A stretch of DNA of 37,882 nt from positions 1 through 37,882 of the IMG/VR virus record IMGVR_UViG_3300020392_000033, one strand, 5' to 3'. A model generated the notes under the pieces. The model saw nothing but the letters and a program-made list of their open reading frames with translations. It was not told the origin of the DNA and ran no database searches. Source of the stretch: a virus. This document shows, one piece after another, positions 1 to 37,882 of the stretch; within the stretch, counting starts at the first letter, position 1, and each line of letters starts with the position of its first letter. The translations under genes and the position numbers were made by a program.

Positions 1-2
1 TC

Positions 3-119
3 AAGGAGCAACGCTATCAGGACTTTCAAGAGTGGTTAAACAAATGCCCACTTGTAGTTACTGACTATCAGGACTATACAAATGAATTTGTAGTCACATT
101 CAATCTGGAGGCCGACTAA
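3..119 (+). CDS. Partial small hypothetical protein (3' end only)
   Basis: The last 38 codons of a reading frame entering from the left edge, ending in TAA. It contains an F-x-E-W-L segment followed by a C-P-L-V-V-x-D-Y stretch and has an acidic end. The stop overlaps the next start as TAATG, the coupling used throughout this gene chain, which supports it being translated. I do not recognise a family. The start lies outside the window, so full length is unknown. Confidence 0.55.
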   Translation, partial: KEQRYQDFQEWLNKCPLVVTDYQDYTNEFVVTFNLEAD

Positions 120-340
120 TGACTAAGGACAAATTAATTCACAACACTAAAACTTCACTCAGAGAGGAAGCAAAAGAGTATCTACCCACAGTCAAGGAAT
201 TTTATCCACACTTAGATGATTTACTGTTAGATCGTATATCTAAGTATTGTGTAGTCTATTCCAAAGGGAAGGATAAGGCAAGCATACGTCAGGCAATCAA
301 CGATTTTGAGGAAGCATTTGATGAGGAACTCACACAATGA
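119..340 (+). CDS. Small hypothetical protein (73 aa)
   Basis: A 73-residue charged protein with no signal peptide or membrane segment. It looks helical: an acidic/aliphatic middle (YPHLDDLLLDRISKY) is followed by a basic patch (SKGKDKASIRQ) and an acidic tail. The start overlaps the upstream stop (TAATG) and its own stop overlaps the next start (ATGA), so it sits inside a translationally coupled chain of small genes. I recognise no family or catalytic motif. The gene call is reasonable from coupling and codon use; the function is unknown. Confidence 0.65.
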   Translation: MTKDKLIHNTKTSLREEAKEYLPTVKEFYPHLDDLLLDRISKYCVVYSKGKDKASIRQAINDFEEAFDEELTQ

Positions 341-510
341 AAATAGAAGTCAACAAAGAACAACTTGAACTGCTCAAATATGCCATACTATGGTATGAGT
401 GTAATGATGAGCAAGAAGAGAGAGTATGTGAAGAGTTAGAAACTAAACTCTATCATGCACAGGAACAGGACTTACTCAGAACAGTCACAACTATCGGAGA
501 CTTAATTTAA
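337..510 (+). CDS. Small hypothetical protein (57 aa)
   Basis: A 57-residue, strongly acidic, probably all-helical protein, rich in Glu and Leu (EQLELLKYAILWYE, then an ERVCEELETKL helix). The ATG overlaps the upstream stop (ATGA) and the stop overlaps the next ATG (TAATG), leaving no gap on either side. This packing is the main evidence that it is real. No domain recognised. An isolated Trp-Tyr pair in the first helix may be a small hydrophobic contact surface. Confidence 0.6.
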   Translation: MKIEVNKEQLELLKYAILWYECNDEQEERVCEELETKLYHAQEQDLLRTVTTIGDLI

Positions 511-734
511 TGGATCACAACTTTAAAGACATTCTACACAATGTTGACATGACCGAAGGACAAATCAGCACCATTCTATATTGTCTTGAGGGATATATGC
601 AAGGCAATGATGATGAGAAATTGGTAAAGGAAATGGAGGACATTTTTGTAATACTGGAAGGTGTGATTGATCGGTTCTATGACAAGATGGAAAAGGCACA
701 GGCAAAACAACCTGTTGCAGAGTGGACAGACTAA
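510..734 (+). CDS. Small acidic hypothetical protein (74 aa)
   Basis: A 74-residue acidic helical protein, starting at the ATG that overlaps the preceding stop. Two amphipathic helices are likely, one around ILYCLEGYMQG and one through VKEMEDIFVILEGVIDRFYDKMEKAQ. No membrane segment or known motif. It ends the first coupled chain: the next gene has its own promoter, whose -35 box lies inside the last codons of this gene. Function unknown. Confidence 0.65.
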   Translation: MDHNFKDILHNVDMTEGQISTILYCLEGYMQGNDDEKLVKEMEDIFVILEGVIDRFYDKMEKAQAKQPVAEWTD

Positions 735-751
735 ACTCTTTCATGTATAAT
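723..751 (+). promoter_or_regulatory. Predicted sigma70-type promoter, TGGACA-17-TATAAT
   Basis: TGGACA at 723-728, a 17-base spacer, then TATAAT at 746-751. A start site near 757-759 would give a leader of about 18 nt before the ATG at 776. The sequence after the -10 (TTAATAGTAT) resembles that after the -10 boxes at 5396 and 5693, suggesting a shared phage early promoter form. Confidence 0.6.
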
Positions 752-775
752 TAATAGTATCAGGCTAAATCTTTC

Positions 776-1126
776 ATGTCAACGTCAGAACTTAACAAAC
801 TCAAAAATGCTCAATACCATTTAGATGAACTGGAAAAGATGATTTCAGAAAATAAATGGTATTCACATTTATATCAACATATTGCAGCTGTAGAGGGAGA
901 ACTTCAAAGACAGGTCAATATCTTAGAAAACTTACCAAAGGCAAAAACAGAGGATATAAAGGATACAGAGAAACTCTATGATGTATTAGAGAATCAAACT
1001 ACTGGATATTTTCTTCCAGATACTTCATATTCTTCGCTCACGAGGGTGGGCGCGGCCCAAAAATATGAGGAATTACTCTCAAGCGGAGTGTCACCAAATG
1101 ATATAAAGATCAAGAGAGTCAAGTAA
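776..1126 (+). CDS. Hypothetical protein (116 aa), helical N-terminus
   Basis: A 116-residue protein, the first gene behind the promoter at 723-751. Residues 1-60 look like one or two long helices (LNKLKNAQYHLDELEKMI, then VEGELQRQVNILENL), possibly a short coiled coil. Residues 75-116 are a more polar tail ending SPNDIKIKRVK. Its stop overlaps the next ATG. A short GC-rich patch near 1040-1060 stands out from the AT-rich surroundings but stays in frame. No family recognised. Confidence 0.65.
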   Translation: MSTSELNKLKNAQYHLDELEKMISENKWYSHLYQHIAAVEGELQRQVNILENLPKAKTEDIKDTEKLYDVLENQTTGYFLPDTSYSSLTRVGAAQKYEELLSSGVSPNDIKIKRVK

Positions 1127-1443
1127 TGTATGAACCAAAAGTTGATGATTATGTCATTTGGACTACAGAACTTGGTCAGGTACATGAGGGGTGGGTATAT
1201 TTTGTAGGAGAGGAGTCTCAACCAAAACGTGGGTGGCCGACTCATCAAACTTATCTGACGATTGAAATCGGCACGAAACCCAAACCATATTGCACATTGA
1301 CAAACGATAAACTTCATAAGAAAATACATATCTTACTATGTTGTTACAAGTATCAATGGGGAGAATTGCAATTTGTAAAAAGACGTAAGAGTAAGTATGA
1401 TGATACTGAACCTGATGTAATTATTGAGTATGGCAATGAATAA
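1126..1443 (+). CDS. Hypothetical protein (105 aa), beta-rich small protein
   Basis: A 105-residue protein coupled to the upstream gene (TAATG). The N-terminus (YEPKVDDYVIWTTELGQVHEGWVYFVG) looks like a small SH3-like or Tudor-like beta barrel: a hydrophobic strand, a turn, then a G-x-V-x-x-G-W-V strand. The middle has a short Cys pair (LLCCYKYQWG). The 3' end overlaps the start of the nucleotidyltransferase-cupin gene. The barrel reading is inference from strand patterning; function unknown. Confidence 0.6.
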   Translation: MYEPKVDDYVIWTTELGQVHEGWVYFVGEESQPKRGWPTHQTYLTIEIGTKPKPYCTLTNDKLHKKIHILLCCYKYQWGELQFVKRRKSKYDDTEPDVIIEYGNE

Positions 1444-2209
1444 AGAAAAAGTTGTATTAGTCACAGGAGGATTTGATCCGATACATGGTGGTCATGTCAA
1501 ATACTTTTCAGATGCAAAAAAACTTGGAGACAAATTGATCGTGGGTCTTAACTCAGATCATTGGCTGACACGCAAAAAAGGTCAACCATTTATGAACTTG
1601 GAGAACAGAGCAATCATTATACAGAGTCTTAATATGGTAGATGAGGTTATCATGTATAATGATGAAGATGATACGTCATGTCATGCTATCGAACAAGTAT
1701 TACATCATCATGATGAAGTCATCTTTGCAAATGGAGGAGATCGAATCATATTAAACATACCTGAGTATGAAAGTTTTAAAGATGATGAGAGAGTGAAGTT
1801 TGTATGCAATGTTGGAGGAGATAAGACAGAAAGTAGTAGTTGGTTACTGGATAAGTGGAAGAGTCCTACCACAATACGCAAATGGGGATACTATAAAGAA
1901 TTGTATATGGGAAAGGGATATAAAGTTAAAGAATTAGTGATTAAACCATTTTCATGTCTGTCAATGCAGAGACATGAACACCGATCTGAACTATGGAATT
2001 TAGTTAGCGGAAGTGCAGAAATACACATGGGAATCGGAGAGAATAAGATGGTATATGAACTGAGTGATAGTGCAAGTGTTTTAATTGAAAAGGGAGAATG
2101 GCACATGGGTTGTAACATGACTGATAAACCAGCCCATATAGTGGAAATATGGAGAGGAGATAACGATAAATTGACTGAAAATGACATCGAAAGAATCAAG
2201 ATAGATTGA
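1436..2209 (+). CDS. RfaE2-type nucleotidyltransferase fused to ManC-type cupin
   Basis: A 257-residue fusion. Residues 5-145 form a cytidylyltransferase-like domain: the HxGH motif is H17-G-G-H20, followed by an RfaE2-like R-K-K-G-Q-P segment at 46-51 with downstream R58, and an SSSWLL segment (133-138) where the ISTS-type signature belongs. Relatives join a nucleotide to a sugar or polyol phosphate. Residues 148-250 match the C-terminal cupin of type II mannose-6-phosphate isomerases (RKWGYY, GKGYKVKELVIKP, then QRHEHRSELW and GEWH; likely metal ligands H180, H182 and H223). I infer a role in making or modifying an activated sugar for host-surface or virion glycans. ATGs at 1424 and 1430 are also in frame; 1436 is chosen because the domain starts at once and it gives the shorter overlap. 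Confidence 0.85.
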   Translation: MNKEKVVLVTGGFDPIHGGHVKYFSDAKKLGDKLIVGLNSDHWLTRKKGQPFMNLENRAIIIQSLNMVDEVIMYNDEDDTSCHAIEQVLHHHDEVIFANGGDRIILNIPEYESFKDDERVKFVCNVGGDKTESSSWLLDKWKSPTTIRKWGYYKELYMGKGYKVKELVIKPFSCLSMQRHEHRSELWNLVSGSAEIHMGIGENKMVYELSDSASVLIEKGEWHMGCNMTDKPAHIVEIWRGDNDKLTENDIERIKID

Positions 2210-2319
2210 CTCAATATGAGGGCAAAAAGGTGGTGGATTTTAAGGTTATCATCAAACGAAGGTAAAAGGGCGAAATGTATCATATTATACCAATATCGGG
2301 GTATTTTACTTTAAAAAAC

Positions 2320-2341
2320 ATTTAAAAAACCTTTTTTAAAT
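2320..2341. repeat. AT-only inverted repeat
   Basis: ATTTAAAAAA at 2320-2329 and TTTTTTAAAT at 2332-2341 are perfect reverse complements separated by CC. As RNA this gives a weak A-U hairpin ending in a U run, so it may act as a weak terminator for the 776-2209 transcript. It abuts TATAAATG. Confidence 0.5.
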
Positions 2342-2358
2342 ATAAATGAGTGTTTTAT

Positions 2359-2368
2359 ACCGATCGGT
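2359..2368. repeat. 10-bp perfect palindrome ACCGATCGGT
   Basis: A perfect palindrome in non-coding DNA just downstream of a near-late-promoter box. It could be a dimeric regulator site, but only a single copy is present. Confidence 0.35.
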
Positions 2369-2544
2369 AGTCTGGATAGAATCTCTAGGTATTCTAAGTG
2401 GAATCTATACTCATTGAGGGTGTTAAATTCATGTAGAAATGTAGCCATCTGATGCAAGTTTAGCGAGCGTAGCATAAGGATCGGAGTTTGTCAAGTTTTT
2501 CGGAATTTTTTTGGTCAGAGAACCCACACAATTCTCATAAAATG

Positions 2545-2552
2545 TATAAATA
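2545..2552 (+). promoter_or_regulatory. T4-type late promoter box TATAAATA
   Basis: An exact TATAAATA, identical to the boxes upstream of genes 25 and 8. It lies about 20 nt before a separate consensus sigma70 promoter, so the 2626 ORF region may be transcribed both early and late. Confidence 0.5.
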
Positions 2553-2568
2553 ATAACTGTCCTTATAG

Positions 2569-2597
2569 TTGACAGATATATGAATCTCGACTATAAT
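2569..2597 (+). promoter_or_regulatory. Perfect-consensus sigma70 promoter TTGACA-17-TATAAT
   Basis: TTGACA at 2569-2574, exactly 17 bases, then TATAAT at 2592-2597. Both hexamers and the spacing match the bacterial consensus with no mismatch, so it should be strong for host RNA polymerase. The expected start is near 2604, about 22 nt before the ATG at 2626. The first TCTCGAC repeat sits in the spacer, directly against the -10 box. Confidence 0.75.
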
Positions 2598-2770
2598 AAG
2601 AATAAGCAAATCTAGACGAGAACTTATGGAAACTTATCTCGACTATGATATGTCATATGCAGATGATCTCGACGATGATTGGACATACGATCTCGACGAA
2701 GACTACAGCCATAGTCATATGAATCTCGACTATGCTGAGTTAGCATATAGGCATTATGCTTAATCTCGAC
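2585..2770 (+). repeat. Cluster of six TCTCGAC direct repeats
   Basis: TCTCGAC occurs at 2585, 2637, 2667, 2691, 2724 and 2764 (spacings 52, 30, 24, 33 and 40). Four copies fall in one frame of the 2626 ORF and encode x-Leu-Asp; one is in the promoter spacer and one just past the stop. Five CATATG palindromes (2654, 2716, 2779, 2799, 2831) are interspersed. Copies outside the ORF argue that protein repeats alone do not explain the pattern. Confidence 0.7.
2626..2763 (+). CDS. Acidic repeat micro-protein (45 aa)
   Basis: A 45-residue ORF about 22 nt downstream of the expected start of the perfect-consensus promoter. It is extremely acidic and Tyr-rich, with four loose repeats of (Y/D/N)-L-D-(Y/D/E): YLDYD, DLDDD, DLDED and NLDYA. 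It has no Lys and a single Arg near the C-terminus. Such a sheet of negative charge is known for DNA-mimic and anti-restriction proteins as a class, but no specific family is recognised. There is no clear Shine-Dalgarno. The repeats coincide with the TCTCGAC elements, so either the protein or the RNA may be the selected product. Confidence 0.5.
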   Translation: METYLDYDMSYADDLDDDWTYDLDEDYSHSHMNLDYAELAYRHYA

Positions 2771-2815
2771 GAGATGTGCATATGATGGGGGTCATGTGCA
2801 TATGGGCTCGAGATT
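2762..2815 (+). repeat. Inverted repeat enclosing an 11-bp direct repeat
   Basis: AATCTCGA at 2762-2769 is the reverse complement of TCGAGATT at 2808-2815. Between them ATGTGCATATG occurs twice (2774-2784 and 2794-2804), 20 bases apart. An RNA through here could form a long imperfect hairpin. It lies immediately after the stop of the 45-aa ORF. Confidence 0.5.
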
Positions 2816-2913
2816 GGATGTGCATGTTCACATATGCAAGTATGCTCAATTACTTGCACGAGATCATGCACGGGTTCGTCGCACATATTCATAGTACATA
2901 CGCATACGTGTAG
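2782..2913 (+). CDS. Possible Met/His/Cys-rich micro-protein (43 aa)
   Basis: An open frame of 43 codons starting MMGVMCIWARDWMCMF, with 7 Met, 2 Cys and 4 His and a hydrophobic, aromatic character. It follows the acidic ORF by 18 nt on the same predicted transcript, and ends before the terminator at 2970. There is no clear ribosome site, and the composition follows the CATATG/GTGCAT repeats of the DNA, so it may be a chance frame in structured RNA. Confidence 0.25.
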   Translation: MMGVMCIWARDWMCMFTYASMLNYLHEIMHGFVAHIHSTYAYV

Positions 2914-2969
2914 GTGAGTGGGTGAACTAGAGTAAGACATAATATGTGTGTAACATTTTATACTTCAAT

Positions 2970-3018
2970 ACTGACACATGCAAGGATTTCGGTCAATCGC
3001 CCCTGTGTCAGTTTTTTT
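2970..3018 (+). terminator. Intrinsic terminator, 9-bp perfect stem plus T7
   Basis: ACTGACACA (2970-2978) pairs perfectly with TGTGTCAGT (3004-3012), followed by a T run at 3012-3018. The loop is 25 nt, long for a terminator. It would end the transcript from 2604 at about 410 nt. Confidence 0.7.
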
Positions 3019-3248
3019 ATTGGCATAGGGGATGACTATGATATGTGTCAGTGGACAAATTGTCACAGCGAAACTTGACCGGCAATATTACAAAAGATTA
3101 CAAATATTATATCAAGGCAGGATGAGTGGCGAAGGTTGTTCAGTAGTGCTACCCCGCACCCTTTGTTTCTTGTTATATTCATTATAATTCATGATATGAT
3201 GAGAATCAACATGTATTGTGCCACTAATATTACTGTCACACTGGCTGG
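3019..3248 (+). other. Intergenic region without a convincing gene
   Basis: About 230 bases with no supportable + strand ORF. A 74-codon open frame on the opposite strand (3112-3336) crosses the promoter and start of the 3305 gene. It has an LDHLVPKS segment faintly like an HNH nuclease core, but no start signal or neighbours support it. No RNA gene seen. Confidence 0.4.
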
Positions 3249-3276
3249 TTGACTTTGGCACAAGATGATCTAATAT
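3249..3276 (+). promoter_or_regulatory. Predicted sigma70 promoter TTGACT-16-TAATAT
   Basis: TTGACT at 3249-3254 and TAATAT at 3271-3276 with 16 bases between, upstream of the 43-aa gene at 3305. A five-C run at 3292-3296 lies between the predicted start and the ATG, as for the genes that follow. Confidence 0.5.
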
Positions 3277-3304
3277 TGGATTGAAGTTAAACCCCCTAAA
3301 TTTT

Positions 3305-3436
3305 ATGAAACTCAATCGCAAAGAATATGAACTCATGTATGACGCATTTCAATACATGGAGTTCAAGATGAACAGAGATCAGAAAGAGATGGCAGATCAA
3401 ATATTAGATAGAGCATTTAACGAACCAGTTGAATAA
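3305..3436 (+). CDS. Small hypothetical protein (43 aa)
   Basis: A 43-residue ORF, mixed charge and Met-rich (KEYELMYDAFQYMEFKM), likely a pair of helices. It is the first of eight genes in this stretch whose ATG is preceded by a run of five or six C (here 3292-3296, ending 8 nt before the ATG) instead of a Shine-Dalgarno. It has its own promoter and is followed by a GC-rich hairpin, so it looks like a one-gene transcription unit. No family recognised. Confidence 0.6.
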   Translation: MKLNRKEYELMYDAFQYMEFKMNRDQKEMADQILDRAFNEPVE

Positions 3437-3445
3437 CTGTCACAA

Positions 3446-3473
3446 CCCCCCGTTGCATTTTTGTTGCGGGGGG
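3446..3473 (+). terminator. CCCCCCG/CGGGGGG stem-loop
   Basis: CCCCCCG at 3446-3452 pairs with CGGGGGG at 3467-3473 over a 14-nt loop, 9 nt after the stop of the 3305 gene. There is no long U tract; the next bases are the TATAAT of the following promoter. The -35 box of that promoter (TTGCAT) is in the loop, so terminator and promoter overlap. Confidence 0.55.
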
Positions 3474-3481
3474 ATTATAAT
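3453..3481 (+). promoter_or_regulatory. Predicted promoter TTGCAT-17-TATAAT
   Basis: TTGCAT at 3453-3458, 17 bases, TATAAT at 3476-3481. It drives the 3507 gene; a five-C run at 3494-3498 lies 12 nt after the -10. Confidence 0.6.
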
Positions 3482-3506
3482 GAAATCAATTAACCCCCTT
3501 ATTATT

Positions 3507-3635
3507 ATGAGTCATCAAGCAAACGTTGAATTACTTGAGTCAATCTTTGAAGAGGTGCAGGAGTCATTCCCCTACCTAGATGAAGAGAAACAGATCGAAA
3601 TTGCAAACAATCGTTTTTGGGATTTAGCACAGTGA
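3507..3635 (+). CDS. Small hypothetical protein (42 aa)
   Basis: A 42-residue acidic protein (MSHQANVELLESIFEEV, then YLDEEKQIEIANNRFWDLA), probably two helices. The frame is open further upstream, but the ATG at 3507 is chosen because upstream in-frame starts would put the promoter and the C run inside the gene. It also places the C run (3494-3498) 8 nt before the ATG, as for the 3305 and 4416 genes. No family recognised. Confidence 0.6.
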   Translation: MSHQANVELLESIFEEVQESFPYLDEEKQIEIANNRFWDLAQ

Positions 3636-3675
3636 TTAAACTTATCGTAATTATTCTTATCATTTTCTTTTTATA

Positions 3676-3780
3676 ATGGAACTTTTTATTCTCATCGGTG
3701 GTCTTTACTCATTGTACACAGTGGGCATGGCCATAGCCACGGAACTTGACTACAGAGAAATGAACAGGAGTAAGAAGTAG
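3676..3780 (+). CDS. Tiny predicted membrane protein (34 aa)
   Basis: A 34-residue ORF with one hydrophobic helix (LFILIGGLYSLYTVGMAIA) and a charged C-terminus (DYREMNRSKK), so probably a single-pass inner-membrane peptide with its basic end in the cytoplasm. Its ATG overlaps the stop of an even smaller frame, a GTG-started 14-residue hydrophobic peptide at 3632-3676. That frame itself overlaps the stop of the 3507 gene. This chain of couplings supports translation. Function unknown. Confidence 0.5.
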   Translation: MELFILIGGLYSLYTVGMAIATELDYREMNRSKK

Positions 3781-3807
3781 GACAGTTAATTAAGTGCACA
3801 CAATCGG

Positions 3808-3836
3808 TTGCAATCCTCTTCAAAATCCCTTATTGT
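3808..3836 (+). promoter_or_regulatory. Predicted promoter TTGCAA-17-TATTGT
   Basis: TTGCAA at 3808-3813 and TATTGT at 3831-3836 with 17 bases between. This puts the start near 3843, the first base of the closing stem of the folded RNA. An alternative -10, TATAAA at 3836-3841, would have a 22-base spacer. Confidence 0.5.
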
Positions 3837-3842
3837 ATAAAA

Positions 3843-3955
3843 GTAGAGAGCGGGGATAGTGAAGAGGGAGACACCGCGTAACCGGTCAGCTGCAGCTTAG
3901 TCCCACCCCTGAAAGCGGAGATCCGCCTTGAAGCATCTCTACAAATCATTTTTTT
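3843..3955 (+). ncRNA. Structured leader or small RNA with multi-branched fold
   Basis: The segment can form a nested multi-branch structure. The closing stem is GTAGAGA (3843-3849) with TCTCTAC (3936-3942). Inside, GGGG (3852-3855) pairs with CCCC (3906-3909) and GGGA (3866-3869) with TCCC (3901-3904). This arm carries two hairpins, ACCG/CGGT (3873-3876, 3883-3886) and AGC/GCT (3888-3890, 3895-3897). A further hairpin GCGG/CCGC (3915-3918, 3923-3926) has an AGAT loop. Seven T follow at 3949-3955. A promoter aligns its start with the first paired base. It could be a riboswitch or attenuator for the 3965 gene, or a free small RNA; I could not match it to a known family by eye. Confidence 0.55.
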
Positions 3956-3964
3956 ACCCCCATC

Positions 3965-4168
3965 ATGAAAGATTATTGGACACAGCCTGAGGGCACTTAT
4001 CGAAAGAAATTTTTCACTCGAAAGAATAGAAAAAAGTGGGTTGACCAGACTTACCTATTTTTTAACCAGATTGAAAAAGATTACAGATTGTTACATAAAC
4101 CATTTAAACCTGTTGTTTATGTTGATAATACATTACAATTAAAGAGAACACAACGAACCCCCCATTAA
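3965..4168 (+). CDS. Small basic hypothetical protein (67 aa)
   Basis: A 67-residue, Lys/Arg- and aromatic-rich protein (YRKKFFTRKNRKKWVDQTYLFF, then KPFKPVVYVD), likely to bind nucleic acid or another acidic partner. That is inference from charge only. The ATG comes 3 nt after the run of five C (3957-3961), itself just after the T run closing the folded RNA. The gene would therefore be controlled by that RNA if the RNA is a leader. The last codons contain the C6 run that precedes the next gene. Confidence 0.6.
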   Translation: MKDYWTQPEGTYRKKFFTRKNRKKWVDQTYLFFNQIEKDYRLLHKPFKPVVYVDNTLQLKRTQRTPH

Positions 4169-4173
4169 TTCAA

Positions 4174-4338
4174 ATGATTAATTACGATCAAAAGGAAGCA
4201 AAAAAAGTTTATAACGCTCTATTAGATTCAAAGGTTGATCTGTTAGAGTATTTCTTAGGCCCTGACCCTAGAAAGTCATCATACTATAAACAACACGTTA
4301 AACGCTACAGAGTGCAATCAATCCTAAATGATTATTAA
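4174..4338 (+). CDS. Small hypothetical protein (54 aa)
   Basis: A 54-residue protein of mixed charge, likely helix-turn-helix in outline: a first helix YDQKEAKKVYNALLDSK, a second around DLLEYFL, a GPDPRKSS turn and a basic tail YKQHVKRYRVQSILNDY. It starts 10 nt after a C6 run (4158-4163) that lies inside the end of the 3965 gene, with 5 nt between the two genes. No family recognised. Its stop codon lies in the stem of the following hairpin. Confidence 0.6.
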   Translation: MINYDQKEAKKVYNALLDSKVDLLEYFLGPDPRKSSYYKQHVKRYRVQSILNDY

Positions 4339-4359
4339 GGATTGTTACAACAACCTTAA
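4335..4359 (+). terminator. Stem-loop across the stop codon of the 4174 gene
   Basis: TTAAGG-A-TTGT (4335-4345, one bulged A) pairs with ACAACCTTAA (4350-4359) over a 4-nt loop. No U tract follows; a promoter does. It may stop read-through or protect the 3' end. Confidence 0.45.
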
Positions 4360-4383
4360 CACCCGCTGCCTATCGGTTATAAT
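4356..4383 (+). promoter_or_regulatory. Predicted promoter TTAACA-16-TATAAT
   Basis: TTAACA at 4356-4361, inside the 3' arm of the hairpin, and TATAAT at 4378-4383 with 16 bases between. The C5 run at 4403-4407 and the ATG at 4416 follow. Confidence 0.55.
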
Positions 4384-4415
4384 AGGTACATAGCAAACGT
4401 TACCCCCTTTAAACT

Positions 4416-4751
4416 ATGCGCAAGATTGAAGAAGAGATGAACAGAGCAATCCGTTACAGACGTAACTTCTCAAAGGCAAACACTTCCGTGAGATGTTTCA
4501 AAACAAACGGTGTTACAACTGATGTAGATGTTTTCTTACATGGCAATCACATTGCTTCACTTGATACAGCAACCAACCAACTCACAATTAAAGACGGTGG
4601 TTGGCAGTCCGTGACCACAAAGTCCAGACTTAACGCAATATTAGATGAGTTTGTTCCCAGTGCCGGCATCTTTCAGAAAGATTGGGTTTGGTACCTATCC
4701 GACAGACTAACAGGTTCAGTTGTTCCTTTCGTATCGGGTATGACACTTTAA
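4416..4751 (+). CDS. Conserved-type phage hypothetical protein (111 aa)
   Basis: A 111-residue protein. The central part reads as two beta strands around a GNHIASLD turn, then GGWQSVTTKSRLNAILDEF (a Trp/Thr-rich turn leading into a helix), then a DWVWYL segment. The G-x-x-I-A ... G-W ... T-T-K-S-R-L-N-A pattern is one I associate with small uncharacterised proteins of marine phages, where it tends to be well conserved; no function is known to me. The start is fixed by the C run (4403-4407) ending 8 nt before it. Confidence 0.7.
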   Translation: MRKIEEEMNRAIRYRRNFSKANTSVRCFKTNGVTTDVDVFLHGNHIASLDTATNQLTIKDGGWQSVTTKSRLNAILDEFVPSAGIFQKDWVWYLSDRLTGSVVPFVSGMTL

Positions 4752-4762
4752 TTAGTGTCTAC

Positions 4763-4789
4763 GGGCTGGTTGTTTTTTGCAACCAGTCC
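4763..4789 (+). terminator. 10-bp stem-loop overlapping the next promoter
   Basis: GGGCTGGTTG (4763-4772) pairs with CAACCAGTCC (4780-4789), one G-U pair, loop TTTTTTG. It is followed by TTTATAATT, so the U-rich tail of the terminator is also the -10 region of the next promoter. Confidence 0.6.
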
Positions 4790-4797
4790 TTTATAAT
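4770..4797 (+). promoter_or_regulatory. Predicted promoter TTGTTT-16-TATAAT
   Basis: TTGTTT at 4770-4775 (inside the hairpin) and TATAAT at 4792-4797 with 16 bases between. The leader from here to the ATG at 4889 is about 85 nt, much longer than for the other small genes. Confidence 0.5.
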
Positions 4798-4805
4798 TAA
4801 GTACA

Positions 4806-4865
4806 TAGGGCAGAGTTAAAGGATGCCGATCCCATAAGCAACTCGGATCTACTCATAAGACCCTA
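4806..4865 (+). promoter_or_regulatory. Possible folded 5' leader of the 4889 gene
   Basis: TAGGG (4806-4810) can pair with CCCTA (4861-4865), enclosing a second pairing of GATCC with GGATC (about 4828-4832 with 4854-4858). The closing stem covers most of the predicted leader and ends 8 nt before the C6 run (4874-4879). The short stems make this weaker than the 3843 structure. Confidence 0.35.
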
Positions 4866-4888
4866 CCAAATTACCCCCCAAAAGAATT

Positions 4889-5356
4889 ATGCCAAATTGG
4901 TGCGAAAACAGAGTTAGGTTATCTGACAATGGAGACAACTCAGAACAGTTTCAAAAATTAGTTAAAATATTAGATGGCCCGAATCCATTTAATACAATCT
5001 TTCCTAGGCCTGACTTTACAAAGATTCCAAACGACAAAGGCGAACTTCCAATTGAGGAGGAGATCAAAAACATGGATGGTGAGGTAGTTCATGTAACTTA
5101 CAACTTCCCAGATGGTAAAAATGATGATCGCTGGTATCACTGGAATGTTTCCAACTGGGGAACAAAGTGGGATATGTGCGACAAATTCATGGCAGAAATT
5201 GATGAAGAATCTGGCTATGCTGAATTTGGATTCAATACAGCATGGAGCCCAGCTGAGGGCATCTATCGTAAAATAACCGAAGATTTTCCAGATGTCAACA
5301 TCTCTTGGTTCTATGATGAGCCCGGCATGGAATTTGCAGGTTACTTACCTAATTAA
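4889..5356 (+). CDS. DUF1281/YubB-like ferredoxin-fold protein (155 aa)
   Basis: A 155-residue protein beginning MPNWCENRVRL, with W-N-V-S-N-W-G-T-K-W-D near residues 90-101, F-N-T-A-W-S-P-A around 114-121 and a C-terminal G-M-E-F-A-G-Y. These are the hallmarks of the DUF1281/YubB-like family seen in plasmids and phages: an N-terminal PNWC, an NWGTKWD core and a TAWSP motif. The fold is thought to be ferredoxin-like; the function is unknown to me. It has its own promoter and a possibly folded leader; a C6 run ends 9 nt before the ATG. Confidence 0.75.
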   Translation: MPNWCENRVRLSDNGDNSEQFQKLVKILDGPNPFNTIFPRPDFTKIPNDKGELPIEEEIKNMDGEVVHVTYNFPDGKNDDRWYHWNVSNWGTKWDMCDKFMAEIDEESGYAEFGFNTAWSPAEGIYRKITEDFPDVNISWFYDEPGMEFAGYLPN

Positions 5357-5365
5357 GTTTTGTTA

Positions 5366-5391
5366 CAGGTGCTCGCAATCGTGGGCATCTG
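5366..5391 (+). terminator. Stem-loop CAGGTGC/GCATCTG before a TATAAT box
   Basis: CAGGTGC (5366-5372) pairs with GCATCTG (5385-5391) with one G-U pair. It lies 9 nt after the stop of the 4889 gene and 4 nt before the next TATAAT. A short U run (TTTC) follows. Confidence 0.5.
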
Positions 5392-5401
5392 TTTCTATAA
5401 T
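5373..5401 (+). promoter_or_regulatory. Predicted promoter TCGCAA-17-TATAAT
   Basis: TATAAT at 5396-5401 with a weak -35 (TCGCAA, 5373-5378) in the loop of the hairpin. Downstream AGTAGTATA resembles the sequence after the -10 at 5693 (AATAGTATA), pointing to a conserved start-site region. Confidence 0.5.
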
Positions 5402-5427
5402 AGTAGTATAAACAACCCCCATCGATT

Positions 5428-5637
5428 ATGAACAGATTTTTTACTTACGTTGACCCAACTGAATATGAAATGACTCAGGAAGGTCTTATGAAAGCGTGTT
5501 TAGCAGAAGTAATTGCTGAAGCAAAGGACAGCGGAGATTATCCAATGTACCGCACAGAAGATTTAATCCTATCTGCAAAATGGAAGATGGAAGAGATATT
5601 AAACGACATATCCCAGTTAATAGAAGCACATCTCTAA
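5428..5637 (+). CDS. Small acidic hypothetical protein (69 aa)
   Basis: A 69-residue acidic protein, mostly helical in pattern (EYEMTQEGLMKACLAEVIAE, then EDLILSAKWKMEEILNDI). No membrane segment or known motif. The start is 7 nt after a C5 run (5416-5420) and about 20 nt after the predicted start site. A stem-loop and promoter follow it directly, so it is a one-gene unit. Function unknown. Confidence 0.6.
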   Translation: MNRFFTYVDPTEYEMTQEGLMKACLAEVIAEAKDSGDYPMYRTEDLILSAKWKMEEILNDISQLIEAHL

Positions 5638-5657
5638 TGTAAACAATTATTTCGATT

Positions 5658-5682
5658 CACGCATTTTTACCCTAAATGCGTG
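5658..5682 (+). terminator. 9-bp perfect stem-loop CACGCATTT/AAATGCGTG
   Basis: CACGCATTT (5658-5666) and AAATGCGTG (5674-5682) are perfect complements over a 7-nt loop (TTACCCT). It lies about 20 nt after the stop of the 5428 gene and is followed by GATTATCTTTTATAATA, giving a T-rich tail that runs into the next -10 box. Confidence 0.6.
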
Positions 5683-5692
5683 GATTATCTTT

Positions 5693-5698
5693 TATAAT
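5693..5698 (+). promoter_or_regulatory. TATAAT -10 box with conserved AGTATA downstream
   Basis: TATAATAATAGTATAAC closely matches the element at 5396. No good -35 is seen at 16-18 bases, so the promoter may rely on the -10 region or on a phage factor. A C5 run at 5714-5718 and the ATG at 5726 follow. Confidence 0.45.
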
Positions 5699-5725
5699 AA
5701 TAGTATAACAAAACCCCCAAAGTTT

Positions 5726-5980
5726 ATGAACAGACCCGAAGCAATAGCAAACAGAATCAAATCAAACGACAACTTTGAAAACGTAGCATACGTATGTTGC
5801 GATTGGGAAGAGTTCGTTTTTGAAGTTGCAGAGTGGGGAGTCGATCACATTGCAACAATTGATTTTGATGATCTTACACCTGATGAAGTGAATCAGTTAG
5901 ATGACTTCATTGCCTCTTTCGGTTGCTCACCTGAGAACCCACACCCATGTTCAAAGTACGCTGACCCTATTTTTATCTAA
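5726..5980 (+). CDS. Small acidic hypothetical protein (84 aa)
   Basis: An 84-residue acidic protein with a ferredoxin- or Rossmann-like alternation of strands and helices (VAYVCCDWEEFVFEVAEW, then HIATIDFDDLTPDEVNQLDDFI) and four Cys (two adjacent, two near the C-terminus in FGCSPENPHPCS). No family recognised. A C5 run lies 7 nt upstream of the ATG. Its stop overlaps the next ATG, so it is co-translated with the 5980 gene. Confidence 0.6.
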   Translation: MNRPEAIANRIKSNDNFENVAYVCCDWEEFVFEVAEWGVDHIATIDFDDLTPDEVNQLDDFIASFGCSPENPHPCSKYADPIFI

Positions 5981-6156
5981 TGAAACCAATTTTATTCACG
6001 GAAGCAGAGTTGGAAACCATCGAAGCAGCGATGGAGGATTACCAACACTACGCAGACCCAGACACTCCCCCATCTGATTTAATCGGGGGATTACCCGTTG
6101 AGGATAGAGTCAATTCAATCCTTGATAAAATTACTACTTCTTATTGCGATCTATGA
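5980..6156 (+). CDS. Small acidic hypothetical protein (58 aa)
   Basis: A 58-residue acidic protein with an N-terminal helix (FTEAELETIEAAMEDYQHYA), a Pro-rich turn (DPDTPPSDL) and a second helix (EDRVNSILDKITTSY). The start overlaps the stop of the 5726 gene (TAATG) and its stop overlaps the start of the ligase-like gene (ATGA). It therefore belongs to a three-gene coupled unit. No family recognised. Confidence 0.6.
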   Translation: MKPILFTEAELETIEAAMEDYQHYADPDTPPSDLIGGLPVEDRVNSILDKITTSYCDL

Positions 6157-7094
6157 CCAACGTTAAACACTTAGAACACCCAGAGGACACAATCCTTACA
6201 GGCGATTTAGATATACTGGGTTGGTTTCAGTCTGCGGGTCGCCTATCCGTAAAGATTGACGGGGCTCCAGCAATCGTCTGGGGGTGCTGCCCTACTACTG
6301 GTTACGGGTTCGTGGGTACGAAGTCCGTATTTAATAAGAAGAATCCAAAAATCTGTTATACTGTAGAAGATATTGAACGTCATTATGGCCATATACCCGT
6401 ATTAGTTCACATCTTAGAATTTTGCCTTGAGTACCTACCAATGACAAAATACATCTATCAGGGTGACTGGATTGGTTTCGGAGGTGAGAGGGATTATACA
6501 CCGAATACTTTAACATACTTATTTCCCAATCACGTAGATCAAAATATTATTATTGCACCACATACTCGTTATGAGTTGTGTGGAGACAATGGGCTACAGG
6601 ACGTTTACGGGTTGCCAATCAATCAGGGCGAACTGAAGTCTAATGAAGTTTGTCGTTTCGTTCAACCACGTTGTCGTGTTGAAACTGGCCACTACAATCA
6701 GCATGACGGAGACAACCGTTTTCAGTTGGGAAACCGTATTGAGTTTGCTCGCCAGATATCCGCTTCAGTTGAGTTCGTGGATAAAAAGACAGCAGGTAAA
6801 CTGAAGAAGGCATTTAATAAAGCAATCCGTGACGGTGTGGAGATAGACCCAGAGACTTTTGAATTTGAGGGAGTGGATCGCAACCTGATTCGCCTTTGGT
6901 CATTCCTGCGTTGCATTAAGTTAGATGCTCTTTACCAGTGCAGACATGACCACAGTTTAGAAACTTACTTTCAAGGTGATGAGGCAGAGCATGAGGGCTA
7001 TGTGTTTGATAATGGATTTGGAACTTATAAGTTAATTAACCGTGAGGTGTTCAGTAGGAATAATTTTAATCATTCACGAATGGCTAGGGGGTAG
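6153..7094 (+). CDS. KxDG ligase/nucleotidyltransferase-like protein (313 aa)
   Basis: A 313-residue protein with the ordered motifs of the covalent nucleotidyltransferase (ATP-dependent DNA/RNA ligase) superfamily. Motif I is K34-I-D-G37 followed by A-P-A-I-V-W-G; a YQGDWIGFGGE segment sits where motif III is expected; motif IV is E281-G-Y-V-F; motif V is T-Y-K293-L-I-N. K34 would be the adenylated lysine. It lacks the long N-terminal domain of cellular ligases and could seal RNA or DNA ends or adenylate another substrate. The ATG at 6153 is chosen because it overlaps the previous stop; an upstream TTG at 6144 is in frame. Related phage proteins are usually left unannotated, so the class is well supported but the substrate is not. 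Confidence 0.65.
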   Translation: MTNVKHLEHPEDTILTGDLDILGWFQSAGRLSVKIDGAPAIVWGCCPTTGYGFVGTKSVFNKKNPKICYTVEDIERHYGHIPVLVHILEFCLEYLPMTKYIYQGDWIGFGGERDYTPNTLTYLFPNHVDQNIIIAPHTRYELCGDNGLQDVYGLPINQGELKSNEVCRFVQPRCRVETGHYNQHDGDNRFQLGNRIEFARQISASVEFVDKKTAGKLKKAFNKAIRDGVEIDPETFEFEGVDRNLIRLWSFLRCIKLDALYQCRHDHSLETYFQGDEAEHEGYVFDNGFGTYKLINREVFSRNNFNHSRMARG

Positions 7095-7102
7095 TCATTC
7101 GT
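7076..7102 (+). repeat. Inverted repeat at the 3' end of the ligase-like gene
   Basis: ACGAATG (7076-7082) and CATTCGT (7096-7102) are perfect complements around the stop codon, with a 13-nt loop. A second, stronger hairpin starts 5 nt later. Confidence 0.45.
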
Positions 7103-7106
7103 TCGT

Positions 7107-7135
7107 GGGATCAACAGTTATTATGCGTTGATCCC
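7107..7135 (+). terminator. 9-bp perfect stem-loop GGGATCAAC/GTTGATCCC
   Basis: GGGATCAAC (7107-7115) pairs with GTTGATCCC (7127-7135), loop 11 nt. It is followed by CCCCTTATATAAAAA rather than a U tract, so again a hairpin abuts an AT-rich -10-like element. It probably ends the 5726-7094 unit. Confidence 0.55.
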
Positions 7136-7255
7136 CCCCTTATATAAAAATGCGTGACTCCCCTAGTCTACAAAGTGTTACGAAAGCGACACATATATTA
7201 CAAGTATTGTAAAATTTTTTTTCGCTATATAAAAACGACGACAGGATTTCACAGA

Positions 7256-7429
7256 ATGCAAAAAAATTCCGGGGGCTATATTACATCCATAGAGGTTGAT
7301 ACTGCAACCGGAGAATATCGTGCTATAATACCAGAGTGGATCATCAATGAAATGGATTGGTACGAAGATACAAATCTAAATTGGAAAATTGAAGATAACG
7401 AAGTAATAATCACGGAGTCAGATGAATAA
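7256..7429 (+). CDS. Small AbrB-like hypothetical protein (57 aa)
   Basis: A 57-residue protein of short beta strands: YITSIEVDTATGEYRAIIP, then an acidic helix (EWIINEMDWYEDT) and LNWKIEDNEVIITE. The order helix, polar turn, L-x-W-x-I-x-D-x-x-V-I-I resembles the swapped-hairpin AbrB/SpoVT fold, which binds DNA as a dimer; this is a weak similarity. The open frame extends upstream to 7154, but the ATG at 7256 is chosen because a TATATAAAAA promoter-like element at 7226 and the preceding hairpin argue against the long form. Confidence 0.6.
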   Translation: MQKNSGGYITSIEVDTATGEYRAIIPEWIINEMDWYEDTNLNWKIEDNEVIITESDE

Positions 7430-7562
7430 AAGACAATACTATCAATTAGTCTACAAAGATGGTATGACTCATTCATCATACAATTATGAACTTATAAAGG
7501 AGATATGGGAACAGGATAAAGATCTAATATCTCATATGGAACAAAATAAAAGTTCTTATTGA
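7422..7562 (+). CDS. Small hypothetical protein (46 aa)
   Basis: A 46-residue Tyr-rich protein (KRQYYQLVYKDGMTHSSYNYELIKEIWEQD), overlapping the previous gene by 8 nt. One strand-turn-helix is plausible. Its last codons overlap the TTGACA -35 box of the glycosyltransferase promoter. No family recognised. Confidence 0.5.
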   Translation: MNKRQYYQLVYKDGMTHSSYNYELIKEIWEQDKDLISHMEQNKSSY

Positions 7563-7587
7563 CATCACATAGATATTGATGTAAAAT
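7559..7587 (+). promoter_or_regulatory. Strong sigma70 promoter TTGACA-17-TAAAAT
   Basis: Consensus TTGACA at 7559-7564, 17 bases, then TAAAAT at 7582-7587 (one mismatch). The ATG of the 7610 gene is 23 nt after the -10. TATAAT at 7587-7592 is an alternative -10 but with a 22-base spacer. Confidence 0.65.
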
Positions 7588-7609
7588 ATAATTATAAAAT
7601 GATTTAATT

Positions 7610-8476
7610 ATGGCAAAAGGCTTTAAAGTCAAATCAAAGGCTCCCGTTCAAAAAGAACCCGAATGGGATTATGAACTTGCAAAACAATTAATTAGAGGAA
7701 AGAAGATCGTCTTTTGTCTACCCGGCAGAGGAGTATCATATACCTATCTGAAGAATTTTGTACAATTATGTTTTGATATTGTACAAGCAGGTGGAGGTAT
7801 TCAAATATCTCAAGATTACTCATCAATGGTAAATTTCGCCCGTTGTAAATGTTTGGGTGCAAACGTTCTCCGAGGGCCTGATCAATTACCTTGGGATGGT
7901 AAATTAGAATATGATTGGCAACTCTGGATTGATTCTGATATTGTTTTCGATACTGCAAAATTCTATCAGTTAATTCTAAATTCAGTACCACAAGATGCAA
8001 TTACAAAAGAACCTGTATATGAAAAGGGTTCAGTACAGGATGGAAAAGATGTTCAAAAGTTAGCGGGTTATAATTTAATAGTTAATCCAAAGAAAACAAG
8101 ACCTATTGTTTCTGGTTGGTATTGTACTGAAGATGGTCGTACTACATCGGTTGCTCACTGGTTAGAGGAAGATGATTTTGCATCCAATGGTGGTGTAATG
8201 AATCACGAGACTCTCGAAACAATACAGAAGAGAAAGAAACCATTTACTGTTGATTATGCAGGATTTGGTTGGTTACTCATACAGAAAGGTGTATTTGAGG
8301 ACAAAAAGATGCCTTATCCTTGGTTTGCTCCAAAGATGCAGGTCTTTGAGTCTGGTAATGTACAGGATATGTGTGGCGAAGATGTCTCGTTCTGTCTCGA
8401 TGCCAAAGAAGCTGGTTATGAGATATGGTGTGATCCACGTATTCGTGTCGGACATGAAAAAACAAGGATTATTTAA
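7610..8476 (+). CDS. GT-A-fold glycosyltransferase-like protein (288 aa)
   Basis: A 288-residue protein. After a basic N-terminus, KKIVFCLPGRGVSY (31-44) is the first strand and nucleotide-sugar loop. W-I-D-S-D (106-110) matches the DxD metal/nucleotide motif. C-terminal G-E-D-V-S-F-C (256-262) and W-C-D-P-R-I-R-V-G-H-E (273-283) match the acidic acceptor loop and metal-binding His of GT-A enzymes. It probably transfers a sugar to phage DNA, virion protein or host glycan; the acceptor cannot be told from sequence. It has its own strong promoter. A link to the nucleotidyltransferase-cupin at 1436 is possible but inferred. Confidence 0.75.
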   Translation: MAKGFKVKSKAPVQKEPEWDYELAKQLIRGKKIVFCLPGRGVSYTYLKNFVQLCFDIVQAGGGIQISQDYSSMVNFARCKCLGANVLRGPDQLPWDGKLEYDWQLWIDSDIVFDTAKFYQLILNSVPQDAITKEPVYEKGSVQDGKDVQKLAGYNLIVNPKKTRPIVSGWYCTEDGRTTSVAHWLEEDDFASNGGVMNHETLETIQKRKKPFTVDYAGFGWLLIQKGVFEDKKMPYPWFAPKMQVFESGNVQDMCGEDVSFCLDAKEAGYEIWCDPRIRVGHEKTRII

Positions 8477-8478
8477 TT

Positions 8479-8559
8479 ATGATAACTTTTCTCGCACTAC
8501 TTTTGATCTTGTTTATTTTGATTATCTACATAATTTTCAAGTATGATCCGAATTTATGA
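8479..8559 (+). CDS. Tiny single-pass membrane peptide (26 aa)
   Basis: A 26-residue ORF that is almost wholly a hydrophobic helix (ITFLALLLILFILIIYIIF) with a short polar tail KYDPNL. It starts 2 nt after the glycosyltransferase stop, and its stop overlaps the next ATG (ATGA). Coupling on both sides supports translation. It may be an inner-membrane peptide; function unknown. Confidence 0.5.
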   Translation: MITFLALLLILFILIIYIIFKYDPNL

Positions 8560-8723
8560 AGATAACCAAGTACAATATACTTAAAAATGGAGAACCAGTT
8601 TTCTCAGATTTAACACAAAGTGAGTATTTTGATAGAATGCAGGACTTTGCAGTTGAATTTTACCTTACAGGGAAGAATGACCCTGACCAATTTACCACAG
8701 AAATGATTGAGGAATCCAATTAA
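8556..8723 (+). CDS. Small hypothetical protein (55 aa)
   Basis: A 55-residue acidic protein: KYNILKNGEPVFSDLTQSEYFDRMQDFAVEFY with a G-x-P-V-F beta turn followed by a helix, and an acidic C-terminus. Similar short 'K-N-G-x-x-V-F-x-x-L-T-x-x-E-Y-F-D' proteins occur in marine T4-like phages as far as I recall, without known function. Overlaps both neighbours. Confidence 0.6.
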   Translation: MKITKYNILKNGEPVFSDLTQSEYFDRMQDFAVEFYLTGKNDPDQFTTEMIEESN

Positions 8724-8860
8724 TGGCAAAAACATTTAACATGGGTGTTAATATTGAAAGTCACCCTAAAAAAACTCGACAGGGCAATGGAAAACACTCG
8801 AAATACGCGGCTACCTCGCGTAACTCGGCTCGTAAACGTCCAAGAGGTCAAGGTAAGTAA
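8723..8860 (+). CDS. Small highly basic conserved protein (45 aa)
   Basis: A 45-residue protein with 12 Lys/Arg in the last 32 residues: H-P-K-K-T-R-Q-G-N-G-K, then S-K-Y-A-A-T-S-R-N and ARKRPRGQGK. It is likely to be unfolded alone and to bind nucleic acid. I recognise this as a small protein that recurs in marine T4-like phages just before virion genes, but know of no function. It overlaps the stop and start of its neighbours (TAATG at both ends). Packaging, condensation or ribosome binding are all possible. Confidence 0.7.
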   Translation: MAKTFNMGVNIESHPKKTRQGNGKHSKYAATSRNSARKRPRGQGK

Positions 8861-9549
8861 TGTCTACTCTAATTGCGAATTTACCTTCTTATGAAGTATG
8901 GGTGAGAAAAGAGTATTTGACCGATCATAAGAGTGGTCATGGAGAATTTGTTAAGGGAGTTTGGGTTGCTGCTAAATCTATTCCCGGAAGAGCGTTTTAT
9001 TTTGAGACATATTTGCCTGATTATGCAGCAATGTTCGATAAATTACCCATTTCTGCGTTTACTACCGACCCAGAAACACCAACACCAGACATGACACTGC
9101 ATAATTTGCAGTTTTGGAACTGTATGGACTATGGTGTGGTCGCAGTTCAGAAGCAATTTATTGGTTCAATGCACTTTGAAGTGATGACAAGGGACTTTGG
9201 AAACCAAACAGGAACATATATTTGCACTTTAGACAATTATCATGAAAGTGTAGATGCGATTGACTATTCAACAAGCGAACAGCCTGCTGAACACAAGTCT
9301 CATAACCTCATAGAATTGGATAATGGGCAGTTTTGCCTCTATCCAAACAATAGAATGAGGATTTATGACAATAGTATCACTCCTGAGACACCCAAGACAC
9401 CAGATTTTAAGGTATCAACAGTGTATTATCAGGTTGAAAACGGACATGATCGTGATGGACTAGGTTCTGAAGAGAATTATTTCTGGAAAACTGCAAAAGA
9501 ACGCAAAACTGGCAATGTTGAGATTAATATTGAACCAGAATTAGGATAA
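8860..9549 (+). CDS. Conserved-type hypothetical protein (229 aa)
   Basis: A 229-residue protein, beta-rich with many aromatics: YEVWVRKEYLTDHKSGHGEF and VKGVWVAAKSIPGRAFYFET near the N-terminus, LHNLQFWNCMDYGVVAVQKQ in the middle, and the tail GLGSEENYFWKTAKERKTGN. A single Cys pair is spread over the middle. Its position between the small basic protein and speD/gene 25 resembles other T4-like cyanophages, where this gene is conserved but unassigned. It overlaps the preceding stop (TAATG). I do not assign a function; a virion or assembly role is possible from position. Confidence 0.65.
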   Translation: MSTLIANLPSYEVWVRKEYLTDHKSGHGEFVKGVWVAAKSIPGRAFYFETYLPDYAAMFDKLPISAFTTDPETPTPDMTLHNLQFWNCMDYGVVAVQKQFIGSMHFEVMTRDFGNQTGTYICTLDNYHESVDAIDYSTSEQPAEHKSHNLIELDNGQFCLYPNNRMRIYDNSITPETPKTPDFKVSTVYYQVENGHDRDGLGSEENYFWKTAKERKTGNVEINIEPELG

Positions 9550-9552
9550 ATA
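9545..9552 (+). promoter_or_regulatory. Possible late promoter variant GATAAATA
   Basis: One mismatch from TATAAATA, overlapping the end of the 8860 gene. It ends 18 nt before the ATG at 9571, nearly the same distance as the exact boxes before genes 25 and 8 (19 nt each). Confidence 0.4.
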
Positions 9553-9570
9553 ATTTTTTTAGGGGTAAAA

Positions 9571-9681
9571 ATGGTTGTAAAAGTTGATAAAAGTGAAGAA
9601 TTTGTCAGAAGTGGCAAAAAGTTAATAAGCGAATACTCTGAAATTCGTATTAAACCGTCAAAATTAAAAAAATCTGAATGA
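9571..9681 (+). CDS. Small basic hypothetical protein (36 aa)
   Basis: A 36-residue protein (MVVKVDKSEEFVRSGKKLIS, then a Lys-rich tail KPSKLKKSE). It has one of the few clear Shine-Dalgarno sites here, AGGGG 5 nt before the ATG, and a possible late box upstream. Its stop overlaps the next start. No family recognised. Confidence 0.5.
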   Translation: MVVKVDKSEEFVRSGKKLISEYSEIRIKPSKLKKSE

Positions 9682-9785
9682 AAACCGAACAAATCTTAAA
9701 AATTTACATTGAAGTAACCAAAAAAACCAAAAAATCTCCCTATACACCAAAAAGAACCCACTATAACATACACACATACGGATGA
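9678..9785 (+). CDS. Small basic ORF directly upstream of speD (35 aa)
   Basis: A 35-residue ORF with a Lys/Thr-rich centre (EVTKKTKKSPYTPKRTHY). It overlaps the previous stop and the speD start by 4 nt each (ATGA). It could be a genuine micro-protein or an upstream ORF whose translation delivers ribosomes to speD. No family recognised. Confidence 0.45.
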   Translation: MKTEQILKIYIEVTKKTKKSPYTPKRTHYNIHTYG

Positions 9786-10132
9786 AAAACGTGAAAAATG
9801 CCCATATGGGCGAACATTTACTTGTTGAAGTGTATAATGTACCGTTTGATAAGTTAAATGATGCAAAAAAGATTGAACAAGTGTGCGAAAGTGCCTGTAA
9901 AACAGAGGGTTTACAGGTTCTTAACACTTATATGCACCAATTTGAACCTTATGGAGTGACTTGTACCGTAACTTTAGGTGAAAGTCACCTTTCTTGTCAT
10001 ACTTGGCCTGAAAAAGGATGTGTTGCAATGGATATTTTCACTTGTGGGTCTAAAAATCCTCGTTCTGTGGCATGGTGGGTATTAAATTATTTTGATTCTG
10101 ATGACTATAATATGAATCAGCTAAATAGATAG
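9782..10132 (+). CDS. speD: S-adenosylmethionine decarboxylase proenzyme
   Basis: A 116-residue prokaryotic-type AdoMet decarboxylase (relatives about 120-130 aa). It converts S-adenosylmethionine to decarboxylated AdoMet, the aminopropyl donor for spermidine. The proenzyme cuts itself between E67 and S68 in the motif G-E-S-H-L-S-C-H-T-W-P-E, turning S68 into the pyruvoyl group. H73 and C88 (in D-I-F-T-C-G) match the processing and catalytic His and Cys of the Thermotoga enzyme, all offset by five. speD is a known auxiliary metabolic gene of marine cyanophages. No speE is nearby, so the host would have to supply the other polyamine steps. A late promoter starts 1 nt after its stop. Confidence 0.92.
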   Translation: MKNVKNAHMGEHLLVEVYNVPFDKLNDAKKIEQVCESACKTEGLQVLNTYMHQFEPYGVTCTVTLGESHLSCHTWPEKGCVAMDIFTCGSKNPRSVAWWVLNYFDSDDYNMNQLNR

Positions 10133-10133
10133 G

Positions 10134-10141
10134 TATAAATA
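10134..10141 (+). promoter_or_regulatory. T4-type late promoter TATAAATA for gene 25
   Basis: Exact TATAAATA, starting 2 nt after the speD stop codon and ending 19 nt before the gene 25 ATG. A CTAAATA lies just upstream. It probably starts the long baseplate operon (genes 25, 6 and the giant gene). Confidence 0.75.
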
Positions 10142-10160
10142 GATAAAAATCCATTGTTTA

Positions 10161-10574
10161 ATGGCAATAACCAGAATATCAAGAGAGTTTAAGGATATCA
10201 GTCTGTCTTTTAAAAGGCATCCTGTGACTGGAGATATTGGTGTACTTAAAAACGCTGATGCGATAAAAAGATCAGTAAGAAATCTTGTGCAAACAATTCC
10301 AAATGAAAGATTTTTTAATTCAACTATAGGATCAGACGTTAGAAATCTTTTATTTAATAATGCACCGGGATTTATTGATTTTGGTACTGCATCAATTATT
10401 GAAGATCAAATTAGAAACACCATCGAGAATTATGAACTTCGAGTTACTAATTTAAAAGTAAATGTTGATCCTAGACCGGATACAAACGAATATGAGGTAT
10501 TTGTCATTTTTGATATTATTGGACAAGCGTTTCCAACACAAGAATTTTCATTCATATTAAAAGCAACAAGATAA
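10161..10574 (+). CDS. 25: Baseplate wedge protein gp25
   Basis: A 137-residue protein of the GPW/gp25 family (T4 gp25 is 132 aa). The family core is visible as a strand D-I-G-V-L-K-N, a helix A-D-A-I-K-R-S-V-R-N-L-V and T-I-P-N-E-R-F-F, then a GSDVRNLLF turn and two C-terminal strands. In contractile-tail phages gp25 joins wedge proteins to the sheath initiation ring of the baseplate. It lies directly behind a late promoter and its stop overlaps the gene 6 start (TAATG), as expected for a baseplate operon. Confidence 0.9.
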   Translation: MAITRISREFKDISLSFKRHPVTGDIGVLKNADAIKRSVRNLVQTIPNERFFNSTIGSDVRNLLFNNAPGFIDFGTASIIEDQIRNTIENYELRVTNLKVNVDPRPDTNEYEVFVIFDIIGQAFPTQEFSFILKATR

Positions 10575-12475
10575 TGCCAGTTACTAAATTTACTAATCTT
10601 GACTTTGATCAGATTAAAACACAAATAAAGGATTACCTAAGAGCTAATTCAAACTTCACTGACTTTGATTTTGAAGGATCTAACTTCTCAGTCTTAATTG
10701 ATGCACTGGCTTATAATACATACATCTCTGCATTTAACTCAAACCTTGTAGTAAATGAATCATTTTTAGATTCTGCAACACTAAGAGAAAATGTAGTATC
10801 ACTTGCAAGAAATATTGGTTATGTACCCCGTTCTAAGACAGCAGCAAGAGCATCTATAAACTTCACAGTAACTGCAAATACAACGAGTCCTACAATGACT
10901 CTACAACCAGGCCTAGTGTGTGTAGGAAGGCAGAATGACTCAGATATAGTGTTTTCAATCTCAGAGAGTATAGTAGCGAATACAACTGTCACTGCTGGAG
11001 TTGGGGTAGCATCTTTTGGTTCATCTAGTTCACCTATTGATGTATTAGAGGGAACATTTTTAACCTCTCAGTTCGTTGTAGATGGATCTCTAGAGCAACG
11101 TTTCATACTTGATAACTCAAACATCGATACATCATCTATAGTCGCATATGTGGGCACTCCGGGTATCCTAGGTAAGCAATATAAGATGATCGATAATATA
11201 GTTGGAATCAGTTCTATATCAGACACATATTTGATACAAGAAATACAAGACGAGAGATATGAACTTTTATTCGGTGATGGTGTTTTTGGTCGTAAACCTG
11301 AAAACGGTGCAGTAATTACAGTGCAATATGTTGTCACATCAGGTTCTCAGGGTAATGGCCCTGAATTCTTTAACTTTGCAGGTAGTTTTACTGGTGATAA
11401 TGGACAAGTCATCGTTCCTCAATCAATTCCATCTATTAATACAGTCTCTGCTGCATCTAATGGCGGTGACATTGAAAGTGTCGACTCGATTAAGTATTTT
11501 GCACCTAGACTATATTCATCACAATATAGAGCAGTTACAGCAAGAGACTATGAATCAATAGTACAAACTGTATATCCAAACACTGAGAGTGTATCAGTAG
11601 TTGGTGGTGAAGAAGTTGACCCACCACAGTTTGGAACTGTTCTTATTACAATTAAACCAAAGAATGGTGAATTTGTATCTGATTTTGATAAAACACAAAT
11701 TCTTACTAAATTAAAAAGTTACTCATTAACAGGTATCAATCAAAAAATTGTTGATCTCCAAGTTCTATATGTTGAGGTTGAGTCATTTATATACTATGAT
11801 TCAACTAAAGTATCAACGGTGAATGATTTAAAGACAAAGATAGTATCGGCTTTAACAACATACTCTAAATCGGGTGATGTAAATAGATTTGGTGGTAGAT
11901 TTAAATACAGTAAGGTATTAAATGTTGTGGATAATATTGATAAAGCAATTACATCCAACATAACAAGAATTAAAATAAGAAGAAATTTAAATGCTCTTGT
12001 CAATCAGTTTGCTCAATATGAGTTATGTTTTGGTAATCAATTTAATGTAAGACCTGAAGGATTAAATATAAAGAGCACAGGATTTAAAATATTAGGAACG
12101 GTGGAAACTGTATTTTTTACAGATATTCCTAATCAAGATAAATTAACTGGAACTATATCAGTCGTTAGAAAAAATGCAAGTGGTGAAACAATTGTTGTGG
12201 TAAAATCCGCTGGAACAGTTGATTATGTTCATGGTGAAATTAATTTATCTACAATTAATATTATATCTACTGATAAACCAAATAATATTATAGAAGTTCA
12301 GGCATTCCCTGAATCAAATGATGTTATTGGTTTACAAGATCTTTACCTTGATTTTAACATCCCAAGTAGTCAAATAAATATGGTTAAGGATACAATTACA
12401 TCAGGAGAACAAATATCTGGTGTTGGATATAAAGTAACTTCAAGTTATTCTAACGGAGAACTAACAAGAACATGA
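10574..12475 (+). CDS. 6: Baseplate wedge protein gp6 (gpJ-like)
   Basis: A 633-residue protein (T4 gp6 is 660 aa), with the baseplate_J-like N-terminus: FDQIKTQIKDYLRANSNFTD, then F-S-V-L-I-D-A-L-A-Y-N-T-Y and E-S-F-L-D-S-A-T-L-R-E-N-V-V-S-L-A. The middle has a Y-E-L-L-F-G-D-G-V-F-G-R segment typical of the family, then A-R-D-Y-E-S-I-V. gp6 dimers form the continuous inner ring holding the baseplate wedges together. The last codon overlaps the next start (ATGA), so it is coupled to the giant gene. Confidence 0.92.
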   Translation: MPVTKFTNLDFDQIKTQIKDYLRANSNFTDFDFEGSNFSVLIDALAYNTYISAFNSNLVVNESFLDSATLRENVVSLARNIGYVPRSKTAARASINFTVTANTTSPTMTLQPGLVCVGRQNDSDIVFSISESIVANTTVTAGVGVASFGSSSSPIDVLEGTFLTSQFVVDGSLEQRFILDNSNIDTSSIVAYVGTPGILGKQYKMIDNIVGISSISDTYLIQEIQDERYELLFGDGVFGRKPENGAVITVQYVVTSGSQGNGPEFFNFAGSFTGDNGQVIVPQSIPSINTVSAASNGGDIESVDSIKYFAPRLYSSQYRAVTARDYESIVQTVYPNTESVSVVGGEEVDPPQFGTVLITIKPKNGEFVSDFDKTQILTKLKSYSLTGINQKIVDLQVLYVEVESFIYYDSTKVSTVNDLKTKIVSALTTYSKSGDVNRFGGRFKYSKVLNVVDNIDKAITSNITRIKIRRNLNALVNQFAQYELCFGNQFNVRPEGLNIKSTGFKILGTVETVFFTDIPNQDKLTGTISVVRKNASGETIVVVKSAGTVDYVHGEINLSTINIISTDKPNNIIEVQAFPESNDVIGLQDLYLDFNIPSSQINMVKDTITSGEQISGVGYKVTSSYSNGELTRT

Positions 12476-15400
12476 TCGGAACTGGAATAGACAAGCGTAT
12501 ACAAGTTCAGCAAATAATTGAAAGTCAGCTACCTGAGTTTATTAGATCAGAGAGTCCAATAGCTGTTGACTTTTTAAAGCAATATTATATCTCTCAAGAA
12601 CATCATGGCGGTGTTATAGATTTAACTGATAATTTAGATCAATATATCAAACTTGACAACTTGACACCAGAAGTAATTGTTGGTGTGACAACACTTACAT
12701 CTGCAATTACCAATGTTGCTCAAGAATCTATATCTGTATCATCTACAAAAGGTTTTCCAAGTGAGTATGGTCTTTTAAAGATTGATGATGAAATAATCAC
12801 CTACACGGGAATTACAACTAATACATTTACTGGTATTATAAGGGGATTTAGTGGAATAACATCATATACTGATCCTGATAATCAAGGAGAACTTATATTT
12901 TCAACCAGTGATGTTGAAAATCATGCGATAAATTCAAGAGTTGAAAACTTAAGTGTTCTTTTTCTTAAAGAGTTTTACAATAAAACAAAGTCTTATCTCA
13001 CCCCCGGTCTTGAAGATACGACTTTGAATACAAATGTAGATATAAGTAATTTTATAAAAGAATCTAAATCCTTATACAAATCTAAAGGAACTGAGGAGTC
13101 ATTCCGTATTTTATTTAATGTTTTGTACGGAATTACACCTAAAATAATTGATTTAGAAAATTTATTAATAAAACCATCATCAGCTGAATATCTTCGTAGA
13201 GAGGTGATTGTTGCTCAACAGATATCTGGCGATCCTAACAAATTAGTTGGACAAACAATAACAAAATCAACTGATCTCAACACTTCAGGGTCTGTATCTG
13301 AGGTTGAGATTTTTAGTAGATCTGGAAATCTAGGAATAACAACATATTATAAATTAAATTTATTTGTTGGATATAATGAAAGATCTGCAATACAAGGAAT
13401 TTTTACCATTCCGGGTAAAACAAGAGTAATAGAAGATGCTCCAATATCATCCACAACACTCACTGTTGATTCCACAGTTGGGTTTGGAACAACTGGAGTA
13501 GTAATTACAAATGGAGTAAATGGAATTAATACAATTACTTATACTGATAAAACCATAAATCAGTTCTTAAATTGTACTGGTATTGGAAATTCAATAAGAT
13601 CAACAGATGATTTGAGAAGTGATGAATTTATATTTGGTTACGAAAATGGTGATTTAACAAAAAGAGTTGAATTGAGAATTACAGGTGTTTTATCTGATTT
13701 TGAATTATTACCCAGCTCAGGATCAAGTGTAACTCTTGAAGGTGAAAAAATAACAGTAAAAAACCTAGGTGAAGAAATACCTAACCCACAATCTCTAAGT
13801 GATAGAACAAGAAAAACAGTTTTCTTCAATTCATGGATTTATAACACAGCTAGTCGAATTAAAGTTGATATACCCTCAAGTGTAGGTATCAATACAACAA
13901 CATCAACAGTTATACAAAGATCAAATATTGATAAATCTCAACTAAAAAATGGTGATAAAGTATCTATTTTTAGAAGAGGGGAATTGGTACCAGTTCTTAC
14001 AGGTGTAGGAGTAACTGTCAATCTACAGGATATTGATCTAGATAGTACAATCTTTAATGATGGAAATACTGAATATGATATTCAAAGAGAACTTGATAAA
14101 GCATTTGGTGCTGCAGGAGTTGATTTACAATTTGGAAATAATATTATAACTGCAAATGTGCAAAACACATATAATGATCGTGATCAAGATTATTATGTTG
14201 CATCATCTTCGATGCCTTCTTATAGAATTGATAAAACTGTTGTTAAAGCATCTTTAGATGACCCTAAAGAAGATGCATCTGGTATTGGTACTCAACAATT
14301 ATTAGAAAAAAATCCAATCACAGGATTATATTCAAAATTACAATTTGATAATGAAATACCTTTTATAACTGGTGATGCAATAGCATATATTCCAGAAAAT
14401 GATCCTCTCGTTGGATTAGATACTACTGGAGGAGTTTATTTTGCAGAGGTTTTAACTGCACAGAATGGAGCAGACAAGATTTTAAGATTATATCCTTCAA
14501 GATCTTTTATCACTGTTACAAACGTAGATCAATCTGCTCCACCATATCTTGAATTTACCAATCTTGGTATTGGTCAAACTGGATCTCATAAGTTTGTTTT
14601 ACTTAGACATAAAAATGAGGAAATTGGTGTTCAAAAAATATTAAGAAGATTTCCAGCAGATGTTAATATAAAAACTGGTGGTTCATCTAAAACAGATGTA
14701 GGATCAACAGGAATTTTAAAAAATGGTGTTGAAATTGCAAACTATAAATCATTAGATAAAATATTTTTTGGGCCATTATCAGAGTTTAAAATATTAAATC
14801 AAGGAAAAGATTTTGACGTAATTAATCCACCAACTATTAGCGTTCCAAATGCAGGATCAGGAACCACTGCGCTTGTACAACCTGTAATACAAGGCAAATT
14901 AACAGAAATGTTGGTTGATCAACAAAATTTTGATGTTGAAAAAGTTTTGTCAATAAGTATCTCCGGTGGAAATGGATCAGGTGCTATTTTAAAACCAATT
15001 GTTACGAAAAGACAAAGGGAATTGACATTTGATGGTAGATTAAAAAATATCCGTGGAGGAGTTGATCATATTAATGATGTTATAGAATTTTACTATGCAC
15101 ATAATTTACAAAGTGGCGAACCATTAATTTATAGTAATAATGGTCATGCATCTATAGGTATTGGAACTTTTGCGGGATCAAATACTGTTCAAAATAAAAC
15201 TTTGGTAGATGGATCAACTTACTATCCAGAAGTTATTAGTAATTCTAGTATTAAATTATTTGAAAAAGAGACTGATTACTTAGCAGGTATCAACACTATT
15301 GGATTTACTATTGAAAATAAAACAGGAAATCATAAATTTACTCTTCTTAATTTAAAAAATCACGTAAAATCAATAAGAGTTATTGATTCTGGAATAAACT

Positions 15401-18400
15401 ACACAAATAGAAAACTTATAGTCAAACCAGTTGGAATTACAACAGTTGATAATTCTATTAATTTTAAAAATCATGGTTTTGTAACTGGTGATTTAGTGCA
15501 GTATGCACCTTCCAGTGGTGACGCAAATCACGCACCAATAGGATTAGGTGTTACTACGAGATATAGAGTACTCAAATTAGATAATAATAAATTTAGATTA
15601 ATTGATGTTGGTATAGGTGGATTAGATCCTTCATCCAATTTCCTTAGAAGTAATTTTGTAAGAATTTCTGATGTTTCTACTTCAAGTAATCATGAATTTT
15701 TCTTTGAACCAATTGTTGTCAACGTAAACGTTGTTTATTCACCAGTATCTGCAGGTAGAACAGAATCATTAGTTTTAACTCCTAAAATTCGTGGGCCTTT
15801 AGTTGATGCTTACCTTTATGAAAAGGGAACTAATTACGGTTCTAATATTTTAAATTTTGAAAAGAAACCTAATATTAAAATACTTAATGGATCTGGCGCA
15901 GAGTTAAAGGCAGTTGTATTAGATGGTAAAATAATTGGATGTGATGTTAGATTTGGTGGAAAAGATTATACATCAGCACCAGATTTGGATTTAGTCGGTA
16001 TAGGAACTGGAATAGGAGGTAAATTAAGAGCAGTTGTTAATAATGGAAAAATAACAGAAGTTAAAGTGATAAATGCGGGTATTGGATATTCATCATCACC
16101 TCCCGTAAAAATAACACCTAATGGATCTGGATTTATTATTGATAGTTCAGTTAGAGATTTGGATGTTAATAATTTGACACGTTTTGGTGATGAAATATTA
16201 CTTAGAGAATCAAAAACTAATTTACAATATTCAGTTGTCGGATACTCTGGTAAAATACAAACAGCTTTTGATGATTTACCATCTTCACCACAAACACATT
16301 CCCCTATAATAGGTTGGGCATATGATGGAAATCCAATTTATGGGCCTTATGGATATTCAGTGGCAGATGATAACAACTCATTATCAAGAGTCCTTAATTC
16401 AGGATATGTTTTAGATCCTACACTAATTGAAAATAGACCAAGTATATCGAGTTTTGCGTCTGGATTTTTTGTAGAAGATCATGTATTTAAAAATTCAGGA
16501 GACTTAGACCAAAATAATGGTAGATTTTGCAAAACACCAGATTTTCCAAATGGAACTTATGCATACTTTGCAAGCATTTCTTCAGTTAACGCAAATCCTA
16601 CATTCCCATATTTCATAGGTGATACTTATCGATCTAACCCTGTATCTGATAATTTTACCTTAACACAGAGTAATTTTGATTTCAATGAGTCTGAATTAAC
16701 AAGAAATTCTTTACCTTACAAACTTGATGATGATGAAGCTGACTACAATTTTGTAATAGAATCATACGAAATTAATCAACAAACATCAATAATTGAATCA
16801 GTATCCTCTGGTAATATAGATAATTTCCAAATTGTGTCTGCAGGTGATAATTTTAAAGTTGGTGACAGTTTAAACTTCGATAATTCAAATACTAATGGTG
16901 GTGGAGCAGCTGCTCAAGTTTCAAGAATTGAAGGTAAAACTATAGATAATGTAAAAGTTGGAGTAACAACTTATAATGATGTCGTTCTCTTAAAAGGTGG
17001 TGATGGAATTGTATCTGGATTTATTTCAACAACTCATAATTTGAATACAAGTGATGTTGTTGTAATATCTGGATTAACAACAAGTGTTCCTAATTTGACT
17101 GGTTCACACAAGATAGGAGTTAGTTCTGAGAGCACAGTTTTATATAAAGCACTTTCAGCAAGTAATACTGCAGGTATTGTCACAGACATTTATGTGGCCA
17201 CAGTTCCCAACTCAGTATCTGCAGGAAGTAGTATTGGTATTGGAACAGAAAAACTAAGAGTTTTAAATGTTTTTAAGGATAGAAGTATTTTAAGAGTAAA
17301 TAGAGGATTAGTGGGTGCTGCTGATACATCTACATCACATATTCTTGGTGGATTACTTCAAACTATACCACAAACGATAGAACTTTCCTCTCAAGATATT
17401 GGTGAATTTATATCTAAAAAGAATGATATTGTTTACTTTAATCCAAGGGAATCTGTTGGTGTAGCAAATACTGTTGGTAGAACAGTGAGTATTGGTAAAT
17501 CATTTACCATCGGTGAATTATCTGAAGTCATATCAATTCCAGCTAAAGGTATATTCATACCAAATCATCCTTTTAAAGATAATCAAGAAGTAATTTTAAG
17601 AAAACCAACTAACTCTTCAAATCAATTTACCATTGGTTTGGGTGATAGATTCCAAGTTGGTGGTGATTTTAGTTTACCATCTTCAGGAAATAGTCAAACT
17701 GTTTATATCAGAAAATTTTCAGAAGATGTTGTAGGTCTTGCTTTAACTGCAAATACAACTCCAGTATTCTTTAAAAATGGAGATGCTGCTTCATTTGATA
17801 ATTTTGAATATTCAATTGAATCAAATTATGATCAAGTCAAGGGAAAAGTTGAAAGAATTACAGTTAACGTTGGTATTGCTACCGTGTCTGCTGGATCAAC
17901 CCTTCATGGTCTTCAAAACAATGATAATATTAGTTTAAAATTAAGATCTACACAAACAAAAGGTATTGGTGCTGGTGCAACATCAGTTGTGGTGAAATAC
18001 AGTGCTCAAAATGACAAATTACTAATTGATCCAATATCATTTACAAACTCACAGGTTGATACTGATACAATTAATATTGTTAATCATGGATTCAAAACTG
18101 GTCAGAAACTGTTTTATGATGGAGATCCAGCGACTGGTTTAACATCTCAGAGGTCATACTTTGTATATAAAGTTGATAGTGGCAACTTCAAACTAGCTGA
18201 AACTAGATATGATGTTATTAATGAACCTCCTAAAGTTGTCTCTATAACTGCTAATAGTGGTGGAAATCAAGAATTATCATTGATCAATCCAAGGTTAGAA
18301 GTTGTTAGAGATGATAATTTACTTTTTTATGTATCCGATCCTTCTTTAAATGGATATAATTTTAAATTTTATTTTGATTCTGAATTTGAAAATGAATTTG

Positions 18401-21400
18401 TATCCATCGGTTCATCAACTGATTTTGGTGTCACTAGTGTTGGAACAGTGGGTGTTGGGACAAATTCAACCATAACTTTAAATTTTCATAAATCAAACCC
18501 TCAAAAATTATTCTATACACTTGAGAAAACAGGATTCATAAGCACATCCGATCCTGATGTAAAAAATGCTTCAGAAATATTCTACAAAGATAGTGAATAT
18601 AATGGTGATTACGTAGCATTTGGAGTTACAACGGGAGGATTTAACATATCTCTTAATGATGTCCCTGAACAAGGATCATACGCTGTTGGAGCGTCTTCAA
18701 CTATTACCTACGATACATCATCAACAAATACATCTGGTGGTATAAGTCAAATTAATCTCACATCTGGTGGATTTGGATATAAAAATATTCCCGGTGTTTC
18801 TAGTGTCACATCTGTAAATGGATCTGGAGAGAATATTTTATGTTTATCTTCTAATATAAACAATATACAAGATGTTAGAATAACAGATCCCGGTTTTGAT
18901 TATCATTCTGATAAAACTTTACGTCCAGAGGCTAGATTATCTCCAACTGTTACTCTTATAAATTCTGATTCTATAGTTGATATAAAAGTAATAAATGGTG
19001 GTGTTAATTATACAAATGCTCCTGATTTAGTTATCGTAGATCCAGATACTGGAAAGTTGACAGGTGATCAAGGTGTTTTAGAAGTTAACTTATCAGCTAA
19101 CTCAATTTCAAGTGTTGACATACTTGAATCTCCAAGAGGGTTGACATCAAAACCTCAAATTTTAAGAACAATTAATAATACAAACGGATATAAAGTAACT
19201 AATATTCAAAGCAGTAATAGTGGTATTGTTACATGCACTCTTAAAACACCTATAAATGGATTTGCAACTCCTCAATTCTTAGTTGGTGAGCAAGTTTTTG
19301 CAGAGAACATCACAAAAGGAACAGCAGGTGATGGATTTAATTCAGCGGATAATGGATTTAAATTCTTCAAGGTTATTGAATACAACAATACAGATCCTGC
19401 GATTGTGAAATTTGAATTACCCAACTCTGCAACAAATCCCGGAGTAGCAGATCTTGTTCAAAAATTTGCCACATTAATTAAGTTATCCGAGTATCCTCAA
19501 TTTATAACTACACAAAAATCATCAGAATTTAGAACAGGTGAAAAATTAGCTGTTAAAGTCAACAATAATTTTGTCTCAACTGGATTAATAGTTATTGATA
19601 ATAGACCAGATGAATTTGTAAAAATTGAAGGTAGATATGATATAAAAGTTGATGATATAATTAGAGGTGAAAATTCTGGAACAGTTGCAACAATAAACTC
19701 CATTGTTAACAATAAAGGAAGATTTAAAATAGATTACTCCTTAAAACAAAATAAAGGATGGAAAGACGAGATTGGTAGGTTAAGTGAAGACTTTATGGTT
19801 CTTTCTGATAATAATTATTATCAAAATTTATCCTACACAATACAAAGTCCAAAAACTTTTGATGATATAATTGATCCTGTAAATAGATTATTACACACGA
19901 GTGGACTTAAAAACTTTGCAGATTCTGGCATTTCATCAACAGCTAGTGTTGGATTTGGTATTACAAATCAAACTGTTGTTTCTGCAGATGTGATAACAGT
20001 GCAAAGAGTTGATGCTATAAACAATTTTGATTTAGCAAAAGATATTGATACTATTGATAATGGATCAAAATCTAAGTTTATTCAACTTAAAAATACTAAA
20101 TTATCAAACTTCATACAGTGCAACACAAATAGAGTATTAAAAATTGATGATATTAGTTCTCAATTTTCTGATAGTGAAGCAAATTTATCTGGAAATATAT
20201 CTATTCCTTTTGGAGAAACTTTTGCAAGATTTTTAGTGCAATCTAGAAATATCGCTAATGGTGAAATTCAAGTTGATGATGTTGTAATATTTAATGATAA
20301 AACAGATACATTTACATTTGAGAAAAATAGTTTAGTTTCAACCGCATCAACAGTTGTAGATATAGAAGGAAGAACAGTTAATGGCACCAAAAATCTCGTG
20401 ATTTCTCCATTTAATCCTAATGATGATGATATTGATATAAAAGTATATAAAAATAGTTTTAATGATCAAAATATACGAAGTGGAACAGAGTCTATAGGTT
20501 TTGTAAACTTAGTCGGTGTATCAACTGTTGTAAGTGTGGGTACGACTGCAGAACCAATCGCTGCAGGGTCAACTACCATAGTTGATGCGTTTTATGCAAC
20601 GGTAGAGGTTGAGGATATTGTTACAGGTGAGAAAAATCATGTGGATGTTTATGCAACTCATGATGGAACTAATTCGTATTTTAGTGAATATTATGCTGAT
20701 ACAACATCTCAAAATAATTTCTCATCTAATTTTATCGGTACATTTAGATCAAGAATTCATAACAATGTTCTTTCTTTAGATTTTGATAATTCAGTAGGAT
20801 TTACCACGACTGTTAAAATAAATGCTAAAGTCGTAGGAATTAATTCATTAGGTGGTAATGGAACATATAGGTTTAAAGATAACGCTCAACCAGATGGTGC
20901 AGAAAGAACATTGGTATTACAATCTGGTATTACAACAAGAACTAATAGTGCAAACTTTATCTCACTCGATAAAAATATTTTTAGTGCTGTGAGAAGTATT
21001 GTTAGAATAGAATCTGCAACAGCTAGTGCAGTTCATCAAGTTTTAGCAATTAACGATGGCACAGATACACATACAGTTCATTATCCATTTATATCGATAG
21101 GAAGCACATCTGGAATTGGTACATTTTCATCTAATCTTACAGCATCTAATTTCGTAGTTAAATTCCATCCCGATTCAGGAACAGGTAGTCATACTGTTCA
21201 ACATTTTAGTGAGGAATTGTATCGTGATATTGATATTCTCAATAATCCTCCTGATTTAGGTTATGGACGTATAAATGAAACGCTAAGAGTTTTCCAATAT
21301 AATGCAGTTAATGGAACAAGATCTAATAAGAAAAGTTTTGAATTAAAAAATAATGGAACTCCAGTTTATGAGAAAGGATTTGATCCAGAAGATACATCTA

Positions 21401-24400
21401 AATTGAACAGAACCACTGGTGTATTTACAATACCAAATCACTTCTTCTCAGAAAACGAAGAGTTAATTTATACACCTAAATCTACATTTGCTGGAGTAGG
21501 AGCAACTTCATTGAAAAAATCAAACGGATCTGATTTATCTACAACAGTATTTGTTAATAAGATTGATAATAATAGTTTTAGACTTCGTGAATCAAGCGGT
21601 GGTGCAACTGTTACGTTTAATAACGTTGGTGCAGGTAATTCACATCGTTTGACAATGAAAAAACGACTTGAGAAGTCTGTTCTGGTTATTGATGGTATAA
21701 TTCAGTCACCAATGGCTTTCGCTCCTATTACATCAACGTTAGTGAATAATGGAGGAAGTATATCAACCACTAGAACAGATATTTGTGTAAACACAACAAA
21801 CGATATCAATCTTGAGGATAATATTAAATTTGGTAATGAATTTATGAAAGTCACATCTGTGGGATTTGGCACAACATCTTCAGGGCCAGTAACTGGTATT
21901 GGTACGTTTAACATTTTAGGAGTTGAAAGAGGTGTATTAGGAACCGAAGTTGCTACACATAATGATGGTGTGGTAGGAAGAATTCACTCTGGATCATTCA
22001 ACATAGTAAATTCTACAGTGTTCTTTACAGATGCACCTAAAGGAACAAATAATATTGATAGGGATAACTCTGGACTCGAAACTCCTAGATCTGATTTCCA
22101 AGGTAGAACTTATCTAAGAAAAACTTACACGACAAATAGGATATTTGATGATCTGTCGAATCAATTTACCGGAGTTGGTGCAACGTTTAGGATGAAGTCA
22201 AATGGGTCTAATTCAACTGGTATTGCAACCGGTAGTTCATTAGTTCTAATAAATGGTATTTTCCAAAAACCAACCACTGAAAATAATTTGAGTAATAACT
22301 ATGATTTTGTTGGAACATCAACTCAAGATATTGTATTTACAGGAATTTCATCTGCATTAACTGGCAATCAAATCATTGTGCAAGGAGATGTAAATCAGAA
22401 TCAATTACCTAGAGGTGGAAAAATTGTTTCACTTGGATCAACAGGTGGATTAGGAGTTGCACCACTAGTTGGAGCAGCTGTGACTGGTATATTAAATCAA
22501 TTTGGAGGTATCACTGCTGTAGGTATTGGATCTACAGTATATGATCAGTCTGTTTCACCTTCAAGACCACCATCTGGTCTTACATTTGGATCTGGATATA
22601 GACCTGTTGGGGGAACAGTTGCTATTGGTATAACTGATTTGGCATATGAACATAGATTTGTAAGCGCAGGTGTTGGATCGATAAGAACTAATGCATCAGG
22701 AAATAATATATTTGCTGCAACACAAAGAACTGCAACAGATGCATCATATATTTCACATACAGGATTACTAACATTAACAATAGCAGGTCATGGATTAAGT
22801 GCTGGTAACTTTGTTGGTATTGACACTGGAAGTCTTGTGTTTACATGTTCAAGAGATAATTTCCAATCTAATCATGCGTATCCTCGTGCAATCTCAAAAA
22901 CAACAGGTTTACCCGATCCAGTGGCAGGTATAGCAACTGTAATTACTGCAGTAACTACAAATACCATAACCGCTTTCATTGGATTTGGTGGAGGAGCAGG
23001 AACTGGTGCTTCATTAACAGGTAACATTGGTGTTGGTGGAACATTAGATATTAATGTGAGTGCAGCTGGAACAAATTATGTTAACCCTAGATTCCAATTC
23101 CCTGAACCAACATATTCAAATATGGAAGTTATTGGTGTATCAAGAAATGGTGTGCCGGGAACAACTACAGGGTCAAATCTTCTTGTGACACTGAATGTTG
23201 GTTCTAGTTCAACAGTTGGTATTGGATCCACATTATTCACAATAGAGTCATTTGAGATTGCAAGGGAGGGACACTCTTTCAAACGAGGTGATAAATTTAA
23301 ACCAGTTGGTCTTGTTACTGCAAGAGGAGCAACATTAGAAGACTTTACATTAGAGGTGACAGAAATTTATAATGATAAGTTCTCCTCATGGGAATTTGGG
23401 GAGTTTGATTATATTGATCCAATTGATAACTTACAGGATGGTGAGAGAACAAGGTTCCCACTACGTATCAATGGCGAGTTATTAAGTTTTGATGTTGGAA
23501 GTAATAGTGACTCTCAATTAATTGTAATGAGTAATTTACTTGCAATATATGTAAATGGAGTATTACAGGAGCCTGGTGAAGCATATGTATTTGATGGTGG
23601 AACAACATTTGAATTTACAACTGCACCAGAACCAAATGATAATATTTCAGTATTCTTCTATAAGGGAACTTCCTCTGAAGATGTTACAGAAATTAATGCA
23701 GTTGAAACTATTAAAGAGGGTGATGTAGTTCAATTAAAGGCAAATAATGATACTTCAACATTAACAAATGCAAATACTAGACTGTTAATAGATTTAGAAC
23801 AACGTAAAAGAACAGTTTCAGGTATCACTACTACTGATACATTTGAAACTGAAATTTACACTGGAGTTGGTATTAACGACTCCGCAACTGATAAACCACT
23901 TACATGGATTAAACAAAAAATTGATAAAGTTGTAAATGGTATTGTAGTTTCAAAGGCAAGAGACTCAATTGAACCATTAATATTCCCAACAGCCAGAATT
24001 ATTGGTGACATAGGTGCTGGAACAACTGACAGAATTTATGTTGATGATGCTGATTTCTTTGAGTATGAAAAGGATGAGGATTCTCAAGTAAACTCTATTG
24101 ATGTGTCTGCATTAGTTGTAAATGATACCAATCCAGTATCTGCTTCATTGTCAGCAACGGTCTCTGGTGTAGGAACTATATCTGCTATCACAGTTGTAAG
24201 TGGAGGAAGTGGATATGTCGGTAATACAACCTCTGTGCATATCTCACAACCACCAGTTCCTATGAAAGTTTCTCCAATCGCAACTGGAATTGGATCAACT
24301 GCTGTTGCAACAGCAAATATAACAAACGGTGTAATTGCATCAGTTACGGTGAACAGTGGTGGTGTAGGTTACTCTCAATCCATACTTCCAAAAGCAATTG

Positions 24401-25329
24401 TAGCTGCTCATAAACCGATTAAAGAAGAATTTGCCAACATTGAAACTATCAAAGGATTCTCTGGAATTATTACTGGTATCTCAACTGTCATGATTGGTGG
24501 TACAGTTGGTTTAGAATTTGGTTTACAAGCACCTTCAGGACAAGCGTTCACTGACTTAGTGGCAACAACCCCAATCTTTATTTCTGAAACATCTGTTGGA
24601 CATGGTGTGATAAGTTTAAATGTAAGTGGTGCAAATGCAGATGTTGTTGGTATTGGTAGGACATTTGTTGATAATGTTTACATGGTAAAAGAAATTGGTT
24701 CATTATCTAATAATGCTTTTATAAGAGTAAACGTACACTCAGGTATTAACACTACAGGCATAGATCTCGCTAAGTATGGATTAACATTTACCATTAATTT
24801 AACAAATAACGGATCAAGTAATTACATACTTAATGGAACTCATAGAGATGAATTTAGCACACAAACAGCATTATCTTCTGCTGCGAATGGAACTGTATAT
24901 ATTGAAGATGGTGATATAGTTAATTTTGTAAATAACATGAATGCTCATCCATTTGTAATTTCGAGAACTGAAGGTGGTGCAGCTTTAGGAGTAAGTGATG
25001 GTGTAACAAATAATGGTGCTCAAAATGGCACTGTTATATTCAATACAGTAGGAGTTGGACATACAACATTCCATTACTATTGTACATCACATCCAAATGC
25101 GATGAAAGGTCTAATTAAAGTCAAGAAAATACAGAAAGGTAAATTCTCATGGGGACGTTTATCAACAGCGTCAGGTAATTTTACTAGAAATAATCCAGTG
25201 TCAATCGGTGTGACTGGTAATACAGTGATTGCAGGTGAAGGACTTGGTATTTCAACATTCCCAACCATTCAAAGAAGGGGATTTGGTATTCGTGAAAGTG
25301 GTGCTATTAAGAGGTCACATACACCATGA
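12472..25329 (+). CDS. Giant modular baseplate/structural protein (4,285 aa), in the position of gp7
   Basis: By far the largest gene, in the place of T4 gene 7 (about 1,030 aa). The N-terminus (F-L-K-Q-Y-Y, then Y-K-S-K-G-T-E-E-S-F-R-I-L-F near 200) looks like the conserved baseplate-attachment part; the rest is a mosaic of beta modules. These include at least six H-G-F-x-T-G-type modules (near 873, 996, 1517, 1695, 1867, 2987) and about ten G-G-x-G-Y modules (near 775, 970, 1115, 1159, 1199, 2096, 2173, 3529, 3907, 3960). Residues 1276-1390 match a YHYH-type domain (GWAYDGNPIYGPYGY), with T-Y-A-Y-F in place of the usual His. Residues about 4115-4220 look like a cupredoxin (H4159, C4204, H4207, M4211). 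It may be a wedge protein extended into an adhesin or fibre. There is no frameshift. The start overlaps the gp6 stop. Confidence 0.8.
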   Translation: MIGTGIDKRIQVQQIIESQLPEFIRSESPIAVDFLKQYYISQEHHGGVIDLTDNLDQYIKLDNLTPEVIVGVTTLTSAITNVAQESISVSSTKGFPSEYGLLKIDDEIITYTGITTNTFTGIIRGFSGITSYTDPDNQGELIFSTSDVENHAINSRVENLSVLFLKEFYNKTKSYLTPGLEDTTLNTNVDISNFIKESKSLYKSKGTEESFRILFNVLYGITPKIIDLENLLIKPSSAEYLRREVIVAQQISGDPNKLVGQTITKSTDLNTSGSVSEVEIFSRSGNLGITTYYKLNLFVGYNERSAIQGIFTIPGKTRVIEDAPISSTTLTVDSTVGFGTTGVVITNGVNGINTITYTDKTINQFLNCTGIGNSIRSTDDLRSDEFIFGYENGDLTKRVELRITGVLSDFELLPSSGSSVTLEGEKITVKNLGEEIPNPQSLSDRTRKTVFFNSWIYNTASRIKVDIPSSVGINTTTSTVIQRSNIDKSQLKNGDKVSIFRRGELVPVLTGVGVTVNLQDIDLDSTIFNDGNTEYDIQRELDKAFGAAGVDLQFGNNIITANVQNTYNDRDQDYYVASSSMPSYRIDKTVVKASLDDPKEDASGIGTQQLLEKNPITGLYSKLQFDNEIPFITGDAIAYIPENDPLVGLDTTGGVYFAEVLTAQNGADKILRLYPSRSFITVTNVDQSAPPYLEFTNLGIGQTGSHKFVLLRHKNEEIGVQKILRRFPADVNIKTGGSSKTDVGSTGILKNGVEIANYKSLDKIFFGPLSEFKILNQGKDFDVINPPTISVPNAGSGTTALVQPVIQGKLTEMLVDQQNFDVEKVLSISISGGNGSGAILKPIVTKRQRELTFDGRLKNIRGGVDHINDVIEFYYAHNLQSGEPLIYSNNGHASIGIGTFAGSNTVQNKTLVDGSTYYPEVISNSSIKLFEKETDYLAGINTIGFTIENKTGNHKFTLLNLKNHVKSIRVIDSGINYTNRKLIVKPVGITTVDNSINFKNHGFVTGDLVQYAPSSGDANHAPIGLGVTTRYRVLKLDNNKFRLIDVGIGGLDPSSNFLRSNFVRISDVSTSSNHEFFFEPIVVNVNVVYSPVSAGRTESLVLTPKIRGPLVDAYLYEKGTNYGSNILNFEKKPNIKILNGSGAELKAVVLDGKIIGCDVRFGGKDYTSAPDLDLVGIGTGIGGKLRAVVNNGKITEVKVINAGIGYSSSPPVKITPNGSGFIIDSSVRDLDVNNLTRFGDEILLRESKTNLQYSVVGYSGKIQTAFDDLPSSPQTHSPIIGWAYDGNPIYGPYGYSVADDNNSLSRVLNSGYVLDPTLIENRPSISSFASGFFVEDHVFKNSGDLDQNNGRFCKTPDFPNGTYAYFASISSVNANPTFPYFIGDTYRSNPVSDNFTLTQSNFDFNESELTRNSLPYKLDDDEADYNFVIESYEINQQTSIIESVSSGNIDNFQIVSAGDNFKVGDSLNFDNSNTNGGGAAAQVSRIEGKTIDNVKVGVTTYNDVVLLKGGDGIVSGFISTTHNLNTSDVVVISGLTTSVPNLTGSHKIGVSSESTVLYKALSASNTAGIVTDIYVATVPNSVSAGSSIGIGTEKLRVLNVFKDRSILRVNRGLVGAADTSTSHILGGLLQTIPQTIELSSQDIGEFISKKNDIVYFNPRESVGVANTVGRTVSIGKSFTIGELSEVISIPAKGIFIPNHPFKDNQEVILRKPTNSSNQFTIGLGDRFQVGGDFSLPSSGNSQTVYIRKFSEDVVGLALTANTTPVFFKNGDAASFDNFEYSIESNYDQVKGKVERITVNVGIATVSAGSTLHGLQNNDNISLKLRSTQTKGIGAGATSVVVKYSAQNDKLLIDPISFTNSQVDTDTINIVNHGFKTGQKLFYDGDPATGLTSQRSYFVYKVDSGNFKLAETRYDVINEPPKVVSITANSGGNQELSLINPRLEVVRDDNLLFYVSDPSLNGYNFKFYFDSEFENEFVSIGSSTDFGVTSVGTVGVGTNSTITLNFHKSNPQKLFYTLEKTGFISTSDPDVKNASEIFYKDSEYNGDYVAFGVTTGGFNISLNDVPEQGSYAVGASSTITYDTSSTNTSGGISQINLTSGGFGYKNIPGVSSVTSVNGSGENILCLSSNINNIQDVRITDPGFDYHSDKTLRPEARLSPTVTLINSDSIVDIKVINGGVNYTNAPDLVIVDPDTGKLTGDQGVLEVNLSANSISSVDILESPRGLTSKPQILRTINNTNGYKVTNIQSSNSGIVTCTLKTPINGFATPQFLVGEQVFAENITKGTAGDGFNSADNGFKFFKVIEYNNTDPAIVKFELPNSATNPGVADLVQKFATLIKLSEYPQFITTQKSSEFRTGEKLAVKVNNNFVSTGLIVIDNRPDEFVKIEGRYDIKVDDIIRGENSGTVATINSIVNNKGRFKIDYSLKQNKGWKDEIGRLSEDFMVLSDNNYYQNLSYTIQSPKTFDDIIDPVNRLLHTSGLKNFADSGISSTASVGFGITNQTVVSADVITVQRVDAINNFDLAKDIDTIDNGSKSKFIQLKNTKLSNFIQCNTNRVLKIDDISSQFSDSEANLSGNISIPFGETFARFLVQSRNIANGEIQVDDVVIFNDKTDTFTFEKNSLVSTASTVVDIEGRTVNGTKNLVISPFNPNDDDIDIKVYKNSFNDQNIRSGTESIGFVNLVGVSTVVSVGTTAEPIAAGSTTIVDAFYATVEVEDIVTGEKNHVDVYATHDGTNSYFSEYYADTTSQNNFSSNFIGTFRSRIHNNVLSLDFDNSVGFTTTVKINAKVVGINSLGGNGTYRFKDNAQPDGAERTLVLQSGITTRTNSANFISLDKNIFSAVRSIVRIESATASAVHQVLAINDGTDTHTVHYPFISIGSTSGIGTFSSNLTASNFVVKFHPDSGTGSHTVQHFSEELYRDIDILNNPPDLGYGRINETLRVFQYNAVNGTRSNKKSFELKNNGTPVYEKGFDPEDTSKLNRTTGVFTIPNHFFSENEELIYTPKSTFAGVGATSLKKSNGSDLSTTVFVNKIDNNSFRLRESSGGATVTFNNVGAGNSHRLTMKKRLEKSVLVIDGIIQSPMAFAPITSTLVNNGGSISTTRTDICVNTTNDINLEDNIKFGNEFMKVTSVGFGTTSSGPVTGIGTFNILGVERGVLGTEVATHNDGVVGRIHSGSFNIVNSTVFFTDAPKGTNNIDRDNSGLETPRSDFQGRTYLRKTYTTNRIFDDLSNQFTGVGATFRMKSNGSNSTGIATGSSLVLINGIFQKPTTENNLSNNYDFVGTSTQDIVFTGISSALTGNQIIVQGDVNQNQLPRGGKIVSLGSTGGLGVAPLVGAAVTGILNQFGGITAVGIGSTVYDQSVSPSRPPSGLTFGSGYRPVGGTVAIGITDLAYEHRFVSAGVGSIRTNASGNNIFAATQRTATDASYISHTGLLTLTIAGHGLSAGNFVGIDTGSLVFTCSRDNFQSNHAYPRAISKTTGLPDPVAGIATVITAVTTNTITAFIGFGGGAGTGASLTGNIGVGGTLDINVSAAGTNYVNPRFQFPEPTYSNMEVIGVSRNGVPGTTTGSNLLVTLNVGSSSTVGIGSTLFTIESFEIAREGHSFKRGDKFKPVGLVTARGATLEDFTLEVTEIYNDKFSSWEFGEFDYIDPIDNLQDGERTRFPLRINGELLSFDVGSNSDSQLIVMSNLLAIYVNGVLQEPGEAYVFDGGTTFEFTTAPEPNDNISVFFYKGTSSEDVTEINAVETIKEGDVVQLKANNDTSTLTNANTRLLIDLEQRKRTVSGITTTDTFETEIYTGVGINDSATDKPLTWIKQKIDKVVNGIVVSKARDSIEPLIFPTARIIGDIGAGTTDRIYVDDADFFEYEKDEDSQVNSIDVSALVVNDTNPVSASLSATVSGVGTISAITVVSGGSGYVGNTTSVHISQPPVPMKVSPIATGIGSTAVATANITNGVIASVTVNSGGVGYSQSILPKAIVAAHKPIKEEFANIETIKGFSGIITGISTVMIGGTVGLEFGLQAPSGQAFTDLVATTPIFISETSVGHGVISLNVSGANADVVGIGRTFVDNVYMVKEIGSLSNNAFIRVNVHSGINTTGIDLAKYGLTFTINLTNNGSSNYILNGTHRDEFSTQTALSSAANGTVYIEDGDIVNFVNNMNAHPFVISRTEGGAALGVSDGVTNNGAQNGTVIFNTVGVGHTTFHYYCTSHPNAMKGLIKVKKIQKGKFSWGRLSTASGNFTRNNPVSIGVTGNTVIAGEGLGISTFPTIQRRGFGIRESGAIKRSHTP

Positions 25330-25339
25330 CGATTTCCTG

Positions 25340-25347
25340 TATAAATA
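25340..25347 (+). promoter_or_regulatory. T4-type late promoter TATAAATA for gene 8
   Basis: Exact TATAAATA in the 37-nt gap after the giant gene, ending 19 nt before the ATG at 25367, the same distance as for gene 25. Confidence 0.75.
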
Positions 25348-25366
25348 TAGAAAAAACAATATAATA

Positions 25367-26923
25367 ATGCCAGCAATTGTAACAGACCAATTTAGAATAT
25401 TAAATGCAAGTAATTTTGTTGCAGGGGTTTCTTCGTCTACAAATTCTTATTTTGTCTCTCTAGGTTTACCAAATCCTCAACCAGCTTCAGTTGGTTTTGG
25501 AAGAGCAAACAATTGGAATACTGCTACTCCAAATCCAGTAGATAGTTTTTCTGAAGTTGATCATATAGGAGATACGACACAGTTTGGTAAGAGAGTTACA
25601 GATAAAAATGTAAGAAGATTAGTTCGTAGAATAAATTGGACAAAGGGTGTTAAGTACGATATGTATCGTCAAGACTATAGCACATCAAATACTGCACCAA
25701 ATTCAAATGCCACTCGTTTATATGATGCTAATTATTATGTTATAAACAGTAATTTTAATGTTTATATTTGTATTGAAAATGGATCATCAGGTATTAATAC
25801 CACTGGTAATGCATCTGAGGATGAACCTACATTTACAGATCTGGAACCTTCTAAAGCAGGTGAAAGTCAAGATGGATATGTATGGAAGTATTTGTTTACT
25901 GTAAATCCAAGTGACATAATAAAGTTTGATTCAACTGATTTTATTGCTTTACCTAATGATTGGCCAACCACAACAGATGCGCAAATACAAGCAGTTCGCG
26001 AAAATGGTGATTCGGATATAAACAATAATCAAATAAAAACAATTTATATCGCAGATCAGGGAAATAATTATACAGGAACAGGTGGTGAATTTGATATTTT
26101 AGGTGATGGTACCGGTGGTAAGGTGGTTATCGAAGTTTCTGGTACAAAAATTACAAATGCAACTATATCAAATGGTGGTAAAGGTTATACGTATGGGGTT
26201 GTTGATTTAGGCACAATAAATAGTGCTGCTGTGGCAGGAAATACCCCTGCAAAACTAATACCTATAATACCACCATCAAAAGGGCATGGGTTTGATTTGT
26301 ATAAAGAGTTAGGTGCTGATAGAGTTCTTGTATATGCAAGATTTGATGACTCTACTAAAGATTTTCCAATTGATGCTAAATTTGCACAAGTTTCACTGAT
26401 TAAAAATCCAACATCATTTGGTACAACCTCAGTTTACACTGGAAGTACATATTCTGGTTTGAAAGCGATCAAACTAGATACAATATCAGGAACTCCTGCG
26501 ATAGGTGGTTTATTACAACAAACTGTTGGTACAGGACAAACAGCTTTAGGATATATTAGTTCCTTTGATAGTGATACTAACGTTTTGAAATATATTCAAG
26601 ATAGATCATTATATTTTGGTAATAGTATTGATCAAACAGATTATGGAAACGTAAGTAGTGGATCACAACAGTATGAATTTAGTTCATCGACTAGTCAAAT
26701 ATCATTCCCCGGAGGAAATGGATCTGTTGAAACTACTTTTAGTGCTGGTATTACAACAGATATAAACAATAACAATGTTGCTTTGGGAGTCTCATTTACA
26801 AGTGGTCTTGCTTCTCCTGAGATAAATAAAGGGTCAGGTGATGTATTGTACATTGACAATCGAGCTCTCATATCAAGAAATTTGAGACAAAAAGAAGACA
26901 TAAAAATTATTCTGGAATTTTAA
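25367..26923 (+). CDS. 8: Baseplate wedge protein gp8
   Basis: A 518-residue protein, longer than T4 gp8 (334 aa). It opens MPAIVTDQFRILNASNFV and carries the family-like segments R-R-I-N-W-T-K-G-V-K-Y-D-M-Y, N-F-N-V-Y-I-C-I-E-N and G-Y-V-W-K-Y-L-F-T. The C-terminal half carries inserted G-G-x-G-Y beta modules (NGGKGYTYGV) of the kind found in the giant protein, which accounts for the extra length. gp8 binds gp7 and gp10 on the outer face of the wedge in T4. The frame is open upstream to 25229, but the late promoter and the conserved N-terminus fix the start at 25367. Confidence 0.85.
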   Translation: MPAIVTDQFRILNASNFVAGVSSSTNSYFVSLGLPNPQPASVGFGRANNWNTATPNPVDSFSEVDHIGDTTQFGKRVTDKNVRRLVRRINWTKGVKYDMYRQDYSTSNTAPNSNATRLYDANYYVINSNFNVYICIENGSSGINTTGNASEDEPTFTDLEPSKAGESQDGYVWKYLFTVNPSDIIKFDSTDFIALPNDWPTTTDAQIQAVRENGDSDINNNQIKTIYIADQGNNYTGTGGEFDILGDGTGGKVVIEVSGTKITNATISNGGKGYTYGVVDLGTINSAAVAGNTPAKLIPIIPPSKGHGFDLYKELGADRVLVYARFDDSTKDFPIDAKFAQVSLIKNPTSFGTTSVYTGSTYSGLKAIKLDTISGTPAIGGLLQQTVGTGQTALGYISSFDSDTNVLKYIQDRSLYFGNSIDQTDYGNVSSGSQQYEFSSSTSQISFPGGNGSVETTFSAGITTDINNNNVALGVSFTSGLASPEINKGSGDVLYIDNRALISRNLRQKEDIKIILEF

Positions 26924-26926
26924 AAA

Positions 26927-29900
26927 ATGCCACAAAAAACGAATTTAAATATAAGTCCATATTACGACGATTTTTCCAAGGATAATCAGTTCTATAGAGT
27001 TCTATTCAATCCGGGTAGACCAGTACAAGCTCGTGAATTAACGACTTTACAATCAATATTACAAGATCAAGTAGAATCATTTGGAAGTCATATATTCAAA
27101 GAGGGATCAATGGTTATCCCCGGAAATACAAGTTATGATTATGAATATTTTTCTATTAAATTACAAAGTGATCATTTAGGTATCCCCGTATCATTATATG
27201 TTGAAAACTTAAAGGGTAAGATTTTAGTTGGTCAGGAGACAGGAATAAAAATAAAAGTTGATAATTATGCTTTACCAGAAAATTCAACAGAGATTACAGA
27301 TTTAACTCTTTTTGTAAAATATATCGATGCGGGAAATGATAATCAATCATCATTCATGGCTGACGGTGAAAATTTATTAGTTGAAGAATCATTTATATAT
27401 GGAAACACTCAAATAGTATCTGGTGAAACTATAGCGACTTTGGTTGAGGAAAATGCGTGTAATATAGGTTGTGCAGTTTCGATCGCTGATGGTGTATTTT
27501 TCATTCGTGGACATTTTGTCAATGTATCAGCTGATAAAATTGTTCTTGATCCATATTCAAATATACCCAACTACAGAGTTGGTTTATTCATTCAGGAAGA
27601 AATAGTTCAGGCAAAAGATGAGTCATCTTTATTCGATAATGCAAGAGGATTTTCAAACTTTGCAGCTCCGGGTGCAGATAGACTTAAAATATCAACAACA
27701 CTTACTAAAAAACCTTTAACAGATTTTAATGATAAAAATTTCGTAGAATTAGTTCGTTTAGATAATGGTCAATTAAAGAAAAATGAACAAAAACCAGATT
27801 ATTCTTTAATAAAAGATTATTTTGCGAAGAGAACATATGAAGAATCTGGCAATTATTCTGTAGGTAATTTTAAAATTAGCATTTCGGAGTGTTTAGATGA
27901 TGGCATTTCAAACGAAGGTGTTTTTAAAGAAGGTGAAATAACAGATCAAAGAAATATTCCAGAAGAACCTTTAATGTGTGTGAAGGTATCACCCGGTAAG
28001 GCCTATGTGAGAGGATATGATATTGAAAAATCGGGAACAACTGTTATAGATGTTGATAAAACGAGAGATAAGGAAGAATTTAAAAATTCAAAGGTAAACT
28101 TCAAACTAGGAACTTTATTTAAACTAAACAATGTTCACGGATCTCCAGTGATAGGTTTAAATAATAATAATGCAAATTCAACTGTATTATTTAAAAATGC
28201 AAGAAAAGGTGCTGGTAATAACCCCACTCCAGTTGGAGATAGCATAGGTAGAGCAAGAATTTATGCATTTGAAAATACAGATGCTTCTTATAAAGATGCA
28301 ACAACTCAATTCGATCTTTACTTATATGATATTCAATTATTTACAGCATTGACAGTTAATCTCGCATTATCATCCAGTCAACTACCAATCGGTAGTTTTG
28401 TTGAGGGATTGAGTAGTGGTGCGACAGGATTTGCTCATGCAGCTGGAAATAATTCAACTGCTTTTGGATTAGAGCAAGTATCAGGAACATTTATAGTAGG
28501 TGAAAAAATAAGAATTAATAGTGATGAATCATTGATCAGAACAATCTCAATAACACAAAAAAATGGTTTAGAACAAGTTTTAGCAGTTCATCAAGAAGAT
28601 ACATTTATATCAGGTGTAGATTTTTCAGGTGATTTAGTTTTACAACCTCAAAAAATAAAGGAACTTGGACTTGGAGATGAAGTTAATATAACTACAGCTT
28701 CTGGTGGGTTATCAGAATTAACATGTGCAGGTAAAACATTTGGATCTCTAAAGGTAGATGATATCATCACTGTTAACTTAACAACAGATTCAGAACCAAG
28801 AGTTAACCGTATTAGTGCAATTTCAGGTGATCTAAAAACACTGACACTCATAGGACTACAAAATGTTCCCGGTGTTGCTGCTGGTGCTGTATTATCAAAC
28901 GCATCACCAACTGGTGTTCATGTCGCTCGTCCACAAATATTTTTAAGTGATGCTGGATTATACGGAGAACTTCAGAAAAAAAATGTTTCTGATGCGTCAT
29001 TAGCACAATCAAAACTATCCGTCAAAGCACAGGTCGCAAAAGCAGCAGGTTCTGGCAAAATTGAATTGACAATAGGATCTGATTTTCCTGAGTTTGCAAG
29101 CACTTCAACATTCGCCCCATATGACGGTGATAATTATAGCATTTCTCTTAGAACCACTAGTAGCGCGGTTCATGAGGTGATAAATGAGGCTAATGTTGTT
29201 TTATCTAATAACAATCGCACCATTACATTTAACGGTATTTCAGGGACTGGCACTAGAATAGTAAATGTTACTATTGTGAAAGATCTCATCAATAATAAAA
29301 CTAAAAATGTTTCTCGTAGCAATAGTATTGTTATAAACAAATCATCTAGAGTTGGTGTATCTACCAATGGTATATCACCAAATCAATTTTATGGTTTAAG
29401 AGTAGATGATAAGGAAATATCTTTAAATACACCTGATGTTTTCAAAATAGTTGGTGTATTTCAATCAGTCAACGCAAGTGATCCTGTTTTAGATAAATTA
29501 GTTTTTGTGAGTGGTTTATCATTAAACACTAAAGCAATTTTAGGGGAAAAAATCAAAGGTGCTCAAAGTGGTGCAATCGCTGTTGTTGTTGGAAGAACTA
29601 ATGCTACTACTGTTGAAATTTCAACATTAACTGTAAGTAAGTTCATAGTAGGTGAGTCTGTAACATTCCAAGAATCAAACATTACTACTAACTTGCAAGG
29701 AATTACAAAAGGTTTATTCTTAGATGTAACATCTAATTTTACATTAGATGACGGTCAGAGAGATGAATATGCAGATTATTCAAGAATCGTAAGAAAAGAT
29801 GGTGCAAATATACCATCAAGAAGAATAAGAATTATATTTGATAAATTTACAGTTCCCAGTAATGACACCGGAGATGTATTCACAGTAGCTTCTTATCCAA

Positions 29901-32900
29901 GTGAGTATTTCAAAAATGTGCCACTTCTTAGAAATGGTTTAAGATCATCGGATACACTTGATTTTAGACCAAGAGTTGCGGATTTTATTAGCAGTTCAAA
30001 CGTATCACCCTTTGCATATGCAGCAAGGGTGTTTAGCAGCTCCGGATCTAACTCCACAATAGTCGTTGCACCAAATAAGACATCTACTTTAGATTTTAAA
30101 TTCTATCTTCCCAGAATTGATAAAGTAGTTATTGATTCAAGTGATTCAGATGGAAATGCTTACACAAATGGATATTTTCAGGTTATAAAAGGTGTATCAT
30201 CACAAAATCCCATAATCCCAGCTGATGTTGAAACTGCAATGACAATTGGAACACTTGAAGTTCCAGCTTACGTTTATGACACAAAAGATATAAAAATAAA
30301 TCTTGTTGATAATCGTCGTTATACGATGAGAGATATTGGTCAAATAGAAGATAGAGTTGAAAATTTAGAGAAATTAACATCATTATCGTTACTTGAATTA
30401 GATACAAAATCTTTACAAATTCAAGATGCAGATGGTTTATCAAGATTTAAAACTGGATTTTTTGTTGATGATTTTAAAAATACAGAATTACTTGATAGAG
30501 TTAATCCAGATTGTAAGTGTGATGTTATTGGAAGCACACAAACTTTAGTTACACCAACTGATTTTTACTCGATAAAACCAGAGTTAGCATTAGACCCATC
30601 TTTAAATCCTGCAACAGTAGATTTTTCTGATAATTTAGCATTATTAGACTCAGGTGTAAGAAAAACAGGTGATTTAATAACTCTTGATTATGATGAAGTA
30701 TCATTACTTGATCAACCTTTAGCATCAAGAATTGAGAATGTAAACCCATTCAATATAGTTACATTCAGAGGTAGGATGATTTTAAGTCCTAGTGCTGATA
30801 CTTGGACACGAAATGTCATCTTAGATAATGGTACACGAACAGTATTAGGTGATGTAGAAGAAACATACACCAATGATCGTATAATAAGTAGCGAACCTGA
30901 CACACACATTAGATCAAGAAACGTTTCATTTGATGCAAGCGGTATAAAACCAAATACCAGATTTTATGCGTTCTTTGATAGTACATCAGGTATTGATATT
31001 ATTCCAAAATTACTCGAAATAACGATGGATTCGGGTACATTTGAAAGCGGAGAAACTGTTGAGGGATTTTTGGGAGCAGAAACTGTATTTTCAGGAAGAA
31101 TATGCGCACCTAATCATAAAACAGGAAGTATAACTTCACCAACCACAGTTTATACAACAAACCCATACAATACTGCTTTAACTTTACCAAGTCTTTATTC
31201 ATCTTCCTCTACTGTTTTAAATATTGATTTAGCTAATTTGGTTGAAGAAGCTCAAGGTAGATTTTTTGGATATGTTGAACAAGGAATAAAAATAGTTGGC
31301 GACATGAGTTTAGCTACCGCAACAGTCAAACCAATAAGACTTATAACTGATGCTGTGGGAGATTTAAAGGGATCATTCTTCTTCAGAGATCCTTTAGGTA
31401 CACCAATTCCACAATTAAGATTTGAAAATGGTACTAAAACATTTAAGTTAACATCAAGTTCAACAAACGCAAGACCACTACTTGGTGATCCATCTATTAG
31501 TGAAGTAGAACAAAACTACCGTACAAGTGGAGTGGTAGATACATTTAGACAATCTACAGTTGTTGTTCGTATTCCACCTCCACCTCCAATACCAGTTGTC
31601 TTCAATATAACAAATGAATTCATAACAAATGAAATAACTAACGTTACTAATGTAACTGAAGTAACTGAAGTAACCAACGTTACCAACGTTACTAATGTAA
31701 CTAATAATATTACTGAGGTTACACAAGTAATTCGTGAAAGAGTGCGTATTGACGATGATGATCCTCTAGCACAATCATTCACAGTTGATGAATCAGGTGC
31801 CTTCTTGACATCAGTTGATTTATACTTTAAATCAAAAGATGTAAAAGAACAGTTGACAGTTCAAATAAGAACAATGGAACTTGGTACTCCTACACTTATC
31901 TTGATACAAGATTATGCACAAGTTGTTTTGGATCCAGCTGTAAGAGAAGATGGCACTAGTCAGATTAATATATCTGATGATGCGTCTGTACCAACAAGAG
32001 TTACATTCCCCTCACCAATCTATCTTGAGGGTGGACAACAGTATGCTGTGGTTCTTCTAGCTCCCTCTAGTAACAATTATGAAGCTTGGATTGGTAGAAT
32101 GGGTGAACCTACAATTGAAACTCAAAGTTTACCTGATGCGGAAAGTATTGTAATTTCCAAACAGTATATTGGTGGTAGTTTATTTAAATCACAAAACGGT
32201 TCTATATGGACTCCTAGTCAGTTTGAAGATTTAAAATTTACACTTTACAAAGCAGATTTCTCTAAATCTAGAGATGCTGAAGTTATTTTCTATAATCCAG
32301 AACTTAACTATAAGAGTAGTCTTATTCCAACTTTACGTAATAATGCTATCAGAACTTTACCAAGAAAATTAAAGGTAAAGATTGATACAGGTGCTACAGC
32401 GTCTGAGATTGCACCCGGAAAAATAGTTGCTGCAGGAGTAGCAGGAATTTCAACAACACCGAAGGGAACTGTTGAGAGAATTGGTGGCCCTGTTCATACT
32501 GCGTCTGGTAGTGTAACTTCAATTTCAATAGGAAGTGATTATGCTGCAAGTCTATCCAGCCAAGTTGTTAATACGTTTGCTGTTACCGGTAATGGAACTG
32601 GATTAACACTAACCATCAATACTAATGGATCTGGTGTAATACAGAGTAATTTTTCTGTTACTGCACAAGGTTCTGGATACACTGTTGGAGACGTAGTTGG
32701 TATCGTAACATCATCAATATCAACTAATGCTCTTAATCAAAAGGGAACCGGAGCATTATTTACGATTGCTTCAACTAACAATGTTATTGATACTCTGTAT
32801 TTGACTGATGTACAGGGTGAGAAATTTGAAGACAATACTGCACTTTTACATTTTAATGGAACTCAATTTGTTGCCTTAACAGGAAATAAACAAGTTAACA

Positions 32901-34321
32901 ATGTTGGAAATATTGATCAGGAGATTGGTGGAGGATTGTTTAGTGGTAATGTGATTGAGGTAACTCAGTACAATCACGGTATGCACTCTGGTAATAACAA
33001 AGTAGAAATTTCAAATGTTCTACCAACAACTGAACCTGTTGTGCTTAACGCTGCTGTTGGATTATCATCAAGTTCAATTGATCTTAATGCCCCTGCAACT
33101 GGTGCAAACTCAACATTAGATTTCCAAGTTTTTGAAGGAATAAGCACATCAAGAGGATACGTCAAAGTTAATAACGAAATAATGCAATATGATGGTATCA
33201 ATACTAGTAATGAATCATTAACTATCGTTGAAAGAGGTGTGGACGGATCTGCGATTCGTGAACATGAAGTGGGAAGTTTAGTTTATAAGTATGAGTTCAA
33301 TGGATTCTCACTCACTGGAATTAATAGTGTTCATACTTTACCATCAACTTCAATTTTAAGATCTGAAAGTGACATTGACAAATATTACCTAGAAATTCCT
33401 AGAGGTGTTAATTTCAACACAGGGCCTACAGCAGCAGTGAGAACAAGTGGTAACTCACAATTAAGTTTCTTCAACGATTCTTTTGGTGGTGGAGATCAAA
33501 TATTTGTATCACAAAATGTTCAGTTTAATGCGATTTATCCTAGAATAAACTTTATTACTCCGGGACAAACTGCGATATCATCTAAAACAAGAACTATATC
33601 AGGAACAAGTGCAGGTGGAAATGAGGTATCATTCTTAGATCAAGGATTTGAAACCATTGAATTAAATTCTATAACTCAACTAAGCACTCCTAGATTAGTT
33701 GCATCACCCGTAAATGAATCTGAAAGATTATCAGATTTACCACTGAATAGATCTAATACAGTTTCTATAAGAATGTTATCAGGTGATAAAAACTTATCGC
33801 CAGTGGTTGACACTATGAATAGTTCCATCATTTATATAAGGAATCGTTTAAACAAACCTGTGGTAGATTACGTAACGGATGCGAGAGTGAAATTAAATTC
33901 AAATGATCCTCACGCAGGAGTTTATATCTCTAAACGTGTTGACTTGAAAGTTCCAGCAACTTCACTACAGGTGTTGGTAAGTGCTCAAAGATCTGATTCA
34001 GCTGATTTCAGAGTGCTATATAAATTATTCAATGCTGAAATTAGTGAGGGAGAACAATCATATGACTTGTTCCCCGGATTTGATAATCTTCTTGATACAG
34101 ATGGTGACGGATTTGGTGATGTTGGTATTTCTACATCTAGAAATAGTGGTAAACCAGATGCGAAAGTTTCATCAAGCGTGGATGGTGAATTTCTTGAATA
34201 TCAGTTTACTGCTGATAATTTACCAGAATTTACTGGATTTGTAATTAAAGTGGTGTTTAGTGGTACAAATGAAGCCGAGGCACCAAGTCTAAAAGATCTA
34301 CGAGCAATTGCATTAGCATGA
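26927..34321 (+). CDS. Large virion structural protein with DUF4815-type N-terminus (2,464 aa)
   Basis: The N-terminus (Y-Y-D-D-F, R-V-L-F-N-P-G-R-P-V-Q-A-R-E-L-T, then GSHIFKEGSMVIPG) matches the DUF4815 domain of phage structural proteins, common in T4-like cyanophages beside baseplate genes. Around 1,570-1,605 a period-3 run (N-V-T, E-V-T) is followed by D-D-P-L-A-Q-S-F-T and jelly-roll-like strands. Modules shared with the giant protein appear near 1,910 (QGSGYTVGD) and 2,045-2,110. Near the C-terminus D2390-T-D-G-D-G-F-G-D resembles a calcium-binding loop. Its position after gene 8 suggests a gp9/gp10-like outer baseplate or fibre-holding role. The start is 3 nt after the gene 8 stop. 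Confidence 0.8.
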   Translation: MPQKTNLNISPYYDDFSKDNQFYRVLFNPGRPVQARELTTLQSILQDQVESFGSHIFKEGSMVIPGNTSYDYEYFSIKLQSDHLGIPVSLYVENLKGKILVGQETGIKIKVDNYALPENSTEITDLTLFVKYIDAGNDNQSSFMADGENLLVEESFIYGNTQIVSGETIATLVEENACNIGCAVSIADGVFFIRGHFVNVSADKIVLDPYSNIPNYRVGLFIQEEIVQAKDESSLFDNARGFSNFAAPGADRLKISTTLTKKPLTDFNDKNFVELVRLDNGQLKKNEQKPDYSLIKDYFAKRTYEESGNYSVGNFKISISECLDDGISNEGVFKEGEITDQRNIPEEPLMCVKVSPGKAYVRGYDIEKSGTTVIDVDKTRDKEEFKNSKVNFKLGTLFKLNNVHGSPVIGLNNNNANSTVLFKNARKGAGNNPTPVGDSIGRARIYAFENTDASYKDATTQFDLYLYDIQLFTALTVNLALSSSQLPIGSFVEGLSSGATGFAHAAGNNSTAFGLEQVSGTFIVGEKIRINSDESLIRTISITQKNGLEQVLAVHQEDTFISGVDFSGDLVLQPQKIKELGLGDEVNITTASGGLSELTCAGKTFGSLKVDDIITVNLTTDSEPRVNRISAISGDLKTLTLIGLQNVPGVAAGAVLSNASPTGVHVARPQIFLSDAGLYGELQKKNVSDASLAQSKLSVKAQVAKAAGSGKIELTIGSDFPEFASTSTFAPYDGDNYSISLRTTSSAVHEVINEANVVLSNNNRTITFNGISGTGTRIVNVTIVKDLINNKTKNVSRSNSIVINKSSRVGVSTNGISPNQFYGLRVDDKEISLNTPDVFKIVGVFQSVNASDPVLDKLVFVSGLSLNTKAILGEKIKGAQSGAIAVVVGRTNATTVEISTLTVSKFIVGESVTFQESNITTNLQGITKGLFLDVTSNFTLDDGQRDEYADYSRIVRKDGANIPSRRIRIIFDKFTVPSNDTGDVFTVASYPSEYFKNVPLLRNGLRSSDTLDFRPRVADFISSSNVSPFAYAARVFSSSGSNSTIVVAPNKTSTLDFKFYLPRIDKVVIDSSDSDGNAYTNGYFQVIKGVSSQNPIIPADVETAMTIGTLEVPAYVYDTKDIKINLVDNRRYTMRDIGQIEDRVENLEKLTSLSLLELDTKSLQIQDADGLSRFKTGFFVDDFKNTELLDRVNPDCKCDVIGSTQTLVTPTDFYSIKPELALDPSLNPATVDFSDNLALLDSGVRKTGDLITLDYDEVSLLDQPLASRIENVNPFNIVTFRGRMILSPSADTWTRNVILDNGTRTVLGDVEETYTNDRIISSEPDTHIRSRNVSFDASGIKPNTRFYAFFDSTSGIDIIPKLLEITMDSGTFESGETVEGFLGAETVFSGRICAPNHKTGSITSPTTVYTTNPYNTALTLPSLYSSSSTVLNIDLANLVEEAQGRFFGYVEQGIKIVGDMSLATATVKPIRLITDAVGDLKGSFFFRDPLGTPIPQLRFENGTKTFKLTSSSTNARPLLGDPSISEVEQNYRTSGVVDTFRQSTVVVRIPPPPPIPVVFNITNEFITNEITNVTNVTEVTEVTNVTNVTNVTNNITEVTQVIRERVRIDDDDPLAQSFTVDESGAFLTSVDLYFKSKDVKEQLTVQIRTMELGTPTLILIQDYAQVVLDPAVREDGTSQINISDDASVPTRVTFPSPIYLEGGQQYAVVLLAPSSNNYEAWIGRMGEPTIETQSLPDAESIVISKQYIGGSLFKSQNGSIWTPSQFEDLKFTLYKADFSKSRDAEVIFYNPELNYKSSLIPTLRNNAIRTLPRKLKVKIDTGATASEIAPGKIVAAGVAGISTTPKGTVERIGGPVHTASGSVTSISIGSDYAASLSSQVVNTFAVTGNGTGLTLTINTNGSGVIQSNFSVTAQGSGYTVGDVVGIVTSSISTNALNQKGTGALFTIASTNNVIDTLYLTDVQGEKFEDNTALLHFNGTQFVALTGNKQVNNVGNIDQEIGGGLFSGNVIEVTQYNHGMHSGNNKVEISNVLPTTEPVVLNAAVGLSSSSIDLNAPATGANSTLDFQVFEGISTSRGYVKVNNEIMQYDGINTSNESLTIVERGVDGSAIREHEVGSLVYKYEFNGFSLTGINSVHTLPSTSILRSESDIDKYYLEIPRGVNFNTGPTAAVRTSGNSQLSFFNDSFGGGDQIFVSQNVQFNAIYPRINFITPGQTAISSKTRTISGTSAGGNEVSFLDQGFETIELNSITQLSTPRLVASPVNESERLSDLPLNRSNTVSIRMLSGDKNLSPVVDTMNSSIIYIRNRLNKPVVDYVTDARVKLNSNDPHAGVYISKRVDLKVPATSLQVLVSAQRSDSADFRVLYKLFNAEISEGEQSYDLFPGFDNLLDTDGDGFGDVGISTSRNSGKPDAKVSSSVDGEFLEYQFTADNLPEFTGFVIKVVFSGTNEAEAPSLKDLRAIALA

Positions 34322-34518
34322 TACGAGTAGAAGGACATAAACATCTTTATCGTGATGAAAATACTGGTGCTATCGTTAATTGTGATACAACAGGTTATAT
34401 GAGATACAAAAAGATGAAAAATAAAAAACTTAATGAAAAATCTGAGATAGATAGACTTAAAGTTGAGATAGATACTCTCAAAGGTCTTCTGAATGATCTA
34501 ATTCAGAAAAATTCATAG
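34318..34518 (+). CDS. Small coiled-coil protein (66 aa)
   Basis: A 66-residue protein. The N-terminus (VEGHKHLYRDENTGAIVNCDTTGYMRY) is a small beta unit with a Cys, and the C-terminus (EIDRLKVEIDTLKGLLNDLI) is a clear Leu/Ile heptad coiled coil of about four turns. The start overlaps the stop of the large structural gene (ATGA), so it is translated with it. It may be a chaperone or a trimerising cap for the large protein. Small proteins like this recur in cyanophages at this place. Confidence 0.7.
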   Translation: MIRVEGHKHLYRDENTGAIVNCDTTGYMRYKKMKNKKLNEKSEIDRLKVEIDTLKGLLNDLIQKNS

Positions 34519-34528
34519 TATAACAAAA

Positions 34529-34536
34529 TATAAATA
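34529..34536 (+). promoter_or_regulatory. T4-type late promoter TATAAATA
   Basis: Exact TATAAATA in the 48-nt gap before the 34567 gene, ending 30 nt before its ATG. It probably starts the fibre/neck transcript. Confidence 0.7.
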
Positions 34537-34566
34537 AACTATAGATCATATTATATTATTGCGTAA

Positions 34567-34908
34567 ATGGCAGTATATGTTAGCAATCTTGTAATCAACA
34601 CTGGTGCTACCTTCACACAAACATTTTCTTTAGAAAATATTTCATCAAACGATGCATTAGACCTTAGTGGGTTTACTGCAAGTTCTCAGATGAGAAAACA
34701 TGCAGGAAGCACAGGTGTTGCAGCTACTTTTACAGCATCAATCCAAAATGCTGAAAATGGTTTAGTACAAGTTGGATTATCAAGTGTGACAACTGCATCA
34801 TTAAAACCCGGAAGATATGTTTACGACGTTATCGTTTCCGACAGTGTAGGTGAAGTAACGAGAGTTGTTGAAGGATCTGTTTTAGTAAGGCAAGGAGTGA
34901 CTCGCTAA
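34567..34908 (+). CDS. Beta-sandwich structural protein, BppU-N-like (113 aa)
   Basis: A 113-residue protein. L-V-I-N-T-G-A-T-F-T-Q-T-F, D-L-S-G-F-T-A-S-S-Q-M-R, then A-E-N-G-L-V-Q-V-G-L and L-K-P-G-R-Y-V-Y-D-V-I-V-S, ending V-V-E-G-S-V-L-V. This order of strands resembles the N-terminal sandwich of phage baseplate upper proteins (BppU-like), which anchors receptor-binding parts. First gene behind a late promoter; its stop overlaps the next ATG (TAATG). It may anchor the fibre encoded two genes downstream. Confidence 0.65.
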   Translation: MAVYVSNLVINTGATFTQTFSLENISSNDALDLSGFTASSQMRKHAGSTGVAATFTASIQNAENGLVQVGLSSVTTASLKPGRYVYDVIVSDSVGEVTRVVEGSVLVRQGVTR

Positions 34909-35135
34909 TGGCAAACATCAAAGTTCGTGTAGGACAACAAAATGCAACCAAAGTCGTTTCCTCATTGGCAGGAAATGTAAGTGGATCTCTTGCAGGTCTA
35001 AGTGATACTGAAATTAACAATCCTCAAAATGGAATGGTTTTAGTTTTTAATTCAGCAACACAAAAATTTGAAGCAACTTTAACATTAACACCCGGATCGA
35101 CACAAAATTTGGATATCAATGGAGGTAACTTTTAG
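34908..35135 (+). CDS. Small fibre-associated structural protein (75 aa)
   Basis: A 75-residue protein: IKVRVGQQNATKVVSSLAG, then L-S-D-T-E-I-N-N-P-Q-N-G-M-V-L-V-F-N and a Q-K-F-E-A-T strand. The P-Q-x-G-x-x-L-x-F-N-x-x-x-x-x-F pattern is typical of short repeats in phage tail-fibre proteins. It is coupled to the upstream gene and lies 2 nt before the large fibre gene. Probably a minor fibre or baseplate component; this is inferred from position and motif. Confidence 0.65.
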   Translation: MANIKVRVGQQNATKVVSSLAGNVSGSLAGLSDTEINNPQNGMVLVFNSATQKFEATLTLTPGSTQNLDINGGNF

Positions 35136-35137
35136 AA

Positions 35138-37546
35138 ATGGCTAGTATTATACGAGTAAAAAGATCTACGGGTACAACAGCTCCCGGTAGTCTTCAGTTC
35201 GGTGAACTTGGTCTAACAATCGGTGCTGGAACTCAGGCAAACAAAGGAGAAAGACTCTTTGTTGGTGATAACGCAGGTAACGTAGATGTTGTCGGTGGTC
35301 GTTATTTTACCGACTTAATGGTTCATGCACCGGGAACAGTCGCTTCAGTGACAAACCCAACGACTGCTGCAAATGGATTTGTTGCAATATTAGATCAAAG
35401 CAGAAAAGTTGACCAATGGAATGTAGATAATTTAAGACTAGATGGAAATACATTTTCATCCACAAATACGAATGGTGATATTAACATAGATCCAAACGGT
35501 TCAGGAGAGATTGTTATACCTGATGATACTTTCTTATCTTTTGGTGCTGGTAAAGATTCAAAAATTGAATACGATGAGAATGGAGACGATCAGTTAAAAA
35601 TTACTGGTGCTGACGTAAATGTTGACATTTCAACTCAGTCAAACAGTGCTACAACTGGTGCTTTGATAGTAGATGGTGGTGTTGGAATTGAGAAAAACTT
35701 GAATGTCGGTGGAAATATTAATATTACAGGTATCACTACATTTAATGATCATCTTAAACTTCCTGATGGTAAAGAAATACGATTAGGAACTGGAAATGAT
35801 CTAACATTAGTTCATAATGGAACAGATACTGTTGCCACTAATACCACAGGTGATTTAAACATCACTAACACAGGTGATGATATTAATATCACAGCAGCTG
35901 ATGATTTTGTTGTTAAGGTTCAGGGTAGTGAAAATGCAATCACTGCTATAGGTGATGGTGCTGTAAGTCTATTCTTCAATAATGCAGCTAAAATTGCAAC
36001 TCGTATAGATGGTGTTGAGGTAACAGGAACAACTGACACAGATAACTTAGTCGTATCAGGAGTTGCTACAGTTGCATCAGCAAAGATATCAGATTTAACT
36101 TCTGGTCGTGTTGTGTTTGCTGGAACTGATGGGGAATTACAAGATAGTGGAAATTTAACATTCGACGGAACTGATTTAACAGCAGCATCAGCAAAGATAT
36201 CTGATTTAACATCTGGTCGCGTTTTGCTTGCAGGTGGTTCAGGTGCAGTTCAGGATAGTGGTAATCTAACATTCAACGGAACTAAGTTAACTGTTACAGG
36301 AAATGCTCAAATTACATCAGATCTAGATGTTGACGGTGGAGCAAATATTTCTGGTGGTGAATCAGTTCTTTCTTCTGCTACAGTAAGTGATCTTACAGAG
36401 AATAGATTAGTAATTGTAGGTACTTCAGGTGCCCTAGAAGATGATGCAAACTTAACATTTGATGGATCTCAACTATCAGTTGTTGGTATTATCACTCATG
36501 TTGGCAAGATGGTCAACACAGGTGGTATAGAAATAGATAGTGTTGGTATTTCATCAAATATAATATCTACAAGAGCCGGTGCTGGAGATCAATTATTTAT
36601 TGATCCATTCCCAACTGGTGGAAGTAACGAAGGAACAGTTATCATCAAAGGTGACTTACAGGTTGATGGTACAACAACCACAGTCAACTCAACCACTGCT
36701 ACTGTTAATGATCCAATCATGCGTGTTGGTGATGTAACAAGTGTCAGAACTGTAATGACAACTGTGAACAGTGGTGCAAACACAATCGTCATAGATTCAG
36801 TCACAGGATTACAAACTGATGATATTGTCGCAGCAACAGGAATTCCCGGTAACACTACAATTAGTTCAATAAACACAGGAACTAAAACTATTACTATCAG
36901 TAATAACACAACTGCGGGAATAAGCACAGCAACTCAATTAACTATCACTCACGCGAAGGATACTAATACTGACCGTGGTATTTCGTTTAACTACAATACA
37001 AGTTCTGGAACAGCCAATAATAAACTTGGTTTCTTCGGTATGGATGATAGTGAGGTGGGTGCAGATGGAAGCAGAGTATGGACATACGTGCCAAATGCAA
37101 CTAATACTGCTGAAGTAATTACAGGTACAAAAGGTTATCTTGATATTAAAGGTATTTACTATCAGTCTGGTGATTTTTCAACTCATGGTGTTGTATATTT
37201 TGACAGCACTGGATTACAAAACTCAACTACTGCACCAAGTGCTGCCACATTCACCTCTACTCAACTCTTAACAGCAGTTACAGAGATTGCTATTACTTTA
37301 GGTAGTGCACAAGCAGTTACTGCTGGTGATTTAGTCACTCAAGCAGGTGGTGGATCACAGCAAGGTGTTGTTAAAACATCATCAAACTCAACCACAGTTA
37401 CATTGATTGGTGTAACTGGAACATTTAATACTTCTGCTGATTTGATATTAAATGGAACTGGCACGGGTAAAACACCTTCCGCTGTTTCAACTACATACAC
37501 TAGTAAACCTACATGGACAACGACGATCGATGGGGGTACGTTCTAG
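35138..37546 (+). CDS. Tail-fibre-like virion protein with internal repeats (802 aa)
   Basis: An 802-residue, Gly/Thr/Asp-rich protein. The N-terminus (IIRVKRSTGTTAPGSLQFGELG) is the type of fibre anchor found in marine phages. A long beta-repeat shaft follows, with N-I-N-I-D-P-N-G-S-G-E-I-V-I-P and I-E-Y-D-E-N-G-D-D-Q-L-K-I. Two near-identical 37-residue units starting S-A-K-I-S-D-L-T-S-G-R-V lie around 313-386, with a diverged third copy near 413. The C-terminal part (G-F-F-G-M-D-D-S, G-Y-L-D-I-K-G-I-Y-Y) resembles trimeric fibre ends. Likely a fibre or whisker-like appendage; neither chaperone nor tip domain is recognised. Confidence 0.75.
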   Translation: MASIIRVKRSTGTTAPGSLQFGELGLTIGAGTQANKGERLFVGDNAGNVDVVGGRYFTDLMVHAPGTVASVTNPTTAANGFVAILDQSRKVDQWNVDNLRLDGNTFSSTNTNGDINIDPNGSGEIVIPDDTFLSFGAGKDSKIEYDENGDDQLKITGADVNVDISTQSNSATTGALIVDGGVGIEKNLNVGGNINITGITTFNDHLKLPDGKEIRLGTGNDLTLVHNGTDTVATNTTGDLNITNTGDDINITAADDFVVKVQGSENAITAIGDGAVSLFFNNAAKIATRIDGVEVTGTTDTDNLVVSGVATVASAKISDLTSGRVVFAGTDGELQDSGNLTFDGTDLTAASAKISDLTSGRVLLAGGSGAVQDSGNLTFNGTKLTVTGNAQITSDLDVDGGANISGGESVLSSATVSDLTENRLVIVGTSGALEDDANLTFDGSQLSVVGIITHVGKMVNTGGIEIDSVGISSNIISTRAGAGDQLFIDPFPTGGSNEGTVIIKGDLQVDGTTTTVNSTTATVNDPIMRVGDVTSVRTVMTTVNSGANTIVIDSVTGLQTDDIVAATGIPGNTTISSINTGTKTITISNNTTAGISTATQLTITHAKDTNTDRGISFNYNTSSGTANNKLGFFGMDDSEVGADGSRVWTYVPNATNTAEVITGTKGYLDIKGIYYQSGDFSTHGVVYFDSTGLQNSTTAPSAATFTSTQLLTAVTEIAITLGSAQAVTAGDLVTQAGGGSQQGVVKTSSNSTTVTLIGVTGTFNTSADLILNGTGTGKTPSAVSTTYTSKPTWTTTIDGGTF
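36074..36295 (+). repeat. Two tandem 111-bp repeats in the fibre gene
   Basis: GCATCAGCAAAGATATC starts both at 36074 and at 36185, an exact 111-bp (37-codon) period. A diverged third unit begins near 36374. The two first copies differ mostly at third positions, so the duplication is fairly old but selected at protein level. Confidence 0.7.
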
Positions 37547-37557
37547 CCTAAAAAATT

Positions 37558-37770
37558 ATGAATTCACAAAATAATGATGTTGATGTTAACACTTTGATTA
37601 AAATTTACAATCAAAAAATATCAACACTTACTAACCAAAATATACTTTTGGAAGCAAAATTGACAACTGTAATGACAGACTTTAATGATGAAAAAACAAA
37701 ATTAGCCGCACAGGCACTTGAATGGCAAGAAAAATACGAAAACTTAGCATCTGAGGTAGAAGCAGAATAA
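37558..37770 (+). CDS. Small coiled-coil protein (70 aa)
   Basis: A 70-residue protein with a long heptad-patterned helix (LIKIYNQKISTLTNQNILLE, then AKLTTVMTDFNDEKTKLAAQ) and an acidic C-terminus, so probably a coiled-coil oligomer. It lies between the fibre gene and gene 13; its stop overlaps the gene 13 start (TAATG). In T4 the gene before 13 is the fibritin (wac), a coiled coil, but this protein is much too short to be called fibritin. A fibre-assembly helper is possible. Confidence 0.6.
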   Translation: MNSQNNDVDVNTLIKIYNQKISTLTNQNILLEAKLTTVMTDFNDEKTKLAAQALEWQEKYENLASEVEAE

Positions 37771-37882
37771 TGGCAAAACCATCCACCAGACAAGGATTAA
37801 TCGATTATGCACTTAGGAAACTAGGTGCACCTGTGCTGGAAATTAATATCGATGATGATCAAATTGATGATTTGGTGGATGA
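37770..37882 (+). CDS. 13: Neck protein gp13 (5' part only)
   Basis: The first 37 codons of a gene cut by the window edge. L-I-D-Y-A-L-R-K-L-G-A-P-V-L-E-I-N-I-D-D resembles the start of T4 gp13 (I-L-R-R-L-G-A-P-I-I-N-V-E), and the following D-Q-I-D-D-L-V-D fits its next helix. gp13 forms the head-to-tail neck with gp14. The position after fibre genes also fits T4 order. The start overlaps the preceding stop. Confidence 0.75.
   Translation, partial: MAKPSTRQGLIDYALRKLGAPVLEINIDDDQIDDLVD

Follow-up and report, generated by a model that had tools for sequence, protein, structure and literature searches.

An 11-bp palindrome, TCTMGWCKAGA, recurs two to eight times at one locus of T4-like cyanophages, upstream of a putative early promoter, in its −35/−10 spacer, just 5′ of an ATG and within the open reading frame (ORF) that follows, and the explanation favored here, at slightly better than an even chance, is that these repeats constitute an operator array on that promoter. 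The locus was studied in a linear IMG/VR fragment of a T4-like cyanophage (37,882 bases; the whole of it is referred to as the window), in which speD, at 9782, is followed downstream by gp25- and gp6-like genes.

The left part of the palindrome, TCTCGAC, had been reported as six direct repeats in an initial annotation of the window made from the sequence alone. All six were found on the + strand and clustered at 2585-2770, with none elsewhere in the 37,882 bases, and six copies were reached by none of 5000 dinucleotide shuffles of 2545-3018, in which the maximum was one. That TCTCGAC belongs to a larger palindrome was seen across relatives. Five CATATG palindromes had been remarked upon as well. 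These are present within 2654-2836, and five copies of CATATG appeared in 1 of 5000 shuffles; however, some 6-mer reached five copies in 215 of 5000, and copies are partly lost in close relatives, so that the cluster is weak and CATATG was set aside as a functional unit.

The promoter proposed in the same annotation matches the TTGACA-17-TATAAT consensus at all 12 positions and was the highest scoring of 35 promoter-like sites in positions 1-7000, and a strong early promoter at this site is plausible. The late box said to lie upstream of it was also located, as TATAAATA; the published cyanophage late motif is NATAAATA (PMC2984593), and a late-type box occurs in 16 of 92 homologous loci as compared with 1.2% in the control. 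The stem of the intrinsic terminator contains the nine pairs claimed for it (ACTGACACA/TGTGTCAGT) around a loop of about 30 nt, because of which a strict terminator scan passed it over, and it is graded here as probable. This stem is mostly kept in two relatives, in part through one-sided or compensatory changes.

Table 1. Mapped features of the array locus and its surroundings, in window coordinates.
Feature	Position	Strand	Remarks
Fused cytidylyltransferase-like and mannose-6-phosphate isomerase/cupin gene	1424-2209		Upstream of the locus
Conserved noncoding element AAGTTTAGCGAGCGTAGCATAAGG...TTTGTCAAG	2456-2495	+	Upstream of the array; aligned in L004 and L006
Late-type box TATAAATA	2545-2552	+	Seen in the sequence; 16 nt upstream of TTGACA
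Early sigma70-type promoter (putative), TTGACA-17-TATAAT	2569-2597	+	12/12 match; kept in L004, L006, L014 and P-SSM2
TCTCGAC site, imperfect palindrome TCTCGACTATA	2585-2591	+	Inside the −35/−10 spacer
Intact palindrome TCTAGACGAGA	2611-2621	+	5′ UTR, just before the ATG
Acidic microprotein gene, 45 aa, LAYRHYA family	2626-2763	+	45-codon ORF; P-SSM2 homologue annotated as PSSM2_098
TCTCGAC in ORF	2637-2643	+	Encodes L-D
TCTCGAC in ORF	2667-2673	+	Encodes L-D
TCTCGAC in ORF	2691-2697	+	Encodes L-D
TCTCGAC in ORF	2724-2730	+	Encodes L-D
Imperfect hairpin	2762-2815	+	Arms contain TCTCGACGAGA and CTCGAGA; GGGGG in loop
Intact palindrome TCTCGACGAGA	2764-2774	+	Abuts the stop codon; kept in L004, altered in L006
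Probable intrinsic terminator	2970-3018	+	9-bp stem, long loop, T7

Searches of INPHARED returned no match to the window locus by blastn and none to the microprotein by tblastn, results which alone would have suggested an orphan; scans of IMG/VR showed otherwise. More than 100 homologous loci were collected from IMG/VR and from isolates, among them the model phage P-SSM2 (locus near 66 kb), S-SKS1, S-T4 and S-SRM01. Most of them, like those of the isolates and the window, lie some 5-10 kb 5′ of gp25-gp6. The array locus is not unique to the window, and the phages that carry it infect both marine and freshwater cyanobacteria. Two close relatives (L004 and L006), reached through the upstream nucleotidyltransferase-cupin gene, keep the promoter, repeats, ORF, hairpin and terminator. 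More distant homologues (L013, L014 and L015) were retrieved with the pattern TTGACA-N10-TCTCGACTATAAT, and blastn with these three led to the isolates S-T4, S-SRM01 and Sf-CH5 and to the single-cell contigs AG-345-L05 and AG-345-F15. Two further matches to the promoter pattern (L011 and L012) do not share the locus, resemble promoters of other phages and were set aside. A pattern for the C-terminus of the ORF matched at least 120 stretches, and among the matches listed nearly all encode proteins of the MYDDYDLDYTY...DLDEDYARDGQDYESLAYRHYA type. A motif-independent profile search upstream of gp25 identified the gene in P-SSM2 (PSSM2_098) and S-SKS1, and the gene was absent genome-wide from seven other cyanomyoviruses. 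The TCTCGAC cluster was recovered at homologous loci of related cyanophages in this way, and among the homologous loci recovered none lacked both the repeats and the ORF. Since the loci share descent, counts across them are not counts of independent events.

The surroundings of the locus hold further conserved sequence. The AAGTTTAGCGAGCGTAGCATAAGG...TTTGTCAAG element is found in marine relatives (L015 3535-3570, L194 9923-9960), in P-SSM2 and in Sf-CH5; within 320 nt upstream, GCGAGCG occurs in 45 of 92 loci and YGTCAAS in 80 of 92, as compared with 1.5% and 9%, respectively, in controls. Downstream, a conserved stretch, GGCAGG..GAGTGGCGAAGGTTGTTCAGTAGTGCTACCCCGCACCC (window 3095-3180, L020 2480-2550, L194 10470-10540), could represent a further structured RNA or a regulatory element. 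Inverted repeats of the TGTGCCACT...AGTGGCACA type recur between small cyanophage genes (window 3217-3240; the L040 and L046 clusters).

The palindromes take up preferred positions. Across 105 distinct loci, the motif core is frequent between about −200 and the end of the ORF and nearly absent beyond, with TCTCGAC at 16.4 per kb between −100 and 0 and 12.3 per kb in the ORF versus 0.08 per kb between −600 and −200. In a less redundant set of 94 loci, the peaks measured from the ATG fall at about −15, −55, −87, −120 and −152 and, inside the ORF, at +17, +50 and +85; three of these loci have a misplaced ATG, two of which were corrected for the −10-box positions that follow, and the third was omitted from the codon and orientation counts. 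The site at about −15 is present in 80 of 93 loci. Relative to the first base of the −10 box, sites in relatives are centered either 12-15 nt upstream, which places them in the spacer, or 27-30 nt downstream. P-SSM2 has the arrangement TTGACA-ATCTCGACTAGATCTGG-TATAAT, in which the spacer is a full palindrome, followed by ATCTCGACTAGATTCTC ahead of the ATG. Spacings between sites group at 22-25, 31-33 and 40-43 bp; helical phasing is suggested by these values but was not adopted, as they do not fall cleanly into 10.5-bp steps.

The array is confined to this one locus, joined in freshwater relatives by one or two others nearby. Perfect sites are limited to it in P-SSM2 (252 kb) and S-SKS1 (208 kb), and to it and its duplicate copy in S-T4; S-SRM01 has them at the locus, in a cluster 5 kb downstream and at one stray position, and the whole genome of Sf-CH5 has none. 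The additional clusters of freshwater relatives, with two to six sites each, lie 1.3-8 kb downstream and ahead of other small genes, a pattern such as a regulon would give.

Variation within the palindrome bears on how it is read. At positions 4 and 8 the combinations CG, AG, CT and AT were counted 123, 44, 28 and 13 times, with about 11 expected for AT, and the half-sites vary independently. Together with a palindromic consensus whose degeneracy is symmetric, this independence favors recognition of half-sites in double-stranded DNA, and it contradicts pairing of the palindrome in RNA. An RNA-level element, in which UCUCGACGAG in the 5′ UTR and ORF would act in the mRNA as the target of an RNA-binding protein or small RNA, or would serve as a decoy, is considered unlikely. 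It would account for the orientation of the site in the transcribed UTR, which is sense in 78 of 78 loci and counts against a symmetric operator, for which no fixed orientation is needed; this orientation could, however, be inherited or, in the ORF, set by coding. The predicted transcript of about 410 nt also folds more stably than its shuffles (z −3.9), and the stem of the hairpin after the stop codon is mostly kept in L004 and L006. Yet sites 5′ of the promoter occur in both orientations, about one third of sites would be unable to pair across the middle, and no Rfam covariance model matched in the window. Small-RNA titration or a decoy RNA, which the initial annotation had put forward among possible purposes of the transcript, is accordingly not retained as the main role, given the extension of the element 5′ of the promoter, its two orientations there and the lack of covariation between half-sites.

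The 45-codon acidic ORF, described correctly in the initial annotation and having a net charge of −13, belongs to a true protein family of acidic proteins with a C-terminal LAYRHYA (median charge −13; called lengths 37-71 aa), and the microprotein is conserved and probably made. It had no match in Pfam and none below E 0.01 in PHROGs, and an AlphaFold model (pLDDT 62, pTM 0.18) gave no confident fold, with a possible C-terminal helix. The DNA-mimic role offered in the initial annotation would require a defined fold in addition to acidity, and on these values it is neither favored nor disfavored. PSSM2_098 (T4-GC 94) and SfCH5_53/SWZG_00191 are members of the same family at the homologous locus and are annotated merely as hypothetical proteins; in S-T4 and S-SRM01 the ORF carries no annotation. 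The C-terminus varies synonymously, although its absolute conservation is biased by the search pattern, which fixed part of it (GCATAT, CAYTAYGC). In most relatives the microprotein gene is followed by a partner gene of about 50 codons (QKRLVRVTLDIMCYDDLDVE..WKELLELEGDE, phrog_12516; L023 2836-2988, S-T4 record 2484-2606), which is absent from the window and from P-SSM2.

Every copy of TCTCGAC in the ORF lies in the same frame, as would be expected if the repeat were simply the Leu-Asp codons of a repetitive peptide. This explanation is contradicted on three counts and is hardly credible: copies lie outside the ORF, including upstream of the promoter in relatives; arrays occur where no such ORF does; and the codon bias exceeds what the peptide requires. 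Leucine is encoded by CTC in 197 of 257 LD dipeptides but in 0 of 92 LAY motifs, aspartate following leucine by GAC in 78% of cases versus 30% elsewhere, and glutamate following LD by GAG in 89% versus 50%; an aspartate codon preceding LD has T as its third base in 176 of 178 cases. The codon choice indicates that bases of the ORF are constrained beyond the need for amino acids, with a nucleotide constraint laid on top of coding, and the earlier claim that protein repeats alone do not explain TCTCGAC is borne out. The array and the ORF also dissociate in both directions, since four relatives (L240, L295, L258 and L259) have four to eight sites and the partner gene without such an ORF, and Sf-CH5 has the ORF and promoter without sites.

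Under the operator explanation, TCTMGWCKAGA would be the binding site of a sequence-specific, dimeric DNA-binding protein, encoded by phage or host. Several dimers would occupy the preferred positions upstream of, within and just 3′ of the promoter; those bound in the spacer and around +15 to +20 would obstruct RNA polymerase, and flanking sites would add cooperativity. The promoter would be strong on arrival and then shut off as the protein accumulated. The transcript would encode the acidic microprotein, which is conserved and about 45-70 aa long, and, in most relatives, a second protein of about 50 aa next to it, with operator copies continuing into the ORF and doubling as Leu-Asp(-Glu) codons. 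Binding, repression and early timing are predicted here. The sites are repeated, dyad-symmetric and sequence-specific, and they overlap or flank the promoter at preferred positions, the clade of L240 and L295 being an exception; their density and confinement, the codon choice in the ORF and the further clusters ahead of small genes also favor an operator. In that clade, with L258 and L259, most of the array lies 5′ of the likely promoter, which speaks against an operator, as do the downstream clusters without an obvious sigma70 promoter, the site spacings that miss clean 10.5-bp steps and the presence of just two full palindromes among the copies in the window.

Candidates for the binding protein were sought among the phage genes. 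An AbrB-like protein (phrog_661) was rejected, being present in 10 of 12 cyanomyoviruses irrespective of the array, and so was the partner protein of about 50 aa, which is missing from array-bearing P-SSM2 and the window and present in phages without an array; a model of the latter had no match in the PDB. A comparison of gene presence and absence between four array-bearing and four array-less genomes yielded no clear DNA-binding candidate. No regulator candidate emerged, which counts against the operator explanation, and the array is not assigned here to any named repressor system. When 84,980 prokaryote species were scanned for perfect sites in close pairs, no cyanobacterium was found to have one, which mildly favors a phage-encoded binder. 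The same result weighs against a titration array, in which sites on incoming phage DNA would soak up a host DNA-binding protein. Such a role would suit a cluster of two to eight sites in a 500-bp stretch, as seen in phages whether their hosts are marine or freshwater; few sites per genome, however, would titrate little before replication, and we regard titration as quite improbable. A contig binned as Rhodobacteraceae (RGAJ01000223.1; L147 1-180) carries seven palindromes, mostly 24 bp apart, and a gene ending as in freshwater cyanophages, and appears to be a phage contig that was misbinned. The remaining non-cyanobacterial matches were taken as chance, L144 and L147 being the ones read.

T4-like cyanophages lack MotA and AsiA, and how they govern transcription of early and middle genes is unsettled (PMC2984593). 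It can be proposed, tentatively and with considerable doubt, that the array belongs to an undescribed control system of these phages, in which a phage-encoded regulator acting on palindrome arrays at early promoters would partly fill the MotA/AsiA gap, and in which the microprotein gene would have arisen from or within its own operator array, the same bases serving as operators and as Leu-Asp-Glu codons. No account of a T4-like cyanophage operator array superimposed in part on a microprotein gene turned up in the literature searched, most subscription journals lying outside its scope. The array at one locus of P-SSM2 and S-SKS1, on a putatively strong early promoter, offers a direct handle as bait for the protein, and P-SSM2 is already cultured with its host. 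Through the locus a widespread microprotein gene, left without annotation in several genomes, is recognized as well, and the array illustrates clearly how conservation of nucleotide sites can be superimposed on a reading frame.

Among known systems, oriE of T4, with its 12-nt repeats and repEA/repEB, resembles the array locus in having clustered short repeats beside an early promoter, tiny flanking ORFs and a position upstream of gene 6, and repEB, at 45 aa, is equal in length to the microprotein of the window (PMC3016281). By analogy, the array could be an iteron-type replication origin, in which an initiator or accessory protein would bind the repeats and RNA from the early promoter would prime replication, as proposed for oriE. 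In keeping with an origin, the array is found a single time per genome or restricted to one region, and in the window, P-SSM2, S-T4 and S-SRM01 it lies upstream of gp25-gp6. This origin is nonetheless judged improbable, to about the same degree as the RNA-level element. No sequence similarity to the oriE repeats or to RepEB was evident by inspection, and repEB and repEA are antisense to gene 5 (PMC3016281). The array region of P-SSM2 is not unusually AT-rich, the extra clusters sit directly ahead of small genes, and Sf-CH5 retains the gene without the array. GC skew was uninformative because it is monotonic in P-SSM2 and S-SRM01. The T4 repeats, moreover, differ from TCTMGWCKAGA and map onto the 24-nt coding repeats in gene 5. 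In T4 these 24-nt repeats correspond to repeated VEGN/VKGN codons (L301 3403-3570, T4 79.4 kb), and the so-called oriE iterons may be protein-coding repeats. The CfrI antisense RNA of S-PM2 also comes from a T4-like cyanophage and is a short, non-structural transcript, but it runs antisense to psbA and to a homing endonuclease gene, whereas the array locus lies elsewhere and is sense, with an ORF (PMC2984593).

Operator arrays themselves are of a known kind. As described in two reports (PMC9283540, PMC6550527), lambda-type operators and the operators and stoperators of mycobacteriophage cluster A likewise place multiple short protein-binding sites at an early promoter, with more at other transcription units. 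The mycobacteriophage sites are, according to the same reports, asymmetric, spread genome-wide in temperate phages and bound by a known repressor. Those of the cyanophages, which are lytic T4-like phages, are palindromic, restricted to a single locus or a few neighboring ones and carried in part inside coding sequence, with a binder that is putative.
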